This document shows positions 1-64,000 of a DNA stretch of 64,000 nucleotides, piece after piece. Within the stretch, counting starts at the first letter, position 1; each line of letters starts with the position of its first letter. Source of the stretch: Paracoccaceae bacterium (GTDB lineage Bacteria > Pseudomonadota > Alphaproteobacteria > Rhodobacterales > Rhodobacteraceae). The notes beneath the pieces were generated by a model that was given only the letters and a program-made list of their open reading frames with translations, did no database searches and was not told the DNA's origin. The translations under genes and the position numbers were made by a program. The stretch spans positions 17,923-81,922 of the forward strand of contig JAOTXT010000010.1 of assembly GCA_029862205.1 (NCBI GenBank). Reading direction: 5' to 3'.

Positions 1-42
1 GAACTCGACGCCACCCTGACCCGGGCACGCGACGCGGCCTGA
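1..42 (+). CDS. C-terminal end of an upstream gene, cut by the window edge (possibly holB)
   Basis: The first 13 codons read ELDATLTRARDAA and end in TGA at 40-42. The frame agrees in base composition and direction with the tatD gene that follows 45 bases later. So little protein is visible that no family can be assigned. In many Rhodobacterales the gene before tatD is the DNA polymerase III delta-prime gene holB, so that is a guess from gene order only. Confidence 0.4.
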   Translation, partial: ELDATLTRARDAA

Positions 43-87
43 GAAACAGCCGCCGCAGGGGCTGGCCCATGCAAGGACAACGCGGAC

Positions 88-882
88 ATGCCCCTGCCCC
101 AGTTGGTCGATAGCCATTGCCATCTGGACTTCCCTCAACTGATCGGGGAATTGCCGGATGTGGTCGCGCGCGCCCGCGACGCCGGCGTGACCCGCATGGT
201 GACGATCTGCACCCGGCCACGCACCGAGCCGCAGGTCCGCGCGATTGCCGAGGCGCATGAGGGGATATTCTATGCGGCCGGGGTCCACCCGATGAACGTG
301 GCCACGGAGCCGGAAGTGTCGGTCGCCGATCTGCTCGCGCTGAGCGAACACCCCAAGATGGTGGGGATCGGCGAGACCGGCCTCGACTACCACTACACCA
401 AGGAGTCGATGGCGGCGCAGCAGGAAAGCCTGCGGGTCCATATCGAGGCGGCGCGCCAGACCCGCCTGCCGTTGATTATCCATGCGCGCGACGCGGACGA
501 GGATATGGCGCGCATCCTTTCGGACGAGCACCAGGCGGCGCCCTACACATGCGTCATGCACTGCTTCTCGTCAGGCCAGGCGCTGGCAGCGACGGCGCTC
601 GATCTGGGCTTTTATCTGTCGATGTCCGGGATCGCCGCATTCCCGAAATCGGATGCCTTGCGCGCGATCTTCGCCGCAGCTCCGCTCGACCGGATCCTCG
701 TCGAAACCGACAGCCCGTATCTCGCGCCCCCTCCCCATCGCGGCAATCGCTGCGAGCCGGCCTTCGTGGCCGACACGGCCCGGGGTGGCGCCGAGACCAT
801 GGGCGTCGACTACGAGGAATTCTGCGCCGCTACCTCGGCCAATTTCGACCGGCTCTTTGCCAAGGCGGCGGCCCATGGGTGA
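88..882 (+). CDS. tatD: TatD family metal-dependent hydrolase (DNase)
   Basis: 264 residues, the usual length for TatD deoxyribonucleases, which are cytoplasmic amidohydrolase-fold enzymes needing two divalent metals. Metal-binding motifs are in order: DSHCHLDF near residues 8-15, the glutamate in GIGETGLDYHY near 93, a histidine in IIHARDADED near 130, HCFSSG near 159 and ETDSPYLAP near 206. The ATG start is preceded by AAGGA at about 10 nt. The 3-prime end overlaps the next gene by 8 bases, so the two are probably co-transcribed. The exact substrate cannot be told from sequence; TatD enzymes have 3-prime exonuclease activity in DNA repair. Confidence 0.93.
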   Translation: MPLPQLVDSHCHLDFPQLIGELPDVVARARDAGVTRMVTICTRPRTEPQVRAIAEAHEGIFYAAGVHPMNVATEPEVSVADLLALSEHPKMVGIGETGLDYHYTKESMAAQQESLRVHIEAARQTRLPLIIHARDADEDMARILSDEHQAAPYTCVMHCFSSGQALAATALDLGFYLSMSGIAAFPKSDALRAIFAAAPLDRILVETDSPYLAPPPHRGNRCEPAFVADTARGGAETMGVDYEEFCAATSANFDRLFAKAAAHG

Positions 883-1696
883 TGTGCTGCGCATCACCGT
901 CCTGGGCACCGGATCGTCGGGCGGCGTGCCGAGGATCGGCCCGGAGGGGCCGAATTGGGGGGCCTGCGACCCGGCGAACCCGAAGAACCGGCGCCGCCGC
1001 TGCTCGCTGCTGGTGCAGCGGATCGGCGCCGAAGGCCGGACCAGCGTCCTGATCGACGCGGGGCCCGACACGCGCGCACAGCTTATCGATGCGGGCACCG
1101 GCTATCTGGACGCGGTGATCTTCACCCATGACCATGCGGACCATGTCCATGGGATCGACGATCTGCGCATGGTCGTCTTCAACCGGCGCGCCCGCCTGCC
1201 GGCCTGGATGGACGAGCCGACCGAGCGCACACTGAAGACCCGGTTCGGCTATATCTTCGAACAGGCGCCGGGCTCGAACTACCCGGCAATCCTGGACCAT
1301 TATCGGATCGACGGGCCCGTCCGGGTCGACGGCGCGGGCGGTGAGGTCGTCGCCGAGCCCTTCTACGTGCCCCATGGCGATATCGAGGCGTTGGGATTCC
1401 GCTTCGGTCCGGTGATCTACACACCCGACATCAAAGACATGAGTGAGGCGGCCTGGGACGTGCTTAGAGACGCCGATTGCTGGATCCTGGACGCGCTTCG
1501 CCACACCAACCACCCGAGCCATGTAAATGTCGAGACGGCGGTGGAATGGATCGTCAAGGCGGCGCCGCCACGGGCCTATCTGACCAACATGCATGTGGAC
1601 CTGGACTACGCCGAGCTCGACGCCGCGACGCCGGAAAACGTGCGCCCGGCCCATGACGGCCTGGTGCTGGAATATCCGCTGGACCCTGACGCGTGA
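875..1696 (+). CDS. MBL-fold metallo-hydrolase (PhnP-like)
   Basis: 273 residues starting MGDVLRITVLGTGSSGGVPR, a typical start for PhnP/RNase Z-like metallo-beta-lactamase proteins. The zinc motif HxHxDH is present as THDHADHVHG near residue 80, a further metal-ligand region YVPHGDIEALGF lies near 165, and a late histidine sits in LRHTNHPSHV. The open frame continues upstream inside tatD. I chose the ATG at 875 because it gives the family N-terminus and an 8-base overlap typical of coupled genes. PhnP is a cyclic phosphodiesterase; in alphaproteobacteria this gene commonly follows tatD without phosphonate genes, so its substrate here is unknown. Confidence 0.9.
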   Translation: MGDVLRITVLGTGSSGGVPRIGPEGPNWGACDPANPKNRRRRCSLLVQRIGAEGRTSVLIDAGPDTRAQLIDAGTGYLDAVIFTHDHADHVHGIDDLRMVVFNRRARLPAWMDEPTERTLKTRFGYIFEQAPGSNYPAILDHYRIDGPVRVDGAGGEVVAEPFYVPHGDIEALGFRFGPVIYTPDIKDMSEAAWDVLRDADCWILDALRHTNHPSHVNVETAVEWIVKAAPPRAYLTNMHVDLDYAELDAATPENVRPAHDGLVLEYPLDPDA

Positions 1697-2646
1697 GCCT
1701 GATCGCCGCGCTTCTGGTGATCGTCCTGCCGGTCTTCCTGGTGGTCGGCACGGGCTATGCGTTGGTGCGGATCAAGTTCTTCCCGGATGCGGGCGTCGAT
1801 GCGCTGGTCCGCTTTGCCACCGCGCTGGCGGTCCCCTGCTTGCTGTTCAAGGCGATGTACGAACTGGACTTGGGCACGGCGATGCGGGCGGACCATCTGA
1901 TTGCGTTCTATGGGGCCTCGCTTGCCTGTTTCACGACCGCCGCGCTGATCTCGCGCAAACTATTTACGCGCCGCCCGGGCGAGGCGGTCTCGGCTGGTTT
2001 CTCGGCCATGTTCGGAAATGCGGTGCTGCTGGGCATCCCGATCATGCAGCGCGCGTTCGGTGCGGCCGAGCTTTCCGCCATGTTCGCGCTTTTGGCGTTC
2101 CATGTGCCGGTCTTCTACACGGTCGGGATCCTGGCGATGGAGCTGTTGCGCCGGGATGGGAGGGGGGCGGCCGGCGCACTGCTCCGGACGGTCAGGGCAG
2201 TCGCGGCCAACCCCCTGATGCTGGGCCTGGCGTTCGGACTGGCGGCGAATATCGCGGGGCTGGGCATCCCGGGCGTGCTCTACGACGCGATCTCGATGCT
2301 TGCGCGCGCGGCGCTACCGGTCGCGCTCTTCGCGCTCGGCGGCGTGCTCACCCGCTATGCGCTGAAGGCGGAATTGGGCGAAGCGACAATGATCTCGCTG
2401 GTTTCCTTGATGCTCTGCCCAGCGCTCGCCTGGCTGCTGTCAGGCCCGGTCTTCGGCTTGCCCGAGCCGTTCCTGCGCGCCGCGGTTCTGATGGCGGCGA
2501 TGCCACCGGGTGTGAACGGCTATGTCTTCGCGGCGATGTATAATCGCGCGGTCGGCACTGCGGCCAGCGCGGTGATCCTGGGCACAATCCTCTCGCTCGC
2601 CACCATCAGCCTTTGGCTGGCCTTGCTGGGTGGGTCGGGGGTGTAG
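1693..2646 (+). CDS. AEC (auxin efflux carrier) family transporter
   Basis: 317 residues with about ten hydrophobic segments and the family hallmark of a break in the middle, where the protein splits into two five-helix halves (the first includes FGNAVLLGIPI near residue 110, the second MAAMPPGVNGYVFA near 273). It starts with GTG in a GTGA overlap with the preceding hydrolase, so translation is probably coupled. AEC proteins are inner-membrane secondary carriers, often for malonate, malate or similar organic acids. The substrate cannot be inferred from its two neighbours. Confidence 0.88.
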   Translation: MSLIAALLVIVLPVFLVVGTGYALVRIKFFPDAGVDALVRFATALAVPCLLFKAMYELDLGTAMRADHLIAFYGASLACFTTAALISRKLFTRRPGEAVSAGFSAMFGNAVLLGIPIMQRAFGAAELSAMFALLAFHVPVFYTVGILAMELLRRDGRGAAGALLRTVRAVAANPLMLGLAFGLAANIAGLGIPGVLYDAISMLARAALPVALFALGGVLTRYALKAELGEATMISLVSLMLCPALAWLLSGPVFGLPEPFLRAAVLMAAMPPGVNGYVFAAMYNRAVGTAASAVILGTILSLATISLWLALLGGSGV

Positions 2647-2778
2647 GGTGGGGCAGATCCCGCTATCTGCGGTCGCTCGTACAGAAAATGACACTTCTTC
2701 GTTGTGGCAAGCGTTGACGCGGGCAGGCGCCGCCATGCGATAAAATCCGAACGATGCCTCGTTTTACCGGAGCGCCCA

Positions 2779-3636
2779 ATGATCGAAGTTTCGAAGATAA
2801 CGCCCGCGATCGGTGCCGTCGTTTCCGGTATCGACTTCTCGCGCCCGATCAATCCGGACGATCATGATGCGATCTATCAGGCGCTGCTTCAGAACTTCGT
2901 CATCTTCTTCCGCGACACCGCGATCACGCCAGCGGCTCACCTGGACTTCGCGCGAGGTTTCGGCGACCTGGACGAGCCCCATCCTCTCTATCCGCACGTC
3001 GAGGGATTCGAGAACATCGTGCTGCTGGAGAACGACTCCGGGGCTTCGCGGGACACCAATAGCTGGCACACCGATCTCACATTTAAAGTGGAACAACCCT
3101 TCGCCTCGGTACTTGTCGCGCGCCACGTCCCGCCGGTCGGGGGCGATACGATGTGGTCGAGCTGCCATGCCGCCTATGACCGATTGCCCGATGGCATGAA
3201 ACGAGATCTTGAGGGAATGCAGGCGATTCACGATTTCGGCGATTTTCGCAACAGCTTCGCGGGCGAGCGGAACGGTGAGAGCGGCGTCGAACGGCTGAAC
3301 GAGAGCGTCAGCCGCTTTGGCCACAACATCAGACCACTGATCGGCAGCCATCCGGTCACCGGCCGGAAGTTTCTGAATTTCAATGAAGCCTTCGTGACCC
3401 ATATCGTTGGGCTCACGACGAACGAGGCGAACGCGCTCAAGACCTTCCTGGCAAATCATATGAACAAGCCCGAGGACCAGATGCGGTGGCGCTGGCGGGC
3501 GGGCGATCTGGCGATGTGGGACAACCGCGTGACGATGCATTACGCGGTGGCGGACTATTTGCCGGAGTATCGCTGCATGAACCGGATCACCGTGATCCGC
3601 GATCGCCGCGCGAAGGACAATATGCAGGCGGCGTGA
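2779..3636 (+). CDS. TauD/TfdA family Fe(II)/2-oxoglutarate dioxygenase
   Basis: 285 residues from MIEVSKITPAIGAVVSGIDF, a classical TauD N-terminus. The iron-binding facial triad is visible as HTD in SWHTDLTFK near residue 95 and a distal histidine in RVTMHYAVADY near 255; the 2-oxoglutarate-binding arginine is in MNRITVIRD near 270. The open frame extends further upstream, but the ATG at 2779 has GGAG six bases before it and fits the family. These enzymes hydroxylate substrates such as taurine, 2,4-D or sulfate esters. No sulfonate transporter lies nearby, so the substrate is unknown. The gene stands alone, 132 bases after the transporter gene. Confidence 0.9.
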   Translation: MIEVSKITPAIGAVVSGIDFSRPINPDDHDAIYQALLQNFVIFFRDTAITPAAHLDFARGFGDLDEPHPLYPHVEGFENIVLLENDSGASRDTNSWHTDLTFKVEQPFASVLVARHVPPVGGDTMWSSCHAAYDRLPDGMKRDLEGMQAIHDFGDFRNSFAGERNGESGVERLNESVSRFGHNIRPLIGSHPVTGRKFLNFNEAFVTHIVGLTTNEANALKTFLANHMNKPEDQMRWRWRAGDLAMWDNRVTMHYAVADYLPEYRCMNRITVIRDRRAKDNMQAA

Positions 3637-3642
3637 GCAATT

Positions 3643-3715
3643 GTAGTGCGGGGTTCACCCCCCACCATTCCCCACCGTCTTTCCCGTCCAACGGTGGGGT
3701 GAAACCCCACCCTAC
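3643..3715. repeat. REP-like intergenic palindrome
   Basis: This 73-base element is an imperfect nested palindrome. The inner arms CCCCACCGT (3670-3678) and ACGGTGGGG (3691-3699) are perfectly complementary. The outer arms are similar (GTAGTGCGGGGTTCACCCC against GTAGGGTGGGGTTTCACCCC read from the other end). It lies between convergent genes and could work as a bidirectional terminator, but has no T-tract. The ending CCCACCCTAC recurs at the hairpin near 24988. Confidence 0.6.
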
Positions 3716-3745
3716 CAGGCCGAGATGGCGGGAAATGCAACTCGC

Positions 3746-6700
3746 TTATTCAGCCGCCTGCGGGATGGACGTCTCGCCAGACCGGAAACGCTCCAGCAGG
3801 ACCGCGCGTTCCTCGGCCGCGCTTTCGGCATTCGCGACCTTGACGTGTCCGAAACCCCGGATCTTCAGGGGCAGCCGGGCCAGTTCGACCGCCAGCGGCC
3901 CGTTCGCGGCGGTCAGGCCGGCGATCAGTTCCTCGACCATGGCCCGGTAGTCCTTGATCATTTGCCGCTCCATCCGCCGCTCGGCGTTGCGACCGAAGGG
4001 ATCGAAGGGCGTGCCGCGCAGGAACTTGAACCATGCCAGCCACCGGAAGATCCGCGCCATGCGCGGCCCGAACTCGCTTTTGGCCGGCCGCCCATCAGGA
4101 TCCACGCGCCGCAGGACCGGCGGGGACAGATGGTAGGTGACCTTGCCGTAGGTGCCGAAGGCCTCGTTCAGCGCGGCCTCAAGTGTCTCGGTATGCAGCC
4201 GCGCGACCTCGTATTCGTCCTTGTAGGAAAGAAGCTTGAAATAGCCCTCGGCGACCGCTTGCGTGAAGCCGGCTGCGCCTGACGCCGCCTCGGCCTCGCG
4301 CGCCTTCTGGACCAACTTGCGGTAGCGCTTGGCCAGACGCTTGCCCTGATAGCCCACCAGGAAATCCGCGCGCCGGTCGATCATTCGGTCCAGCGTCTCT
4401 TCCGGCGGGACCTCCGGCGCCACGGCGGCTCGGGCCTCCAGCGGGTTGGCGACCGCCCAGCGGCCGATCTCGAAGGCGCGCAGGTTGCGCTCGACCCCAG
4501 CCGCGTTCAGCTCGATCGCCTTGCGGATCGCGTCCGCCGACAGCGGCACCATGCCCGCCTGCCACGCCGCGCCCAGAAGCAGGACATTGGCGAAGATCGC
4601 GTCGCCCAGCAGGGTCTCGGCCAGGCTGGTCGCGTCGATCATGCTCAGCGCATCCGCGCCGACCCGGCGCTCGAGCGCCAATTTCAGGGCCTCGCTCGGC
4701 AGCTTGAACTCGGTGTCGTGAGTGAACTGGCCGGTGACGATCTCGTGGGTATTGCAGAGAACGCGCGACCGGCCGCGTTCCATGGCGCTCAACGTCTTCG
4801 GCGCGGCGGTGACCACCAGATCGCCGCCGATCACCGCGTCGGCCTCGCCGGCGGCAATGCGGATCGCGTTGATGTCTTGCGGCGCAGGCGCGAGGCGGCA
4901 ATGGATCGTCACCGCGCCGCCCTTTTGAGCCAGGCCCGCCATCTGCATCTCGCTCGCGCCCTTGCCCTCCAGATGCGCCGCCATGGTCAGAAGCGCGCCG
5001 ACCGTGACCACGCCGGTACCGCCGACGCCGGTGATCAGCAGGTTCCAGGGACGGGTCAGCTCGGGCGTCTGGGGCTCAGGCAGCGGCGGCAGGTCGAATG
5101 CGGCCGTCTCGCGGCCCCGGGGCTCGGCGTCCTCGACAGTCACGAAGCTGGGGCAGAAGCCCTTGAGGCAGGAGAAATCCTTGTTGCAGGCGGATTGGTC
5201 GATCTGGCGCTTGCGTCCCAGGGGCGTCTCGAGCGGCAGGATGGCGACGCAGTTCGATTGCACCCCGCAATCGCCGCAGCCCTCGCAGACACTTGGGTTG
5301 ATGAAGACGCGCTTGTTCGGGTCCGGGAATTTGCCGCGCTTGCGGCGGCGGCGCTTCTCGGCGGCGCAGGTCTGCACGTAAATCAGCGCCGTGACGCCTT
5401 CGATCCTAGCCAATTCGCGCTGGGCGACGGCTAGGCGGTCACGCTCGTGGACCGCCACGTCCGAGGGGAATTCGGGCTGCTCCTCCTTCTCGTCGATCAC
5501 GGCGACGACGCGCTTGGCGCCGGCCGCCAGCGCTTCGCGGGCGATCTGGCCTGGGGTCAGCCCGCCGTCATGGGCCTGGCCGCCTGTCATCGCGACCGCG
5601 TCGTTGTAGAGGATCTTGAAGGTGATGTTGGTGTTCGCGGCCACCGCGGCCCGGATCGCCATCAGGCCGGAATGGTTGTAGGTGCCGTCGCCCAGGTTCT
5701 GGAAAATGTGCTTGCGGGTCGAGAACGGCGCCTCGCCAATCCAGTTCGCGCCCTCGCCGCCCATATGGGTGAAACCCTCGGTCTCGCGGTCCATCCACTG
5801 GACCATGTAGTGGCAGCCGATCCCGGCATAGGCGCGGCTGCCCTCGGGCACCCGGGTCGAGGTGTTGTGCGGGCAGCCAGCGCAAAACCAGGGCTGGCGC
5901 TCGGCCAGCTCCGGCGCGTTACCGGCCTCGGCCAGGCGCGTCAGGCGCTCGAGGCCCTGGGTCATCGGAGGGTGGCTGATCCCGGCGCTTGCCAGCATCC
6001 GCCCCAACCCTCGTGCGATGACCATCGGGTTCAGGTCCATCTTGACCGAGAAGAGGACCGTGCCGTCCTCCTCCTTCCAGCCGACGACGCGGGGATGGTT
6101 CGGCACGCCGAACAGCACCTCCTTCAACTGGATCTCGATGACCGGGCGCTTTTCCTCGACGATCACGATCAGATCCAGGCCCTGGGCCCAGTCGCGCAGG
6201 CGCTGGATCTCCAACGGCCAGACCATGCCGACCTTGTAGGTGGTGACGCCGAGCCGGCGCGCCGCCTGGTCGTCGATCCCCAGCATCTCGAGCGCGTGAA
6301 CGGTGTCGAGCCAGCTCTTCCCGGACGAGACGATGCCGACACGGGCGCCCGCCTGGCCATGTACCCGGCCATCGAGCCCGTTGGCCTGCGTGAAGGCCTG
6401 GGCCGCGAAACGCTTGAAGTCGTGCATCCGCGCTTCCTGCAGCTGCGCAGTATCGCCCAGGCGGATGTTTAGTCCGTCGGGAGGCAGGATGAAATCGGCG
6501 GGCTCGGTGATCGTCAGCTGGTGCGGATCGCCATCGACCACCGCGGTCGCCTCGACCGTGTCCTTCATCGACTTGATCCCGACCCAGAGGCCGGAGAATC
6601 GGCTGAGCGCCCAGCCATAGAGCATGTGGTCGATCAGCTCCTGCACACCGGCGGGTGACAGGATCGGCATCATTGCGTCCATCAGCGCCATTTCGGACTG

Positions 6701-7171
6701 ATGGCAGGTGGTCGAGCTTTCGCAAGTATGGTCGTCGCCCATGGCGACCAGCACGCCGCCATGGCGCGAGGTTCCAGCAAAATTCGCGTGCCGGAAGACG
6801 TCACCGGTGCGGTCGACCCCGGGCCCCTTGCCGTACCAGAGGCCGAAGACCCCCTGATGCTTGCCCTCGCCGCGCAGCTCGGCTTGCTGGGTGCCCCAAA
6901 GCGCCGTCGCCGCCAGATCCTCGTTCAGGCCCGGATGGAACTTGATCTGGCTTTCGGTCAGATACTTGCCGGCCGCTTGGAAGACCCCATCGACCGCGCC
7001 CAAGGGCGAGCCGCGATAGCCGGTTACATAGCCCGCCGTGTCCAGCCCCGCCGCCGCGTCGCGCGCCCGCTGCATCAGGGTGGCGCGGACCAGGGCCTGG
7101 GTGCCGGACAGCAGCACTGGCGACTTTTCCAGATCGTAGCGGTCCGACAGACGGACGTCGCGCAAGTCCAT
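3746..7171 (-). CDS. Indolepyruvate ferredoxin oxidoreductase, fused alpha/beta type
   Basis: 1141 residues, matching the long single-chain form of this enzyme in proteobacteria. It oxidatively decarboxylates aryl-pyruvates from aromatic amino-acid breakdown to acyl-CoA, passing electrons to ferredoxin. An N-terminal pyrimidine-binding region is followed by a thiamine-diphosphate segment (GIGCHYMVQW near 455, then GDGTYNHSG near 497). A cysteine cluster reading CEGCGDCGVQSNC plus a second group ending CLKGFCPSF (about 635-680) fits iron-sulfur binding. The C-terminal part begins with GVGGTGVVTVGA near 717, the gamma-type domain that closes the fusion. It is transcribed alone, converging on the dioxygenase gene. 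Confidence 0.93.
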   Translation of the reverse strand: MDLRDVRLSDRYDLEKSPVLLSGTQALVRATLMQRARDAAAGLDTAGYVTGYRGSPLGAVDGVFQAAGKYLTESQIKFHPGLNEDLAATALWGTQQAELRGEGKHQGVFGLWYGKGPGVDRTGDVFRHANFAGTSRHGGVLVAMGDDHTCESSTTCHQSEMALMDAMMPILSPAGVQELIDHMLYGWALSRFSGLWVGIKSMKDTVEATAVVDGDPHQLTITEPADFILPPDGLNIRLGDTAQLQEARMHDFKRFAAQAFTQANGLDGRVHGQAGARVGIVSSGKSWLDTVHALEMLGIDDQAARRLGVTTYKVGMVWPLEIQRLRDWAQGLDLIVIVEEKRPVIEIQLKEVLFGVPNHPRVVGWKEEDGTVLFSVKMDLNPMVIARGLGRMLASAGISHPPMTQGLERLTRLAEAGNAPELAERQPWFCAGCPHNTSTRVPEGSRAYAGIGCHYMVQWMDRETEGFTHMGGEGANWIGEAPFSTRKHIFQNLGDGTYNHSGLMAIRAAVAANTNITFKILYNDAVAMTGGQAHDGGLTPGQIAREALAAGAKRVVAVIDEKEEQPEFPSDVAVHERDRLAVAQRELARIEGVTALIYVQTCAAEKRRRRKRGKFPDPNKRVFINPSVCEGCGDCGVQSNCVAILPLETPLGRKRQIDQSACNKDFSCLKGFCPSFVTVEDAEPRGRETAAFDLPPLPEPQTPELTRPWNLLITGVGGTGVVTVGALLTMAAHLEGKGASEMQMAGLAQKGGAVTIHCRLAPAPQDINAIRIAAGEADAVIGGDLVVTAAPKTLSAMERGRSRVLCNTHEIVTGQFTHDTEFKLPSEALKLALERRVGADALSMIDATSLAETLLGDAIFANVLLLGAAWQAGMVPLSADAIRKAIELNAAGVERNLRAFEIGRWAVANPLEARAAVAPEVPPEETLDRMIDRRADFLVGYQGKRLAKRYRKLVQKAREAEAASGAAGFTQAVAEGYFKLLSYKDEYEVARLHTETLEAALNEAFGTYGKVTYHLSPPVLRRVDPDGRPAKSEFGPRMARIFRWLAWFKFLRGTPFDPFGRNAERRMERQMIKDYRAMVEELIAGLTAANGPLAVELARLPLKIRGFGHVKVANAESAAEERAVLLERFRSGETSIPQAAE

Positions 7172-7258
7172 GCGTGGCCTCTCCTTGCGTGGCTCCTTGG
7201 GGGAACGGATCAGAACGGCATTATAGGTAAGCTATACTGACATTTCCCGCAAGCACCC

Positions 7259-8002
7259 TCACAGCGGACGGACCAGGTGGCCGCCATCCACCGGGAGGGT
7301 CACTCCGGTAATATAGGCGCCCTTTTCCGAGAGAAGTAGCTCCATTGGCCCGTCAAGATCCTGAAGCCGCCCGAACCGGCGCATCGGGATACCCTTCAAC
7401 AGCTTCTGACCCTCGTCGCTGGCCAAATAATCCGCGTTCATCTCGGTCGGGAAATAGCCGGGTGCGATCGCGTTGACCCGGATGCCGTGGCGCGCCCATT
7501 CCAGCGCCAAGTTGCGCGTCAGATGCACGACCGCTGCTTTCGACGCAGAATATGCGGCGAGCCCTAGCCCGGTGCCGAAACCCAGGATCGAGGCGGTGTT
7601 AACGATCGCGCCGCCGCCCTGCCCCGCCATCACCCGCGCCGCGGCCGTGGCGACCCGGAAGACACCGCTGAGGTTGATGTCGATTACCCGCTGCCAGTCC
7701 GCGTCGGGCATGTCCAGCGTGCGCCCGCCCCACGAAATTCCCGCATTATTGGCGACGCCGTCCAGCCCACCCATCGCCTCGGCTGCCGCGGCAATGCCGG
7801 CGGTGACCGAGTCCGGATCCGCGACATCCATCCGGACCGGAATGATCCGGCCCCCGGCCCCGTCCGCCAACGCCTTCAGCGCCTCCAAACGGCGTGCCGC
7901 GGCACAAACATGGGCGCCTCGCGCAGCCAGCATCTGCGTGAAATGCGCCCCCAACCCGCTGGACGCGCCGGTCACCAAAACGCGGCAGTTGCTCAATGAC
8001 AC
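7259..8002 (-). CDS. SDR family NAD(P)-dependent oxidoreductase
   Basis: 247 residues with the classical short-chain dehydrogenase pattern: cofactor motif TGASSGLGAHF near residue 9, NNAG near 85, catalytic Ser in NTASILGFG near 136 and YSASK near 151. It ends with the common IxGxxxPVDGGH pattern. A TTG lies slightly upstream in frame, but I chose the GTG at 8002 because GGGAGG sits nine bases before it. The divergent HxlR regulator gene begins about 200 bases away and may control it. Substrate unknown. Confidence 0.9.
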   Translation of the reverse strand: MSLSNCRVLVTGASSGLGAHFTQMLAARGAHVCAAARRLEALKALADGAGGRIIPVRMDVADPDSVTAGIAAAAEAMGGLDGVANNAGISWGGRTLDMPDADWQRVIDINLSGVFRVATAAARVMAGQGGGAIVNTASILGFGTGLGLAAYSASKAAVVHLTRNLALEWARHGIRVNAIAPGYFPTEMNADYLASDEGQKLLKGIPMRRFGRLQDLDGPMELLLSEKGAYITGVTLPVDGGHLVRPL

Positions 8003-8206
8003 GCAAATTCCTCCCAATTTTTCGTTTCGATCTGCAATCCGAAAAATTCCATTTCTTTGAGCAATTTATCTGATTTTCTGAATAGTCCCAGTGCCCTTGT
8101 GAGAGGATTCAGAGAAAAAAATAGCGAATTTCTCGCAAGATTCCCCGACCCCACGTGTTTTTCGGACGGAGCTTATCATTGGGTTGCGTAACAAAGGGGA
8201 GCGGTT

Positions 8207-8566
8207 GTGAACGAATTTGCACGCACGGAGTCGAATGGAATGGATCGGGCTGTCCGCCAGGTGGGCGACAGCTGGAGCCTTCTGATCATGTGGGCGGCCC
8301 TTCAGGGGACGACCCGTTTTGACAATTTCCAAAGCCGTCTGGGCGTCGCCCGGAACATCCTTTCGAACCGGCTGTCGAAGCTGGTCGCGGAAGGTATTCT
8401 GGTGAAGCGTCCCGTACACGCGGGTGCCCGGCGTCTCGAGTACCGCGTGACCGGTAAAGGCGAGGCGCTGCGTCCGGCGCTGGAGCTGATGGCCGGTTGG
8501 GGCGGTGGAATGTCGGTCCAGGATGGCGATCACGGGAGCCGCCCGGTCTCGGGTTTCCGTCACTGA
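8207..8566 (+). CDS. HxlR family winged-helix transcriptional regulator
   Basis: 119 residues with the HxlR/MarR-like winged-helix fold: WSLLIMWAALQGTTRFDNF followed by the recognition-helix segment GVARNILSNRLSKL and the wing GARRLEYRVTGKG. The GTG start has AAGGGGAG before it. HxlR proteins are small dimeric regulators, often sensing electrophiles or aldehydes. The gene is divergent from the SDR gene; the shared spacer (8003-8206) is AT-richer than its surroundings and contains GAGAAA/TTTCTC arms that could be an operator. Regulation of the SDR is inferred from this arrangement. Confidence 0.88.
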   Translation: MNEFARTESNGMDRAVRQVGDSWSLLIMWAALQGTTRFDNFQSRLGVARNILSNRLSKLVAEGILVKRPVHAGARRLEYRVTGKGEALRPALELMAGWGGGMSVQDGDHGSRPVSGFRH

Positions 8567-8571
8567 AGAAT

Positions 8572-9423
8572 TCAGCGATATCTGCCCAGGACGGTTCCTG
8601 CTGTCTCCAGCAGGACCGCCTGGGCACTTAGCTCTTTGGCGGCCCGGTCGCAGTTGGGCTTGGTCTCCGGATAGCCGTCGGCGCAGCGCACGTTCATGCG
8701 CAGCGTCGCTTTTTGCTTTGCCACCTCGGCCTTGAACTGCGCGAACCGTCCGTCGCGCTGTGTCGTCGCCATCGTATCTACGACCTCGGCACACGAGACC
8801 CCCTGCCCGCGCAGGGCCACGGCCAGCGCCCGGTCCGCGTTGGGCGCCAGGCAGAGTTTCCAGATGACGTCGAGTTGCACCGCCGAGAACAGGCGGATCA
8901 GGGTCCGGAACCGGTCTGGCAGCGACAGATAGCCGTTGCGCACACCATTCGCGTCCCAGAACTCGTAGGAGGCCAGAAACCCGTTCGCGCTGATCCGGCC
9001 CAGGCCATCGCGCGGCGGCGTTACGAAATCAGACCCTGGCTCGGGCAGCGCCAGTCCCACGCGGACAAAGTTCAGAATCCGCCCTTCGTCCGTCACCAGA
9101 TTCCCGGACTGGTCGAACGGCACGATTGTCACCGCGGCCCCGTAAGGCAGCGGTGCCACCCGCATCAGCACGGTCCGTCCGTCCATGTCCAGAACGGCCT
9201 CGGCGGCATCGCCGGACCTGTCGGCACTGAAGGACTGACTGCGGCCCTGCGCGTCGAAAAACTTGCCCCGATAGCCCCTGGAATCCGGCTTGATCTCGAT
9301 CGACGCGCCCGTCGCGTCGTCGACCCCGTAGTAACGCCCCTTCAATTCCTCGGCCTCTGCAACCTGGGATAGGCTCAGCAGAAAGGCGAACACCAGGCTT
9401 GCGGTGAGGGATCTCAGACCCAT
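8572..9423 (-). CDS. Secreted protein of unknown function
   Basis: 283 residues. The N-terminus MGLRSLTASLVFAFLLSLSQ is followed by VAEAEE, a standard Sec signal peptide with an Ala-x-Ala cleavage site. The mature protein starts with a short segment, LKGRYYGVDDATGASIEI, resembling a small beta domain. The C-terminal half is charged and has three cysteines. I do not recognise the family. I chose the ATG at 9423 (GGAG ten bases upstream) over an in-frame ATG thirty bases earlier that has no ribosome site. It converges on the HxlR gene with 5 bases between stops and is divergent from the LysR gene. Confidence 0.75.
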   Translation of the reverse strand: MGLRSLTASLVFAFLLSLSQVAEAEELKGRYYGVDDATGASIEIKPDSRGYRGKFFDAQGRSQSFSADRSGDAAEAVLDMDGRTVLMRVAPLPYGAAVTIVPFDQSGNLVTDEGRILNFVRVGLALPEPGSDFVTPPRDGLGRISANGFLASYEFWDANGVRNGYLSLPDRFRTLIRLFSAVQLDVIWKLCLAPNADRALAVALRGQGVSCAEVVDTMATTQRDGRFAQFKAEVAKQKATLRMNVRCADGYPETKPNCDRAAKELSAQAVLLETAGTVLGRYR

Positions 9424-9536
9424 ATGTCGCATTCTCCAGCGAAACTTCGTCATTGTGGATATAGTGATACCAAACTACCGCGGGAACCACAGGAGAAATG
9501 CCCTGCCCCGGCAAGGCGGTTGAAGGAACGGCAAGG

Positions 9537-10454
9537 ATGGATTGGGACAAGCTACGGGTCTTCCACGCGGTCGCCGATGCCGGCAGCCTGACCCATGCCG
9601 GAGAGCAGCTGAATTTGAGCCAATCGGCGATCAGCCGCCAGATCCGCGGCCTTGAAGACCAGCTTAAATCAACGCTGTTCCACCGTCACGCGCGCGGCCT
9701 TTTGCTGACCGAGCAGGGTGAATTGCTCTACGAGGCCACGCTGGCCATGAGCAAGCGCCTGAATGCCGCGGCGGCGCGGATCCGCGACTCGAAAGACGAG
9801 GTCTATGGGGACCTGCGGGTGACCGCGACAGCGGGGTTCGGCACCATTTGGCTGGCCCCCCGGCTCCACCGGCTGTTCGAGGCGCATCCCGATCTCTCGG
9901 TAAACATGATCCTAACCGAGGCAATCCTGGACCTGCCGATGCGCGAGGCGGATGTGGCAATTCGCTTAGCCAGCCCGCAACAGGCCGACCTGATCCGGCG
10001 CCCTTTGATGGATGTCCATATGCGGCTCTATGCCTCGAAGGACTACCTCGAAGAGGCCGGCATGCCCGAGACGGTCGACGATTTGGACAAGCGCCGTGTG
10101 ATCTCGTTCAGCCCGAACGCCCCGCAGCCTAACGCGGCGTCGGATTGGCTGAAGGAGCATATCCACCCGCACCGGAACACCCATCTGATGATCAACAGCT
10201 ATTTCGGGGTGCTGAAGGCCGCGATCAACGGCCTGGGGATCGCCGCGCTGCCGGACTACGTGACCCGGGACTATCCGGAACTGGTCAACATCGTGCCCAA
10301 CCAGATCAGCCCGCCCTTCCCGGTCTACTTCGTCTATCCGGAAGAGCTGCGGCGCTCGCGCCGGGTCCTGGCGTTCCGCGACTTCATGGTAAATGAGGTC
10401 GAGAATTTCGTTCGGGAGCAACGTGTTGAGGCTAGGGTTGCATCCAGCGCATAG
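9537..10454 (+). CDS. lsrB: LysR-type transcriptional regulator, LsrB/VtlR-like
   Basis: 305 residues. The N-terminus MDWDKLRVFHAVADAGSLT and the helix-turn-helix AGEQLNLSQSAISRQIRGLE closely match the LsrB/VtlR group of alphaproteobacteria, regulators linked to oxidative stress, envelope and host interaction in rhizobia and Brucella. The substrate-binding domain follows from about residue 90. An in-frame ATG at 9498 exists, but its ribosome site is only two bases away; the ATG at 9537 has AAGGA nine bases before it and gives the family N-terminus. In rhizobia and Brucella this regulator is linked to AbcR small RNAs, and a candidate RNA follows here directly. It is divergent from the secreted-protein gene. 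Confidence 0.85.
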   Translation: MDWDKLRVFHAVADAGSLTHAGEQLNLSQSAISRQIRGLEDQLKSTLFHRHARGLLLTEQGELLYEATLAMSKRLNAAAARIRDSKDEVYGDLRVTATAGFGTIWLAPRLHRLFEAHPDLSVNMILTEAILDLPMREADVAIRLASPQQADLIRRPLMDVHMRLYASKDYLEEAGMPETVDDLDKRRVISFSPNAPQPNAASDWLKEHIHPHRNTHLMINSYFGVLKAAINGLGIAALPDYVTRDYPELVNIVPNQISPPFPVYFVYPEELRRSRRVLAFRDFMVNEVENFVREQRVEARVASSA

Positions 10455-10509
10455 CTGGTATTCACCCCTGCGACAGGGCGACCGCTTGCGGAACCAGGGA
10501 TGGCGGACT

Positions 10510-10604
10510 ACATCCGATGGTGAAGCGCCGCTTCTGAGTTGCGCTTCAGGTTGTGATACCTCCCTGTTGAACTAGGCCGGGCCGTTTGGTCCGGCTTTTT
10601 TTTT
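10510..10604 (+). ncRNA. Candidate AbcR-like (alpha-r15 type) small RNA
   Basis: Between the LsrB-like gene and the convergent msrP gene lies a compact RNA-like unit. It has a stem GAAGCGC/GCGCTTC (10522-10528 and 10541-10547), a single-stranded stretch containing ACCTCCC, complementary to ribosome binding sites, and an intrinsic terminator with nine T's. A weak -35/-10 pair (TTGCGG, 16 bases, CTACAT) lies just before it. AbcR RNAs of rhizobia and Brucella are about 100 nt, have an anti-Shine-Dalgarno CUCCC motif, and are linked to the LsrB/VtlR gene. Identity is inferred from position and architecture; the 5-prime end is approximate. Confidence 0.6.
10576..10604 (+). terminator. Rho-independent terminator
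   Basis: Stem GCCGGGCC / GGTCCGGC with a GTTT loop (one G-U pair) followed by nine T's. It ends either the LysR transcript or, more likely, the candidate small RNA just upstream. Confidence 0.9.
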
Positions 10605-10707
10605 GTGCGAAGTACGGTTCGCTTGCTGAGTTCGCGTCACTTGGGCGGCGCGGATCCCCGCGCGCCCTGTGTGTGGCGCAGGCTCTGGATACAGGCTTGG
10701 GCAGCGT

Positions 10708-11718
10708 TTACCGCCAGAGGCGATCGGCGAATTCCGCCTCCAATCCGTCGTAGAGATGGGCCACTTCGGCGCCATAGCCGTTGAAGCGAACGGTCGGCAC
10801 GCGCTTGTCGGTGCCCAGCACCCGCTCCTGCGCCTGGCTCCAGCGCGGATGGGCGACCGCGGGGTTCACATTGGCCCAGAAGCCATATTCCTGGACCGCG
10901 AGATCCTCCCAGAAGCTGACCGGGCGTTCGTCGGTGAAGGTGACCTTCTTGATCGATTTGATCGACTTGAACCCGTATTTCCAGGGCAGGTGCAGGCGCA
11001 TCGGCGCGCCGAATTGCTGGGGCAGCACCTTTCCATAGGCGCCGACCACCATCAGCGACAGGTCGTTTTCCGCCTCGGCCATGGTCACGCCTTCCACATA
11101 GGGCCAGGGATACCAATGCTGACGCTGGCCGCGGGCGACCATCGGGTCGTGGAAGGTCTCGAACCGAACGTATTTCGCCCCCGACAGCGGCTTGGCCAGC
11201 GCCATCAGCTTGCTGAGCGGAAAGCCGATCCAGGGCACCACCATCGACCAGGCCTCGACGCAGCGATGCCGGTAGATGCGCTCCTCCAGATCGATCTGCT
11301 TCAGCAGATCCTCCATGCCGATCTCGAAAGGCGTCTCGACCATGCCGTCGATCGCGACCGTCCAGCCCGTGGTATCCAGGGCCATGGAGGCCTCGGCGAT
11401 CTTCTTGTGCGAACCGAATTCGTAGAAATTGTTGTAGGTCGAGTTGATTTCCTCGTCGGTTACCATGCGGCCCGCATCGGCGAATTTCGGATTGAGCAGT
11501 GGCTGAGGGTCCAGGACGGTTCCCGGACCGCCCGCGCGGATTGCCGCTGCCGCCGGCATCGGACCCATGGGGATCCGGCCGCGGATCACAGCCGCCGCGG
11601 CACCCGCTGCGATCAGGCCGCCGCCCGCCGCCAAGACGCGGCGGCGGTTCCAGAACACCGGTTCGGGCGTGACCTCGTTCTCGCTGATCAGCCAGCTTTC
11701 CTTGCGGATACGTTTCAT
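10708..11718 (-). CDS. msrP: Protein-methionine-sulfoxide reductase catalytic subunit MsrP (YedY)
   Basis: 336 residues. The N-terminus has a twin-arginine motif, RRRVLAAGGG, followed by a hydrophobic stretch, so the protein is exported folded to the periplasm with its molybdopterin cofactor. The molybdenum-ligand cysteine is in HRCVEAWSMVVPW, and the family segments AYGKVLPQQFGAPMRLH and PWKYGFKSIKSI are clear. MsrP repairs oxidised methionines in envelope proteins, taking electrons from the haem membrane protein MsrQ. No msrQ is next to it on either side. The ATG at 11718 was chosen over an upstream in-frame start because it gives a normal MsrP N-terminus. Confidence 0.93.
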   Translation of the reverse strand: MKRIRKESWLISENEVTPEPVFWNRRRVLAAGGGLIAAGAAAAVIRGRIPMGPMPAAAAIRAGGPGTVLDPQPLLNPKFADAGRMVTDEEINSTYNNFYEFGSHKKIAEASMALDTTGWTVAIDGMVETPFEIGMEDLLKQIDLEERIYRHRCVEAWSMVVPWIGFPLSKLMALAKPLSGAKYVRFETFHDPMVARGQRQHWYPWPYVEGVTMAEAENDLSLMVVGAYGKVLPQQFGAPMRLHLPWKYGFKSIKSIKKVTFTDERPVSFWEDLAVQEYGFWANVNPAVAHPRWSQAQERVLGTDKRVPTVRFNGYGAEVAHLYDGLEAEFADRLWR

Positions 11719-11824
11719 GGGTCCGGTCGCTCCTCGTCTCGCTAGAGACAAAAATAGCCAATCTGCGCTGTAATTACCAACGGGACAGGATCACGAGGCC
11801 GCTACCGGGCTGAAATGTTGCGCT

Positions 11825-12706
11825 TCAATCGCGCACGAAATCCCGCTCGCCATAGCCTTGAAGATAAAGCAAGGCTGTCAGATCCGCACGGTCGATCACC
11901 GCATCCGCTTCGGCGACCAGGGCCGGTTTGGCGCGATAGGCGACGCCCAGCCCCGCGGCCTGGATCAAGTCCAGATCGTTGGCGCCGTCGCCGACGCTCA
12001 GGACCTGGTGCCCGCCGATCCCCATCGTCTCGGTCAGCTCATGCAGGGCATCGAGCTTTGCCGCCCGGCCTAGAACCGGCTCGGCGACCTTGCCGGTCAG
12101 CTTGCCGTCCTCGAACAAAAGCCGGTTGGCGCGGTTCTCGGCAAAGCCCGCCTTCTCGGCCACCCGTTCGGTGAAATAGGTGAACCCGCCCGAGACCAGG
12201 GCACAATGCGCGCCGTGCGCGGCCATCGTACGGACCAGCGTTCTGGCGCCGGGGTTCAGGTTGATCCGCTGCTCGTAGACATCTGCCAGCGCCGCCTCGG
12301 GCAGGCCGGCGATCAGCGCGACCCGCTCGCGCAGGGCACCGCTGAAGTCGACCTCGCCACGCATCGCGCGCTCGGTGATGGCCGAGACCTGCGGTTTGAC
12401 CCCGGCGAAGTCGGCCACTTCGTCGATGCACTCGACCGGGATCATAGTCGAATCCATGTCGGCGATCAGCAGCCGCTTGCGGCGGCCCTCGACTGGCACG
12501 ATGTTGACGTCGATCCCTGGAAAGGATTGGCGAAGGGCTTCGAGCGGCAGCCGGTCACGACAGGCGATCTCGGCGGCCGTCGCCCCAAGACGCCGGCGCG
12601 AACCGGCCGCCACCCGCTCGGCGATCTCGCTGATTTCCAGGTCGGACAGCCCCCGCCCGGCGGGAGCTGTCACGACGATGACATGGCTCGCTGCGGCGTC
12701 AGCCAA
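11825..12706 (-). CDS. serB: Phosphoserine phosphatase SerB
   Basis: 293 residues, the usual proteobacterial SerB length, with an N-terminal regulatory region of about 75 residues and a HAD phosphatase domain. Catalytic motif I is DMDSTMI near residue 86 (nucleophile Asp and acid Asp), motif II is LVSGGF near 177, and the metal-binding motif is [10 protein letters not shown] near 246. It makes serine from phosphoserine in the last step of serine synthesis. The apparent start is TTG, overlapping the end of the upstream DAHP synthase by 8 bases. A GTG eleven codons further in is an alternative. Confidence 0.92.
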
Positions 12707-14075
12707 CAGCCTGCTGACGGTGCGGCGGCGTCACGCTCTCCAGCTCCTCGGCCAAAAGGAATGCCAGCTCCAGCGCCTGGCTGGAATTCAGCCGAGGATC
12801 GCAGGCGGTGTGATACCGGCTGGAAAGATCAGCCGAGGTAAGCTGCTGCATTCCGCCGATGCATTCGGTCACATCCTTGCCGGTCATCTCGAAATGGACG
12901 CCGCCGGCATAGGTGCCTTCGGCGGCGTGGACCGCGAAGAACTCGCGCACTTCGGTCAGGACCCGCTCGAACGGCCGGGTCTTGTAACCGGAGTCGGACT
13001 TGATCGTGTTGCCGTGCATGGGATCGCAGGACCAGACGACCTTCTTGCCCGCCCGCTCGACCGCGCGGATCCAGCCTGGCAGGTGATCTGCCACCTTTCC
13101 GGCCCCGGTCCGGCAGATCAGCGTGATCCGGCCGGCCTCGTTCGAGGGGTTCAAGATGTCGATCAGGCGCACCAGCTCGTCCGGCGCCAGCGACGGCCCG
13201 CACTTCAGCCCCAACGGATTCATCACGCCCCGGCAGAACTCCACATGGGCGCCGTCCGGCTGGCGCGTGCGGTCACCGATCCAGATCATGTGGCCCGAGC
13301 CCGCAACATGCTGGCCGGAGGTCGAGTCGATCCGGGTCAGCGCTTCCTCATAGGGCAGAAGCAACGCCTCATGGCTGGTGTAGTGGCTCACGGTGCGCAG
13401 TTTCGCCGAGTTGACCGGATTGACCCCGCAGGCATCCATAAAGTCGACCGCAGTCGAGATCCGGGCCGCCAGTTGCTGGAATTTCTCGGTCTCGGCCGAG
13501 CCCTTTGCGAAATCCAGGTTCCAGGACTGCACCCGGTGCAAATCCGCATAGCCGCCGGTCGCGAAGGCGCGGAGCAGGTTCAGCGTCGCCGCCGACTGCA
13601 TGTAGGCCTGCAGCATCCGCTCCGGGTCCGGCTCGCGGGCCTCGGCCGCGAAGTCGAAGCCGTTGATGATATCGCCCCGGTAAGTGGGCAGCTCCACGCC
13701 GTCAACTGTCTCGGTCGGGGCCGAGCGAGGCTTGGCGAACTGGCCGGCAACCCGGCCTACCTTCACCACCGGCACCCGGGCGGCGAAGGTCAGCACCACC
13801 GCCATCTGCAACAAGACGCGGAAGCTGTCGCGGATATTGTCGGCGCCGAATTCGGCGAAACTCTCGGCGCAATCGCCGCCCTGTAACAGGAAAGCCTTGC
13901 GTTCGGCCACTTCGGCCAGTTCGGCGGTGAGATTGCGCGCCTCGCCTGCAAAAACCAGGGGTGGATAAGTGGCAAGCTTCGCGGTCACCGCCTCCAGCTT
14001 CGCCTCGTCGGCATAGACCGGCATTTGCAGGGCTTCGTGCTCGCGCCAGCTGCTATTTGTCCATGTCCGGGTCAT
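12699..14075 (-). CDS. Class II 3-deoxy-7-phosphoheptulonate (DAHP) synthase
   Basis: 458 residues, the plant/actinobacterial type II form, unrelated in length to the 350-residue E. coli enzymes. It condenses phosphoenolpyruvate and erythrose 4-phosphate, the first step of the shikimate pathway. Family segments visible are [12 protein letters not shown] near residue 60, [12 protein letters not shown] near 117, [17 protein letters not shown], and [13 protein letters not shown] near 350. The start at 14075 has GGAG nine bases upstream; an in-frame ATG five codons earlier lacks this. It overlaps serB, giving a shikimate/serine gene pair. Confidence 0.93.
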
Positions 14076-14305
14076 TTCCCTGGTCTCCATAGTCTTCGGA
14101 GATGCCCCTATAGCCTAGCACAAAACCTGTGGCTAGACCTGTGGATAACTCGAGTTGGGCCGAGCAGAGCCAGAGTTTACGCATTCTCAAAATTTCCCGC
14201 ACAGATGCTTGACGATGCTTGAAAACCAGCGTCAATGTCGCAATTGAGCGATGAACGACGAGACCGAAGGGATCGCCGCATGACAGCAGCGGATTGAGCG
14301 CTCCG

Positions 14306-15367
14306 ATGACCGAACAGGCCGGCGCAGCTGCACCCAAGACCCACGAGTTCGTCTTCTTGCTGGCGGACATGTTCTCGATGATGCCGTTCGCGGCCGCGTT
14401 GGAGCCCTTGCGCCAGGCCAATCGCATGTCGCGCCAGCCGCTCTATAGCTGGCGCTTGGTCTCGGAGACGGGCGGGCCGGTCACCGCCTCGAACGGGATC
14501 ACGATCAATGTGGATGGCGGTTTGGAAGACATGCCGCGCGAGGCCTCGATTGCGGTCTGCACTGGTTTCGGGTTGGAGCAAGCGGCCTCGCGGCCGGTTC
14601 TGACCTGGCTCAGGAAACAGGCCCGGCGCGGGGTCGTGATCGGCGCGCTTTGCACGGGCAGCTATGTGCTGGCCAAGGCGGGCCTTTTGGACGGCAAACA
14701 CTGCACCATCCACTGGGAAAACCACGCCTCTTTCATGGAGGAGTTCCCTGAGGTCCAGCTTTCGAACCTGCTCTACTGCCTGGATGACGGGATCTTCTCC
14801 TGTGCCGGTGGCACGTCCGCGGCCGACATGATGCTGCACATCATCACTGACGAGCACGGGCACGATCTGGGCTCGCTGGTGGCCGACACGATGGTGCACA
14901 CGCCCCTGCGTAGCGACACCGACGAGCAGCGCCTGTCGGTGCCCGCTCGGATCGGGGTCAGGCATCCGAAGCTGGTCTCGATCATCCAAACGATGGAGCG
15001 CTCGACCGAAGAGCCGATCAGCCCCTCGGAATTGGCCAAGTCGGTCAACATGTCGACCCGGCAGCTGGAGCGGCTGTTCCGGCGCTACCTCAACCGCAGC
15101 CCGAAGCGCTACTACATGGAGCTGAGGCTCGAGAAGGCGCGCAACTTGCTGCTGCAAACGGACATGTCGGTGATCAACGTGGCGCTGGCCTGCGGCTTCA
15201 CATCGCCATCGCATTTCTCAAAATGTTATCGCTCGCATTTCAACCGCACCCCCTACCGCGAGCGTGGCTCGCCGACCAATACGGGCTACGAGCGCACCAC
15301 GATCCCCGGACGCGCCGCCACGGCCAAAGGTGGCAAGGCGGGCAAATCCGCCGCCAGCGGCGGGTGA
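14306..15367 (+). CDS. GlxA family AraC-type transcriptional regulator
   Basis: 353 residues in two parts. Residues 10-190 are a DJ-1/PfpI-like amidotransferase fold (FVFLLADMFSMMPFAAALEP, then the nucleophile-elbow-like GALCTGSYVLA). Residues 225-320 are an AraC DNA-binding domain with two helix-turn-helices (PSELAKSVNMSTRQLERLF and NVALACGFTSPSHFSKCYR). GlxA-type regulators such as GbdR and CdhR control glycine-betaine, carnitine or arginine breakdown. The ATG at 14306 is preferred over TTG 12 bases earlier. The thioesterase gene overlaps its end, so both may belong to quaternary-amine catabolism; this is inference. Confidence 0.88.
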   Translation: MTEQAGAAAPKTHEFVFLLADMFSMMPFAAALEPLRQANRMSRQPLYSWRLVSETGGPVTASNGITINVDGGLEDMPREASIAVCTGFGLEQAASRPVLTWLRKQARRGVVIGALCTGSYVLAKAGLLDGKHCTIHWENHASFMEEFPEVQLSNLLYCLDDGIFSCAGGTSAADMMLHIITDEHGHDLGSLVADTMVHTPLRSDTDEQRLSVPARIGVRHPKLVSIIQTMERSTEEPISPSELAKSVNMSTRQLERLFRRYLNRSPKRYYMELRLEKARNLLLQTDMSVINVALACGFTSPSHFSKCYRSHFNRTPYRERGSPTNTGYERTTIPGRAATAKGGKAGKSAASGG

Positions 15368-15804
15368 GGCCGGCAGCGCCCACGCGCGCCGGTTTCGCCG
15401 TCTACCGGCCGATCGCGACCCGCTGGCGCGACAATGACATCTACGGCCATATCAATAACGTCGAATTCTACGCCTTCTTCGATACGGTGGTGAACGGCCA
15501 CCTGATCGACGCAGGCCTTTTGGATATCGCGCATGGCACCCTGGTGGGCTACGTCGTCGAGACCAAATGCAGCTACTTTGCCCAACTTGCCTTTCCGGAC
15601 CGGCTGGAGGGTGGATTGCGGGTCGACCGCATCGGCACCTCGTCGGTGCAGTATGGCGTCGGCATCTTCCGGGAGAGCGATGACCAGGCCGCGGCGGCGG
15701 GTCATTTCATTCACGTCTACGTGGATCGCAAAACGCAAAGACCGACGCCCCTGCCCCAGAATTGGCGCAGCGGATTGGAGGCCCTCGTCATCGGCGCTCG
15801 ATAG
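15364..15804 (+). CDS. Hotdog-fold acyl-CoA thioesterase (4HBT/YbgC type)
   Basis: 146 residues. The motif RWRDNDIYGHINNVEFYAFF is the classical 4-hydroxybenzoyl-CoA thioesterase signature with the catalytic aspartate in the WxDxDxxGH pattern. It starts with GTG in a GTGA overlap with the GlxA-type regulator gene, so translation of the pair is coupled. A thioesterase beside a GlxA regulator recalls carnitine-degradation loci, where such an enzyme hydrolyses betainyl-CoA. The other carnitine genes are not in this window. Confidence 0.88.
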   Translation: MRPAAPTRAGFAVYRPIATRWRDNDIYGHINNVEFYAFFDTVVNGHLIDAGLLDIAHGTLVGYVVETKCSYFAQLAFPDRLEGGLRVDRIGTSSVQYGVGIFRESDDQAAAAGHFIHVYVDRKTQRPTPLPQNWRSGLEALVIGAR

Positions 15805-15814
15805 TCAGGGGAAA

Positions 15815-15891
15815 TGGTCGGGGCGACAAGATTCGAACTTGTGACCTTCGGTACCCAAAACCGACGCGCTACCAGGCTGCGCTACGCCCCG
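15815..15891 (-). tRNA. tRNA-Pro (anticodon TGG)
   Basis: Read on the minus strand, the 77 bases fold as a complete tRNA: acceptor CGGGGCG/CGCCCCG, D-arm GCGC...GCGC, anticodon stem TCGGT/ACCGA around the loop TTTGGGT (anticodon TGG), T-arm ACAAG TTCGAAT CTTGT and an encoded CCA end. It reads proline CCN codons. It sits between the thioesterase gene and the DUF192 gene. Confidence 0.97.
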
Positions 15892-16026
15892 TGCGTGCGG
15901 CACTACCCGAAACGCCGCGTCGAGACAAGCCGGAGCGGCGAATGTCCCGGGTTTGGGGACCCCGGTGAACTTTTCGGAGATGTCGATCGAGGCCCCGGCT
16001 CGAGGCCGGGGCATTGTGCTGCGCCG

Positions 16027-16503
16027 TCACTCCGGACAGGCCGCATCCTCGGGCGCCGCCTTGAAGGCGGGATGCACCGTTTGGGCGCCAGGCGCGATCC
16101 CCAGTTCCTCGGAGAGCCCGCCATTGATCTCGAGCACGGCGCGCACGTCGCCCTCAGAGGATGAGCCGCGGGTCGAATAGGTGTCGGTACGCACCGCGAT
16201 GCTCTCGACCCGGCCGGTATCGTCGATGAACAGCATGTCGAGTGGGATCATCGTATTGCGCATCCAAAAGCTCGCACGCTGGGGCGGATCGTAGATGAAC
16301 AGCATGCCGTGGCCGCGCGGCAAGGACGGGCGGAACATCAGCCCACGGGCCTGTTCCGTCGGATCGTCCGCGATCTCGATCGTGAATGCCTCGCTGCCGC
16401 TTTCGGTCCGAATCTCGATTCGGTCTGCGGCGCAATGCTCCGCCGCCGGAGCGGCCTGGGCCGCGACCGCAATAATCGCGCCGGCCCAAAGGGCCCGGCG
16501 CAA
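16027..16503 (-). CDS. DUF192 domain-containing secreted protein
   Basis: 158 residues with a signal peptide (ALWAGAIIAVAAQAAPAAEH) and a DUF192 domain: EQARGLMFRPSLPRGHGMLF, then FWMRNTMIPLDMLFID and VLEINGGLSEELGI. The domain is widespread but has no established function. It follows the twin cold-shock gene by 17 bases on the same strand and lies beside tRNA-Pro, an arrangement common in Rhodobacteraceae. Confidence 0.9.
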   Translation of the reverse strand: MRRALWAGAIIAVAAQAAPAAEHCAADRIEIRTESGSEAFTIEIADDPTEQARGLMFRPSLPRGHGMLFIYDPPQRASFWMRNTMIPLDMLFIDDTGRVESIAVRTDTYSTRGSSSEGDVRAVLEINGGLSEELGIAPGAQTVHPAFKAAPEDAACPE

Positions 16504-16520
16504 GACCTCACGGACTCCGC

Positions 16521-17075
16521 TCAGCTCTCGTCGTCCACGCTCAGGGCCGATTCCCAGAGCTTGAGCTCGGCCACCATCAGCCCGCGGGGGCCACGGAACG
16601 TGCGCACCGCCATCCCCTCACCGCTTGCCAAATCCTGGAAGCCACAGCGGCGAACCGTCTCCATGTGCACGAAGACATCTTCGCTGCGCCCGAAGATATT
16701 GACGAAGCCGAAGCCCTTTTGCTTGTCGAACCACTTCACCCGCGCGGGCACCAGAGGGCCGACCTCGACGTCCGGCCCCAGGAACTCGGTCGGGCGCGCG
16801 GTTTCGGAGAAGCCATCGCTGGCCTCGCCTTCCGGCTCCTCGACTTCAAGGATCTCCTGAGCGTTGAGACCACGCTGCCCATGGCTAGCGAGCAGATGTA
16901 CCCGCGCGCCCTCGGTCAACGCCATCTTTCCAAAGGCCCGCACACAGGATGCGTGCACCATAATGTCCGGACCACCGTCCTCCGGTACGACGAAGCCGTA
17001 CCCTTTGACCGCGTCATACCACTTTACGTGGCCCCATAAGACGTTGCCTGAATTCGTTTGGGTATCAGTCACCAT
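16521..17075 (-). CDS. Cold-shock protein with two cold-shock domains
   Basis: 184 residues with two tandem cold-shock domains joined by an acidic linker. Domain 1 (about 12-75) has RNP1 KGYGFV and RNP2 DIMVH; domain 2 (about 112-178) has RNP1 KGFGFV and RNP2 DVFVH. Such proteins bind single-stranded RNA or DNA and act as RNA chaperones. The twin-domain form is typical of alphaproteobacteria. The ATG at 17075 was chosen because upstream codons in the open frame do not match the family; GGGGTGG lies just before it. Probably co-transcribed with the DUF192 gene. Confidence 0.9.
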   Translation of the reverse strand: MVTDTQTNSGNVLWGHVKWYDAVKGYGFVVPEDGGPDIMVHASCVRAFGKMALTEGARVHLLASHGQRGLNAQEILEVEEPEGEASDGFSETARPTEFLGPDVEVGPLVPARVKWFDKQKGFGFVNIFGRSEDVFVHMETVRRCGFQDLASGEGMAVRTFRGPRGLMVAELKLWESALSVDDES

Positions 17076-17211
17076 GCCACCCCACAGCTTACTCGCGCAA
17101 ACCCCACTGAACACTATATTTCTGCCACGCTTCCGCCTCAATCGAAAATGCTATAGATTTTCGCGGCAAGTGCAAAAAAACGGGGCAATTGAAATCATAA
17201 GCAGGTTTGCA

Positions 17212-18069
17212 GTGAGATCAATACATCTGGTGGTTGTCTCGTCGCTTTGCCTGCTTCTTGGCTGCGTCGAAAATGGCGCCATTCAACGCTCGCAAAGACA
17301 ACCTCTGGTTGAAGAATTTCATTTGCAACGCATGCTGGTGATGCGCTACCCGCCGAAAATTGCCGCAAAAAGCCCCATGGAGCTGCCCGCGGCCATGAAA
17401 GCCGCCGCAAGAATTGATTCGTCAAACCTTGCCGCGCGCGAATCGGCGCGGTGGACCGGGATCGACAGCCTGCCCTATCTGACCAACACCGAGATCGGGC
17501 TCAAATTCCTGAAATCCGGGCGCCCCCGGGCATTGGCACGTGGCACGCCAGCCAACGCTTGCCCCGTGATCGCGATGGCGGACGGCGTTGCCGGCAACTC
17601 GCGCCCGGAGGTGGCGCGCGCGGCGCTCGAGAAGTGTCTCGCCCAGATAACGCCGGACCAGCCGGCCTGCGGCTGCCAGGTCGTGGCACTGGACGACGTC
17701 GTGATGATTGCCGCTGACGAGACCGCCTATGCGACCGGAACCAGCGCCCGTTTGCGCTCGGCAGCGCTTGATCTGGACCTGTTGCTGGTCGCCGAGGAGA
17801 TCGAGGGCGGGATCCTTCTGCGCGACCTGAACGGCGAGATCGCGCGCGTCGCCTACGGGCCGGCCGAGCAGGTCGAGTTGCGTTTCGCGGGCAATGGCGA
17901 GGTCTTCAAGGGCACGCGCATCCCGGTCGGCTTCCGGCGGGGCCGCATCGCAGAGCGCATCTACGCAAGTGATGCGCAGGGCGGTCGGGTCAGCTTGCTT
18001 GTGGGTTTCGAGCCGTCGGAGTTGGCGGGCGGCGCGGCCGCATGGCTCGCCTGGCCGTCAGAAAGTTAG
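17212..18069 (+). CDS. Putative outer-envelope lipoprotein, function unknown
   Basis: 285 residues. The N-terminus VRSIHLVVVSSLCLLLGC carries a lipobox (LLGC) after a short hydrophobic stretch, so a lipoprotein is likely. A central region has four cysteines in CPVIAMADGV...CLAQ...CGCQVV, possibly two disulfides. I do not recognise the family. The open frame runs far upstream across the cold-shock gene, but the GTG at 17212 gives the lipoprotein signal and has a weak AGG before it. Its stop codon lies in the first unit of a 17-base tandem repeat. Confidence 0.75.
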   Translation: MRSIHLVVVSSLCLLLGCVENGAIQRSQRQPLVEEFHLQRMLVMRYPPKIAAKSPMELPAAMKAAARIDSSNLAARESARWTGIDSLPYLTNTEIGLKFLKSGRPRALARGTPANACPVIAMADGVAGNSRPEVARAALEKCLAQITPDQPACGCQVVALDDVVMIAADETAYATGTSARLRSAALDLDLLLVAEEIEGGILLRDLNGEIARVAYGPAEQVELRFAGNGEVFKGTRIPVGFRRGRIAERIYASDAQGGRVSLLVGFEPSELAGGAAAWLAWPSES

Positions 18070-18104
18070 GGCCGTCCGAAAGTTAGGGCCGGCAGAAAGT
18101 CACG
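18054..18104. repeat. 17-base tandem repeat, three units
   Basis: Units start at 18054, 18071 and 18088: GCCGTCAGAAAGTTAGG, GCCGTCCGAAAGTTAGG and GCCGGCAGAAAGTCACG, with a partial fourth (ACCGTCC). The first unit holds the stop codon of the lipoprotein gene; the rest is intergenic. Confidence 0.85.
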
Positions 18105-18121
18105 ACCGTCCGGGAGCGAGA

Positions 18122-18595
18122 TCAGCACCCGCCCCGGTCATCCGCGACCCGGGTCCAGGTCTGCGCCTTCCCGAAAATCGGTAGCAGCACATAGCCGCGC
18201 AGGACCAGCTGGCCCGGGTCTGCCGTGATTTTTGCCGCGTAGGATTTTCCGTCGCGGGGATTGTAGATCATCCCCGACCAGGTGCCGTCATCTGATCTGC
18301 CGAAGCTCTTGACCAGTTCGGTCGAACAGAGCGGCGCGTTGCGGAGCGTTTCGTCGTGATTGTTCCGGTCGGTCTTGGCCTGTCCCACGTTATCCAGCGG
18401 CTCGCGCAGCCAGGCGATCCGGCCGCAGGCCTTCGCGGGCGCCGCGTCGCAAGGCGCGATCCTGACGATCGCCCGGCCGCTTTGGGTCAGCCAAAGGCCG
18501 AACGGCGCCGCGCGCCCCTCTGGCGACGCGAACGCAGCGCTTGGCGCCGCCATGACAAAGAACGCCAAGGCGCTGAAAAGCAACCGTCCCTTCAT
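18122..18595 (-). CDS. DUF2147 domain-containing secreted protein
   Basis: 157 residues with a signal peptide ending AFASPEG. The DUF2147 pattern is plain: GLWLTQSGRAIVRIAPC near residue 32, CGRIAWLREPLD near 57, then GMIYNPRDGKSYAAKI near 107 and RGYVLLPIFGKAQTWTR near the end. This lipocalin-like family is common in alphaproteobacteria and has no firm function. Transcribed convergently with the lipoprotein gene and divergently from the aminopeptidase gene. Confidence 0.9.
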   Translation of the reverse strand: MKGRLLFSALAFFVMAAPSAAFASPEGRAAPFGLWLTQSGRAIVRIAPCDAAPAKACGRIAWLREPLDNVGQAKTDRNNHDETLRNAPLCSTELVKSFGRSDDGTWSGMIYNPRDGKSYAAKITADPGQLVLRGYVLLPIFGKAQTWTRVADDRGGC

Positions 18596-18719
18596 TCCGA
18601 CGGCCTAATTGCGTCAGTTGGCGGCCCGATTCAAGTCAAGCTCGCGAAAGCGTCATTTTCGGCTTGCTCCGCCAAGCGCTCCGGGGCCAGCATGGGCGCT
18701 GGCCAGCCGGGGGTGCGCG

Positions 18720-20549
18720 ATGTTCCAATCCTTCGATCAAAAGGGCGGCAGGGAGGGCACGCCCGAACGGGTCGCCGCGTTGCGCGCGCGCCTTGTCGGG
18801 CTGGGAGCGGACGGCTTCCTGGCGCCGCGCGCCGATGCCCATCAGGGCGAGACGGTTGCCCCCTGCGACGAACGGCTGGCCTATCTGACCGGCTTCACCG
18901 GTTCGGCCGGGCTGGCGATTGTCATGACCGACTGCGCTGCGCTTTTCGTCGACGGGCGCTACACGCTGCAGGCCGAGGCCCAGGTCGAGCCGTCCATCTT
19001 CGAGATCGTGCCGATCCACGAGACGCCGGTCGCCAAATGGGTGGAAAAGACGCTCGGCGAGGACCAGGCGCTTGCCTATGATCCGTGGCTCCACGGGCGC
19101 AACGAGATTGACCGTCTCAGGAAGGCCACCGCCACAGCGGGCGCGAAGCTGATGCCGCTCGATGCCAACCCGGTCGACGCGATCTGGGAAGACCGGCCAC
19201 CGCCGCCGCTTGGGGCGGTCCGGGTCCAGCCGACGGAACTGGCCGGCGAGGAAACCGCGGCACGCCGCCGCCGGGTCGGCGCCCGGGTCGCCGAAGCGGG
19301 GGCGGCGGCGGCCGTCCTGACCCAGCCCGATAGTCTGGCCTGGCTGCTGAACATCCGAGGCGGCGACCTGCCCCGCTCGCCAGTGGCGCTGGGCTTCGGA
19401 ATCCTAAACGCGGACGGCACCGTCGCGCTCTACATGGAACCCGAGAAATGCGATGGCGAGGTCCGCGCGCATCTGGGAAACGAGGTCGCCATCGCGCCAC
19501 CTGACCACTTCGGCGAGGGCCTGGCGATGTTCGGTGACAAGACCGTCCTAATCGACAAAGCAACCTGCCCGCTTTGGGTGGCGGACCAGCTAAAAGGTGC
19601 GGACGCACACATCGTTTGGGGTCAAGACCCCTGTGTCCTGCCGAAAGCAATAAAGAACGAAGCCGAGTGCGAGGGCATGCGCGTGGCTCATCGCCGCGAC
19701 GGCGCCGCGATGGTTCGGTTTCTCCACTGGCTCGACACCGAAATCGCGGCGGGGACCGAGCTGACCGAGATCGATGTGGTCACGGCGCTAGAGAAATTCC
19801 GCGCCGCCGATCGGGCCCTCTTGGATATCTCGTTCGACACGATCTGCGGGTCCGGGCCGAACGGCGCGATCGTGCATTACCGGGTCACCCGCCAGACCAA
19901 CCGGACCCTGGCACCGGGCGAACTGTTGCTGGTGGACTCGGGCGGGCAATACCAGGATGGCACGACCGACATAACGCGGACCATCGCCGTCGGGCCGCCG
20001 CCCGAGGAAGCGCGGCGGCCTTTTACCCTGGTGCTGAAGGGCATGATCCAGCTCAGCCGCACGCGCTGGCCTGATGGGGTCAGCGGACGCGATCTCGACG
20101 CGCTGGCGCGCGGGCCGCTCTGGCGCGCGGGTCTGGACTATGATCACGGTACCGGCCACGGGGTTGGAGCGTATTTGAACGTGCATGAAGGCCCACAGCG
20201 CCTGTCGCGCAAAGGGGGCGACGTGGCCCTGGCCCCCGGCATGATCGTCTCGAACGAGCCCGGCTATTACCGCACCGGCGCGTTCGGCATCCGGATCGAG
20301 AACCTGGTCCTGGTCACCGAACCCTCGGTCACGGAGGGCGGCGAACGCGAAATGATGGGCTTCGAGACGCTGACCCTGGCGCCGATCGACCGGCGGCTGA
20401 TCGCCTCTGATCTGTTGAGTGTGGACGAGCGGGCGTGGCTCGACGATTACCATGCGCGCGTGCGGGGCGAGATCGGCGCGGCGCTCGGCCCGGAAGGCGA
20501 CGGCGTGGTTATCGACTGGCTCGACCAGGCATGCGCGCCACTGGACTAG
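18720..20549 (+). CDS. Aminopeptidase P family protein (M24 metallopeptidase)
   Basis: 609 residues, the long Xaa-Pro aminopeptidase form with two creatinase-like N-terminal domains and a C-terminal pita-bread domain. Metal ligands are visible as DSGGQYQDGTTDITR near 435 (two Asp), GTGHGVGAYLNVHEGP near 505 (His) and SNEPGYY near 542 (Glu), with a second Glu in GIRIENLVLVTEP. It removes an N-terminal residue preceding proline. The open frame extends 37 codons upstream, but ATG at 18720 has GGGGG eight bases before it and gives the family start. A DUF427 gene follows after 45 bases. Confidence 0.94.
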   Translation: MFQSFDQKGGREGTPERVAALRARLVGLGADGFLAPRADAHQGETVAPCDERLAYLTGFTGSAGLAIVMTDCAALFVDGRYTLQAEAQVEPSIFEIVPIHETPVAKWVEKTLGEDQALAYDPWLHGRNEIDRLRKATATAGAKLMPLDANPVDAIWEDRPPPPLGAVRVQPTELAGEETAARRRRVGARVAEAGAAAAVLTQPDSLAWLLNIRGGDLPRSPVALGFGILNADGTVALYMEPEKCDGEVRAHLGNEVAIAPPDHFGEGLAMFGDKTVLIDKATCPLWVADQLKGADAHIVWGQDPCVLPKAIKNEAECEGMRVAHRRDGAAMVRFLHWLDTEIAAGTELTEIDVVTALEKFRAADRALLDISFDTICGSGPNGAIVHYRVTRQTNRTLAPGELLLVDSGGQYQDGTTDITRTIAVGPPPEEARRPFTLVLKGMIQLSRTRWPDGVSGRDLDALARGPLWRAGLDYDHGTGHGVGAYLNVHEGPQRLSRKGGDVALAPGMIVSNEPGYYRTGAFGIRIENLVLVTEPSVTEGGEREMMGFETLTLAPIDRRLIASDLLSVDERAWLDDYHARVRGEIGAALGPEGDGVVIDWLDQACAPLD

Positions 20550-20594
20550 CCGAGGATCGGAAATACATTCATCTACGTTTGAGGGGAAAGCCTG

Positions 20595-20936
20595 ATGTCC
20601 GAGAAATTTTCGATCGCGCCCGCCAGCGGCGTCCATGTGGTGCGGGCCGGAGGCGCGGTGATCGGCGAGACCGTACGTGCTCTGATGCTGACCGAGCATG
20701 GCTACGAGCCGGTGATCTATTTCCCGCGAGAGGATGCGGGGATCGAGTTCCTCGATCGTTCCGAGACCCGCACGAATTGCCCACACAAGGGCGAGGCCAG
20801 GCATTTCCACATCGCGGCCAAGTCCGGTCCCATCACCGATGCGGCCTGGTCCTACGAAGACCCGCTGCCGGGCGCGGAAGCGATCAAGGGCTACATCGCG
20901 TTTTACGCCGAAAAGGCCACGGTGGAAGCGTTGTAG
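20595..20936 (+). CDS. DUF427 domain-containing protein
   Basis: 113 residues matching the DUF427 family: VIGETVRALMLTEHGYEPVIYF near residue 22, TNCPHKGEARHFHI near 60 and AWSYEDPLPGAEAIKGYIAF near 84. The conserved CPxKGxAxY-like pattern is present as CPHKGEARHF. The family is small, cytoplasmic and without established function. The gene follows the aminopeptidase gene and is closed by a very long hairpin eight bases after its stop. Confidence 0.9.
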   Translation: MSEKFSIAPASGVHVVRAGGAVIGETVRALMLTEHGYEPVIYFPREDAGIEFLDRSETRTNCPHKGEARHFHIAAKSGPITDAAWSYEDPLPGAEAIKGYIAFYAEKATVEAL

Positions 20937-20944
20937 GCTAGATT

Positions 20945-21035
20945 CCGCCGCCCACCCAGGCCTCCCCACCCAACCACCAATCATGCCAATGGTAGAGAAT
21001 TGGTGGTTGGGCGGGGAGGCCTGGGTGGGCGGCGG
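20945..21035. terminator. Very long hairpin between convergent genes
   Basis: Two 37-base arms (20945-20981 and 20999-21035) are complementary except for one position, separated by a 17-base loop. In RNA this is a 37-bp stem on either strand. It sits exactly between the convergent DUF427 and ClC genes, so bidirectional termination is the simplest role, although neither strand has a T-tract. The stem is far longer than a normal terminator. Confidence 0.7.
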
Positions 21036-21043
21036 CCAGATAA

Positions 21044-22735
21044 TCACGCGTGCTCTTCGCGCAATTCCTCCTCCAGCACCCGGCTATAGGCCGACAGCGC
21101 ATCGGCGCGGAACAGCGCGCCCAGAAGCTCGGGCTTGGTTTCCTCTGTTACCGCGCCGTCGATCACTGGTAGGAACCGCCCGCCCAGCTCTCTGAACATT
21201 GGCAGCGCCCGGTCCAGATGGTCTTCGCGGCGCAGGTAGACACCCTGCTCGATCAATTCCCAGCAACTGGCATCGGCCGCGCAATCCTCGGCCCCGCGAT
21301 GGCGCATCAGATGGACGACCGGCATGGTCGCCGCCAGATAGCCCTGCGGCCCGTCCGATAGTTTCAGGCCGCGCCGCTCGAGCTGGGTCAAGAAGGCCGA
21401 GCGCGCGACGATCCGGCTGGCCACGACCGAGGCGAGCGAGACCGAGATCATCACCGCGATCCCCGCCTGCCAGTCGCCGGTCAGCTCGAAGACGATCAGG
21501 GTCGACGAGATCGGCGCTCCCAGGACAGCGCCCGCCACCGCGCCCATGCCCGCCAAGGCATAAAGCCCTTGGCTGCCCGAGACCGCCGGGAAGATCTGGA
21601 TCGCCAATTCGCCGAAGGCGCATCCCGTCAGCGCGCCCAGCATGATCGCGGGCGAAAAGACGCCGCCACCCATCCGCCCCGCATAGGTGATGCAGACCGC
21701 GACTACCTTGACCACGGCGAAGGCCACCGCCGTGAAGAACGCGAATTGGGTCGTCAGCGCCAGCGACGTGGTCTCGTAGCCGACGCCAATGATATGGGGG
21801 AACTGGAGCGCGATGATGCCCAACATCGCGCCCGCCACCGCCGGTCGCAGCAGGTCGGGGATATGCAGCGCCTGCTGCACCCGGTCGGCAACCCCCTCGG
21901 CGACGAAGAGGCTGCGCACCATCACCGCGCCGACGAAGCCCGATAGGACGCCGAGGATCATGAACGCCGGGATCTCCCAATAAAAGGCGATTGTGTGGAC
22001 CGGAAGGGTGAACTCGGTGACGTCGCCCAGATGGATCCGCCCGACCACCGTGGCCGCGACCGCGGCGATCACGATCGGCCCGAGCGCGTGCAGCGCGAAG
22101 TGACGCAGAACCACTTCCATGGCGAAAAGCGCGCCCGCCAATGGCGCGTTGAAGCTGGCCGAGACCGCGGCCGCGGCCGCGCAGCCCAGAATGTCACGCG
22201 CCGCGATCGGGGGCGCTTTGAGCTTTTCCGAGACCCAGCTCGCGATCACCGCGCCTAGATGGATCGCTGGTCCCTCGCGGCCGGTACTGCCCCCGGTCGA
22301 GAGCGTCACCAACGCCGCCCCGACCGAGGCGACGCCGGTGCGCCGGTCGACCTTGCCGTCATGGATCGCCGCCGCCTCGATCACGGCATCGACCCCGCGC
22401 GCCCGGGCGTCTCGGGTGAAGACCGTCAGGATCAGCCCCACGATCAGCCCGCCGACGATGGGAATAACGAGGACCAGATACCAGGGAAGCGCGGCGGCGA
22501 CCGAATGGATCACCTCGTTATCGGCGCCGTAGAACTGGGTTTGCAGCCAAATGATGCCTTGGCGGAACAGGATCACCGCATATCCGGTGACCACGCCGAT
22601 GACCATCGCAAGCGGCCAAAGCACGATTTGGCTGAAATCGCGGGTTCGCAGCACCCGGGCGCGCAGCCGGGCGGCCTTGGCCCGAAGCCATTCCTTGGCT
22701 GGCTTGATCCCCGCTACCGGCATGTCGCCCGGCAC
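21044..22735 (-). CDS. ClC-family chloride channel or transporter with C-terminal extension
   Basis: 563 residues with a ClC membrane domain. The three anion-pathway motifs are visible: GGSTGREGPAIHLGA near residue 150 (external gating Glu), SFNAPLAGALFAMEV near 195 and GGGVFSPAIMLGAL near 355. The position of the internal proton glutamate of E. coli ClC reads Val (AMEV), as in eukaryotic channels. A soluble C-terminal segment of about 110 residues resembles a partial CBS region. Start is GTG at 22735 or ATG at 22723; the ribosome site does not settle it. Its transcript ends at the long hairpin. Confidence 0.9.
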   Translation of the reverse strand: MPGDMPVAGIKPAKEWLRAKAARLRARVLRTRDFSQIVLWPLAMVIGVVTGYAVILFRQGIIWLQTQFYGADNEVIHSVAAALPWYLVLVIPIVGGLIVGLILTVFTRDARARGVDAVIEAAAIHDGKVDRRTGVASVGAALVTLSTGGSTGREGPAIHLGAVIASWVSEKLKAPPIAARDILGCAAAAAVSASFNAPLAGALFAMEVVLRHFALHALGPIVIAAVAATVVGRIHLGDVTEFTLPVHTIAFYWEIPAFMILGVLSGFVGAVMVRSLFVAEGVADRVQQALHIPDLLRPAVAGAMLGIIALQFPHIIGVGYETTSLALTTQFAFFTAVAFAVVKVVAVCITYAGRMGGGVFSPAIMLGALTGCAFGELAIQIFPAVSGSQGLYALAGMGAVAGAVLGAPISSTLIVFELTGDWQAGIAVMISVSLASVVASRIVARSAFLTQLERRGLKLSDGPQGYLAATMPVVHLMRHRGAEDCAADASCWELIEQGVYLRREDHLDRALPMFRELGGRFLPVIDGAVTEETKPELLGALFRADALSAYSRVLEEELREEHA

Positions 22736-22819
22736 TACCCCTGAAGGCGTATCGTTTTCAATTATCCACAGCCTAAGACCATAAGGACTCGGCGAAAAGC
22801 CCCTGGCGCGGGAAGTTGA

Positions 22820-23326
22820 TCAGGTGTTGCTGCGAATGCCCAGGCGGTTTCCGGCCTGTGCGGGTCGCGGGAGCCCCGCATGGGCTGCCGTCAGCCGCTG
22901 GATCCGCTCTTGCGCCGCGTCCGGATAGGGCGCCGAGCGCCTGGCCTCGAGGTCCACGTTCATGGTCAGGCTTTCATAGGTCGCCGCCGGCTGGCCGGTC
23001 TCGCCGTTGATCATAGTCATGAAGAAGTGGACCCGCTTCGGGTCCGCGTCCAGCACCTGGAACTCGCAGTGGAACGCGCCGCCCTCGAGCAGTTCGCCCA
23101 GATAGTGGATCTGGGTCTGCAACGCCATCGGCCCCATGCGGTGCTCGCGGACCAGGTTCTCTCCGATCTTCAGGACCCCCTCGAAAATCTCGTCCGCCGC
23201 CTGGTCAAAGGCCATGGTGTAATAGGCGACGTTCATATGGCCATTATAGTCGATCCACTCCGGCGGCACGTGGCGGGTGGTGGTGCGGATCGGGGCCTTC
23301 TCGTACGCGATCTCGGTCTCGGCCAT
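22820..23326 (-). CDS. Hotdog-fold thioesterase family protein (possibly betainyl-CoA thioesterase-like)
   Basis: 168 residues. The segment PPEWIDYNGHMNVAYYTMAF is a hotdog thioesterase signature with aspartate and histidine in the DYNGHMN motif; ALQTQIHYLGELLEGG follows. The length and motif spacing recall the thioesterases of L-carnitine degradation (LcdT type) rather than YbgC, but this is by eye. It is divergent from the D-lactate-dehydrogenase-like flavoprotein gene, 79 bases away. Confidence 0.82.
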   Translation of the reverse strand: MAETEIAYEKAPIRTTTRHVPPEWIDYNGHMNVAYYTMAFDQAADEIFEGVLKIGENLVREHRMGPMALQTQIHYLGELLEGGAFHCEFQVLDADPKRVHFFMTMINGETGQPAATYESLTMNVDLEARRSAPYPDAAQERIQRLTAAHAGLPRPAQAGNRLGIRSNT

Positions 23327-23405
23327 GGAGCCTCCTTAAGCGTTGCTGGCGCGAATAAATCAGCTTATCCCGGGCCAAGACAAGGAAAAGCCTGCGAGAG
23401 GTTCG

Positions 23406-24779
23406 ATGAGCATTGAGAGTGCGATTACCGAGTTGGCCCCGCATTTCGGTGACCGGCTGAGCCAGGCCGAAAGCGTGCGCGAACAGCACGGGCACGACGA
23501 GGCGCATCACCGCCCGCGACTGCCCGACGCGGTAATCTGGCCCCACTCGACCGAGGAAGTGGCGCTGGTCGCGCGCACCTGCAACGAGCATGGCTGCCCA
23601 ATCGTGCCCTGGGGCACCGGCACCTCGCTGGAAGGCCATGTGATCCCCGTCCAGGGTGGGATCAGCCTGGATTTCACCCAGATGGACAAGGTGCTGGCAG
23701 TCCATTCGGAAGACATGGACGTAGTCGTGCAGCCCGGTATCCAGCGCATCCGGCTGAACGAGGAGCTGCGCGAGACCGGGCTCTTCTTCCCGGTCGATCC
23801 GGGTGCGGACGCCTCGATCGGCGGCATGGCGGCGACGCGGGCGTCCGGCACCTGCGCGGTGCGCTATGGCACGATGCGCGAGGCGGTGCTGGCGCTGGAG
23901 GTGGTGCTGGCGGATGGGCGGGTAATCCGGACCGGCAGCCGCGCCCGGAAATCCGCGGCCGGCTATGACCTGACAAAGCTCTTCGTCGGCTCGGAAGGGA
24001 CGCTCGGGATCATCACCGAGCTGACCTTGCGCCTTCACGGCGTGCCCGAGGCGGTGGCGGCGGCGACTTGCGCCTTCGAGGCCATGGAGGACGCGGTCAA
24101 CACGGTGATCGAGACCATCCAGATGGGAGTGCCGATCGCCCGGATCGAGCTGTTGGACGCGCTGTCGATCAAGGGCTTCAACGGGCACGCGGGCTACGAC
24201 ATGCCGGAATTGCCGACCTTGTTCCTGGAGTTCCAAGGGTCGGAGGCCGGCGTGGCCGAGCAGTCCGAGACCGTGGGCGTGATCGCCGAGGAGCACCGGG
24301 GCCGTGGTTTCGAATGGACCACGAGACCTGAGGAGCGCAACCGCCTGTGGTCGGCGCGGCACAATATCTTCTACGCCCAGCAGTCGCTCAGACCCGGGGC
24401 GAAGGGCTACGTGACGGATGTCTGCGTGCCGATCTCGCGGCTGGCCGAGGCGATCCTGGAGACCAATGAGGACCTGGACGCAAGCCCGCTGATCGCGCCC
24501 CTGGTCGGCCATGTCGGCGATGGGAACTTCCACCTGGCGCTGCTCATCGACCCGGACGACCCGGCGGAGAGATCGGAGGCCGAACGGGTGGGTGCCCGCA
24601 TCTCCGAGCGCGCCATCCGGCTCGGCGGCACGGTGACGGGAGAGCATGGGGTGGGCCTGGGCAAGCGCAAGTTCATGGAGGCCGAGCACGGGGAGGCCTG
24701 GGCGGTGATGGGCGAGATCAAGCGGACCCTGGACCCGAGGGGGATTCTCAATCCGGGCAAGATCGTGCCCGGGAATTGA
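23406..24779 (+). CDS. FAD-binding oxidoreductase, D-lactate dehydrogenase/GlcD type
   Basis: 457 residues. An FAD-binding PCMH domain carries VPWGTGTSLEGHVIPVQGG near residue 75 and AAGYDLTKLFVGSEGTLG near 183. The C-terminal cap domain ends with GHVGDGNFHLALLIDPDD near 375 and EHGVGLGKRKFM near 415, the pattern of membrane-linked D-lactate dehydrogenase (cytochrome). It likely oxidises a D-2-hydroxy acid and feeds the respiratory chain. The open frame starts 21 codons earlier, but the ATG at 23406 follows GAGAGG and fits the family. A palindromic terminator follows. Confidence 0.9.
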   Translation: MSIESAITELAPHFGDRLSQAESVREQHGHDEAHHRPRLPDAVIWPHSTEEVALVARTCNEHGCPIVPWGTGTSLEGHVIPVQGGISLDFTQMDKVLAVHSEDMDVVVQPGIQRIRLNEELRETGLFFPVDPGADASIGGMAATRASGTCAVRYGTMREAVLALEVVLADGRVIRTGSRARKSAAGYDLTKLFVGSEGTLGIITELTLRLHGVPEAVAAATCAFEAMEDAVNTVIETIQMGVPIARIELLDALSIKGFNGHAGYDMPELPTLFLEFQGSEAGVAEQSETVGVIAEEHRGRGFEWTTRPEERNRLWSARHNIFYAQQSLRPGAKGYVTDVCVPISRLAEAILETNEDLDASPLIAPLVGHVGDGNFHLALLIDPDDPAERSEAERVGARISERAIRLGGTVTGEHGVGLGKRKFMEAEHGEAWAVMGEIKRTLDPRGILNPGKIVPGN

Positions 24780-24789
24780 GGGATCTCAC

Positions 24790-24811
24790 AGGCTCTCACA
24801 TGTGAGAGCCT
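24790..24811 (+). terminator. Perfect palindrome after the flavoprotein gene
   Basis: AGGCTCTCACA followed directly by its complement TGTGAGAGCCT forms a 22-base perfect palindrome 10 bases after the stop codon. A run GTTTTT follows about 15 bases later. Likely an intrinsic or stabilising terminator. Confidence 0.65.
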
Positions 24812-25239
24812 TATGAGCCGATTGTTTTTAAACGGTAATTCGAGATCTTTACCGATTCTTCACGGTTGGCGCGCGCTCCGTGGCTTTCCGGCGCAACGGG
24901 TTTCGGCCGGCGATCGGCCTGATGCTGCGGCGGATCGGTGGAACCACGGCGGGCAAATCCGGTTGCGTTGATTGTGGGCTCTGACGAGCCCACCCTACGG
25001 GGCTGGTGAAACCTACGGACATAGCCTTCCGGCCAATAACGGTCGAATTTGCGGGTGCAGCTTAAGGTTTGGATTGAGCCCGAACTACAAAATGCTGCAC
25101 CGCATCCGAATGGCAGCAATGGGCGGCAAGCCGGACGCTCGGAGAGTGCGCGCTACGTGTACTTCTGACCCAATGCGGACATTCGTCACGTTTCACATGG
25201 GTCCGCTGAGGTCTTAGCACGCGTGAGACATAGCGCGGC
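24812..25239. other. 428 bases without a credible gene; one short hairpin
   Basis: No frame here has coding character or a ribosome site. The stretch holds a perfect hairpin GTGGGCTC-TGAC-GAGCCCAC (24974-24993) followed by CCTAC, resembling the end of the REP-like element at 3643-3715. Near 25172 there is a GCGGACATTCG motif similar to ones in the other flank of the island (27035, 27081). It looks like decayed intergenic sequence bordering the accessory island. Confidence 0.6.
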
Positions 25240-25743
25240 CTACTCATCATTTTTGGATGGTTGTTCTTTCCTTGAGGATTTCGCGTCAGGCTTCTCACTC
25301 GTGTGCGAGATGAACGGCATCTCTTCCTCTGCCGAGTAGCGAAGAACAAACGATGCGACTGCCAGTATCAATGTCGCGCCTGCAATTGTAAGCAGACGTT
25401 CGTTCGTCATGTCCTTGATGTTCAGCGAACTGGCAAGTGACCGCGTCATCACGGTGATCGCGACGTAGAGCAGAAACTGAACCGGCAATCTATTGGTCTT
25501 GAAGTAGATGCCGACCATCGCACCCAATTCCAGGAAGATGAACAAGAGGAGTATGTCCTCGACGCTTGCCGCCCCCTTTTCCATCATACCGAGATAAGCA
25601 TCAATGGCTGACCAGACGATTGTCGCGCCGATTGCAAACAATGCAACCAGTTGAAAGCCATCAACCATATGATTGCCGAGTCGCTCAGCAACAGTCTCTG
25701 CTTTGTCAGCCGTTTGATCAACGAAATCAACGATCTTCGACAT
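25240..25743 (-). CDS. PsiE-family membrane protein
   Basis: 167 residues with four predicted membrane helices (about 28-49, 62-81, 87-104 and 116-135) and polar, charged ends. The middle part (VEDILLLFIFLELGAMVGIY, then LPVQFLLYVAITVMTRS) lines up with E. coli phosphate-starvation-inducible PsiE, of unknown function; the cytoplasmic N-terminus is longer here. The ATG at 25743 has AAGGAG six bases upstream; the longer open frame lacks this. It lies 44 bases after a cyclase-like gene on the same strand, so the two probably form an operon. Base composition is clearly less GC-rich than the surroundings, which suggests transfer. Confidence 0.78.
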   Translation of the reverse strand: MSKIVDFVDQTADKAETVAERLGNHMVDGFQLVALFAIGATIVWSAIDAYLGMMEKGAASVEDILLLFIFLELGAMVGIYFKTNRLPVQFLLYVAITVMTRSLASSLNIKDMTNERLLTIAGATLILAVASFVLRYSAEEEMPFISHTSEKPDAKSSRKEQPSKNDE

Positions 25744-25787
25744 TTTCCACTCCTTCTTGTGCAGCGGCGATTTATTCTGCAGCTTGT

Positions 25788-26750
25788 TCACCCTTTCACT
25801 CGATCAACGCCATAAAAGCCCTCGCGGGCAAGGAAGGCGCGGGTCGAGGCGAGATAGTCGATTAGATCTTTGTCGGGGAGGTAGATTTCTTCGCGTAGGG
25901 TATGCATGGAATAGAGATGCCAGACCTCGTAATCGTGATCTATCCCTGTCATTTCGTGAGCAGGTATGATCTCCCGAGATGCAACGCACTTGCCCGCAAA
26001 TTGCACATCCACGCCGTCTTCGCTGCCCGTTTGATACACTCCGACCCTCGGTCGCGGTTGGGTGAGCTGCACGCCCAGTCTTTTCCAGAGAGTAGATCCG
26101 ACGCTGACAAGTCGCGGCTTGCAGGCCTTCGCGGTTCGAAAGAACCGGTCAACCTGCATGCCCACATAGTCTGATCTGGCAACACCCAGAAGCTCTTTGG
26201 TGACTGGTCGCGCCGGCCTGAAGTTGAGCCCGTTGCACAGCGCCGCATAGTCACCGGGGTCAATTTCCGATAGTCGTGCTTCACTCCCGAGAAAACCCAT
26301 GATCTTGTTTTCGAAGTGATCGTATCTTCGGTCCGGAAGATGCAATGCATTGGTAACGAGGTCGACGAGCGCTTTCAGTGAAAGATCGAAATCGAACTTG
26401 GCGCCTAAGCTCTCGTCACCGAAGCTTAGCTTTCTCGGCTGCGCCAAAACATCCAGTAGCCCTGAAATGAAGGCATTTCCGACCGCGCGAAGTTCATCTT
26501 CGTTGCCATCATCGACATCGTAAACAAACCAGTACTCGTCACCAATAATCTTTACTAAAAATAACCTTCTAATGTCTATTGCGCCACTTTCACAAACAAA
26601 CCGATAAAAGGATTCCTCTATTTCAAACAAATTTTGAACGTATAATTCGTAAAGCTTATTAATTATTTTGAAATCATGATTTCCATATCGAAACATCTCC
26701 CGTTTCAAAGGCGTTGACCCAACTAGGTCAAGAGATATGGAAACAAACAT
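25788..26750 (-). CDS. Divergent class III nucleotidyl-cyclase-like protein
   Basis: 320 residues. I see a class III cyclase core: MFVSISLDLVGST (Asp8 in the first metal position), VKIIGDEYWFVYD (Lys67 and Asp71, the base-contact and second metal positions), and SDYVGMQVDRFFRTAK, where Asp194, Asp201 and Arg205 match the D-x-W-G-x-x-V-N-x-x-x-R pattern, with Asp replacing the usual Asn. About 115 residues are inserted between the second and third motifs. The last 90 residues match nothing I know. The start has GGAGG eight bases upstream. The gene is AT-rich, most of all at its 5-prime end, unlike the rest of the window. Activity is plausible but unproven; it could also be a degenerate sensor. 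Confidence 0.6.
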   Translation of the reverse strand: MFVSISLDLVGSTPLKREMFRYGNHDFKIINKLYELYVQNLFEIEESFYRFVCESGAIDIRRLFLVKIIGDEYWFVYDVDDGNEDELRAVGNAFISGLLDVLAQPRKLSFGDESLGAKFDFDLSLKALVDLVTNALHLPDRRYDHFENKIMGFLGSEARLSEIDPGDYAALCNGLNFRPARPVTKELLGVARSDYVGMQVDRFFRTAKACKPRLVSVGSTLWKRLGVQLTQPRPRVGVYQTGSEDGVDVQFAGKCVASREIIPAHEMTGIDHDYEVWHLYSMHTLREEIYLPDKDLIDYLASTRAFLAREGFYGVDRVKG

Positions 26751-27173
26751 GTTAAGAGCCTCCGTTGCGCCAAAGCGTCGAACGCGAGCGCAGCGATTCC
26801 CCCTCAACTCCATGTCTGTACCAGCCATGCGCTGACCACAGAAACCATAGACTCATCGCTGAAGGAGCGCAAAGCCGCAGGCTGACAGAGCAATCATGAT
26901 CCGGCGATGGTAAGCCACCGGACTCACCAATGAGCGACTCTTCGGCTAATCATCGGATGTCGCGCTGCCGACCGCGAAGGTCTCTTCATGGCACGAGACC
27001 GACATAGCCCCTACGGCAGTAATCGGGATCAAACCGGACATTTGAGAACGTTGCCTAAACGACCGCTTCGTCCCGCACAGCGGACAATTGCCCGTGTGTC
27101 AGATACGGTCATTCTTGCGCACCGCCCCTAATCGGAAGGCGGAACATGGTCCACCCCACGGAGCCGCGCCTGA
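26751..27173. other. 423 bases with no gene seen
   Basis: The stretch contains the promoter side of the cyclase-like gene and the 3-prime side of the recN operon. No frame has coding character. Motifs CCGGACATTTG (27035) and GCGGACAATTG (27081) resemble one beyond the other end of the island at 25172. It looks like decayed sequence of a former gene or element; no insertion-sequence ends or att repeats could be recognised. Confidence 0.55.
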
Positions 27174-27332
27174 TCACCGGATCGCGCGCAGGACCAGAAA
27201 AACCACCACCACCAAGGCCGCGCCCCAGGGGCTGAGCATGAAGTTGATATAGCCGCCCGCCACCGTCTCGCCGCCTGCGCCGACCGCGTCCGCGGTGCCC
27301 TGACCCGCCTTCTTCAGGACCGTATCCAGCAT
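27174..27332 (-). CDS. 52-residue membrane protein translationally coupled to recN
   Basis: The ORF starts MLDTVLKKAGQGTADAVGAG and ends with one strong membrane helix (WGAALVVVVFLVLRAI). Its ATG shares one base with the recN stop (TGATG), the same coupling seen elsewhere in this operon. A glycine/alanine-rich stretch precedes the helix. I do not recognise a family. The start overlap, clean membrane segment and GC-rich codon use favour a real gene. Confidence 0.65.
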   Translation of the reverse strand: MLDTVLKKAGQGTADAVGAGGETVAGGYINFMLSPWGAALVVVVFLVLRAIR

Positions 27333-28990
27333 CAGGCAGCGCCCTCCATGAGCGCCCGGGCGGCCGAGCGTGCTTCTGGCGTCACGGTCTCGCCCGCCAG
27401 CATCCGGGCGATCTCGTCGACGCGTAGGTCCGGGTCCAGCGCGTCGACATCGGTCCGGGTCAGGCGCCCGTCGCTGGTCTTGGCGATCCGCCAGTGATGG
27501 GCGCCGCGCGCGGCGACCTGGGGGCTGTGGGTGACGACCAATACCTGGGCGGTCCCGGCCAGCCCGGCCAGGCGCCGACCAACGGCATCCGCCGTGGCGC
27601 CGCCGATGCCCCGGTCGATCTCGTCGAAGATCATGGTCAATCCGGGCGCCCGCGCCGCCAGGCAGACCTTGAGCGCCAGCAGAAACCGCGACAGCTCGCC
27701 GCCCGAGGCGATCCGGTCGATCGGTCCGGCCGGCGTGCCGGGGTTGATGCTGGCGGTGAACGCCACGTCGTCCACGCCTTCCGGGCCTTCCCGGCCGGGC
27801 GCGATCCGCGTCTCGAAGGCGGCGTTCTCCATCTTCAGTGGCGCCAGTTCCTTGGTCACGCGCTTGTCGAGCTTCGCCACCGCCGCCTCGCGGGCCTTGG
27901 TCAGCGCACCGGCCGCCTTGCTATAGGCCTCGCGCGCGGCCCCGGCCTCGGTCTTCAGATCGGCAATCCGCGCATCGCCCAAATCGATCTCCTGCATGCG
28001 ATCGGCGAAATCCTCCGCCAGCTTCGGGAGGTCATCCGGTGCCACGTTGTGCTTGCGCGCGAGGCCGCGGATCGCGAAGAGCCGCTCCTCGACCTCGTCG
28101 AGCCGGCCCGGATCGAAGCTGAGCCGGTCGAGCGCATCCTCGACGCCGCGCTGCGCCTCGCCAAGGGCGACCAGCGCCCGGTCGATTGCCTCCACCGGCG
28201 CGTCGAGCAGGCCGTCGGCCTTGTCCGCCGCGTGGCCAAGCCGCGAAAGCGCGTCGCCCAGCATGCCCTCGGCGGCCTCGGGCGAGAGCGCCTGGGCCGC
28301 CTGGCCGATCTCGTCGCGGATCCGCGCGGCTGCCTTAATCAGGCGGCGTTCCGCGTCGAGTGCGTCATCCTCGCCCGGCTCAGGGGCCAGCTTCTCGAGT
28401 TCCGCCACGCTGTGGCGCAGGAAATCGGCGTCCCCGGCGGCGCGCGTCAGGGTATCCTCGGCCTCGGTCAGGCGTTTGGCCGCCGCTTGCGCCGCTTCCC
28501 AATTCGCCCGCGTTTCGGCCAGTTTTCGCTCGTGGCCACCAAGAGCATCGAGCAGTGCACGGTGACCACGCGGGTTCAAGAGCCCCCGGTCATCGTGCTG
28601 GCCATGCACCTCGACCAGGGTCCCGCCGATCTGACGCAGGGCCTCGGCGCTGGTGCGCTGGTCGTTGACGAAGCCCCGCGCCGGGCCGTCCTTGGCCGCG
28701 ATCCTGCGGAGCACCAGCTCCCCCTCGCCCGCGTCGAGGCCAAGATCGGCCATAATACCGGCCGCGGGGTGATCGGGCTCGACCGCGAAGACCGCGGTCA
28801 CGGTTGCCTGGTCGCCGGCGGCCCCCACCAGGTCGCGCCCGCCCTGGCGGCCGAGCGCGAATCCCAGTGCATCAAGCAGGATAGATTTGCCGGCCCCCGT
28901 TTCGCCGGTCAACACGTTGAGCCCAGGCTGGAAATCCAAAGTCAGCGCCTCGATCAGGACAATGTTCCTGATTTCGAGGCTCAGCAGCAT
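27332..28990 (-). CDS. recN: DNA repair protein RecN
   Basis: 552 residues, normal for this SMC-like ATPase of double-strand-break repair. Walker A is GETGAGKSILLDALGF near residue 28, a long coiled-coil-rich middle spans about 150-350, and signature plus Walker B read ASGGELSRFLLALK and MIFDEIDRGIGGATA near 440-480. The open frame runs 20 codons further upstream through a proline/glycine-rich repeat; the ATG at 28990 gives the standard MLLSLEIRNIVLIE start. It follows bamD by 46 bases and is followed directly by the 52-residue ORF. Confidence 0.95.
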   Translation of the reverse strand: MLLSLEIRNIVLIEALTLDFQPGLNVLTGETGAGKSILLDALGFALGRQGGRDLVGAAGDQATVTAVFAVEPDHPAAGIMADLGLDAGEGELVLRRIAAKDGPARGFVNDQRTSAEALRQIGGTLVEVHGQHDDRGLLNPRGHRALLDALGGHERKLAETRANWEAAQAAAKRLTEAEDTLTRAAGDADFLRHSVAELEKLAPEPGEDDALDAERRLIKAAARIRDEIGQAAQALSPEAAEGMLGDALSRLGHAADKADGLLDAPVEAIDRALVALGEAQRGVEDALDRLSFDPGRLDEVEERLFAIRGLARKHNVAPDDLPKLAEDFADRMQEIDLGDARIADLKTEAGAAREAYSKAAGALTKAREAAVAKLDKRVTKELAPLKMENAAFETRIAPGREGPEGVDDVAFTASINPGTPAGPIDRIASGGELSRFLLALKVCLAARAPGLTMIFDEIDRGIGGATADAVGRRLAGLAGTAQVLVVTHSPQVAARGAHHWRIAKTSDGRLTRTDVDALDPDLRVDEIARMLAGETVTPEARSAARALMEGAA

Positions 28991-29036
28991 GGCGCGACAG
29001 CCCGGACCCCAACCCGGGCCCCAACCCGGTCCACGT

Positions 29037-29885
29037 TCAGAGCCACTCACCCAGGATCACCCGGCGATAGACGCGCTTGAAGAACCCGCCATGGTCCTCG
29101 TCATCCGGCAGCAGGTTGCGGCCGGTAAGCAGCGCATAGCTGTTCGCATACCAGGTCGAGCCCGGGTGGTTGTGGCCCAGCACGGCCGCCGAGGCCAAGG
29201 CCTCGCGCTCGAGCCCCAGCGAAAGGTTGGCCTCGACCAGCCGGTGCAGCGCCTCGGGTGTCTGGCTGGTGGTCTGGTATTTCTCGACCACCACCCGGAA
29301 CCGGTTGATCGCAGCCAGATAGTGGCCGCGCTTCAGGTAGTACCGGCCTATCTCCATCTCCTTGCCCGCAAGGTGATCCAGCGTCAGATCGATTTTCAGC
29401 TGGGCGTCGCGCGCATAGTCGCTTTCCGGATAGCGGTTGACCACTTGGCGAAGCGCGGTCAGCGCCTGCTCGGTCGTGCCCTGGTCGCGGCCCACATCGA
29501 CGATGTTGTCGTAATAGGTCAGGGCGATCAGGTGCTGCGCATAGGGCGCGTCATCGTCGGACGGGTAGAGGTCGAGATAGCGCCGCGCCGAGGACCGCGC
29601 GCCACTGAAGTCGTTCGCATTGTAGGACGAGTAAGCGGACATGATGATCGCCCGCTTCGCCAATTGCGAGAACGGGTAGAGCCGTTCGATCTCGTTGAAG
29701 GTCTGGGCCGCCTGGAAGGCCTTGCCGTCGTTGAGTTGTGCCTCGCCGAGCGCGAAAATATCGCCGGGCGGCACGTCGTCGAGGGTCTCCTTATCCTTGC
29801 CGCCACATGCCGCAAGGGTAGCGGCGAGCCCAAGGATCAGGGCCAGGCGGATCGGGCGCAGGATTGACGGGGGCTGGGTCAGCAT
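29037..29885 (-). CDS. bamD: Outer-membrane assembly lipoprotein BamD
   Basis: 282 residues. The signal peptide ends in a lipobox, ATLAACGG, so the protein is lipidated. Five TPR-like repeats follow, including AAQTFNEIERLYPFSQLAKR near residue 60, YPSDDDAPYAQHLIAL near 107 and YPESDYARDAQLKIDL near 152. BamD is the essential partner of BamA that folds beta-barrel proteins into the outer membrane. In most alphaproteobacteria lpxC lies between ftsZ and bamD; here bamD follows ftsZ directly after a 236-base spacer with a terminator. Confidence 0.95.
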   Translation of the reverse strand: MLTQPPSILRPIRLALILGLAATLAACGGKDKETLDDVPPGDIFALGEAQLNDGKAFQAAQTFNEIERLYPFSQLAKRAIIMSAYSSYNANDFSGARSSARRYLDLYPSDDDAPYAQHLIALTYYDNIVDVGRDQGTTEQALTALRQVVNRYPESDYARDAQLKIDLTLDHLAGKEMEIGRYYLKRGHYLAAINRFRVVVEKYQTTSQTPEALHRLVEANLSLGLEREALASAAVLGHNHPGSTWYANSYALLTGRNLLPDDEDHGGFFKRVYRRVILGEWL

Positions 29886-30054
29886 GGGGCCGCTTCCTCA
29901 ATTCGCGTTCGTGCGCGTGTCATCGCGTTGGTTTGCGTTTCAGGGCGCAGAATAGTGACCCTTCCAGCGTTAAGAAAGGGGGTGCGGCGCCGTCGCAGGT
30001 TTGGGTGTGGCGTCGGTTGATCCAACGGGTTCGGACCCAACGGATTCGGGTATA

Positions 30055-30080
30055 GAAAATGGCCGCCCCGAGGGGCGGCC
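30055..30080 (-). terminator. Rho-independent terminator after ftsZ
   Basis: On the minus strand GGCCGCCCC-TC-GGGGCGGCC is followed by ATTTTC, about 42 bases after the ftsZ stop. It would separate the dcw transcript from bamD-recN. Just beyond it lie two copies of CCAACGG(G/A)TTCGG (around 30022-30048). Confidence 0.8.
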
Positions 30081-30121
30081 AGTGAGTGTGAAGAGACTGG
30101 TTCTTCGATGGGCGCGGCCGA

Positions 30122-31747
30122 TCAGTTCGCTTGCCGGCGAAGGAAAGCGGGGATCTCGCCATCGTCATCGTCCGCGACCGGACCACGATCCGGGTGGTCC
30201 GGCTCACTGCTCTGACCCGCGCCCGAGACACGGTGGATCAGCTTGTTGATCGCGAAGAGCCCAGTGCCGCGGCCGGCGACGCTGGTGCGCTCGGACGGCG
30301 CCCGGCGTTCCGCCGCCAATGGGCGCGTGCTGGGCTCGGGCTCGGCGCGCGCCCGCGCGTGGTCTACCGGCGCATGATCTATCGAGCCACGGTCGACATC
30401 GAACAGCTCGGGCTCGTCGTCGATGACCCGGGTCGGGCGGGCCGCGTCCGTATCACGCTGGGCGCGCGCGGCCATGGCGCGCTTGCGCACCTCCTCGGCC
30501 CGGGCGCGGATATCGTCCGGGCCGGGCGTGGTGGCGGCCCGGGTTTCGACCTCACTCGGCTGCGCCATGGGCTCCGGTGCCGGCTCGGGCTCACGCACGA
30601 CGCGTCTGGCCACCGGTGCAGCGGCGGGCGCGTGTTCGCGGACCGGCTCGGCCACTTCAGCCTGCGCGGTGGCGGCCTCGGGCCGGCGGACCGCGCCACG
30701 CACCGCCGAGATCATCCCCGGATCGGTGGCAGCGGGACGCTTGCGCGGCATACCGCTGAGCGGCTGGCGCTGGACGGCTGACTCGGCGTCGATGCCGGTC
30801 GCGACGACCGAGACGCGCATCCGGCCTTCCATCTCGGGGTCGATGGCCGAGCCGAACTTGATCATCGCATTCGCGTCGACCTCGTCCTTGATCCGGTTCG
30901 CGGCCTCGTCCATTTCGAACAGCGTCAGGTCGTAGCCGCCGGTGATGTTGATCAAGACGCCCTGGGCGCCCTTGAGGCTGACCTCGTCCAGAAGTGGGTT
31001 GGCGATCGCCTTTTCGGCAGCGTCGATGGCGCGGGTGTCGCCGTCGGCCTCGCCGGTGCCCATCATCGCCTTGCCCATCTCCTCCATCACCGAGCGCACA
31101 TCGGCGAAGTCGAGGTTGATCATGCCGGGCCGGACCATGAGATCCGTGACCCCCTGGACGCCCTGATAGAGCACGTCATCGGCCATCATGAAGGCCTCGA
31201 CGAAGGTGGTGCGCTCCGAGGCGACCTGAAACAGGTTCTGGTTCGGGATCACGATCAAGGTGTCGACGACCCCCTGCATCTCCTCGACGCCGGACTCGGC
31301 CAGTTCCATGCGGCGGACGCCCTCGAACTGGAACGGCTTGGTCACGACACCGACCGTCAGGATGCCCATCTCTCGCGCCGCGCGGGCGACGACCGGGGCG
31401 GCGCCAGTGCCGGTGCCTCCGCCCATCCCGGCGGTGATGAAGCACATGTGGCATCCGTCGAGGTGATTCATGATCTCCTCGATTGATTCCTCGGCCGCGG
31501 TCAGCCCGACCTCGGGTTTTGATCCCGCGCCGAGGCCCCGGGTCACGCCGGTGCCAAGTTGGATCTTACGCGCCGCGGCGGAATGCTGGAGGGCCTGCGC
31601 GTCGGTGTTGGCGGCGATAAACTCGACGCCCTGCAATTTCTTTTCGATCATGTTGTTGACGGCGTTTCCTCCAGCGCCGCCTACACCGAACACGGTGATC
31701 CGTGCACGGAGTTCATGATCGTCGGGTTCACGGAGATTCAGTGCCAT
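30122..31747 (-). CDS. ftsZ: Cell division protein FtsZ
   Basis: 541 residues, the long alphaproteobacterial form. The tubulin GTP-binding motif [10 protein letters not shown] lies near residue 108, the N-terminal [13 protein letters not shown] near 21 and the T7 catalytic loop [11 protein letters not shown] near 207. The core ends near 320; an Ala/Pro/Glu-rich linker of about 200 residues leads to the C-terminal peptide [12 protein letters not shown], which binds FtsA. FtsZ polymerises at mid-cell to form the division ring. It follows ftsA by 114 bases, leaving room for its own promoter. Confidence 0.98.
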
Positions 31748-31861
31748 TATCCTGCCTCTTCACTGCTCGTGGCCGGTTTGCCGGTCCATCTTTTTCGTGG
31801 AAGTCTGCTCGTTATTTTGGATTCAACCTATCGTAAAGCGGACGCGTCGTCACCCTACATT

Positions 31862-33211
31862 TCACCAACTTGCACGCAACCACCGCAACATCTCGTTGGC
31901 GCGGCCCTTTGCCGAGAGCGGACGGGGCGCTGGGAAGTCCCATAGCTCGGCCGGGGGGCGCAGCGCGTAGGAAGCAAGCCCGACCGCGGCCGAGTAATCC
32001 GGCCCCGACAGCGATTGTGGTAATCCGGCGATCCGCAGGGGTCGGCCGATGCGCGGACGGCGGCCCAGAACCCGGGTCGCCATCTCGTCGATGCCGGGCA
32101 TCTGGCTGGCGGCGCCGGTCAGGACGAAGCTGCAGCCGGGCATTTCGGTAATTCCCATCTCGACCAAGCGGTTGCGCAGATGGCGGAAGGTCTCCTCGAT
32201 CCGGGGGCGGATCACGCCGATCAGCATCCCGCGGCTGATCTGGCGGCGGTTCGGCGCGTCCTCCTCGCCGATTTGCGGCGCGTCGATCAGGTCGCGGTCG
32301 TCGGCGCCGGTCGAGATCACGCCGCCGTAGAGCGTCTTCATCCGCTCCGCCGCGGCCGAGCGCATCAACAGCCCGGCGGCAATGTCGCTGGTGACATGGT
32401 CGCCGCCGAACCGGATCTGTTCGACGCAGATCAGCCTGTCGCGCAGGAAGACCGAGAACGAGGTCGATCCGCCGCCCATGTCGATGCAGACCGCGCCGGT
32501 GCGCTGTTCGTCCTCGACCAGCGCCGAAAGCCCGCTGGCATAGGAAGCGCAGGTCACCCCGGCCAAATCCAGATCACATTGCCGGACGCATTCGATCAAA
32601 TTCGACAGCGGTCGCTGATCCACCGCCAGCACATGCATGGCACAAGAGAGGTGCTTGCCCTCCATTCCGCGCGGATCGGTGATGCCGGAATGATTATCCA
32701 CCTCCAGTTCGACCGGCTGGGCGTGCAGGATTTGGCGGCCCTCGCCGATTGGCGGCGGCGGGCAGGCGCCGAGCACATTCGAGATATCACGCTCGGTGAC
32801 GCGCCCGGTCTCGGTCTCGACCCGGGCATGGGTGGAATAGCTTTGCGGCTTGCCGCCTGAGAACGAAACCACGACCTGATCGACACGGCCGAGCTTGGGC
32901 GCCGCCATCTTCTCGGCGGTCAAAAGCGCCAGCCGGATCGAACGAGCCACTTCGTCCATGTCGATGATCTCGCCCCGGCGCACGCCGCGCGACTGAACCG
33001 TGCGCGCGCCGACCACCTCCAGGGCACCAAATCGGCTGGTGCCCAGGTGATCGTTGCGCTCGGCTTCCTCGAGCAGGCCCGGATCGAGCTTCAAAACCAG
33101 GCAGGTGATCTTGGACGACCCGATGTCGAGAACCGCCAAACGGCCCTTCCGGCTGGCCGCGTAGAGCCGCGAGCGCATGGACCTGAACGGCTGAAGTTCG
33201 GCAAAATTCAT
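31862..33211 (-). CDS. ftsA: Cell division protein FtsA
   Basis: 449 residues of the actin-like FtsA family. Phosphate-binding segments are LAVLDIGSSKITCL near residue 25 and VCIDMGGGSTSFSVF near 232, with the adenosine motif FVLTGAASQMPGI near 362. FtsA tethers FtsZ to the inner membrane and recruits later divisome proteins. Its ATG overlaps the ftsQ stop in an ATGA, so translation is coupled. It is followed by ftsZ in the conserved order. Confidence 0.97.
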   Translation of the reverse strand: MNFAELQPFRSMRSRLYAASRKGRLAVLDIGSSKITCLVLKLDPGLLEEAERNDHLGTSRFGALEVVGARTVQSRGVRRGEIIDMDEVARSIRLALLTAEKMAAPKLGRVDQVVVSFSGGKPQSYSTHARVETETGRVTERDISNVLGACPPPPIGEGRQILHAQPVELEVDNHSGITDPRGMEGKHLSCAMHVLAVDQRPLSNLIECVRQCDLDLAGVTCASYASGLSALVEDEQRTGAVCIDMGGGSTSFSVFLRDRLICVEQIRFGGDHVTSDIAAGLLMRSAAAERMKTLYGGVISTGADDRDLIDAPQIGEEDAPNRRQISRGMLIGVIRPRIEETFRHLRNRLVEMGITEMPGCSFVLTGAASQMPGIDEMATRVLGRRPRIGRPLRIAGLPQSLSGPDYSAAVGLASYALRPPAELWDFPAPRPLSAKGRANEMLRWLRASW

Positions 33212-34266
33212 GTCTCCTCCCCACCGATCGCGGCGACCGCCCGTCTGATTTGATAGGTCTCAGCCGCTTCCGGGCTCATGCGCAGGGCTGGGCGTTCCGG
33301 AAATCGCATGTCGATGACCGCCAGATCGCGGTCCAAAAGGTCTTGGGCGTAGTGCAGCGCCATGATCTGTGAAAGTGCCTCGGTGCTGTTCTCGGCCGGT
33401 AGCTTGATCAGCATGTCCCGGTCCAGCACCACGTCCCAGCGCCGCTGGCCGACGCGGACGAAGGCCCGCAGCCTGGGCACGATTTCCGGCGCGGTCTCGA
33501 TCAGCGACAGGACCTCGCTCACGTGCTCGGGCGCACCGTCGCCCAGGATAACGGGCAGATCCCGATAGTTGGCGCGAATGCTGGCCGGGCCGATCTCGAC
33601 CCCACCCTCGTCCATGACGACCAGCCGGTTCTCGGCATTGCGGTAGAGCACTACGGGGACACGCTCGACCACCCGCACCATCAGCGTGCCTTGCGGGTCG
33701 AATTGCACCGCCGCGCTTTCGACCGGGCCCAGCGCCTCGACCCGGCGCCGCAAATCGTCCACGTCGAGTGTCAGCGACGAGGTGCCAGGCTCGACGCCGA
33801 TGACAGCGTGGACATCGATCCGAAGCCCGGTGCTGCCGCCACTGACGGCGACGCCTCGCACGGCGAATTCGGGGCGCGCGGCGATCCGTTCGATCACCGC
33901 CGCGACGCGCGCCTCGATCGCGCCACGCATCTGGTCATCCGCCGCGACGCGCCAGCCGATCAGGCCGAGCAGCGCGAGCGGCAGATAGACCAGCGCCGCA
34001 TTGCGCACCATCGGCTTTTTCCATGCCCGCGACAGCCGGTAGGCGAGTTTCGACGGGCCCGGGCCCTTGCGCGGGTCGCGAGCCTTCTTCACAGCGCCTG
34101 GCTTCGCAGCGCCTGGCTTCGCAGCGACTGGCTTCGCGACGACTGGGATGTCCTTTGGTTCCGGCTTCGATGGGCGATTGTTGTCGGCCGCAGCGAAGCT
34201 GATCAGCCGACGCATCTCGTCGCGGGTCAATCTGGGGCTTGTCAATCTGGGGCTTACCGGCCGCAT
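33208..34266 (-). CDS. ftsQ: Cell division protein FtsQ
   Basis: 352 residues. A basic, proline- and alanine-rich cytoplasmic tail of about 100 residues precedes one membrane helix ([16 protein letters not shown]), then a POTRA domain beginning [12 protein letters not shown] near 137 and the FtsQ domain. FtsQ links cytoplasmic and periplasmic divisome parts. The ATG at 34266 has GGAGG eight bases before it and overlaps the ddl stop by 13 bases. The tail contains two short in-frame duplications: SPRLT twice (15-base repeat) and AKP-type units (15-base repeats near 34096-34145). Confidence 0.93.
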
Positions 34267-35171
34267 GAGGCGTCCTCCACAAGCCAGTGACACAGTTCTT
34301 CGAATGAAATGCCGCAATGGTCAGCCTGCTCGGGCGCCAGCGATGTCGGGGTCATTCCAGGCTGGGTGTTGGTTTCGAGCAAGACCAGCCCTTCGAGCCC
34401 GCGCGCCTCGTCCCAGCGGAAGTCGGTGCGGCTCATGCCGCGGCAGCCCAGCGCCTCGTGCGCCGTCGCCGCGTGATCCAGGCAGGCCTGGAAGACATCG
34501 TCGGGGATCTCGGCCGGAACCACATGGCGCGAGCCGCCTTCCGCGTATTTCGCGTGGTAATCGTACCAGCCCGTGGCGGCCTGGATGTCGGTGACCGAGA
34601 GTGCCCTGTCCCCCATCACCGCCACGGTCAGTTCGCGGCCCGGGACATATTTTTCGACCAGCAGGCGATCAGGCGCATCGTCGTCGAGCCGGGCCGGACC
34701 GTTCGGATTTTCCTGAACGATATAGATGCCGACGGACGAGCCCTCGTTGTTGGGCTTGACCACATAGGGCGGCTCCATCGGGTGCCCGGCCAGGACCTCG
34801 GCTTTCGGAACGATCAGGCTTTCGGCAACCGGCAGGCCGGCGGCGCGGTAGATCTCCTTCGAGCGGGTCTTGTCCATCGCCAGCGACGAGGCCAGGACGC
34901 CGGAATGGGTGTAGGGGATGCCCAGCCATTCGAGCACACCCTGGATGCAGCCGTCCTCGCCCCAGCGTCCATGCAGCGCGTTGAATACCGCGTCGGGCTC
35001 CTCACCCGCGAGCACCCGGGCGACATCTCGCCCGGCATCGATCTCGATGACTTCGTAGCCCGCACGCCGCAGTGCGCTTGCGCATTCCCGGCCCGAGACC
35101 AGCGAGACTTCCCGCTCGGCCGACAGGCCTCCCTTGAGCACCACCACGCGGGGAAATGTCCTGCTCGACAT
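34254..35171 (-). CDS. ddl: D-alanine--D-alanine ligase
   Basis: 305 residues, usual for DdlB-type ligases. ATP-grasp features: N-terminal [36 protein letters not shown] near residue 60, [14 protein letters not shown] near 137 and the metal-binding end [16 protein letters not shown] near 265. It joins two D-alanines for the peptidoglycan precursor; MurF then adds the dipeptide. It overlaps ftsQ and lies 87 bases after murB in the operon. Confidence 0.97.
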
Positions 35172-35258
35172 CCGCGCCCCAATCGTTCAGCCGGCCCCGT
35201 TCTCCAGCGCATCGTCGGATGCGCCGCCGGGTGATTCGGCTCGTGCCGCTTTTGCGGT

Positions 35259-36224
35259 CTATTGGGGTGGAATGCTAACCCCTGCGCGCCGGATTTCCCA
35301 GTGCAAATCGACCCCGGTTTGCGATTTCACCCGGGCGCGCACGGTCTCGCCCAAGGTCTCGAGATCAGCGGCGGTGGCATTGTCAAAATTGATTAAAAAA
35401 TTGCAGTGCTTTTCGCTGACCCGGGCCCCGCCGACGGTCAGCCCGCGGCAACCGGCTTCGTCGATCAGCTTCCAGGCTTTTAGCTCGTCCGAGTCCCCCG
35501 GCTGGCCTGTCGAGGAGAAGCCCGCGGGGTTGCGGAAGGTCGAGCCGCTGGTGCGCTCGCGGATCGGCTGTGCCGCCTCGCGTTTGGCCAGAAGCGCCGC
35601 CATCCGGGCGCTAACCGCGGCCGGATCGTCAGGCTGGCCTGCGAGCATGGCGCCGGTGAAGATCACGCCCTCGGCGGCGTCCGCGTGGCGGTAAGAGAAG
35701 CCCATTTCGGCTGCCGGGATCGTCAAGCGCCTGCCTTTGCGGTCGACCGCATGGGCCTCGACGAGGACATCCTTGATCTCGGTGCCGTAGCAGCCGGCAT
35801 TCATCGACAGGGCGCCGCCGATCGTGCCGGGCACCCCGCGCAGGAATTCAAGCCCGGCGATGCCGGCCACGGCGGCGGCCTCGGCGACCCTGGCATCCAG
35901 CGCGGCGGCGCCGGCCCTGACCGTCGTGCCATCGGTGTCGATCGCCGCGAAAGCGCGGCCGAGGCGGATCACGACCCCGGGGATGCCCCCGTCACGCACC
36001 AACAGGTTCGAGCCCACGCCGACCGCCATCACCGGCACGTCGTCGGGGCACAAGGCGAGGAATGCTGCCAGGTCCTCTTCGTCCGCAGGCTGGAACAGCA
36101 CCTCCGCCGGGCCGCCGACCCGGAACCAGGTCAGGTCCGCCAGGACACGCATTGGCGTCAAGCGCCCGCGCACCTGCGGCAGGCGGGCGATCAATCCGTC
36201 GGCGGCGAAATCCCCGCCAGCCAT
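35259..36224 (-). CDS. murB: UDP-N-acetylenolpyruvoylglucosamine reductase MurB
   Basis: 321 residues. FAD-binding segments are [13 protein letters not shown] near residue 31, [16 protein letters not shown] near 69 and [21 protein letters not shown] near 119. The catalytic serine is in [12 protein letters not shown] near 226, with C-terminal [20 protein letters not shown]. It makes UDP-MurNAc from the enolpyruvyl intermediate. Its ATG shares a base with the stop of the preceding permease (TGATG), so translation depends on the permease gene. A TTG five codons upstream is not needed. Confidence 0.96.
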
Positions 36225-37423
36225 CAGATCACCGTCCAAACAAAGGCGACCGCCGAGCCGATGGCGCCGAACCAGGGCAGCCAGGCCGGGGTGACGAAAG
36301 TGCCCTCCGGTGCCGGGCCCGCGCGTTTCAGCACGATCAGCGCGCCGTTGATCGAGACGAAGACCAGAAGCAGCACGGCCGAGGTCACCTCGGCCAGTGC
36401 CACCAGATCCGCGGTCAGGGCCAGCGCAAGCGTGACCCCGGTCGCCAGAACCGTCGCCAGGACAGGCGTCCGGAACCGCCGATGGGCATGGTGGAAGACC
36501 GAGAGCGGTTGCAGGAAGCGGCCCAATCCAAACAGCACCCGCGACGACATCACGATCTGCGCCAACACGCCGTTCAGCGCCGCCGCGACCGCGATCAGCG
36601 CCAGGAACGCGGCGCTACGCCCGGTCGCGGTTTCATATACAAGGGTCAGGGGCCGCCGGCTCGCCGCGAGCTGATCGACCGACACGACGCGGGTCGCCGC
36701 CCAGCAGACCAGGATGTAGAGCACCGCCGTCACCGCCAGTGCGGCGAAAATGGCGAGCGGCACCGTGCGCTGCGGCTCGCGGGTCTCCTCGACCATGTTG
36801 ACCATGTCCTCGAAGCCCAAGAAGGCGAAGAAGGCCAGGATCGCGCCGGTCGCGACGCCCAGCATGTTCAACTCGAATGCTATTTCCGGCTGGACCGCGG
36901 CCTCGCCGGTCGCGCCAGCCCAGATGACGATGGCGAGCCCAACGACTTCGACCGTGGTCAGGACCGCCGCCAACAGAAGCGACTCGACGACCCCGATGAT
37001 CGCCGCGGAACCCAGCCCCAGGCCGATACCGATAATCAGGACCGGCTCGGGCAGGTCGATCAGCCCGCGCAGATAGCCTGCCCCGCCCTGCAGGACGACC
37101 GCCGCGGAAACGACGCCCACGATCACCACCGCCAGGCCCGCCGCGGCTCCGGCGAGCGGCCAGCCGGTCGCCGTTCGCAGATAGGCGGCTTCACCCGCCG
37201 CCTCTGGGATTCGCCCTGATAGCTCGCCATAGGAAAACCCACTCGGCGCCGCGATCAGGGCCGCGACGATGAACGACAACGGGGCCCATGTGCCCGCATG
37301 TCCCGCGACCGCGCCGACCAGGACGTAGATCCCGGCGCCGACCATGACGCCGACGCCGTAGAGGGTGAGCAAGCCGAAGCCGACACGGCGGCGCAATCCG
37401 GCTTCGACAGGTTTGGTGGCCAT
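36224..37423 (-). CDS. APC-superfamily amino-acid permease inserted in the dcw cluster
   Basis: 399 residues with about 11-12 membrane helices. The first helix has the APC pattern [20 protein letters not shown], and a conserved middle segment reads [17 protein letters not shown] near 225. APC permeases import amino acids, polyamines or related compounds by exchange or proton symport; the substrate is unknown. The longer open frame upstream is only a shadow over murC; ATG at 37423 gives the family start. It lies 13 bases after murC and its stop overlaps the murB start, so it is part of the dcw transcript. This is not a usual member of the cluster. Confidence 0.88.
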
Positions 37424-37436
37424 GCGCGGCCTCCGT

Positions 37437-38846
<1,410 letters not shown>

Positions 38847-38880
38847 GTGTGTCTGCTCTCTGTTCTTTTGGGGCGGGGTA

Positions 38881-39972
38881 TCAGCCGGCGGGCGTTTTGC
38901 CAAGCGCCTCCACCAGATCGGCCAGGCGCTGGGTCGCGTCCGGGCGGCCCTGGGCCAGAGCGGCGGAGGCCATCCCGGCGGCGCGTTCGGGGTTCTCGAG
39001 GATCGCCTGAATCTCGGCGGCCAGCGCGCCCGGGTTCAGGTCGCGTTCGGGCATCATCACCGCGGCACCGGCCTCGACCAGGCCGCGCGCATTGGCGGTC
39101 TGCTCGTCACGCTTGGCGATCGCGAGCGGGATCAGGATCGAAGGGCGCCCGACGACGGCGATGTCGGCGACCGACGAGGCGCCGGAGCGGGCGATCACCA
39201 GATCGGCGCGCGTCAGCCGCTGGGGCATGTCGTCGAAGAAGGGCAGGATTTCGGCTTTGACCCCGGCTTCGTCGTAGACCACCGAGGCGGCGTCGTGGTC
39301 GGTCGGGCGGGCCTGATGGGCGACCGTCAGGCGCGCGCGCAGTGCCTCGGGCAGGAGCGCGACGGCGGCGGGTGCGACCCGCGACAGGATGCTGGCCCCC
39401 TGGCTGCCGCCGAAAATCAAAAGGTTCGGCGCCTCGCCCTCGGGCGGGTATGGCGCCCCGACCACCTCAAGGATCGAGGCGCGCACCGGATTGCCCGTAT
39501 GGACCGCCTCCGCACCGGACGGCAGCTCGGTCGGCCATATGCCGCAAGCGACCCGGTCGACCCGGCGCGCGAAGAGCTCGTTGACCCGGCCCAAGACCCC
39601 GTTCGCCTCGTGTATCAGGCGTGGCCGGCGCAAGATCCACGCGGCGGTCATCGCCGGAAAAGCGGGATAGCCGCCGAACCCGGCGACGCAGGCCGGGCGT
39701 TCTCGCGCCATGCGCAGCACCGCGGTGACGGCCCCGGCCAGGATTTGGAATGGTGCCGCCAGCCGCGACAGCCCGCCGCGCGCGAACGTGCCGGCGCTAA
39801 CCACCTGACGCTCGACTTCATCGGGAAAGGCGCCCGCATAGTGCGCGCCGCGCTCGTCGGTCGAGAGGCGCACCCGCCAGCCGCGTTTCAGCATCTCCTC
39901 GGCCAGCGCCTGGGCTGGGAACATATGCCCGCCGGTTCCCCCTGCCGCGATGACCAGCAGGGGTTTGCTCAC
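38881..39972 (-). CDS. murG: Lipid II synthase MurG (GlcNAc transferase)
   Basis: 363 residues of a GT-B glycosyltransferase. Family segments: [20 protein letters not shown] near residue 8, [14 protein letters not shown] near 97, [15 protein letters not shown] near 180 and [20 protein letters not shown] near 255. It transfers GlcNAc to lipid I at the inner face of the membrane. The GTG at 39972 gives the standard start (V)[11 protein letters not shown]; a TTG at 39990 overlapping the ftsW stop is the alternative. Confidence 0.96.
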
Positions 39973-39986
39973 CCCAATTCTCGCGT

Positions 39987-41180
39987 TCAACCTGCGCTCC
40001 GGAACGCCGCGGCATCATCGGCCCGCCTGTCGCGGGTCAGCGCCAGCAGCATTCCCAGGGTGATCGCGGCCGCCAGCATCGACGAGCCGCCATACGAGAT
40101 GAAGGGCAGCGTCATGCCCTTGGCCGGCAATAGCCTGATCGCCACCGCCATGTTGACGAAGGCCTGCAAGCCAAAGAGCACCGCCAGCCCGGTCCCTGCC
40201 AGGCGGATGAACGTGTTGCGCTCGTCGAGCAAACGCACGAGGGCGCGCAGTGTGATGAAGAGATAAAGCGCGATGATCAACAGCGTCAGGATCAGCCCGA
40301 ACTCCTCGGCCGCGACCGCGATGATGAAATCCGTATGGGCGTCCGGCAGGGTCCATTTGACCGAGCCTTGCGCGGCACCGACGCCGAAAAGCCCGCCCTC
40401 GCGGATCGCGGTCTGGGCATAGGCGAGCTGGGTGTTGGGATCGACCTCGGCCGCCAGATAACCGTCGATGCGGCCGGCGAAATGGACGGACTTCGTGTAG
40501 GCGAAGGCCCCCGCGCCGCCGATCAGCACGCCAAGCCCCAGCAGGGCCAGGATCGGCGCGCCGGAGACGAAGATCATGGTCGACCAAACCGCCAATACCA
40601 GTACCGCCTGGCCAAAATCGGGTTGCAGGGCCAGCATAGCGGCGATCGCGACCGCCACGACGCCCGAGATCGTCCGCCCTGGCGGTCCGAACCGCTGATA
40701 GGAGCCCGATATGATCCAGGCCGCGGCCAGAACGAAGGCGGGTTTCAGGAATTCCGAGGGTTGCAGGCTGAAGAAGCCCAGCGAATACCAGCGCGTGGCA
40801 CCCTTGCCGAAATCGGTGCCCAGCCACGGCAGCAGCGCGGTGGCCAACAGGGCGCCCGCGAAGATCATCACGCCCAGCCGCCGCACGCGCCTGAGCGAAG
40901 ACATCGAGATCGTCGCGATCGCGCCGAGCGCCAAAAACACAAAGATCACATGCCGGACCACGTAGTGATAGGTCCAAAGGTCGTTCTTGTAGGCCAGCGG
41001 CGGTGAGGCCGCGAGGCCCAAGACCAGGCCCAACCCGATCAGCGCCAGCACGGCGCCCAGGGACCAGCGGTCGACGGAATGCCACCAATCGCCGACGATC
41101 GAGCTTTCGGCCGGGCCGAACTCCGAACCCCGGAAGGTCGGGCCCCCGACGTTCGGGCCACGCAAAGTCAGATCGGTCAT
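39987..41180 (-). CDS. ftsW: Peptidoglycan glycosyltransferase FtsW
   Basis: 397 residues with about ten membrane helices, of the SEDS family. Motifs: GKGATRWYSLGFFSLQPSEF near residue 115, GSVKWTLPDAHTDFIIAVAAE near 270 (shown in part) and PFISYGGSSMLA near 358. FtsW polymerises glycan from lipid II with FtsI at the septum. The long open frame upstream is a murD shadow; ATG at 41180 forms an ATGA overlap with the murD stop, which fixes the start. Confidence 0.96.
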   Translation of the reverse strand: MTDLTLRGPNVGGPTFRGSEFGPAESSIVGDWWHSVDRWSLGAVLALIGLGLVLGLAASPPLAYKNDLWTYHYVVRHVIFVFLALGAIATISMSSLRRVRRLGVMIFAGALLATALLPWLGTDFGKGATRWYSLGFFSLQPSEFLKPAFVLAAAWIISGSYQRFGPPGRTISGVVAVAIAAMLALQPDFGQAVLVLAVWSTMIFVSGAPILALLGLGVLIGGAGAFAYTKSVHFAGRIDGYLAAEVDPNTQLAYAQTAIREGGLFGVGAAQGSVKWTLPDAHTDFIIAVAAEEFGLILTLLIIALYLFITLRALVRLLDERNTFIRLAGTGLAVLFGLQAFVNMAVAIRLLPAKGMTLPFISYGGSSMLAAAITLGMLLALTRDRRADDAAAFRSAG

Positions 41181-42607
41181 GGGATGGCCTCCTTTTCGGC
41201 CGCGGCCTCGAGATAGGGCGTGACGAGGGTGCGAAACGCATCGCCGCGGGCCTCGAAACTGGTGAACTGATCCCAGCTCGCGCAGGCGGGCGACAGCAGG
41301 ATCACGTCGCCGGGCTTTGCATCCGCCCAGGCGGCGGCGATGGCCTTGTCCAGTGTTCCGCAAGACTTGCTGGGCGTTTTGTCCAAGGCCCCGGCGAAGG
41401 CGGGCGCGGCCTCGCCAATCAGATAGGCGCAGGCGATCCGGTCGAAGAGCGGGGCCAGCGGCGCGATGCCCCCCTCCTTTGCCTGCCCCCCGGCGATCCA
41501 GCGGATGTTCTGGTAGGCCAGCAGCGCCTTCTCGGCGGCATCGGCGTTGGTCGCCTTGGAATCGTTGACGAAGGTCACCCCATGCGCCTCGCCGATCCGC
41601 TCCATCCGGTGGGCGAGGCCCGGGAACGAGATCAGCCCGCCCTCGATCTGGCGCGGGCCCAGGCGCAAGGCCCGGCAGGCGGCGTATGCGGCGCAAGCGT
41701 TTTGATGGTTGTGGGCGCCCACGAGGCCGAGGGCCGGGCGCAGGTCGATGGCGGCGGCCTGCTTGCCGCCGCGCCATTCGGCCAGATGGCCCTTGTGCAT
41801 GAAGACCGACCAGCCCTCGCCCTTGAGGCGCCGGGTGACCGAGATCTGGATCGGGCCGTCGAGGCGTTCGGCCAGGTAGCGGCCCTCCTGCTCGTCGACA
41901 CCGATCACCGAGCGTTCCGGCGCGCCGATCTCGAAGAGCCGCCGCTTGGCGGCGAAATAACCGCCGATCCCGCCGTGCCGGTCCAGGTGGTCGGGCGAGA
42001 GGTTCAGGAAGACGGCCACGTCCGGGGCCAGCATCCGGGCCAGTTCGATCTGATAGGAGGACATTTCGATGACGGTGGTCTCGCCGGGACTGGGCGGATC
42101 CAGGTCGAGGACGCCACGGCCGATATTGCCACCCATCTGGGTGGGGCGTCCGGCCTCTTTGAGAATATGATGGATCAGCGCGGTGGTGGTCGACTTGCCG
42201 TTCGATCCGGTGACGGCGACGACCTTGGGCGCCGGGCCGTCCCCATCCATAGTCTCGGCGAAGTCCTCCGGATCGGCGTCCATCAGCGCCTGGAAGAAAA
42301 GCCCGATATCGTTGTCGAGCGGCACGCCCTGGGTCTGCGCCTGGGCGACCGCCCGGTTCGGCTCGGGATAGAGATGCGGCACGCCCGGAGAGACAATTAG
42401 CCGGGTGATCGAGGCAGCCTCGCGCTCGCGTCCCAGATCGGCGATTTCGAAGCCCTCGGCCTCGGCCGCCGCGCGAGGCGCCTCGTTGTCGTCCCAGCAG
42501 ACAGGCCCGGCCCCGCCCGCCTTCAGCGCCCGCGCCGCCGAGAGCCCCGTGCGCGAGAGCCCCAGCACCCCGACCCGCTGACCGGCATATGCGCGGATGG
42601 GGATCAC
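41177..42607 (-). CDS. murD: UDP-MurNAc-L-alanine--D-glutamate ligase MurD
   Basis: 476 residues. N-terminal [17 protein letters not shown] near residue 12, ATP loop [18 protein letters not shown] near 132, and C-terminal [18 protein letters not shown] near 340 and [19 protein letters not shown] near 437, the latter the MurD hallmark. It adds D-glutamate. It starts with GTG in a GTGA overlap with mraY. Confidence 0.97.
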
Positions 42608-43692
42608 CTCAGCTTCAGCGTCGCCAGCCCGACCAGGGCCAGGATCACGGCGATGATCCAGAAGCGGATCACGATGGTGGGCTCCTGCCAGCCCTTCTGC
42701 TCGAAATGGTGGTGGATCGGGGCCATGCGGAAGACCCGCTTGCCGGTCAGCTTGAAGCTGACGACCTGGACGATCACGCTAACCACTTCCAAGACGAAAA
42801 GCCCACCGATAATGGCCCAGACGATCTCGTGCTTGGCCGCCACCGCGATGGCGCCGAGCGCGCCGCCCAAGGCCAGCGAGCCGGTGTCGCCCATGAAGAC
42901 CATCGCGGGCGGCGCGTTATACCAGAGAAACCCGAGCCCCGCCCCGATCAGCGCCGAGCAGAAGATCGCGATCTCGCCAGTGCCGGGCACGTAGTGGAGT
43001 TGAAGATACTCGGTGAAATCCGTGCGCCCCACCACATAGGCGATCATGCCCAACGAGCCCGCGGCAATCATCACCGGCATGATGGCCAACCCGTCGAGCC
43101 CATCGGTCAGATTCACCGCGTTGGCTGATCCCGCGATCACCATCATTGCGAATGGCGCATAGAAAACTCCGGCTTGTATCACCGATTCCTTAAGCAGCGG
43201 CAGGGCGATCGTGTTCCGCAGGTCCTCGGGTTGAATCGCGGTCGCCCAGATTGCGGCAACGAGCGCGATCAGGAAGCCTAAGCCAAGGCGTAGCTTGCCC
43301 GGCACGCCCTTGACCGAGAAATGACGCACCTTCAGGAAATCGTCAGCGAACCCGATGGCGCCGAAGCCAAAGGTGACCATCGCTACGATCCAAATGAAAC
43401 CGTTATCGAGCCGCGCCCAGAGCAGCGTCGAGATCAGAAGCGCGCTCAGGATCATCACGCCGCCCATGGTGGGGGTGCCCGCCTTCTCGATTATGTGCCG
43501 CTCGGGCCCGTCGTCGCGGATCGGCTGGCCCTTCTTCTGTATCCTGCGCAGCCAGTTGATGATCGGGCGCCCGAAGGTAAACGCGAACAGCAATGACGTC
43601 ATGAACGCCCCACCCGCCCGGAAGGTGATGTAGCGGAACAGATTGAAGACGTCGCCGCCATCGCTAAGGGGGGTGAAGAGGTGGTAGAACAT
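42604..43692 (-). CDS. mraY: Phospho-MurNAc-pentapeptide transferase MraY
   Basis: 362 residues with ten membrane helices. Catalytic and binding motifs: [10 protein letters not shown] near residue 117, [13 protein letters not shown] near 193, [17 protein letters not shown] near 266 and [10 protein letters not shown] near 327. It makes lipid I from UDP-MurNAc-pentapeptide and undecaprenyl phosphate. The upstream open frame is a murF shadow; ATG at 43692 has GGAG ten bases before it and lies 7 bases after the murF stop. Confidence 0.97.
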
Positions 43693-43699
43693 GCGCTGC

Positions 43700-45148
43700 T
43701 CACTCCTCGACGCGCAAATGCGCGTCATGCGCCTCGCCCAGCGCCTTGATCGCGTCGACGACGCGGCGCATGGCCATTCCGAGCGAGCCCTTGACCATAC
43801 AGACATCGCCCGCGTCAACCATCCGCCGTGCGCGCTGGGCCAATTTGCCGCTGTCCTCGAACCATTCGCCGCGCTTTTCAGTGGGCAGCGCCGAATGAAG
43901 CGCGCGCATTGATGGGCCGGTGAGATGGATTTGATCGATCCGGTCCAAGTCGTCGAGTTCGGCCAGCGCGGCATGGAGCTGATCGGCCGTGGGGCCGAGT
44001 TCCAGCATGTCGCCGAGGAAGGCAATCCGGCGCCCCTGGGCGATGCGTCCGATCCCGTCGCGCACCGGCGCGGCGGCCAGGGCGGTCAGGGCAGCGCGCA
44101 TCGAGGCAGGATTGGCGTTGTAGCTGTCGTCGATAAGCGTGACTTCGCCATCGATCCCGGCCGGGCCGAGATCGATCCGCCAGTGCCGGCCGCGCCCTTC
44201 GGGCGGGACCCATTGCGCCATCGCCAGGCCAGCCCGCGCCAGGTCGCCGCCCGCAGCCTTGACACAGCCGAGCGCGGCCACGGCATTGAGCGCGAAATGC
44301 GCGCCGGGCGCGCCCAGCTTGAAGGTCATCGGCTGCCCGTCGATCGACGCCTTAACGACCGTCGCCGAGTCGCCAATGCAGGCACGCTCGAGCATCAGGT
44401 CCGAATCTGCCGTGCCGAAAGACACGATGGCCGCGTCTCCCGCCTGCGAGGCGAGACGCTGGAAATGAGGGTTGTCCCGGTTCAGCACCGCGACGCCGCC
44501 AGGTTCGAGACCCGCAAAAACCTCGGCCTTGGCGTCGGCGATTGCTTCGACCGAAGGGAATTGGGCCAGATGCACCGCCTCGACCGCGGTGATCAGCGCC
44601 ACATGGGGCCGCGCGAGAAGCGAAAGCGGTTTGATCTCGCCCGCGTGGTTCATCCCCATCTCGATCACCGCGAACTGGGTGTCGGCGGGCATCCGGGCCA
44701 AGGTCAGCGGCACGCCCCAATGGTTGTTGTAGCTTTTCTCCGCCGCGTGGACCCTGGCCTGTCCGGCGAGCATTGCGCGCAACATGTCCTTGGTCGAGGT
44801 CTTGCCGACCGATCCGGTGACCGCGATGACCTTGGCCCGCGTGCGTGCCCGGGCCGACGCGCCCAAAGCGCGCAGCGCGTCCAGGGTATCGCGCACGATC
44901 AAGAGCGGAGCGTCTTCGGCCACACCCTGGGGCACGCGCGCAACCAAAGCGGCGCCTGCGCCTGCTTGGAGGGCCTTGGCGACAAAATCGTGGCCATCGC
45001 GGTTTTCGCCCGCGAGCGCCACGAAAAGCTCACCGCGCTGGATGGTGCGCGTGTCGATCGAGACGCCGGTGACGCCCTGCCACTCGCCCCGGATCTCGCC
45101 CGAGGTCGCCGCGGCGGCCTCTTCTGCGGACCAGAGATGTCCGCTCAC
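43700..45148 (-). CDS. murF: UDP-MurNAc-tripeptide--D-Ala-D-Ala ligase MurF
   Basis: 482 residues. The N-terminal domain reads [17 protein letters not shown] near residue 29; the ATP loop is [17 protein letters not shown] near 110; [16 protein letters not shown] near 136 and [17 protein letters not shown] near 338 are MurF signatures. It adds the D-Ala-D-Ala made by Ddl. GTG start in a GTGA overlap with murE. Confidence 0.97.
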
Positions 45149-46668
45149 CGGCCCGCCCCCGAGACTTCCTGCAGCTCCTCCAGCGCGCCCACGGACGAGC
45201 GCGCCTGGGTGGCGTCATCGAAGGGCAGCATCTCGCCCTTCACCTCCTGGCCCTGTTCATGGCCTTTCCCCGCGATCAGCAGGCAATCGCCAGGTTCCTT
45301 CAGCGCGTCGACCCCGGCCAGGATCGCGGCGGCCCGATCGCCGATCTCGTAGGCCTCGGGACAGCCGGTAATCACCGCCTGACGGATCGCGGCCGGATCC
45401 TCACCGCGGGGATTATCGTCAGTGACCATCGCCACATCCGCCCGTGACGCGACCGCCTGGCCCATCATCGGGCGCTTGCCTGGGTCCCGGTCGCCGCCGG
45501 CGCCGAACACCACGACCAACTGCCCCAGGCAATGGGGCCGCAGCGCATCGATCGCGGTGGCGAGCGCGTCGGGCGTGTGCGCATAGTCCACATAGACTGC
45601 CGCGCCGTTTCCGCGGCGCGCCACTAACTCCATTCGTCCCCGCACGCCTTTGAGCGTGGGCATCGCATCGAATACCGTCTTCTCGGCCACGCCCGTCGCC
45701 AAGGCCAGACCCGCCGCCAGGGCCGCGTTCTGTGCCTGGAAACTGCCGACCAGATCCAGCGACTCCGTCCGTTGCCGCCCTTCCCAGGAGAATTGCACGA
45801 CCTGGCCTTTCGCGGTGTAGCGCATCACCGAGATGGTCAGATCGGCCCCGATGCCGTGCCCGACCGAGATCACCTTGGCGCCGGCCGCCAGCGCGCTGTC
45901 CCGGGCGTGCGCGAAGACCGGATCGTCGGCGTTCAGCACCGCCGTCGCGCCCTCGGGCAAAAGCGCGCCGAATAGGCGCAGTTTGGCCGCCACATATTCC
46001 TCGTGGCTGGCGTGATAGTCCATATGGTCGCGGCTGATATTGGTCAGCGCCGCGGCGGCCAGCCGGACGCCGTCCAGCCGATACTGCGCCAGGCCGTGGC
46101 TCGATGCCTCCATCGCCGCATGGGTGCAGCCCTTGGCGGCAAGCCGGTCGAGAAGCGCGTGGAGCGTGATTGGTTCCGGCGTTGTGTGAATGAGCGGCTC
46201 GTCGAAGCCCTCGCCCAGAACGCCGGTTGTGCCGAAGGCAGCGGCCCGGTGACCGCCAAAGGCCCAGATTTGGCGCAGGAAATCGGAAACCGAGGTCTTG
46301 CCGTTCGTGCCGGTGACCGCCGCCATCACCTCGGGCTGGCGCGGGTAGAAACGCGCCGCCAGCCGGGCTAATGCCAGGCGGGGCTCCTCGGCAATGAAGA
46401 CCGGGACCGGTAATCCCTCCAGATCCCGCCGTGCCGTTTCGGCGCCGGCTTGCGTTGCGACCACCGCGAGCGCCCCTTGGCGCACCGCGTATTGGGCGAA
46501 GCTGGCACCGTCCAGCCGCGTGCCGGGGATCGCGACGAAGACGAACCCGTCGCGCACCTCGCGGCTATCGACCGCGATGCCGCGCACCTGTGCATCCGGG
46601 TCCGCATCAGCGCCCCGGTTCGGCATCTCGGTCAGGCCAAGCGCGGCAAGTGTGCGGGGACGCGCCAT
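45145..46668 (-). CDS. murE: UDP-MurNAc-dipeptide--meso-diaminopimelate ligase MurE
   Basis: 507 residues. N-terminal IAVDSREVRDGFVFVAIPG near residue 31, ATP loop VTGTNGKTSVSDFLRQI near 117, HTTPEPITLH near 158 and MVTDDNPRGEDP near 413; the DNPR motif indicates meso-diaminopimelate as substrate. It adds the third stem residue. Starts with ATG 8 bases after ftsI ends. Confidence 0.97.
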   Translation of the reverse strand: MARPRTLAALGLTEMPNRGADADPDAQVRGIAVDSREVRDGFVFVAIPGTRLDGASFAQYAVRQGALAVVATQAGAETARRDLEGLPVPVFIAEEPRLALARLAARFYPRQPEVMAAVTGTNGKTSVSDFLRQIWAFGGHRAAAFGTTGVLGEGFDEPLIHTTPEPITLHALLDRLAAKGCTHAAMEASSHGLAQYRLDGVRLAAAALTNISRDHMDYHASHEEYVAAKLRLFGALLPEGATAVLNADDPVFAHARDSALAAGAKVISVGHGIGADLTISVMRYTAKGQVVQFSWEGRQRTESLDLVGSFQAQNAALAAGLALATGVAEKTVFDAMPTLKGVRGRMELVARRGNGAAVYVDYAHTPDALATAIDALRPHCLGQLVVVFGAGGDRDPGKRPMMGQAVASRADVAMVTDDNPRGEDPAAIRQAVITGCPEAYEIGDRAAAILAGVDALKEPGDCLLIAGKGHEQGQEVKGEMLPFDDATQARSSVGALEELQEVSGAGR

Positions 46669-46676
46669 TCCCAGCC

Positions 46677-48440
46677 CTATTGCCCGCTGGTCTCAATGGC
46701 GGCCAAGGCGCCCGGCAGGCTGCCTGGCTGCGGCCTGAGACCCAGCAGCGGCGCAATGCGTTCGATCGCTGCGGCAGCAACCGGCACGGCTGTGCGGCTG
46801 GCCTCGCGCCGCTCGACTTTCCCGGACCGGTCCACCGGCTCATCCAGCGAAAGGACCAGCACGAAACGCGGCTCGTTGATCGGGAAGACCGCCGCGAAGG
46901 TCGCGATCACCCGGTCGTTGTAGTAGCCGCCGCCCGGGCGGTATTTATCGGCCGTGCCAGTCTTGCCGCCGATATCGTAGCCCGCCAGCTGACCGCGCTG
47001 GGCGGTGCCCCGGCGCACAACGTCGCGCATGATCTGCATCATCACCCGGCTGGTCGCGGTCGAGAAGATCTGCTCGCCAGGCTCGTGGCCGCCCTTGATC
47101 AGGGTCGGGCGCACCCGTCTGCCGTCATTCGCCAGTGTGGCGAAGGCGGCGGCAAGGTGGATCGGCGAGACGGCCAGCCCGTGGCCGAAGGAAATGGTCA
47201 TCGTCGAGAGATCCGTCCATCGTGGCGGCAAAAGCGGTTTCGCCCGCGCCGCCTCGGCCAGTTCGAGCGGCAATTGCTCGAACATACCCAGACGTTTCAG
47301 ATAGTCCTTGAGGCGCGGCGTACCAAGGTTCAGCGCAAGGCGCGCCGCGCCCACATTCGAAGACCTGACGACCACATCGGCCACCGTCATCTCGGGTGGC
47401 ATCTTGTGCGTGTCGCGAATCCGATAGCGCCCGAAGGCCAGCGCCGAACCGGTTTCGATCATGGTCTGGGGTCCGACGATGCCCGATTCCAGCGCCGAGG
47501 CGGCTGTCAGCACCTTGAAGGTCGAGCCGAGCTCATAACGGCCAAAAGCGGCCCTGTTGAAGCGCGGGTCCAGTTCGGCAGGACCGCTATAGGATTTCGG
47601 CTTGTGGTTCGGATCGAAGTCGGGCAGCGAGACCATGGCGTGAAGCTCGCCGGTGCGCACGTCCATCACGACCGCGGTCGCCCCCTTGGCGCGGAAGCGC
47701 TTGGTGCCGGCGGCCAACACATCGCGCAGCGCCGCCTGGACTGTCAGGTCGATCGAAAGCTCCAGGGGCGTGCCGATTTGTCCGGGGTTGCGCAAGCGGG
47801 CGTCGAAATAGCCCTCGACCCCGCCCGAACCCACCAGCTCGGCAAAGCGCACATCCTCGGACGCCGCCTGGACGCCGCCGACCAGATGCGCGGCGGTGCG
47901 GCCGGCCGGATAGATGCGCATGACACGCGAGCCGAATTTCAGGCCGGGATAGCCGAGATCCAGCACCGCCTGGCGCTGGCGCGGGGTGATGGGGCGTTTG
48001 ATCCAGGCGAACCGCGCCTTGCGTGACAGGCGTTTGAACAATTGCTCGCGATCCTCGTCCGGGAAGATCGCCGCCAGGTCGTCCGCCACGCCGGCCGGAT
48101 CCTTGATCTCGGTCGGATCGACGTAGAGCGAAAAGGCCGGCAGATTGGCGGCCAGCAAATTGCCATTTCGATCGGCGATCTCGCCGCGCAAGGGGGTGGT
48201 GACGCCAGCACCGCCGGCCATCCGGGGCTCGACCGGCTCGATCAGCGCGAGCAGGCCCATCCGCAAGCCGACCGCGCCATAGACCAGCATCATCGCCAAC
48301 ACGACGAGGATCAGCCGCCAATCCTCGCGGGTCCGGCCCGGCCGGACAGATCCCGATTCCGAGCGCCCGCCCTCAACGCCCCGCCGGGCAGCAGGCAGGC
48401 GCAGCCTGATCCGTTCGCCGAGGTGCTTTTTCATCGTCAT
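46677..48440 (-). CDS. ftsI: Peptidoglycan transpeptidase FtsI (PBP3)
   Basis: 587 residues. A cytoplasmic tail and one membrane helix (LILVVLAMMLVYGAVGL) precede the pedestal domain and a transpeptidase domain with the three active-site motifs: GSTFKVLTA (nucleophile Ser), RSSNVGAARL and GGKTGTADKY. It cross-links septal peptidoglycan with FtsW. The open frame extends upstream through ftsL; the ATG at 48440 has GGAG six bases before it and overlaps the ftsL stop in ATGA. Confidence 0.96.
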   Translation of the reverse strand: MTMKKHLGERIRLRLPAARRGVEGGRSESGSVRPGRTREDWRLILVVLAMMLVYGAVGLRMGLLALIEPVEPRMAGGAGVTTPLRGEIADRNGNLLAANLPAFSLYVDPTEIKDPAGVADDLAAIFPDEDREQLFKRLSRKARFAWIKRPITPRQRQAVLDLGYPGLKFGSRVMRIYPAGRTAAHLVGGVQAASEDVRFAELVGSGGVEGYFDARLRNPGQIGTPLELSIDLTVQAALRDVLAAGTKRFRAKGATAVVMDVRTGELHAMVSLPDFDPNHKPKSYSGPAELDPRFNRAAFGRYELGSTFKVLTAASALESGIVGPQTMIETGSALAFGRYRIRDTHKMPPEMTVADVVVRSSNVGAARLALNLGTPRLKDYLKRLGMFEQLPLELAEAARAKPLLPPRWTDLSTMTISFGHGLAVSPIHLAAAFATLANDGRRVRPTLIKGGHEPGEQIFSTATSRVMMQIMRDVVRRGTAQRGQLAGYDIGGKTGTADKYRPGGGYYNDRVIATFAAVFPINEPRFVLVLSLDEPVDRSGKVERREASRTAVPVAAAAIERIAPLLGLRPQPGSLPGALAAIETSGQ

Positions 48441-48850
48441 TGCCTGCTCCAGGCAGCCGGGCGCGGCGCGGGTTGGGGCACGCGGGCGACAACGATCGGC
48501 TGACGCTCTGACACGACGACCGGATCGGACCGCAAGGTGCCCGGCGCTGCCTCTGGAGCGGTTCGCGGCGGGAACGGCACCGAGGAGACGGTGTCGAACC
48601 CTTCCGGCCCCATCGGCTGGAGTTGCAGATCCTCGTTGTTCTTGGCGACCAGGCGGGTCAGGCGCTCGGGCGAATTCAGATAGGCCCATTCGACGCGCAG
48701 CACCTCGACCGCCTCTCGCTCGGCGGCGATCTGGCCGCGCAGAACATCGATCCGGTCAAGCGCATTCCGGGTCTTGTAGTTCACATGGTAGGCCCAAGCG
48801 GCGGATCCCACCACCGCGGCCACCAGCAGAAAGAGGCCGATCCGGGTCAT
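48437..48850 (-). CDS. ftsL: Cell division protein FtsL
   Basis: 137 residues: a very short cytoplasmic end, one membrane helix ([20 protein letters not shown]), then a leucine-zipper-like coiled coil ([20 protein letters not shown] through about residue 70) and a proline-rich tail. FtsL forms a periplasmic complex with FtsB and FtsQ. Recognition rests on architecture and position between rsmH and ftsI. It overlaps both neighbours by ATGA. Confidence 0.9.
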
Positions 48851-49881
48851 GGGCGGCCTCCCGTGATCAGGCGCTCGACCGGCGGGACCGGTGGCAGCCC
48901 CAGACGCGCGGGGGCGAGCGCGACAGCAGGCGCCGCAGTGCGCCGGGCGGCGCGCAGCCGGGCCGATCGTGCCCGCGGATTGCGGGCGATCTCAGTGGTG
49001 CCCGGTTCGACCGCCCTGGAGGGTCGTTGATAACGCGGCGCCGGTTCGTCACGGGCGGGTGCATGGCGCGAACCCTGGCCCGCGCGGCCAGAGGCGATCT
49101 GGAAATAACGTTTCACGATCCGGTCCTCGAGTGAATGGAAGGTGACGATCACCAGACGCGCGCCTTCGGGCAGAACCCGCTCGGCCGCCGCCAGGCCCTC
49201 GGCCAATTGGCCAAGCTCGTCGTTGACCGCAATGCGCAGCGCCTGGAAGCTGCGCGTGGCCGGGTGGATCTGGCCCGCGCGCTGGCGCGGCAGGACGCCG
49301 GCGACGGCCTCGGCCAGCGCGCCGGTCCGGACGATGGGACGATCCCGGCGGGCCGCGACGATCGCCCGGGCGATCCGCCGCGCGGCGCGATCCTCGCCAT
49401 AATGAAAGATGACATCGGCCAGGGCGCCCTCGCTGGCCTGGTTGACAAGGTCGGCGGCCGATGGACCGACATCGCCCATCCGCATATCCAGCGGCCCGTC
49501 GCGTTGGATCGAGAAGCCACGCGCGGCCTGGTCGAGCTGCATCGACGAGACGCCGATGTCCAGCACGATCCCGTCGACGGGTCCGGCGCCATGGGCCGCC
49601 GCGATATCGTCGATCCGCGCGAAGGTGCCCTCGACCAGCACCAGCCGGGTGCCGAACTCCCGCGCCATATCGCTGCCGGCGGCGAGCGCTTGGACGTCGC
49701 GGTCGATCGCGATCACCTGGCGGGCACCACCTTCCAGCAGCGCGCGCGTGTAGCCGCCGGCGCCGAAGGTGCCATCAATGAAGACGCCGCCCTCGATCGG
49801 CGCCAGCGCCTCGAGAACCTCTCCGAGCAGAACGGGAATATGCGGCGCAGCGGAAGGGATGGGGTCCCCGGCGCCGCCCAT
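48847..49881 (-). CDS. rsmH: 16S rRNA (cytosine-1402-N4)-methyltransferase RsmH
   Basis: 344 residues. The SAM-binding segment is [16 protein letters not shown] near residue 35, the acidic motif [19 protein letters not shown] near 106 and the late motif [15 protein letters not shown] near 254. It methylates C1402 in the ribosomal P site. The open frame continues into mraZ; ATG at 49881 shares a base with the mraZ stop (TGATG), fixing the start. The C-terminal 60 residues are Arg/Ala/Pro-rich. Confidence 0.96.
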
Positions 49882-50342
49882 CAGTGCAGCCCCGCGAGCC
49901 TGATCTTGGGTGCTAGCGCCTGGCTGCGGTCCTTGACCGCCGCCTCGTAGGCATCGCGTTTCTTGGGCTCCCACAGCTGGAAGCTCGAGCCGCGGCCAAC
50001 GAAACGCACCTCGTCGCCAACGCCGATCTGGTCGCGAAGCTCTTTCGACAGCACCATGCGCCCCGCAGGGTCGACTGGGATCTGGCGGGCATCGGTGACG
50101 ATCCTCAGCGCCAGCGCCTCGGTATCCTCATGCGCGAGTTCGAGCGATTCGAACTGCTCGACCACTTTTTCGAAGCCGTGCTGCGACAGGACCACATGGG
50201 AATCTGGGTGGTTCATCTGGGGCAGCACGACCACGTGGCCGGTGTCCAGCCCTTCCAGCACCTTGCGGTAATCCGCAGGCAGCGAGACCCGGCCCTTGCC
50301 GTCCACTTTGTGGGTCGAACTTCCCGTGAAGAACTTCAGCAC
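49881..50342 (-). CDS. mraZ: Transcriptional regulator MraZ
   Basis: 153 residues with two AbrB-like half domains, each carrying the DxxGR motif: [15 protein letters not shown] near residue 13 and [15 protein letters not shown] near 90. MraZ forms a ring-shaped oligomer that binds repeated boxes in its own promoter and represses the dcw operon in E. coli. It starts with GTG and is the first gene of the cluster. MraZ-box-like repeats are seen in the promoter about 320 bases upstream. Confidence 0.95.
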
Positions 50343-50646
50343 TGTCCCACGCCACCCCGTCCTAGCGTACCCCGTCCTCCGGCGCCCTCGCGTCGCCTTC
50401 CCGGCCCCTCGCCAGTGCCGCCGCGGATCTCGCCCGGGCGGCGGGGCCGGAATGTGTAGGGGCGGACCGGGCTTTCAGCCAATCAGTCCGCCCCCTGTCC
50501 CTCAGTCCGGCTTGACCTTGCCTATGCTGCTCGTTTGTCCGCCGTCCTTGTCACGTCCGTCTGTGCGGCCCTAAGGCCAGTCAGGGGCGCCCGCCGATTG
50601 CCTGTATGAAACTGCCGATTTTCTCGTTTTCGGCGGGCGCCTCTGG
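50343..50646 (-). ncRNA. Structured 5-prime leader of the dcw transcript, UpsM-like candidate
   Basis: About 300 bases separate the promoter from the mraZ start. The RNA would begin with a perfect 12-bp stem (GGCGCCCGCCGA at 50630-50641 read on the minus strand, partner at 50586-50597, 32-base loop). Further on is a 9-bp stem GGGGCGGAC/GTCCGCCCC enclosing GGCT-GAAA-GCC (about 50458-50490). In Rhodobacter sphaeroides the dcw 5-prime UTR gives rise to the sRNA UpsM; homology here is inferred from position only. No T-tract terminator is visible within it. Confidence 0.5.
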
Positions 50647-50652
50647 AATCAG

Positions 50653-50682
50653 TGTATACACTACCACTTTGCACCACTTCAA
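50653..50682 (-). promoter_or_regulatory. mraZ/dcw promoter with overlapping MraZ-box-like repeats
   Basis: On the minus strand, TTGAAG (50682-50677) and TATACA (50658-50653) are separated by 18 bases, a good -35/-10 pair. The spacer contains AAGTGG and AAAGTGG whose GTGG cores start exactly 10 bases apart, like the 10-base-spaced boxes MraZ binds in other bacteria. Two further GTGG copies lie near 50695-50703. AGTGTATACACT (50651-50662) is also a perfect palindrome. Confidence 0.65.
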
Positions 50683-50689
50683 GGGTTTT

Positions 50690-50841
50690 CTCTTCCACTC
50701 CACTCCATTTTATGTTTTACTCTGATTTGCCTGCACGGCCTCTCCCTCCGTGTAGGCTTGCGTACACAGCACAGGTTCCAGGTTTTAAGGAACCATCCAA
50801 CCGGGGCCGGGTGGCATTTTTCCACCCGGCCTTTCTCTTTT
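50690..50841 (+). ncRNA. Candidate small RNA divergent from mraZ
   Basis: The plus strand has no ORF here but ends in a strong intrinsic terminator. Before it lie the stem GGTTCC/GGAACC (50775-50780 and 50789-50795 region) and CTCTCCCTCC, complementary to ribosome binding sites. No clear -35/-10 pair was found, so the 5-prime end is a guess. The neighbouring monooxygenase gene is on the other strand, so the terminator has no plus-strand protein gene to serve. Confidence 0.4.
50805..50841 (+). terminator. Rho-independent terminator
   Basis: Perfect 10-bp stem GGCCGGGTGG / CCACCCGGCC around a CATTTTT loop, followed by TTTCTCTTTT on the plus strand. The minus strand has no T-tract after the stem, so it is directional. 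Confidence 0.88.
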
Positions 50842-51018
50842 CATTTCAGAAGTTTAGACCGGCATGAGCGGATGGGTGGAACAAGTTCCACCCGACGATG
50901 CTGGACCGCCAACGTAGGGTAGATCTTGATCCAACCGGGTTCCGCGGCGGCGCCAGTGGCTCGATAAGCGCCGGATGGGGGTGCGCTCCACCACCGGCCC
51001 GCATCGAAAGATTCGATG
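50842..51018. other. Spacer between two terminators, no gene
   Basis: No coding frame. It contains a perfect inverted repeat GGGTGGAAC-AA-GTTCCACCC (50874-50893), possibly a regulator site or secondary terminator. Confidence 0.6.
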
Positions 51019-51047
51019 AAAAAAATTCCGCGCGGCTGGGGCCGCGC
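51019..51047 (-). terminator. Terminator of the monooxygenase operon
   Basis: On the minus strand a stem GCGCGGC/GCCGCGC with a four-base loop lies directly after the stop codon and is followed, after a few bases, by seven T's. Confidence 0.7.
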
Positions 51048-51051
51048 CGCG

Positions 51052-52674
51052 CTAACCCCGCCGGAACTCCGCGTAGCCGCCGGCGGCGACCGCCTCGCAG
51101 GCCTCCACGTAGCGCGGGAAACCGCCGATATAGGGCATGAAGACCGCGGGCTTCCCGTCGATGTTCTCGCCGGTATACCAGGACGCGCATCCCGAGCGCA
51201 GATGAGCGCCGGCCACTTCCTGATGATGCGCCTGCCAGTCCGACTCGGCATCCGGGCGGACCTCGATCTCGCTCTCGCCCGCATCGCGCAGGCCGCAAAG
51301 GCACTCGGTGATCCATTCGCAATGCTGCTCGATCGAGGGCAGCATGTTGGTGAAGACCGAGGGGCTGCCCGGCCCGGTGACGGTAAATAGGTTCGGAAAG
51401 CCCTCGACCGCCAGCCCCATGAACGAGACCGGCCCCTCGGCCCATTTCTGGGCCAATCGTCGGCCCGCCCTGCCCTGGATGTCGATCCGCATGAGCGCCC
51501 CGGTCATCGCATCGAAGCCGATCGCCAGAACGATGGCGTCCGCTGGGAACGCCTCACCGCCCGCCATCACCGAGTCCCCGGTGATCCGGATCGGCGTCTC
51601 CGACACATCGACCAGGCGCACATGCGGCAGGTTGTAGGTCTTGTAATAGTCCGTATCGACGCAAAGCCGTTTGCAGCCGATGGTGTTGGTGGGACAGAGC
51701 AGATCGGCGATCTTCGGGTCATCGACGATCTCGCGGATCTTCGCGCGCACGAAATCGGCCGCGGTCGCGTTCGCCTGCGGGTCAAACATCAGGTCCGTAT
51801 AGGCAGCGAGGAACCCCAGCCCCCCTTCGGCCCAGCGCCGCTCGTATTCCGCCTTCCGCTCGTCCGGCGGCGTCTTCGTGGCAACCGCATCCGGGTTGAA
51901 GCGGAAGGCGGCGGCGGAGAACGCCTTGCGCTGACGCGCCCGCAAGCCCTCGTAATCGGCCTTGACCCGGGCGGCGTAGTCCGGCTTGAGCGGGTGGTTC
52001 CAGGCCGGCACCGCGTAGTTCGGCGTGCGCTGGAAGACGGTCAGCGCGGCGGCCTGTTTGGCGATCTCGGGGATCGACTGGATGGCGGAAGACCCGGTGC
52101 CGATCACCGCGACCCGCTGGCCGGTGAAATTGACGCCCTCGTGTGGCCAGAGGCTGGTGCGGTAGATCGGGCCCCGGAAGTTATCCTCGCCGTCGAACCG
52201 CGTCTCGTTCGGCGCCGACAGGCAACCGGTCGCCATGATGCAGAAGGGCGCTGTGACCGTCTCGCCCTGCTCGGTGGTCAGGGTCCAGCGCCGCGCCGCC
52301 TCGTCATACGTGGCGGACCGCACCCGCCGTCCAAAGCAGACGTCGCGCCTCAGATCGTGCTTGTCGGCCACATGGTTCGCATAGGCCAGGATCTCTGGTT
52401 GGGGCGCGTAGCGTTCGGACCAGGTCCATTCCTGCTGCAGATCCTTGTCGAACTGGTAGGAGTATTCCATCGACTCGATGTCGCAGCGCGCGCCCGGGTA
52501 GCGGTTCCAATACCAGGTGCCGCCGACGCCCTCGGCGGCCTCGATCGCGACCGCGCTGAAGCCATGCTGGCGCATGAGGTAGAGGAGGTAAAGCCCGGCG
52601 AAGCCCGCGCCGACGATGGCCACGTCCACTTCGGCCGGCACCTCGGCGCGGCCTTTTTCGGGCATGCCGCTCAT
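51052..52674 (-). CDS. Flavin-containing monooxygenase, Baeyer-Villiger type
   Basis: 540 residues with two Rossmann motifs: VDVAIVGAGFAGLYLLYLM near residue 17 for FAD and VAVIGTGSSAIQSIPEIA near 188 for NADPH, plus VGGTWYWNRYPGARCDIES near 50, the class I Baeyer-Villiger signature. The fingerprint FxGxxxHxxxWP reads FRGPIYRTSLWP, with Arg where His is normal. Such enzymes insert oxygen next to a ketone, making esters or lactones. It starts in an ATGA overlap with the SDR gene, which may supply the ketone by oxidising an alcohol. Substrate unknown. Confidence 0.9.
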   Translation of the reverse strand: MSGMPEKGRAEVPAEVDVAIVGAGFAGLYLLYLMRQHGFSAVAIEAAEGVGGTWYWNRYPGARCDIESMEYSYQFDKDLQQEWTWSERYAPQPEILAYANHVADKHDLRRDVCFGRRVRSATYDEAARRWTLTTEQGETVTAPFCIMATGCLSAPNETRFDGEDNFRGPIYRTSLWPHEGVNFTGQRVAVIGTGSSAIQSIPEIAKQAAALTVFQRTPNYAVPAWNHPLKPDYAARVKADYEGLRARQRKAFSAAAFRFNPDAVATKTPPDERKAEYERRWAEGGLGFLAAYTDLMFDPQANATAADFVRAKIREIVDDPKIADLLCPTNTIGCKRLCVDTDYYKTYNLPHVRLVDVSETPIRITGDSVMAGGEAFPADAIVLAIGFDAMTGALMRIDIQGRAGRRLAQKWAEGPVSFMGLAVEGFPNLFTVTGPGSPSVFTNMLPSIEQHCEWITECLCGLRDAGESEIEVRPDAESDWQAHHQEVAGAHLRSGCASWYTGENIDGKPAVFMPYIGGFPRYVEACEAVAAGGYAEFRRG

Positions 52675-53372
52675 GGCATCGAGACGCCGCCATCGACATT
52701 GATGGTCTGGCCGTTGATGTAGCTGGCATCCTCGCTCAGCAGGAACCGGATCACGGTCGCAACCTCGTGCGGCTGGCCGAACCGGCCGAGCGGGTTCTCG
52801 GCGAGGAGCGCCGACCCTCGCTCGCGGATCAGGTCGGCCGGCATCGGCGTTTCGATGATCCCGGGCGCCAGCGCGTTGACGGTGGCGCGCTCGCCCAACC
52901 GCCGCGCCAGCGAGCGGGTCATGCCGACCAGCCCGCCCTTGGCAGCCGAATAGGCGGTGTGGCTGGGCCCGCCCCGGCGGAAGGCAAGTGACGAGATCAG
53001 AACGATCCGGCCCATGCCGCCTTCAGGCAGGCGCGGGATCAGCGCGGTGACGAAGTTATAGGCGTTCTCGAGGTTGTTCTGGATCGTGCGGGTCCAGATT
53101 TCGGGGGTCTCGCCGAGCGCCGGGTCGGGCTCGAAGGTGCCGGCCAGATGGACGAAGCCGTCTATCGGGCCGTCGACCGCGCCCAAGGCCTCGGCGCATT
53201 CGGCAGCGCTGAGCGGCGATCCGGCGACATGTACCGCGCCGCTCTCGCCGGCCAGGTCAGCAATGCCGGACGCCGCCCGGTCGATCAGCAACAGGCGGTC
53301 GCCCTCGAGCAGCGGCACGAGCGCCCGGCCGATACCCCCCGCCGCCCCCGTGATCACCAATGTCCGCGCCAT
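52671..53372 (-). CDS. SDR family oxidoreductase
   Basis: 233 residues. Cofactor motif TGAAGGIGRALVP near residue 8, HLAGTFE near 75 in place of NNAG, catalytic Ser in LISSLAFRRGG near 126 and YSAAKGGLVG near 141; ends with INGQTINVDGG. It is coupled to the downstream Baeyer-Villiger-type monooxygenase gene, suggesting alcohol-to-ketone-to-ester breakdown of a ring or chain substrate. ATG at 53372 gives the family start; TTG two codons earlier is the alternative. Confidence 0.88.
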   Translation of the reverse strand: MARTLVITGAAGGIGRALVPLLEGDRLLLIDRAASGIADLAGESGAVHVAGSPLSAAECAEALGAVDGPIDGFVHLAGTFEPDPALGETPEIWTRTIQNNLENAYNFVTALIPRLPEGGMGRIVLISSLAFRRGGPSHTAYSAAKGGLVGMTRSLARRLGERATVNALAPGIIETPMPADLIRERGSALLAENPLGRFGQPHEVATVIRFLLSEDASYINGQTINVDGGVSMP

Positions 53373-53552
53373 CGCCAACGTGCCTCATTACCTATTGGGC
53401 GAACCTAAAGGCGTGCGTCGATCATGGCCAGACATGAGCGGCATCGGAAGCGCCTGAGTTCAAATTGGTCGGTAGCAAAGAGCCCATTTCGACGTTGCTG
53501 AAGAGTCGTTTTTTTCATAGCGTCTCCGCAAATTACAATGGAGATTCAGTAT

Positions 53553-54542
53553 ATGCGTTTTCGATTGTTCCTGTTCATTGTGGTTGCCCTGTATCCTGTA
53601 CACTTGCAGGCCGCCGGATTTGAGCGAGCCTCACTGCCGTCTACGCCTCCCATCGATATTGGAATCTGGTATCCTTCTTCCTCTCCTGTTCCGGATGCAG
53701 CCAATACGCCGTTTCGTCAGGCACTGGCGATTGATGGCGCAATTGAGGGGAAAGGTTTGCCACTGGTTCTGTTGTCACATGGGAATGGCGGCTGGATGGG
53801 AGGTCATGCGGACACGGCGCTGGCGTTGGCTGAAGCAGGGTATATTGCGGTCGCACCGACTCATCCTGGTGATAATGGAAAGGATGAAAGCGCGTCCCCT
53901 ACGGAATGGCTGGTATCTCGCCCTGCGGACATGTCTGAAGCCATCGACTACATGTTGTCCGACTGGACATATGCGGATCGTATCGATCCCGGCAGGATCG
54001 GCGTCTTCGGCTTTTCGGCAGGCGGCTATACCGCTCTGGTCGCCGCCGGCGCTCTGCCGGATTTTTCTCTGGCTGCGCGGCACTGCGCTGACACGCCGGA
54101 GGAATTCACATGTCGCATCGGAATGTTGGATGACGTTGACCCGGCCAAACTCGAACCGCAACTACGCGCGGTCGCAGATGGTGCCCGAGTCTCTGCGGCG
54201 AGTGTAGCGGCGCCGGGATTTGGCTATAGCTTCGATAGGAAGGCACTGGCTGATGTTACCCTGCCGGTCCAGATTTGGTCCGGCGCCATTGACGACAGCG
54301 TTCCCCATGAAACGAATGGTGCGAACATTGCTGCTAACCTACCGAATACACCGGAAGTTCACGTCGTCGAGAATGCCGGGCATTTTGCCTTTCTTGTCGA
54401 ATGCGACCCGCGTCTGAAGGAAATCAAGCCTAAGATCTGGAATAGGTTGTGCGTGGATGTCGACGGCTTTGATCGGGCCGCATTCCATAAGGCGTTCAAT
54501 CAGAAAATCGTCGAGTTTTTTGATGCAGCACTGATGCAGTGA
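53553..54542 (+). CDS. Secreted alpha/beta hydrolase (dienelactone-hydrolase/PAF-AH-like)
   Basis: 329 residues. A signal peptide (MRFRLFLFIVVALYPVHLQA) is followed by an alpha/beta hydrolase: oxyanion region LVLLSHGNGGWMGGHAD near 73, nucleophile elbow GVFGFSAGGYTALVA near 150, an acid in SGAIDDSVPHE near 250 and the histidine in VVENAGHFAFL near 276. It probably cleaves an ester, lactone or amide in the periplasm. ATG at 53553 has GGAG nine bases upstream. GC content is clearly lower than the neighbours, which suggests recent acquisition beside rnpB. Confidence 0.82.
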   Translation: MRFRLFLFIVVALYPVHLQAAGFERASLPSTPPIDIGIWYPSSSPVPDAANTPFRQALAIDGAIEGKGLPLVLLSHGNGGWMGGHADTALALAEAGYIAVAPTHPGDNGKDESASPTEWLVSRPADMSEAIDYMLSDWTYADRIDPGRIGVFGFSAGGYTALVAAGALPDFSLAARHCADTPEEFTCRIGMLDDVDPAKLEPQLRAVADGARVSAASVAAPGFGYSFDRKALADVTLPVQIWSGAIDDSVPHETNGANIAANLPNTPEVHVVENAGHFAFLVECDPRLKEIKPKIWNRLCVDVDGFDRAAFHKAFNQKIVEFFDAALMQ

Positions 54543-54591
54543 AGGTCCGCTCTGTCCGCACAGCCGACCTCGAAACCGAGACATTGTGAAA

Positions 54592-55008
54592 GCGCGGATG
54601 GCCTGTAAGCCGGGTTCTGTCCCGGCCCCGCCCGAAGGCCAGGCCGGAGATGGCCATTCATCTGGAACCACGGTCGCCCGCGGCCTCGTGCGGTCTACCC
54701 GGATGACGGACCGGAGGTGGTCCAGGGCTGGTGCCCTGTCATCCCTATCTGACCTTGCTCCCGGTGGGGCTTGCCGTGCCACCCCCGTTACCGGGGGCGC
54801 GGTGGGCTCTTACCCCACCCTTTCACCCTTGCCGGGGAGATCCCGGCGGTCTTCTCTCTGTGGCGCTTTCCCTAAGGTTCCGGGCCAGAGTCGCCCCTGC
54901 CTCGTCCCTCGCCGGGCGTTACCCGGCACCGTGCCTCCGTGGAGCCCGGACTTTCCTCACCCCCGCCAGGAAAACCCGGGGGAGGCGCGGCCATCCGGCC
55001 ATCCGCTG
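54592..55008 (-). ncRNA. rnpB: RNase P RNA (bacterial type A)
   Basis: Read on the minus strand the segment shows the RNase P RNA hallmarks: GAGGAAAGTCCGGGCTCC near the 5-prime end, GGTAAGAGCCCACC and ACGGCAAGCCCC in the middle, AGATGAATGGCCA, then ACAGAACCCGGCTTACAG at the 3-prime end. P1 pairs GCGGATGGCC with GGCCATCCGC at the two ends. It is the catalytic RNA that matures tRNA 5-prime ends. Ends are accurate to a few bases. Confidence 0.96.
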
Positions 55009-55038
55009 GTTTTCAGGTAAGGGGCGCGGGCGACCCGG

Positions 55039-55758
55039 TCAAGCCTCGGGCGCACAAGGCCAGTGTTCCGCCAGGCGCTCGAGATGGGTCACGCCGCGCC
55101 CGGTCGGCGCGCTTAGCTCGGCGGGCAGAAAGCGCATCGCATAGGCCTGCCAGACCGCCAGCGTCCCCGCGCACCAATCGCCCGACCGGGTCACTGGATA
55201 GCCGAAGCGCTCGGCCGCCGCCTGGAACCGGGCGGCATCCGGCTCCGCGTCTCCGCCCGGTTCCGGGTCGAGCCAGACCGACAGGCCGCTCAGCGCCAGG
55301 CGGCGCCAGTCGAACTTCTCGCCCGGGTCGCGCTTGCGTCCTGGCGACACGCAGGCATGGCTGACGACGCGCTCGGGAGGAATGGTAAGACGTTGGAGAA
55401 TTCCGGCGAGCAAGCTTTCCAGCGCACGTATCTGCGTCTCCGGAAAGGGCGGATAGCCAAGCTCGTGTCCCGGATTGGCGATCTCGATTCCAATCGACCG
55501 CGAGTTGACATCTGTCACCGCGCCCCAGGCCGCCGCCCCGGCGTGCCAGGCGCGCATCTCCTCGTCGACCAGGCGCCAGACATGGCCGTCCTCGCAGACC
55601 AGGTAGTGCGCGCTGACTTCCGCCCCCGGATCGCAGAGCCGGTCGCGCGCGGCCCCGGCCGTGTCCATGCCTGTATAGTGAAGCACCACCATGTCGGGCC
55701 GCGCACTGTCCCTGCGGGGGCCGAAATTCGGCGATGGATGCGCGTCGATCCCGTCCAT
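55039..55758 (-). CDS. N-acetylmuramoyl-L-alanine amidase (AmpD-like, amidase_2)
   Basis: 239 residues. Zinc ligands of the T7-lysozyme/AmpD fold: His in MVVLHYTGM near 30, His in VVSHACVSPGRKRDPGEKF near 132 and Asp in the same segment; the pattern SHYLVCEDGHVWRLV near 55 is also typical. The protein ends in a peptidoglycan-binding-like region. It cleaves the MurNAc-L-Ala bond for wall recycling. No signal peptide is visible, so it is likely cytosolic. Start chosen at 55758 on family grounds; GTG six codons upstream is possible. Confidence 0.88.
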   Translation of the reverse strand: MDGIDAHPSPNFGPRRDSARPDMVVLHYTGMDTAGAARDRLCDPGAEVSAHYLVCEDGHVWRLVDEEMRAWHAGAAAWGAVTDVNSRSIGIEIANPGHELGYPPFPETQIRALESLLAGILQRLTIPPERVVSHACVSPGRKRDPGEKFDWRRLALSGLSVWLDPEPGGDAEPDAARFQAAAERFGYPVTRSGDWCAGTLAVWQAYAMRFLPAELSAPTGRGVTHLERLAEHWPCAPEA

Positions 55759-55872
55759 GCCCGCAACTTGCGACACAAACCCGGCCAGGAAAACCCCCGC
55801 CGCGGAAGATCGGGAGAAGATCGGGCTTAACGGCGCCGGACCCCGGTGCTACGAAGGCGGCATAACATTTCT

Positions 55873-55880
55873 TTAACCAT
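55873..55880 (+). promoter_or_regulatory. CtrA half-site upstream of wza-like gene
   Basis: TTAACCAT, the common CtrA half-site sequence, lies 19 bases before the start of the export-protein gene. A full CtrA box is seen in the same locus at 60643-60657. Confidence 0.35.
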
Positions 55881-55898
55881 ATTGAGGGAGGGCAAGGT

Positions 55899-57317
55899 AT
55901 GGCGGTTCGGGCAATTTCGGTTGGATGGCTGGCGCTGGCGCTGGCCCCGTTTCTGGGCGCGTGCGGTGTAATCTACACCGCGCCGGATGTGCGTGACGCG
56001 GCGGCAGGCGGCGAGACCTATGCCACCGACTACGATGTCCAGGTGCTGCCGCTGACCTATGAAAGCGCCGCGGCCGCCAATCTGATACCTTATGTCCCGG
56101 CGCGGCTGCCGTTGGCGTTCCAGCCAGGCGCCGGCGCAACCGCGGCCGCTACGCGCGCCGCGGTGCCCGACCTTCCCAGCCCGCCCCCCGCCACCGCGCG
56201 GCCAACGGCGCGGCCCGGATTCGTGCCCGACGAATTCCCTCCCCTGACCGAGCCCGAGCCCTACCGGATCGGGGTCTCGGACGTGCTGCTGCTCTCGGTC
56301 AACGGGACGGCGACGCTGGAGAACCTGCCGGGCCTGATCAGCGCCCAATCCAAGCGCCAGGGCTATATCGTCCAGGATGACGGCGCCATCGCGATCCCCG
56401 ATGCTGGCCGGATCCGTGTCTCCGGCATGACTTTGCAAGATGCGGAGGCCGAGATATTCCAGGCGCTGGTCGCGGCGGGGATCGACCCATCCTTCTCGCT
56501 CGAGATCGCCGAGTTCAAGTCGCAGCGCGTCTCGGTCGGCGGGCTGGTGGCGACACCCAGCCTGCTGCCGATCACGCTAAAGCCGCTCTACCTGCACGAG
56601 GCAGTGCAACTCGCGGGCGGCGCCGTCGCGCCCGATCCCAGCACGACGCGGGTGCAGCTTTTCCGCGACGGCCAGATCTACCAGATCGGGCTCGAGCGGT
56701 TCGAGACCGATCCCGCGACCCGCCGCGTGGCCCTGCGCGACGGCGACAGCATCCATGTGGGCAGCCTCTACCGCGCAGACGAGGCGCGGCGTTATTTCGA
56801 GGAGCAGCTGCAGCTTCGGCAGGAGCAACTGCAGAGCACGAACTTCCAACTCCAGCTCGAGCAGCTTCGCGACCAGCGCGCACGGTTGGCCGACGAGCGC
56901 CTGGCCAGCGAGCGCGCGGTCTTCCGTGAGCGGCTGGAACTGGGCGCGGTCGAGCGGCATTACGCCTACCGGACCGGCGAGGTGCGCCAGCCGGGGCGCG
57001 TCCCCCTGCCCTTCGAGCGCTCGATGAGCTTGGCGGACGTGCTGTTCACCGATAACGGGATCGACATCAAGTTCGCCGATTACGGCGAGATCTACGTGAT
57101 CCGGCCCGAGACCGACCCCTTAAAGGCGGGCGGCCTGACCGCGTTCCACCTGGATGCCGAGAACGCGGCGAACCTTGCGGTCGCGACCCAGTTTCAGATC
57201 CGGCCGAACGACGTGGTCTTCGTCGCCGAGCAGCCGGTCACGAGTTGGAACCGCGTCTTGAGCCAGATCCTGCCGCAGATCTTCCTTAGTGCAACCGACC
57301 GGTTGAACGGACTCTGA
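55899..57317 (+). CDS. Polysaccharide export outer-membrane protein, Wza-like
   Basis: 472 residues. A lipobox (PFLGACG) indicates a lipoprotein. The Poly_export domain begins PYRIGVSDVLLLSVNG near residue 122, followed by DDGAIAIPDAGRIRVSG near 161 and SLBB-type segments near 205 and 365 (HYAYRTGEVRQPGRVPLPF). A coiled-coil region of Glu/Gln/Arg repeats lies around 300-345, an addition compared with classic Wza. It forms the outer-membrane export channel for exopolysaccharide and works with the Wzc-like protein encoded nearby on the other strand. Confidence 0.9.
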   Translation: MAVRAISVGWLALALAPFLGACGVIYTAPDVRDAAAGGETYATDYDVQVLPLTYESAAAANLIPYVPARLPLAFQPGAGATAAATRAAVPDLPSPPPATARPTARPGFVPDEFPPLTEPEPYRIGVSDVLLLSVNGTATLENLPGLISAQSKRQGYIVQDDGAIAIPDAGRIRVSGMTLQDAEAEIFQALVAAGIDPSFSLEIAEFKSQRVSVGGLVATPSLLPITLKPLYLHEAVQLAGGAVAPDPSTTRVQLFRDGQIYQIGLERFETDPATRRVALRDGDSIHVGSLYRADEARRYFEEQLQLRQEQLQSTNFQLQLEQLRDQRARLADERLASERAVFRERLELGAVERHYAYRTGEVRQPGRVPLPFERSMSLADVLFTDNGIDIKFADYGEIYVIRPETDPLKAGGLTAFHLDAENAANLAVATQFQIRPNDVVFVAEQPVTSWNRVLSQILPQIFLSATDRLNGL

Positions 57318-57330
57318 GGCCCAACGCAGA

Positions 57331-58125
57331 TCAGGCTTTGCCGCGCTGTGCCTGCAGGAAGCTGACTTCGCCGTCCGCGATCCGCGCCGCGGTCAGCCGC
57401 CGCGAGGCATACGCGCCGGTATCGACGGCGATCCGGCCGCTCACGGCGCTCGGCCGCTCGACGACGAAATGACCGTGAACGACCCAGATGCCGTCGCTGC
57501 GCGGGGTGGTCAGGAAGCTCTGATGGCCCCAAAGCAATGTCTCGATCGGCTGGTTGTCCAGCCTCTGCGCCGGGTTTGCCCCCGCATGGGCAAAAAACAC
57601 GTTGCCGACGGCGTGGCGCATTTTCAGAGCCTGGATGAAGCCCAAATGGCCGCCGAGCGCGGCGATCAGGCTCTCGCGCAGCCGAAGCGCGTTCTCCGGA
57701 TCGGCAAGATTGCCGGGATGGCCCAGGCCATAGCTCATCAGGGTCTGCAAACCACCACTGCGTAGCCATAGCTCGGATACATCGGGGGCACGCAGGAACT
57801 GCATCAGCATCTGCTCGTGGTTGCCCATCAGGAAGACGGTCTCGAGCATAGGCTCGCCCGCCGCCCAGGCGGCAAATTCGATCAGAAACTCGACCGTCTT
57901 GCGCGAGTTCTCGCCACGATCGATGTAGTCGCCCATGAAGACGATCATCGCCGGGGCGCCCTGGGCATCGATATCCTCGATGATGCGCGCGACCAGCGAC
58001 CGCGCCAGACGGTGGCAGCCGTGAATGTCACCGACCGCATAGACCAGTCCGCCGGTTTCGACCGGTTCGCCGAAATGCGCCGCCGGGGCCGGGGCCGGGG
58101 ACCGTTTTCCGAAGAGGCTCAGCAG
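57331..58125 (-). CDS. Metallophosphoesterase (Ser/Thr protein phosphatase type) with apparent CTG start
   Basis: 264 residues. The calcineurin-like motifs are AVGDIHG near 35, FMGDYIDRGENS near 64, FLMGNHEQM near 98, and histidines in FFAHAG and VVHGH. The first ATG lies at 57948, after the essential GDIHG motif, so it cannot be the true start. Extending in frame there is no ATG, GTG or TTG; the CTG at 58125 has GAGGA at a perfect seven-base distance and follows the kinase stop by 10 bases. The protein then begins LLSLFGKRSPAP. It may dephosphorylate the Wzc-like kinase or another protein. Confidence 0.82.
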   Translation of the reverse strand: MLSLFGKRSPAPAPAAHFGEPVETGGLVYAVGDIHGCHRLARSLVARIIEDIDAQGAPAMIVFMGDYIDRGENSRKTVEFLIEFAAWAAGEPMLETVFLMGNHEQMLMQFLRAPDVSELWLRSGGLQTLMSYGLGHPGNLADPENALRLRESLIAALGGHLGFIQALKMRHAVGNVFFAHAGANPAQRLDNQPIETLLWGHQSFLTTPRSDGIWVVHGHFVVERPSAVSGRIAVDTGAYASRRLTAARIADGEVSFLQAQRGKA

Positions 58126-58135
58126 CGGTTCGTCC

Positions 58136-60331
58136 TCAGCTATGGTAGTATTTCGAGGTGTCCCGGTAGTAGCGGTATGTGGAATACCCGTAGCGGGCCA
58201 TCTTGTTGATATTCACTTGGCTCAGCACCAGCCCAGCGATCTTGACGTTGATCTGGGCAAAGAACCTCAGGCCCTCGGTCACATTCTCGCGGGCTGTCCT
58301 GTTCCAGCGCACGCAGAACAGCACCGCGTCCGCCGCCTTGGCGATCACCCGCGCGTCCGGGACCGCCAAGACCGGCGGCGTATCGATGAAGATGAAATCG
58401 AACTTTCCGCGCATCTCGGCGATGAAATCCGAGAACCGCTGCGAGGCGAAGACATCGGCCGCGTTCACCGAACTCGACTCGCCCGGCAGGATGTGCAGTC
58501 CGCTCTCCTGGTCGTAATACACGACCTCGTCGAACTCGCGCGAGCCGCTGAGGAGCGACAGCAACCCGCCCTGAGGCGGCAGGTCGAAATAGTCCTGGAA
58601 CGTCCGCCTGCGGATATCGCATTCAACAAGCAGAACCCGTTTGCCGAGCGCCCGGGAAATCTGGGCCAGGCCGACGCAGCAGGTGGTCTTGCCCTCACCC
58701 GGCAAGGCCGAGGCCAGCAGGATCACCTGGGGCGGCTGGTCCACATTGGCCAACAGCACCGAGGTCCTGAGGTTCCGGATTGCCTCGGCCACATTCGAGG
58801 TTGGCTTGTCGATCAGATAGTCCAGGAATGCGCGGCGCCGCGTAAACGGCGCCATCGGTATCGTGCCGATCACCGCCTCGCCGGTCAGGCTCTCCAGTTC
58901 GTCGGTCGAGCGGAAGCTGGTGTTCAGCCGCTCCGAGAGCAGGATCAGCGCCAATGCCAGCAGCACCCCGCCGCCGCCGCCAATCATCAGGGTAAAGCCG
59001 CGCCGGGGCGACGAAGGGCCCCAAGGCACCTGTGCTTCGGTCAGAATCCGCGCGTCGGGGCGCTGGATCCCTTCCTGCACCGACGTCTCCTTCAGCCGCG
59101 CCAGGAAGAATTCATAGATCAAACGGCTCGCCTCGGCCTCGCGCTGAAGCTCGCGCAACTGGACCAGCGACTTGGCGTCATCCTCCTGCTTGGCTTCCAG
59201 CTCGGTGATTGTCTGACGAACCGTGGCTTCCTGCCCGCGCAGCCGGTCGACGGTCACGGCCATGCGGCCCGTGGCCGTGTCAAGCGCCGCATCGAAGCGC
59301 GACAAGAGCTGCGCGCGCGCATCCCCGTCGCCCGAGCCTTTCACACGATCGATCTCGCCAGCCAGCCGCGCCAGCTGCGGCTCGCGCATCAATTCGGCAA
59401 TCCCCGCAAACTGTTCCGAAGTCCGGCCCGCCTTGATCGCGCGCAATCGATCCGCAGTGACCGCCTGCTCCTCGGCCAGGGTTTCGGCCCGCTCACGCAG
59501 GTCCTTGAGTTGGCGCGCCGAGACAGCGAGCGCCTCCTCGCTGACCAGCGACATGCCCGCGGAGAAGCCCTCGACCGACTTCTCGGCCGCTTGCAGCGCG
59601 ACCCTCAGATCAGCGACCCGCGCGGTCAGCCAGTCTGTCGCTTGCCGGGTGGCGTCGAATTTTGTCTCGAGCTGGTCGAGGATGTAGAACTTCGCCATCG
59701 CATTGGCGAGATCTGCGGAGCGTTGCGAATCCGAGGTGGTGGCGCGGATGATCAGCACATAGGTGCTGTCCAGCCACTCGGCTTGAACGGCGCCGCGCAC
59801 CGTGGCGATCAGCCGCTCGGTCACCTGATCCGGCGTTTCCTCGACAGCCGCGCGCCCCTCGCCGGCCCCGAACAGATAGGCCCTGAGCGCGCCCAGATTG
59901 TTCGATAGTGACAGCCAGCGGGTCCAGCCCTCGGGCGGCTGAAGCGCGTGATTGAATACCGGATCGTTGGCAAGGTCGAGTTCGGTCACGACCCGTTCGA
60001 GCAGGCGGCCCGACTTGATCACCTCGATCTGCGAACCCAGCGAGAAGTAATCGCTGCCCAGGCTGCGGGCGACCGGATCGATATCGACGATCTTGGTTTG
60101 ATCGATCTCCCACAGAACCCGGGACTCGGCGGTATAAAGCGGGGTGATCCGCAGAAGCTGCGCATAGGCGATCGCGATGCCGGCAACGGCGAATAGCGCG
60201 ATCAGCCATTTCGAGCGCCAGATCAGCATCAGCAGACGGCGCAGGTCGACATCCGGCTCATGCGTGGGCTCGACGGCACCGTCGGCGCGCAGCGTCGCGA
60301 GTGCCTGGCGAACGTTGGAATCTAGGCCCAT
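58136..60331 (-). CDS. Polysaccharide co-polymerase / tyrosine autokinase, Wzc-like
   Basis: 731 residues. A Wzz domain with membrane helices near 38-58 (KWLIALFAVAGIAIAYAQ) and 455-475 surrounds a long periplasmic coiled coil (about 230-410). The cytoplasmic BY-kinase domain has Walker A ALPGEGKTTCCVGLA near 540, Walker A-prime LLVECDIRR (usually D-x-D; here E-C-D) and Walker B FIFIDTPPV near 645. The C-terminus has a tyrosine cluster, YGYSTYRYYRDTSKYYHS, the autophosphorylation site. It controls chain length and export with the Wza-like protein. A phosphatase gene follows 10 bases later. Confidence 0.93.
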   Translation of the reverse strand: MGLDSNVRQALATLRADGAVEPTHEPDVDLRRLLMLIWRSKWLIALFAVAGIAIAYAQLLRITPLYTAESRVLWEIDQTKIVDIDPVARSLGSDYFSLGSQIEVIKSGRLLERVVTELDLANDPVFNHALQPPEGWTRWLSLSNNLGALRAYLFGAGEGRAAVEETPDQVTERLIATVRGAVQAEWLDSTYVLIIRATTSDSQRSADLANAMAKFYILDQLETKFDATRQATDWLTARVADLRVALQAAEKSVEGFSAGMSLVSEEALAVSARQLKDLRERAETLAEEQAVTADRLRAIKAGRTSEQFAGIAELMREPQLARLAGEIDRVKGSGDGDARAQLLSRFDAALDTATGRMAVTVDRLRGQEATVRQTITELEAKQEDDAKSLVQLRELQREAEASRLIYEFFLARLKETSVQEGIQRPDARILTEAQVPWGPSSPRRGFTLMIGGGGGVLLALALILLSERLNTSFRSTDELESLTGEAVIGTIPMAPFTRRRAFLDYLIDKPTSNVAEAIRNLRTSVLLANVDQPPQVILLASALPGEGKTTCCVGLAQISRALGKRVLLVECDIRRRTFQDYFDLPPQGGLLSLLSGSREFDEVVYYDQESGLHILPGESSSVNAADVFASQRFSDFIAEMRGKFDFIFIDTPPVLAVPDARVIAKAADAVLFCVRWNRTARENVTEGLRFFAQINVKIAGLVLSQVNINKMARYGYSTYRYYRDTSKYYHS

Positions 60332-60836
60332 GTTACCCCGATCACGCCGCTCCCGGCGCCCTCTCCCAAGCCGCGAAACCCGCCCTGGGAACTGCCCCGA
60401 TTAGGATAGCGGCTCCGCATCCGCATGGTAAGAGCCAATTTCGAAACGCGCCGTTCCGACATGATCCGCCGTCCTTCGAATCGGCCCGACGCAGGCCGCG
60501 CGAGTAAATCCACCAACCACAGAGACGCGCCAAGAGGCTGATATAGTTTAATTTTTTGCACCACCAGTTGCACAAATCGACCACTCATCTTGCCCCATAT
60601 CGAATTTCTTCGAATTTAGGTCGAAATCGAAACTGAATTAATTTAAGGCTTATTTAATGTCTGCTGTGGGAACACAGTTTCCGCAGCTCCGCGTCACCTT
60701 GTTTGCGGGGCGCATGTTGGGGGCGAGACCGCACGTCTTGTGCGGGCCTTGTCGGGGGTTTGGCCGGTCCGATCCGTGATCTGCTCATGGACTGGCCAAC
60801 GGGTGGCGTGCGCAAACTGAGCGAGGCGGTGGGGCA
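60332..60836. promoter_or_regulatory. Divergent exopolysaccharide promoter region
   Basis: 505 bases without a gene between the kinase and sugar-transferase genes. The middle (about 60530-60660) is markedly AT-rich. It contains CGAATTT at 60601 and 60611 (10 bases apart) with CGAAAT and CGAAAC at 60622 and 60628, and a perfect CtrA box. Regulator binding between divergent promoters is likely; no -10/-35 pair could be fixed with confidence. Confidence 0.6.
60643..60657. promoter_or_regulatory. CtrA-binding box
   Basis: TTAAGGCTTATTTAA matches the CtrA full-site consensus TTAA-N7-TTAA exactly. In GC-rich DNA a chance match is uncommon. CtrA controls capsule, motility and gene-transfer-agent genes in Rhodobacterales, so control of this locus is plausible. 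Confidence 0.55.
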
Positions 60837-61532
60837 ATGAACAAACAAATCGGGCATCAAGACTTTAACTTGGCGTCGGCCGCGGCACTGGCCGGACCGC
60901 TGGACTTCGCCGCGGATCAGGCGCTGGCCGCATCTACGTCCAATCTGACATTCAGGGTTCTCAAGCGATGGTTCGACATCGTGATTACCCTGTGCGCGCT
61001 TCCGTTTGTCGGCGCGATCGCGGCGATCTTGCTGCTGCTGAACCCGTTATGGAACCCGGGACCACTGTTATTCCTGCAGACGCGGATGGGGCGTGATTGC
61101 AAACCGTTCCGCGCGGTCAAGTTCCGGACCATGCGCCCGGCCGAGCGGATCAGGCGCGGCCCGGACGACCCGCTGGAGGCGGACCGGATCACCCCGCTGG
61201 GGCATGTCCTGAGGCGCAGCCGGTTCGACGAATTGCCGCAATTCCTGAATGTGCTGGCGGGCGAGATGAGCGTGATCGGCCCCAGGCCCGATTTCTGGAA
61301 CCATGCCAAGCACTATCTGCGCACGGTCCCCGGCTACCGGCAGCGCCACACGGTGCGCCCGGGCATTACCGGACTGGCGCAGGTCGATGGCGGATACGCC
61401 GAGGGCGTCGATGCGACGCTCGAGAAGACGCGGCTGGATCTGCGCTATCTGCGGGCGGGCAGCTTCGCGATGGAGACCTACATCCTGTCGCGGACCGTTG
61501 TCGTGCTGCTGACCGGTTTCGGTGCCCGCTGA
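60837..61532 (+). CDS. Exopolysaccharide initiating sugar transferase (WbaP/UndP type)
   Basis: 231 residues. A polar N-terminus of 40 residues precedes one membrane helix (IVITLCALPFVGAIAAILLLL) and the bacterial sugar-transferase domain: FLQTRMGRDCKPFRAVKFRT near 78, SRFDELPQFLNVLAGEMSVI near 128, GPRPDF near 148 and VRPGITGLAQVDG near 172. It links the first sugar phosphate to undecaprenyl phosphate and so starts repeat-unit assembly. It overlaps the next glycosyltransferase gene by 11 bases. Confidence 0.93.
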   Translation: MNKQIGHQDFNLASAAALAGPLDFAADQALAASTSNLTFRVLKRWFDIVITLCALPFVGAIAAILLLLNPLWNPGPLLFLQTRMGRDCKPFRAVKFRTMRPAERIRRGPDDPLEADRITPLGHVLRRSRFDELPQFLNVLAGEMSVIGPRPDFWNHAKHYLRTVPGYRQRHTVRPGITGLAQVDGGYAEGVDATLEKTRLDLRYLRAGSFAMETYILSRTVVVLLTGFGAR

Positions 61533-62712
61533 CGAGGCCGGCGGCGCGGCGTTGCCCGGCAAACGCCTGCTCTTCGTTGTCAACGATTTGGCGTTCCTGA
61601 TCTCGCACCGGTTAGAGATCGTGCTTGCCGCCGTAGCGGCCGGTGCGCGGGTCGAGGTCGCCGCCCCTCCAGATCAAAATTCGGCGGCGAGGCTGGCCGA
61701 TCATGGGATCCGGGCTGTGCCGATCCCGATGAGCCGGCATGGTATGAATCCCTTCCGCGAGTTCCGCAGCCTCTTGGCGCTCTACGGGCTGATGCGCCGG
61801 ACCGCCCCCGACCTGGTGCATCTGATCACGGTCAAGCCTGTCGTCTTCGGCGGCATCGCCGCCCGCCTAGCCCATGTTCCGGCCATGGTCGCGGCGATCA
61901 GCGGGCTCGGGTTCGTATTCGACGGCCGCGGCGCGCGCAGCCGCATGTTGCGCTTGGGGCTTCGCCCGCTATACCGGGCGGCAATGGCTCACCGGAACGC
62001 CCGCGCCATCTTCCAGAACCCGACGGACCGCCAGCGCCTGACCGCGCTTTGCCCCGGCATCGCGTCTGAACTGATCGCAGGCTCGGGCGTCGATCTGGTG
62101 CGCTTTGCACCGGCCCCCGAGCCGGACGGCCCGGCGACCGTTCTGCTTCCGGCCCGGTTGTTGCGGCCGAAGGGGATCGCCGAGTTCGTTGAGGCGGCGC
62201 GGCGCCTGCGGGCCTCGGGCACGAATGCCCGCTTCGTCGTCTTGGGTGACGCGCCCGCAAGCAACCCAGCCACCATTCCCCAAGAGCAGATCGAGACCTG
62301 GCGCCGGCAGGGCAATGTGGCCTTCGAAGGCTTCTGTGACGACATGCCGGCGGCGCTCGGCGCCGCGCATTTGGTCGTCCTGCCCTCCTATTACGGCGAA
62401 GGCCTGCCGAAGGTTCTGCTCGAGGCCGCCGCCTGCGGGCGGGCAGTGATCACCACCGACCACCCCGGATGCCGCGACGCGGTCGTGCCGGGCCAGACGG
62501 GACTTCTGGTCCCGCCCCGCGACCCGGCCGCTTTGGCCGGCGCGATCGGCGCGTTGCTGACTGACCCCGAGCGGCGGCGGTCCATGGGCCAGGCGGCACG
62601 CGCCCATGCAGAGCGGAATTTCGCGGTTTCGGATGTCGTGGACCGGCATTTGGCGATCTATCGCGCTCTGCTCGCGCCCGCCCGGACCGCCGCCGCTCAG
62701 ACCGCCGCCTAG
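61522..62712 (+). CDS. Glycosyltransferase family 4 protein
   Basis: 396 residues with the GT-B fold. The N-terminal domain reads LLFVVNDLAFLISHRLEIVL, with a FVFDGRG segment near 135; the C-terminal GT1 domain has [19 protein letters not shown] near 207, LPSYYGEGLPKVLLEAAACG near 288 and TGLLVPPRDPAALA near 325, the E-x7-E donor-binding region. It adds a sugar to the lipid-linked repeat unit; the sugar is unknown. GTG start inside the sugar-transferase gene, so translation is coupled. Confidence 0.9.
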   Translation: MPADEAGGAALPGKRLLFVVNDLAFLISHRLEIVLAAVAAGARVEVAAPPDQNSAARLADHGIRAVPIPMSRHGMNPFREFRSLLALYGLMRRTAPDLVHLITVKPVVFGGIAARLAHVPAMVAAISGLGFVFDGRGARSRMLRLGLRPLYRAAMAHRNARAIFQNPTDRQRLTALCPGIASELIAGSGVDLVRFAPAPEPDGPATVLLPARLLRPKGIAEFVEAARRLRASGTNARFVVLGDAPASNPATIPQEQIETWRRQGNVAFEGFCDDMPAALGAAHLVVLPSYYGEGLPKVLLEAAACGRAVITTDHPGCRDAVVPGQTGLLVPPRDPAALAGAIGALLTDPERRRSMGQAARAHAERNFAVSDVVDRHLAIYRALLAPARTAAAQTAA

Positions 62713-62716
62713 AACG

Positions 62717-64000
62717 ATGTGCGGGATCGCCGGACTGCTGGATCCAGGCGGGCAAGCCGATCTCGCCGCGCGCGCCAGCGCCATGGCCGGGAGGTTGCGC
62801 CATCGCGGTCCGGACAGCGGGGACGTCTGGTCGGACCCGGAAGCAGGCATCGCGCTCGGCCACCGGCGCCTGGCGGTGATCGACCTCAGCGAGGCCGGAC
62901 ACCAGCCAATGACCTCCTCCTGCGGCCGCCTGGTGCTGAGCTACAATGGCGAGATCTACAACGGACCGGAGCTGCGTGCCGAGCTCGAAGCCCTAGGCCG
63001 CCGGTTCCGCGGACACTCCGATACCGAGGTGATTGCCGAAGGCGTTGCGGAATGGGGCCTCGATGCGCTCCTGCCGCGCTTGATCGGCATGTTCACCTTC
63101 GCGCTCTGGGACCGGCAGGCGCGAAGCCTCGCCCTGGTGCGCGACCGGTTCGGGATCAAACCGCTCTATTGGGGCCAGGACCAGGGGTGTTTCCGGTTCG
63201 GCTCGGAACTGCGGGCGCTCAGCGCCGAACCTGGCTTCGACCGGCGCGTCGACCGGGACGCGATCACCGCCTATCTGCGCTTCGGCTATGTGCCGGCACC
63301 TCAGTCGATCTATCGGGGCGCGCGCAAGTTGCAGCCCGGCCACGTGCTGGAAATCGGCCCAGGCGGCGCGCCCGAGATACGGGCGTGGTGGCGCTTGGCC
63401 GATCTGGTGCGCGCCGGGCGTGAGGCGCCCTTCACCGAGGATGAGGACGCGGCGGTCGAGGCTCTGGAACCGCTGCTCCGCGAGGCGGTCGGCCAGCGCA
63501 TGGTCGCGGATGTGCCGCTGGGCGTTTTCCTCTCGGGCGGGATCGATTCAAGCACGGTCGCGGCCCTGATGCAGGCCCAGAGCGGCGTGCCGGTCAAAAC
63601 GTTCACCATCGGCTTCGACCAGCCGGGCTATGACGAGGCCGCCCATGCGGCCCGCATCGCCGCGCATTTGGGAACCGAGCATCGTCAGGAGATCCTGACC
63701 GCCGAGGCGGCTCTCGCGGTGATCCCGAAGCTCGCGCAAATAAGCGACGAGCCCTTTGCCGATCCCTCGATCATCCCCACCTGGCTGGTCTCGCGCATGA
63801 CCCGGCGTGACGTCACGGTGGCGCTGTCGGGTGATGGCGGTGACGAGATGTTCGGCGGCTATAACCGCTATATCGAGGCGATGGGACGGTTGCGCCGGCT
63901 CTGGTCGCTGCCCGCGCCCGCGCGCCGGGCGCTCGCCGGGGCGGTGCGGGCGGTGCCCGGGCGCTGGTGGCCGTGGGTGGCGCCGCAGCTTCCCGAGGCC
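62717..64000 (+). CDS. asnB: Asparagine synthase (glutamine-hydrolysing), 3-prime end cut by the window
   Basis: 428 codons are visible and no stop is reached. The N-terminal nucleophile is Cys2 in MCGIAGLLDPGG; RLRHRGPDSG and LSYNGEIYN follow, completing the glutaminase domain. The synthetase domain begins near 245 with the ATP loop VFLSGGIDSSTVAALM and ALSGDGGDEMFGGYNRY near 371. In exopolysaccharide loci AsnB-like proteins often amidate sugar acids or other acceptors, so it may not serve asparagine supply. It starts 4 bases after the glycosyltransferase stop. Confidence 0.92.
   Translation, partial: MCGIAGLLDPGGQADLAARASAMAGRLRHRGPDSGDVWSDPEAGIALGHRRLAVIDLSEAGHQPMTSSCGRLVLSYNGEIYNGPELRAELEALGRRFRGHSDTEVIAEGVAEWGLDALLPRLIGMFTFALWDRQARSLALVRDRFGIKPLYWGQDQGCFRFGSELRALSAEPGFDRRVDRDAITAYLRFGYVPAPQSIYRGARKLQPGHVLEIGPGGAPEIRAWWRLADLVRAGREAPFTEDEDAAVEALEPLLREAVGQRMVADVPLGVFLSGGIDSSTVAALMQAQSGVPVKTFTIGFDQPGYDEAAHAARIAAHLGTEHRQEILTAEAALAVIPKLAQISDEPFADPSIIPTWLVSRMTRRDVTVALSGDGGDEMFGGYNRYIEAMGRLRRLWSLPAPARRALAGAVRAVPGRWWPWVAPQLPEA

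What the first reader, a model, noticed from the sequence alone, without database searches (positions are those of the whole stretch)
25240..26750. Two-gene AT-rich island: class III cyclase-like protein plus PsiE-family membrane protein
The upstream gene keeps most class III cyclase positions (Asp8, Lys67, Asp71, Asp194, Arg205) but with Asp201 in place of the usual Asn, an insertion of about 115 residues, and an unknown 90-residue C-terminus. It is paired, 44 bases apart and with strong ribosome sites on both, with a four-helix PsiE-family protein of unknown function. The pair is unlike its surroundings in base composition and lies after recN between decayed spacers. A single-domain cyclase plus membrane protein on an island recalls the logic of Pycsar-type nucleotide-signalling defence, but no cyclic-nucleotide-binding domain is visible. 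The pairing and its role are inference.
Basis: partly seen in the sequence, partly recalled or inferred. Interest (0 to 1): 0.75.

Follow-up and report, generated by a model that had tools for sequence, protein, structure and literature searches.

The report
Mobile cyclase–PsiE membrane signalling pair
Two neighbouring genes, an extra block missing from two near relatives, encode a protein predicted to fold like the enzymes that make cyclic-nucleotide messengers and a small protein of the PsiE membrane family; relatives of both genes sit side by side in at least one other bacterium, and together they likely form a signal-and-response module, possibly against phages.

The parts
25788..26750 (-). 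320-aa predicted class III-fold nucleotidyl cyclase; Asp8, Lys67, Asp71, Asp194, Asp201 (in place of Asn), Arg205
25240..25743 (-). 167-aa PsiE-family (PF06146) membrane protein, four hydrophobic segments, start 44 nt after the cyclase stop
   Evidence: Pfam 72.6 bits, cut-off 23.9; hydropathy segments 25-54, 57-84, 86-104, 115-138
24780..27331 (.). extra block between the FAD-oxidase gene and recN that holds the pair and two flanks in which no gene was named
   Evidence: in L035 and L036 (the two other same-genus genomes listed) recN is followed 185 and 384 nt on by the FAD oxidase, with no tblastn match to cyclase or PsiE
27332..29008 (-). recN, the gene on one side of the block
   Evidence: NCBIfam TIGR00634, 462.5 bits, cut-off 407.9
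23343..24779 (+). GlcD-like FAD-linked oxidase gene on the other side of the block
   Evidence: TIGR00387 342.8 bits, under its cut-off of 567.9; synteny

Best explanation
A two-gene block, absent at the same site in two same-genus genomes, encodes a protein predicted to be a class III-fold nucleotidyl cyclase and, 44 bases behind it, a PsiE-family membrane protein, and the two would work as a nucleotide-signalling pair in which the cyclase's product likely switches the PsiE protein, possibly to halt growth of phage-infected cells. Shown by calls: the two genes, their deviant composition, the empty site, the invariant residues, adjacency of relatives in one further genome and linked occurrence of homologues; the fold is a prediction. 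Inferred: the cyclase is active and homodimeric (class III active sites form between two subunits, recalled); the substrate is most likely ATP, because Lys67 and Asp194 match the pair that selects adenine in adenylyl cyclases (recalled); an unknown cue, perhaps phage infection, starts synthesis; the product, or the cyclase itself, acts on PsiE, perhaps at its conserved KTNRLP segment; PsiE then perturbs the membrane. Asp201 in place of Asn would alter how the ribose is held (role recalled) and may give unusual kinetics or an unusual product.
Against: Profile-profile comparison with 20 own-genome PF00211 domains is weak: probability at most 21% (E 0.0011) for the N-half, at most 1.3% for the C-half, at most 10% for the whole. 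No cyclic-nucleotide-binding domain in PsiE. L002 (3.3 kb) carries the cyclase without PsiE on that contig; the PsiE of that genome is a very divergent long branch on another contig. Only 5 of the 18 non-own cyclase clusters on contigs of 3 kb or more have a length match, though only the top 120 of 3636 PsiE hits were visible. PsiE homologues on long contigs (for example 50.6, 65, 69 and 287 kb) have no length match to a cyclase. In the PsiE tree the paired label is scattered (7 changes for 9 rows). The defence contexts are two loci of distant relatives without PsiE beside them. Neither gene of the pair hits a PADLOC model; of the five window neighbours scanned only RecN does (33 families, best mad3 at 3.4e-25, read here as shared ATPase fold). 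No cyclase relative was found in phage records, plasmids or viral contigs.
Confidence: 0.42

Rival explanations
1. PsiE is the sensor or membrane anchor and the cyclase is its output: a split membrane-bound class III cyclase in which a four-helix receptor, encoded by its own gene, controls cAMP synthesis for ordinary stress regulation.
For: PsiE is short, strongly conserved over its middle part (16 aligned homologues), and no nucleotide-binding domain was found. Many class III cyclases carry fused membrane domains (recalled), and starts of abstracts listed (PMC4821796, PMC12414865, PMC11606603) describe receptor roles for them. PsiE homologues also occur on long contigs without a matching cyclase length. 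E. coli psiE is listed among CRP targets (PMC3105977, passage).
Against: Known membrane-receptor cyclases are fused to their membrane part (recalled), whereas here the soluble gene is separate and comes first; one distant relative sits between defence genes.
Confidence: 0.33
2. Inverted logic as in Panoptes: the cyclase is always active and its product keeps a toxic PsiE silent; loss of the nucleotide, for example by phage enzymes, releases PsiE.
For: A nucleotide synthase gene beside a small membrane-protein gene, as in mCpol-2TMbeta (PMC12657230, passages).
Against: The published effector binds nucleotide through a beta-barrel domain (same passages); PsiE matches only PF06146 over a cut-off.
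Confidence: 0.1
3. Two stress or signalling genes that travel together on a small mobile block without acting on each other; PsiE works alone.
For: [quoted passage not shown] PsiE homologues are widespread (3636 hits); L002 has the cyclase without PsiE beside it.
Against: 8-nt overlap in L027 and matched divergence of the presumed pairs.
Confidence: 0.12

Closest known systems
Class III adenylyl/guanylyl cyclases (CyaC of Spirulina, soluble guanylate cyclase, Ma1120, Rv1900c)
   Same: Predicted fold over residues 1-282; two metal aspartates, Lys67, Asp194, Arg205; the spacing D-x6-(N/D)-x3-R
   Different: Outside PF00211 by sequence; Asn replaced by Asp201 in all rows with letters; 47-76 extra residues before Asp194 and about 19 between the metal aspartates; conserved GDE-x-W and DRFFR motifs; C-terminal tail of about 38 residues
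Pycsar (PycC + PycTM or PycTIR)
   Same: Single-domain class III-type cyclase encoded beside a membrane protein; clade D residues Lys104 and Phe109 correspond in spacing to Lys67 and Trp74
   Different: The residue two before the first metal Asp (Phe60 in AnPycC, Phe100 in EaPycC) is Ser6 here; no cyclic-nucleotide-binding domain found in the partner; no PADLOC hit
Panoptes (mCpol + 2TMbeta)
   Same: Nucleotide synthase gene with a small membrane-protein gene
   Different: Cas10-type palm enzyme making c-di-AMP and a beta-barrel effector; here a predicted cyclase fold and a four-segment PsiE protein
[quoted passage not shown]
   Same: Pfam family, four hydrophobic segments
   Different: Far below the NCBIfam PsiE equivalog cut-offs (best 28.7 against 145 bits); encoded with a cyclase

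Membership tests
Class III nucleotidyl cyclase (by fold) | Cyclase homology domain fold | tested here: met
Class III nucleotidyl cyclase (by fold) | Two metal-binding aspartates | tested here: met
   Asp8 in 31 of 31 and Asp71 in 32 of 32 rows with letters (34 rows)
Class III nucleotidyl cyclase (by fold) | Transition-state Arg (role recalled) at the usual spacing | tested here: met
   Arg205 in 31 of 31 rows with letters, 4 after position 201, the same step as N to R in the own-genome cyclases
Canonical class III residue set | Asn four residues before that Arg | tested here: not met
   Asp201 in 31 of 31 rows with letters; therefore filed as a divergent cyclase-fold family, not as a canonical class III cyclase
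PF00211 Guanylate_cyc | Score over the Pfam cut-off | tested here: not met
   PF00211 matched none of 25 members at E up to 1
Class III nucleotidyl cyclase (by fold) | Makes a cyclic nucleotide | not testable with these tools
   needs a biochemical assay
Pycsar | Receptor with a cyclic-nucleotide-binding domain fused to TM or TIR | tested here: not met
   167-aa PsiE; Pfam and NCBIfam matches up to E 1 include no such domain
Pycsar | Published pyrimidine-recognition residues | tested here: inconclusive
   Ser6/Lys67/Trp74 against Phe60/Lys104/Phe109 and Phe100/Arg142/Gln144, matched by spacing from the metal aspartates (PMC11224242, passages)
Pycsar | PADLOC model match | tested here: not met
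   0 families for both proteins at E up to 1
Panoptes | Cas10-like palm enzyme | tested here: inconclusive
   no Cas10-type chain among the 50 entries listed; absence from the list excludes nothing
Panoptes | 2TMbeta effector | tested here: not met
   partner is PF06146 with four hydrophobic segments
PsiE family PF06146 | Score over the Pfam cut-off | tested here: met
   72.6 bits against 23.9
PsiE equivalog (NCBIfam) | Score over the equivalog cut-off | tested here: not met
   best 28.7 against 145 bits; five PsiE models, all under their cut-offs

The most novel reading that the evidence does not exclude
The pair founds a new class of nucleotide-signalling defence: an uncharted branch of cyclases with an invariant DRFFR motif (Asp for Asn), paired in some bacteria with a PsiE effector and in others sitting among restriction, reverse-transcriptase or HEPN-like genes, in which PsiE is gated by a cyclic mononucleotide without any known nucleotide-binding domain. 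That would give the PsiE family a mechanism.
Probability: 0.27. Interest if true: 0.82.

Novelty: new variant of a known kind. Interest (0 to 1): 0.57.

Why it matters
The cyclase family is missed by the Pfam, NCBIfam and PADLOC models and by PDB sequence search, yet each catalytic position checked is kept, so model-based annotation overlooks it. If the defence reading is right, it adds a cyclase-plus-membrane-protein format beside Pycsar and Panoptes whose effector lacks a recognisable nucleotide-binding domain.

Tried and rejected
Pycsar membership: rejected on the partner (no cyclic-nucleotide-binding domain) and for lack of a PADLOC hit. Panoptes: rejected on the partner; no Cas10-type chain appeared in the 50 VIA rows listed, which excludes nothing. 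No row named as PycC appeared there either, likewise no exclusion. Degenerate cyclase: disfavoured, as the six positions are invariant. Carriage by phages or plasmids: no match for the cyclase in plasmids, phages or viral contigs, nor for the distant relatives where tried (A5 and the L045 protein in viral contigs, L045 and L044 proteins in plasmids, L045 protein in phages). PsiE in plasmids: 4 Acinetobacter records at 52% over 61% of the query. Flanking repeats as excision scars: the repeat finder gave one 20-nt pair at 80% and one 14-nt palindrome, nothing bounding the block. Promoter and terminator scans were at chance level. PsiE profile against PDB sequences: one match at E 0.45, taken as chance. 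Literature: 2 papers hold both 'PsiE' and 'adenylate cyclase'; psiE was looked up in one of them (PMC3105977), where it stands in a list of CRP targets; the other was seen in the listing only. None of the 10 papers listed for PsiE plus defence terms holds PsiE (10 of 1,050 listed). A plain PsiE search listed 30 of 756 papers, mostly off topic. Tree of PsiE homologues (117 rows: 115 of 120 hits, the 5 under 150 aa dropped, plus 2 genome sequences): all 9 paired rows lie in one 78-row group (support 92/99, not starred, midpoint root), but the label needs 7 changes (4 of 500 shuffles as low), so pairing is scattered inside the group and may be lost or unseen. One search translated minus-strand loci on the wrong strand and was redone. 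In one search the script's pattern mis-picked a site in 5 of 20 control cyclases (L006, L011, L012, L015, L018), which were left out of the spacing ranges. A third genome, G003 of another genus (L037), has bamD-recN and ClC but no tblastn match to the oxidase, the thioesterase-like gene, the cyclase or PsiE, so it says little about the site.

Full report
What is there. Two genes on the minus strand, 25788-26750 (320 aa) and 25240-25743 (167 aa), each with a ribosome-binding site, lie 44 nt apart. Their GC is 0.494; 0 of 625 windows of equal length in the 64 kb are as low, and GC3 is 0.531 and 0.599 against 0.845-0.881 in six neighbouring genes. On one side is recN, followed outward by bamD and ftsZ; on the other a GlcD-like oxidase, a small gene that I call thioesterase-like from recall, and a ClC channel gene (names for the rest).

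An extra block. In the two other same-genus genomes listed, G110 and G227, bamD-recN is followed by the oxidase, thioesterase-like and ClC genes in the same order, 185 and 384 nt behind recN, with no cyclase or PsiE between. The third genome read, G003 of another genus, lacks matches to the oxidase too and says little. The order search found the cyclase only in the own genome (1 of 390), the class search likewise (1 of 385); a scan of genome contigs gave one further locus, L002. The data show presence against absence; gain is more likely than loss because of the composition.

The pairing. L027 (genome G782) holds the end of a cyclase gene, cut by the contig end, overlapping a PsiE gene by 8 nt in the same order. 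The protein database gives no context, but it prints the longest contig of each cluster: 7 of 33 non-own cyclase clusters share the exact length with one of the 119 listed non-own PsiE clusters, against 0.57 expected and a maximum of 5 in 20,000 draws with jittered lengths, a null model of my own choice, and all 7 share a source. Pairwise identities of the eight presumed pairs correlate (r 0.78, 6 of 40,320 permutations as high). This is indirect evidence. Against it: of the 18 non-own cyclase clusters on contigs of 3 kb or more only 5 match (only the best 120 of 3636 PsiE hits are visible), L002 has a cyclase with no PsiE on its 3.3 kb, and the PsiE of that genome is a divergent long branch on another contig. 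None of 10 cyclase-less genomes from the own family that I tested has this PsiE type. In the PsiE tree the paired rows are scattered within one group.

Distant relatives and defence. Two of 398 genomes of the phylum sample, besides the own one, carry distant members. In L045 the relative (309 aa, 28% identical, the key residues kept) lies 3 nt behind hsdS and 31 nt before an RT_UG5-nitrilase gene, with hsdM, PDC-S02 and PDC-S18 genes around it, and a PIN-like gene (under its cut-off) and a gene with a HipA N-terminal domain further on. In L044 the relative (504 aa with an N-terminal extension, 27% identical) follows a 181-aa ORF with an R-x4-H motif like that of HEPN nucleases; this was seen by eye and has no family match. 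Neither has PsiE next to it. The defence link therefore belongs to the wider family and is carried over to the window's pair by inference.

Mechanism. I commit to a nucleotide-signalling pair with PsiE as effector at 0.42. The main rival, PsiE as sensor or anchor, stands at 0.33, because PsiE is small, no nucleotide-binding domain was found in it, and it seems to occur without the cyclase. Bench tests that separate them are listed.

Known or new. Not Pycsar and not Panoptes by their defining partner proteins. The cyclase shares the class III fold by prediction but departs from the canonical residue set and from PF00211. I found no paper on the pairing: two papers hold both 'PsiE' and 'adenylate cyclase', I looked up psiE in one of them and saw the other in the listing only, and the PsiE-plus-defence search listed none with PsiE among 10 of 1,050. 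I rate it a new variant of a known kind.

Noticed in passing
own genome G000: 31 places match the class III cyclase model PF00211 over its cut-off, a large cyclic-nucleotide repertoire, apart from the divergent window protein.
   Followed up: partly
L045:3699-15392: Dense defence island: HsdM, PDC-S02 (DUF1016/YhcG), HsdS, cyclase relative, RT_UG5-nitrilase, PDC-S18, a PIN-like gene under its cut-off and a HipA-domain gene.
   Followed up: partly
L044:3126-5771: Three-gene run: 189-aa unknown, 181-aa protein with an R-x4-H motif like HEPN nucleases (by eye), and a 504-aa cyclase relative with an N-terminal extension that P0033 and P0034 also have.
   Followed up: partly
L027:2696-4841: A chromate efflux transporter gene (TIGR00937 over its cut-off) and an upstream gene that by eye looks like a chromate-resistance partner lie beside the cyclase-PsiE pair.
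   Followed up: no
L040:1172-3033: In genome G770 a very divergent PsiE-like gene lies near a DUF4003 gene, not beside a cyclase.
   Followed up: no
plasmid collection, hits H1-H4: Four Acinetobacter records hold a PsiE relative at 52%; three of these 'plasmid' records are 3.7-4.1 Mb long, so they look like chromosomes.
   Followed up: no
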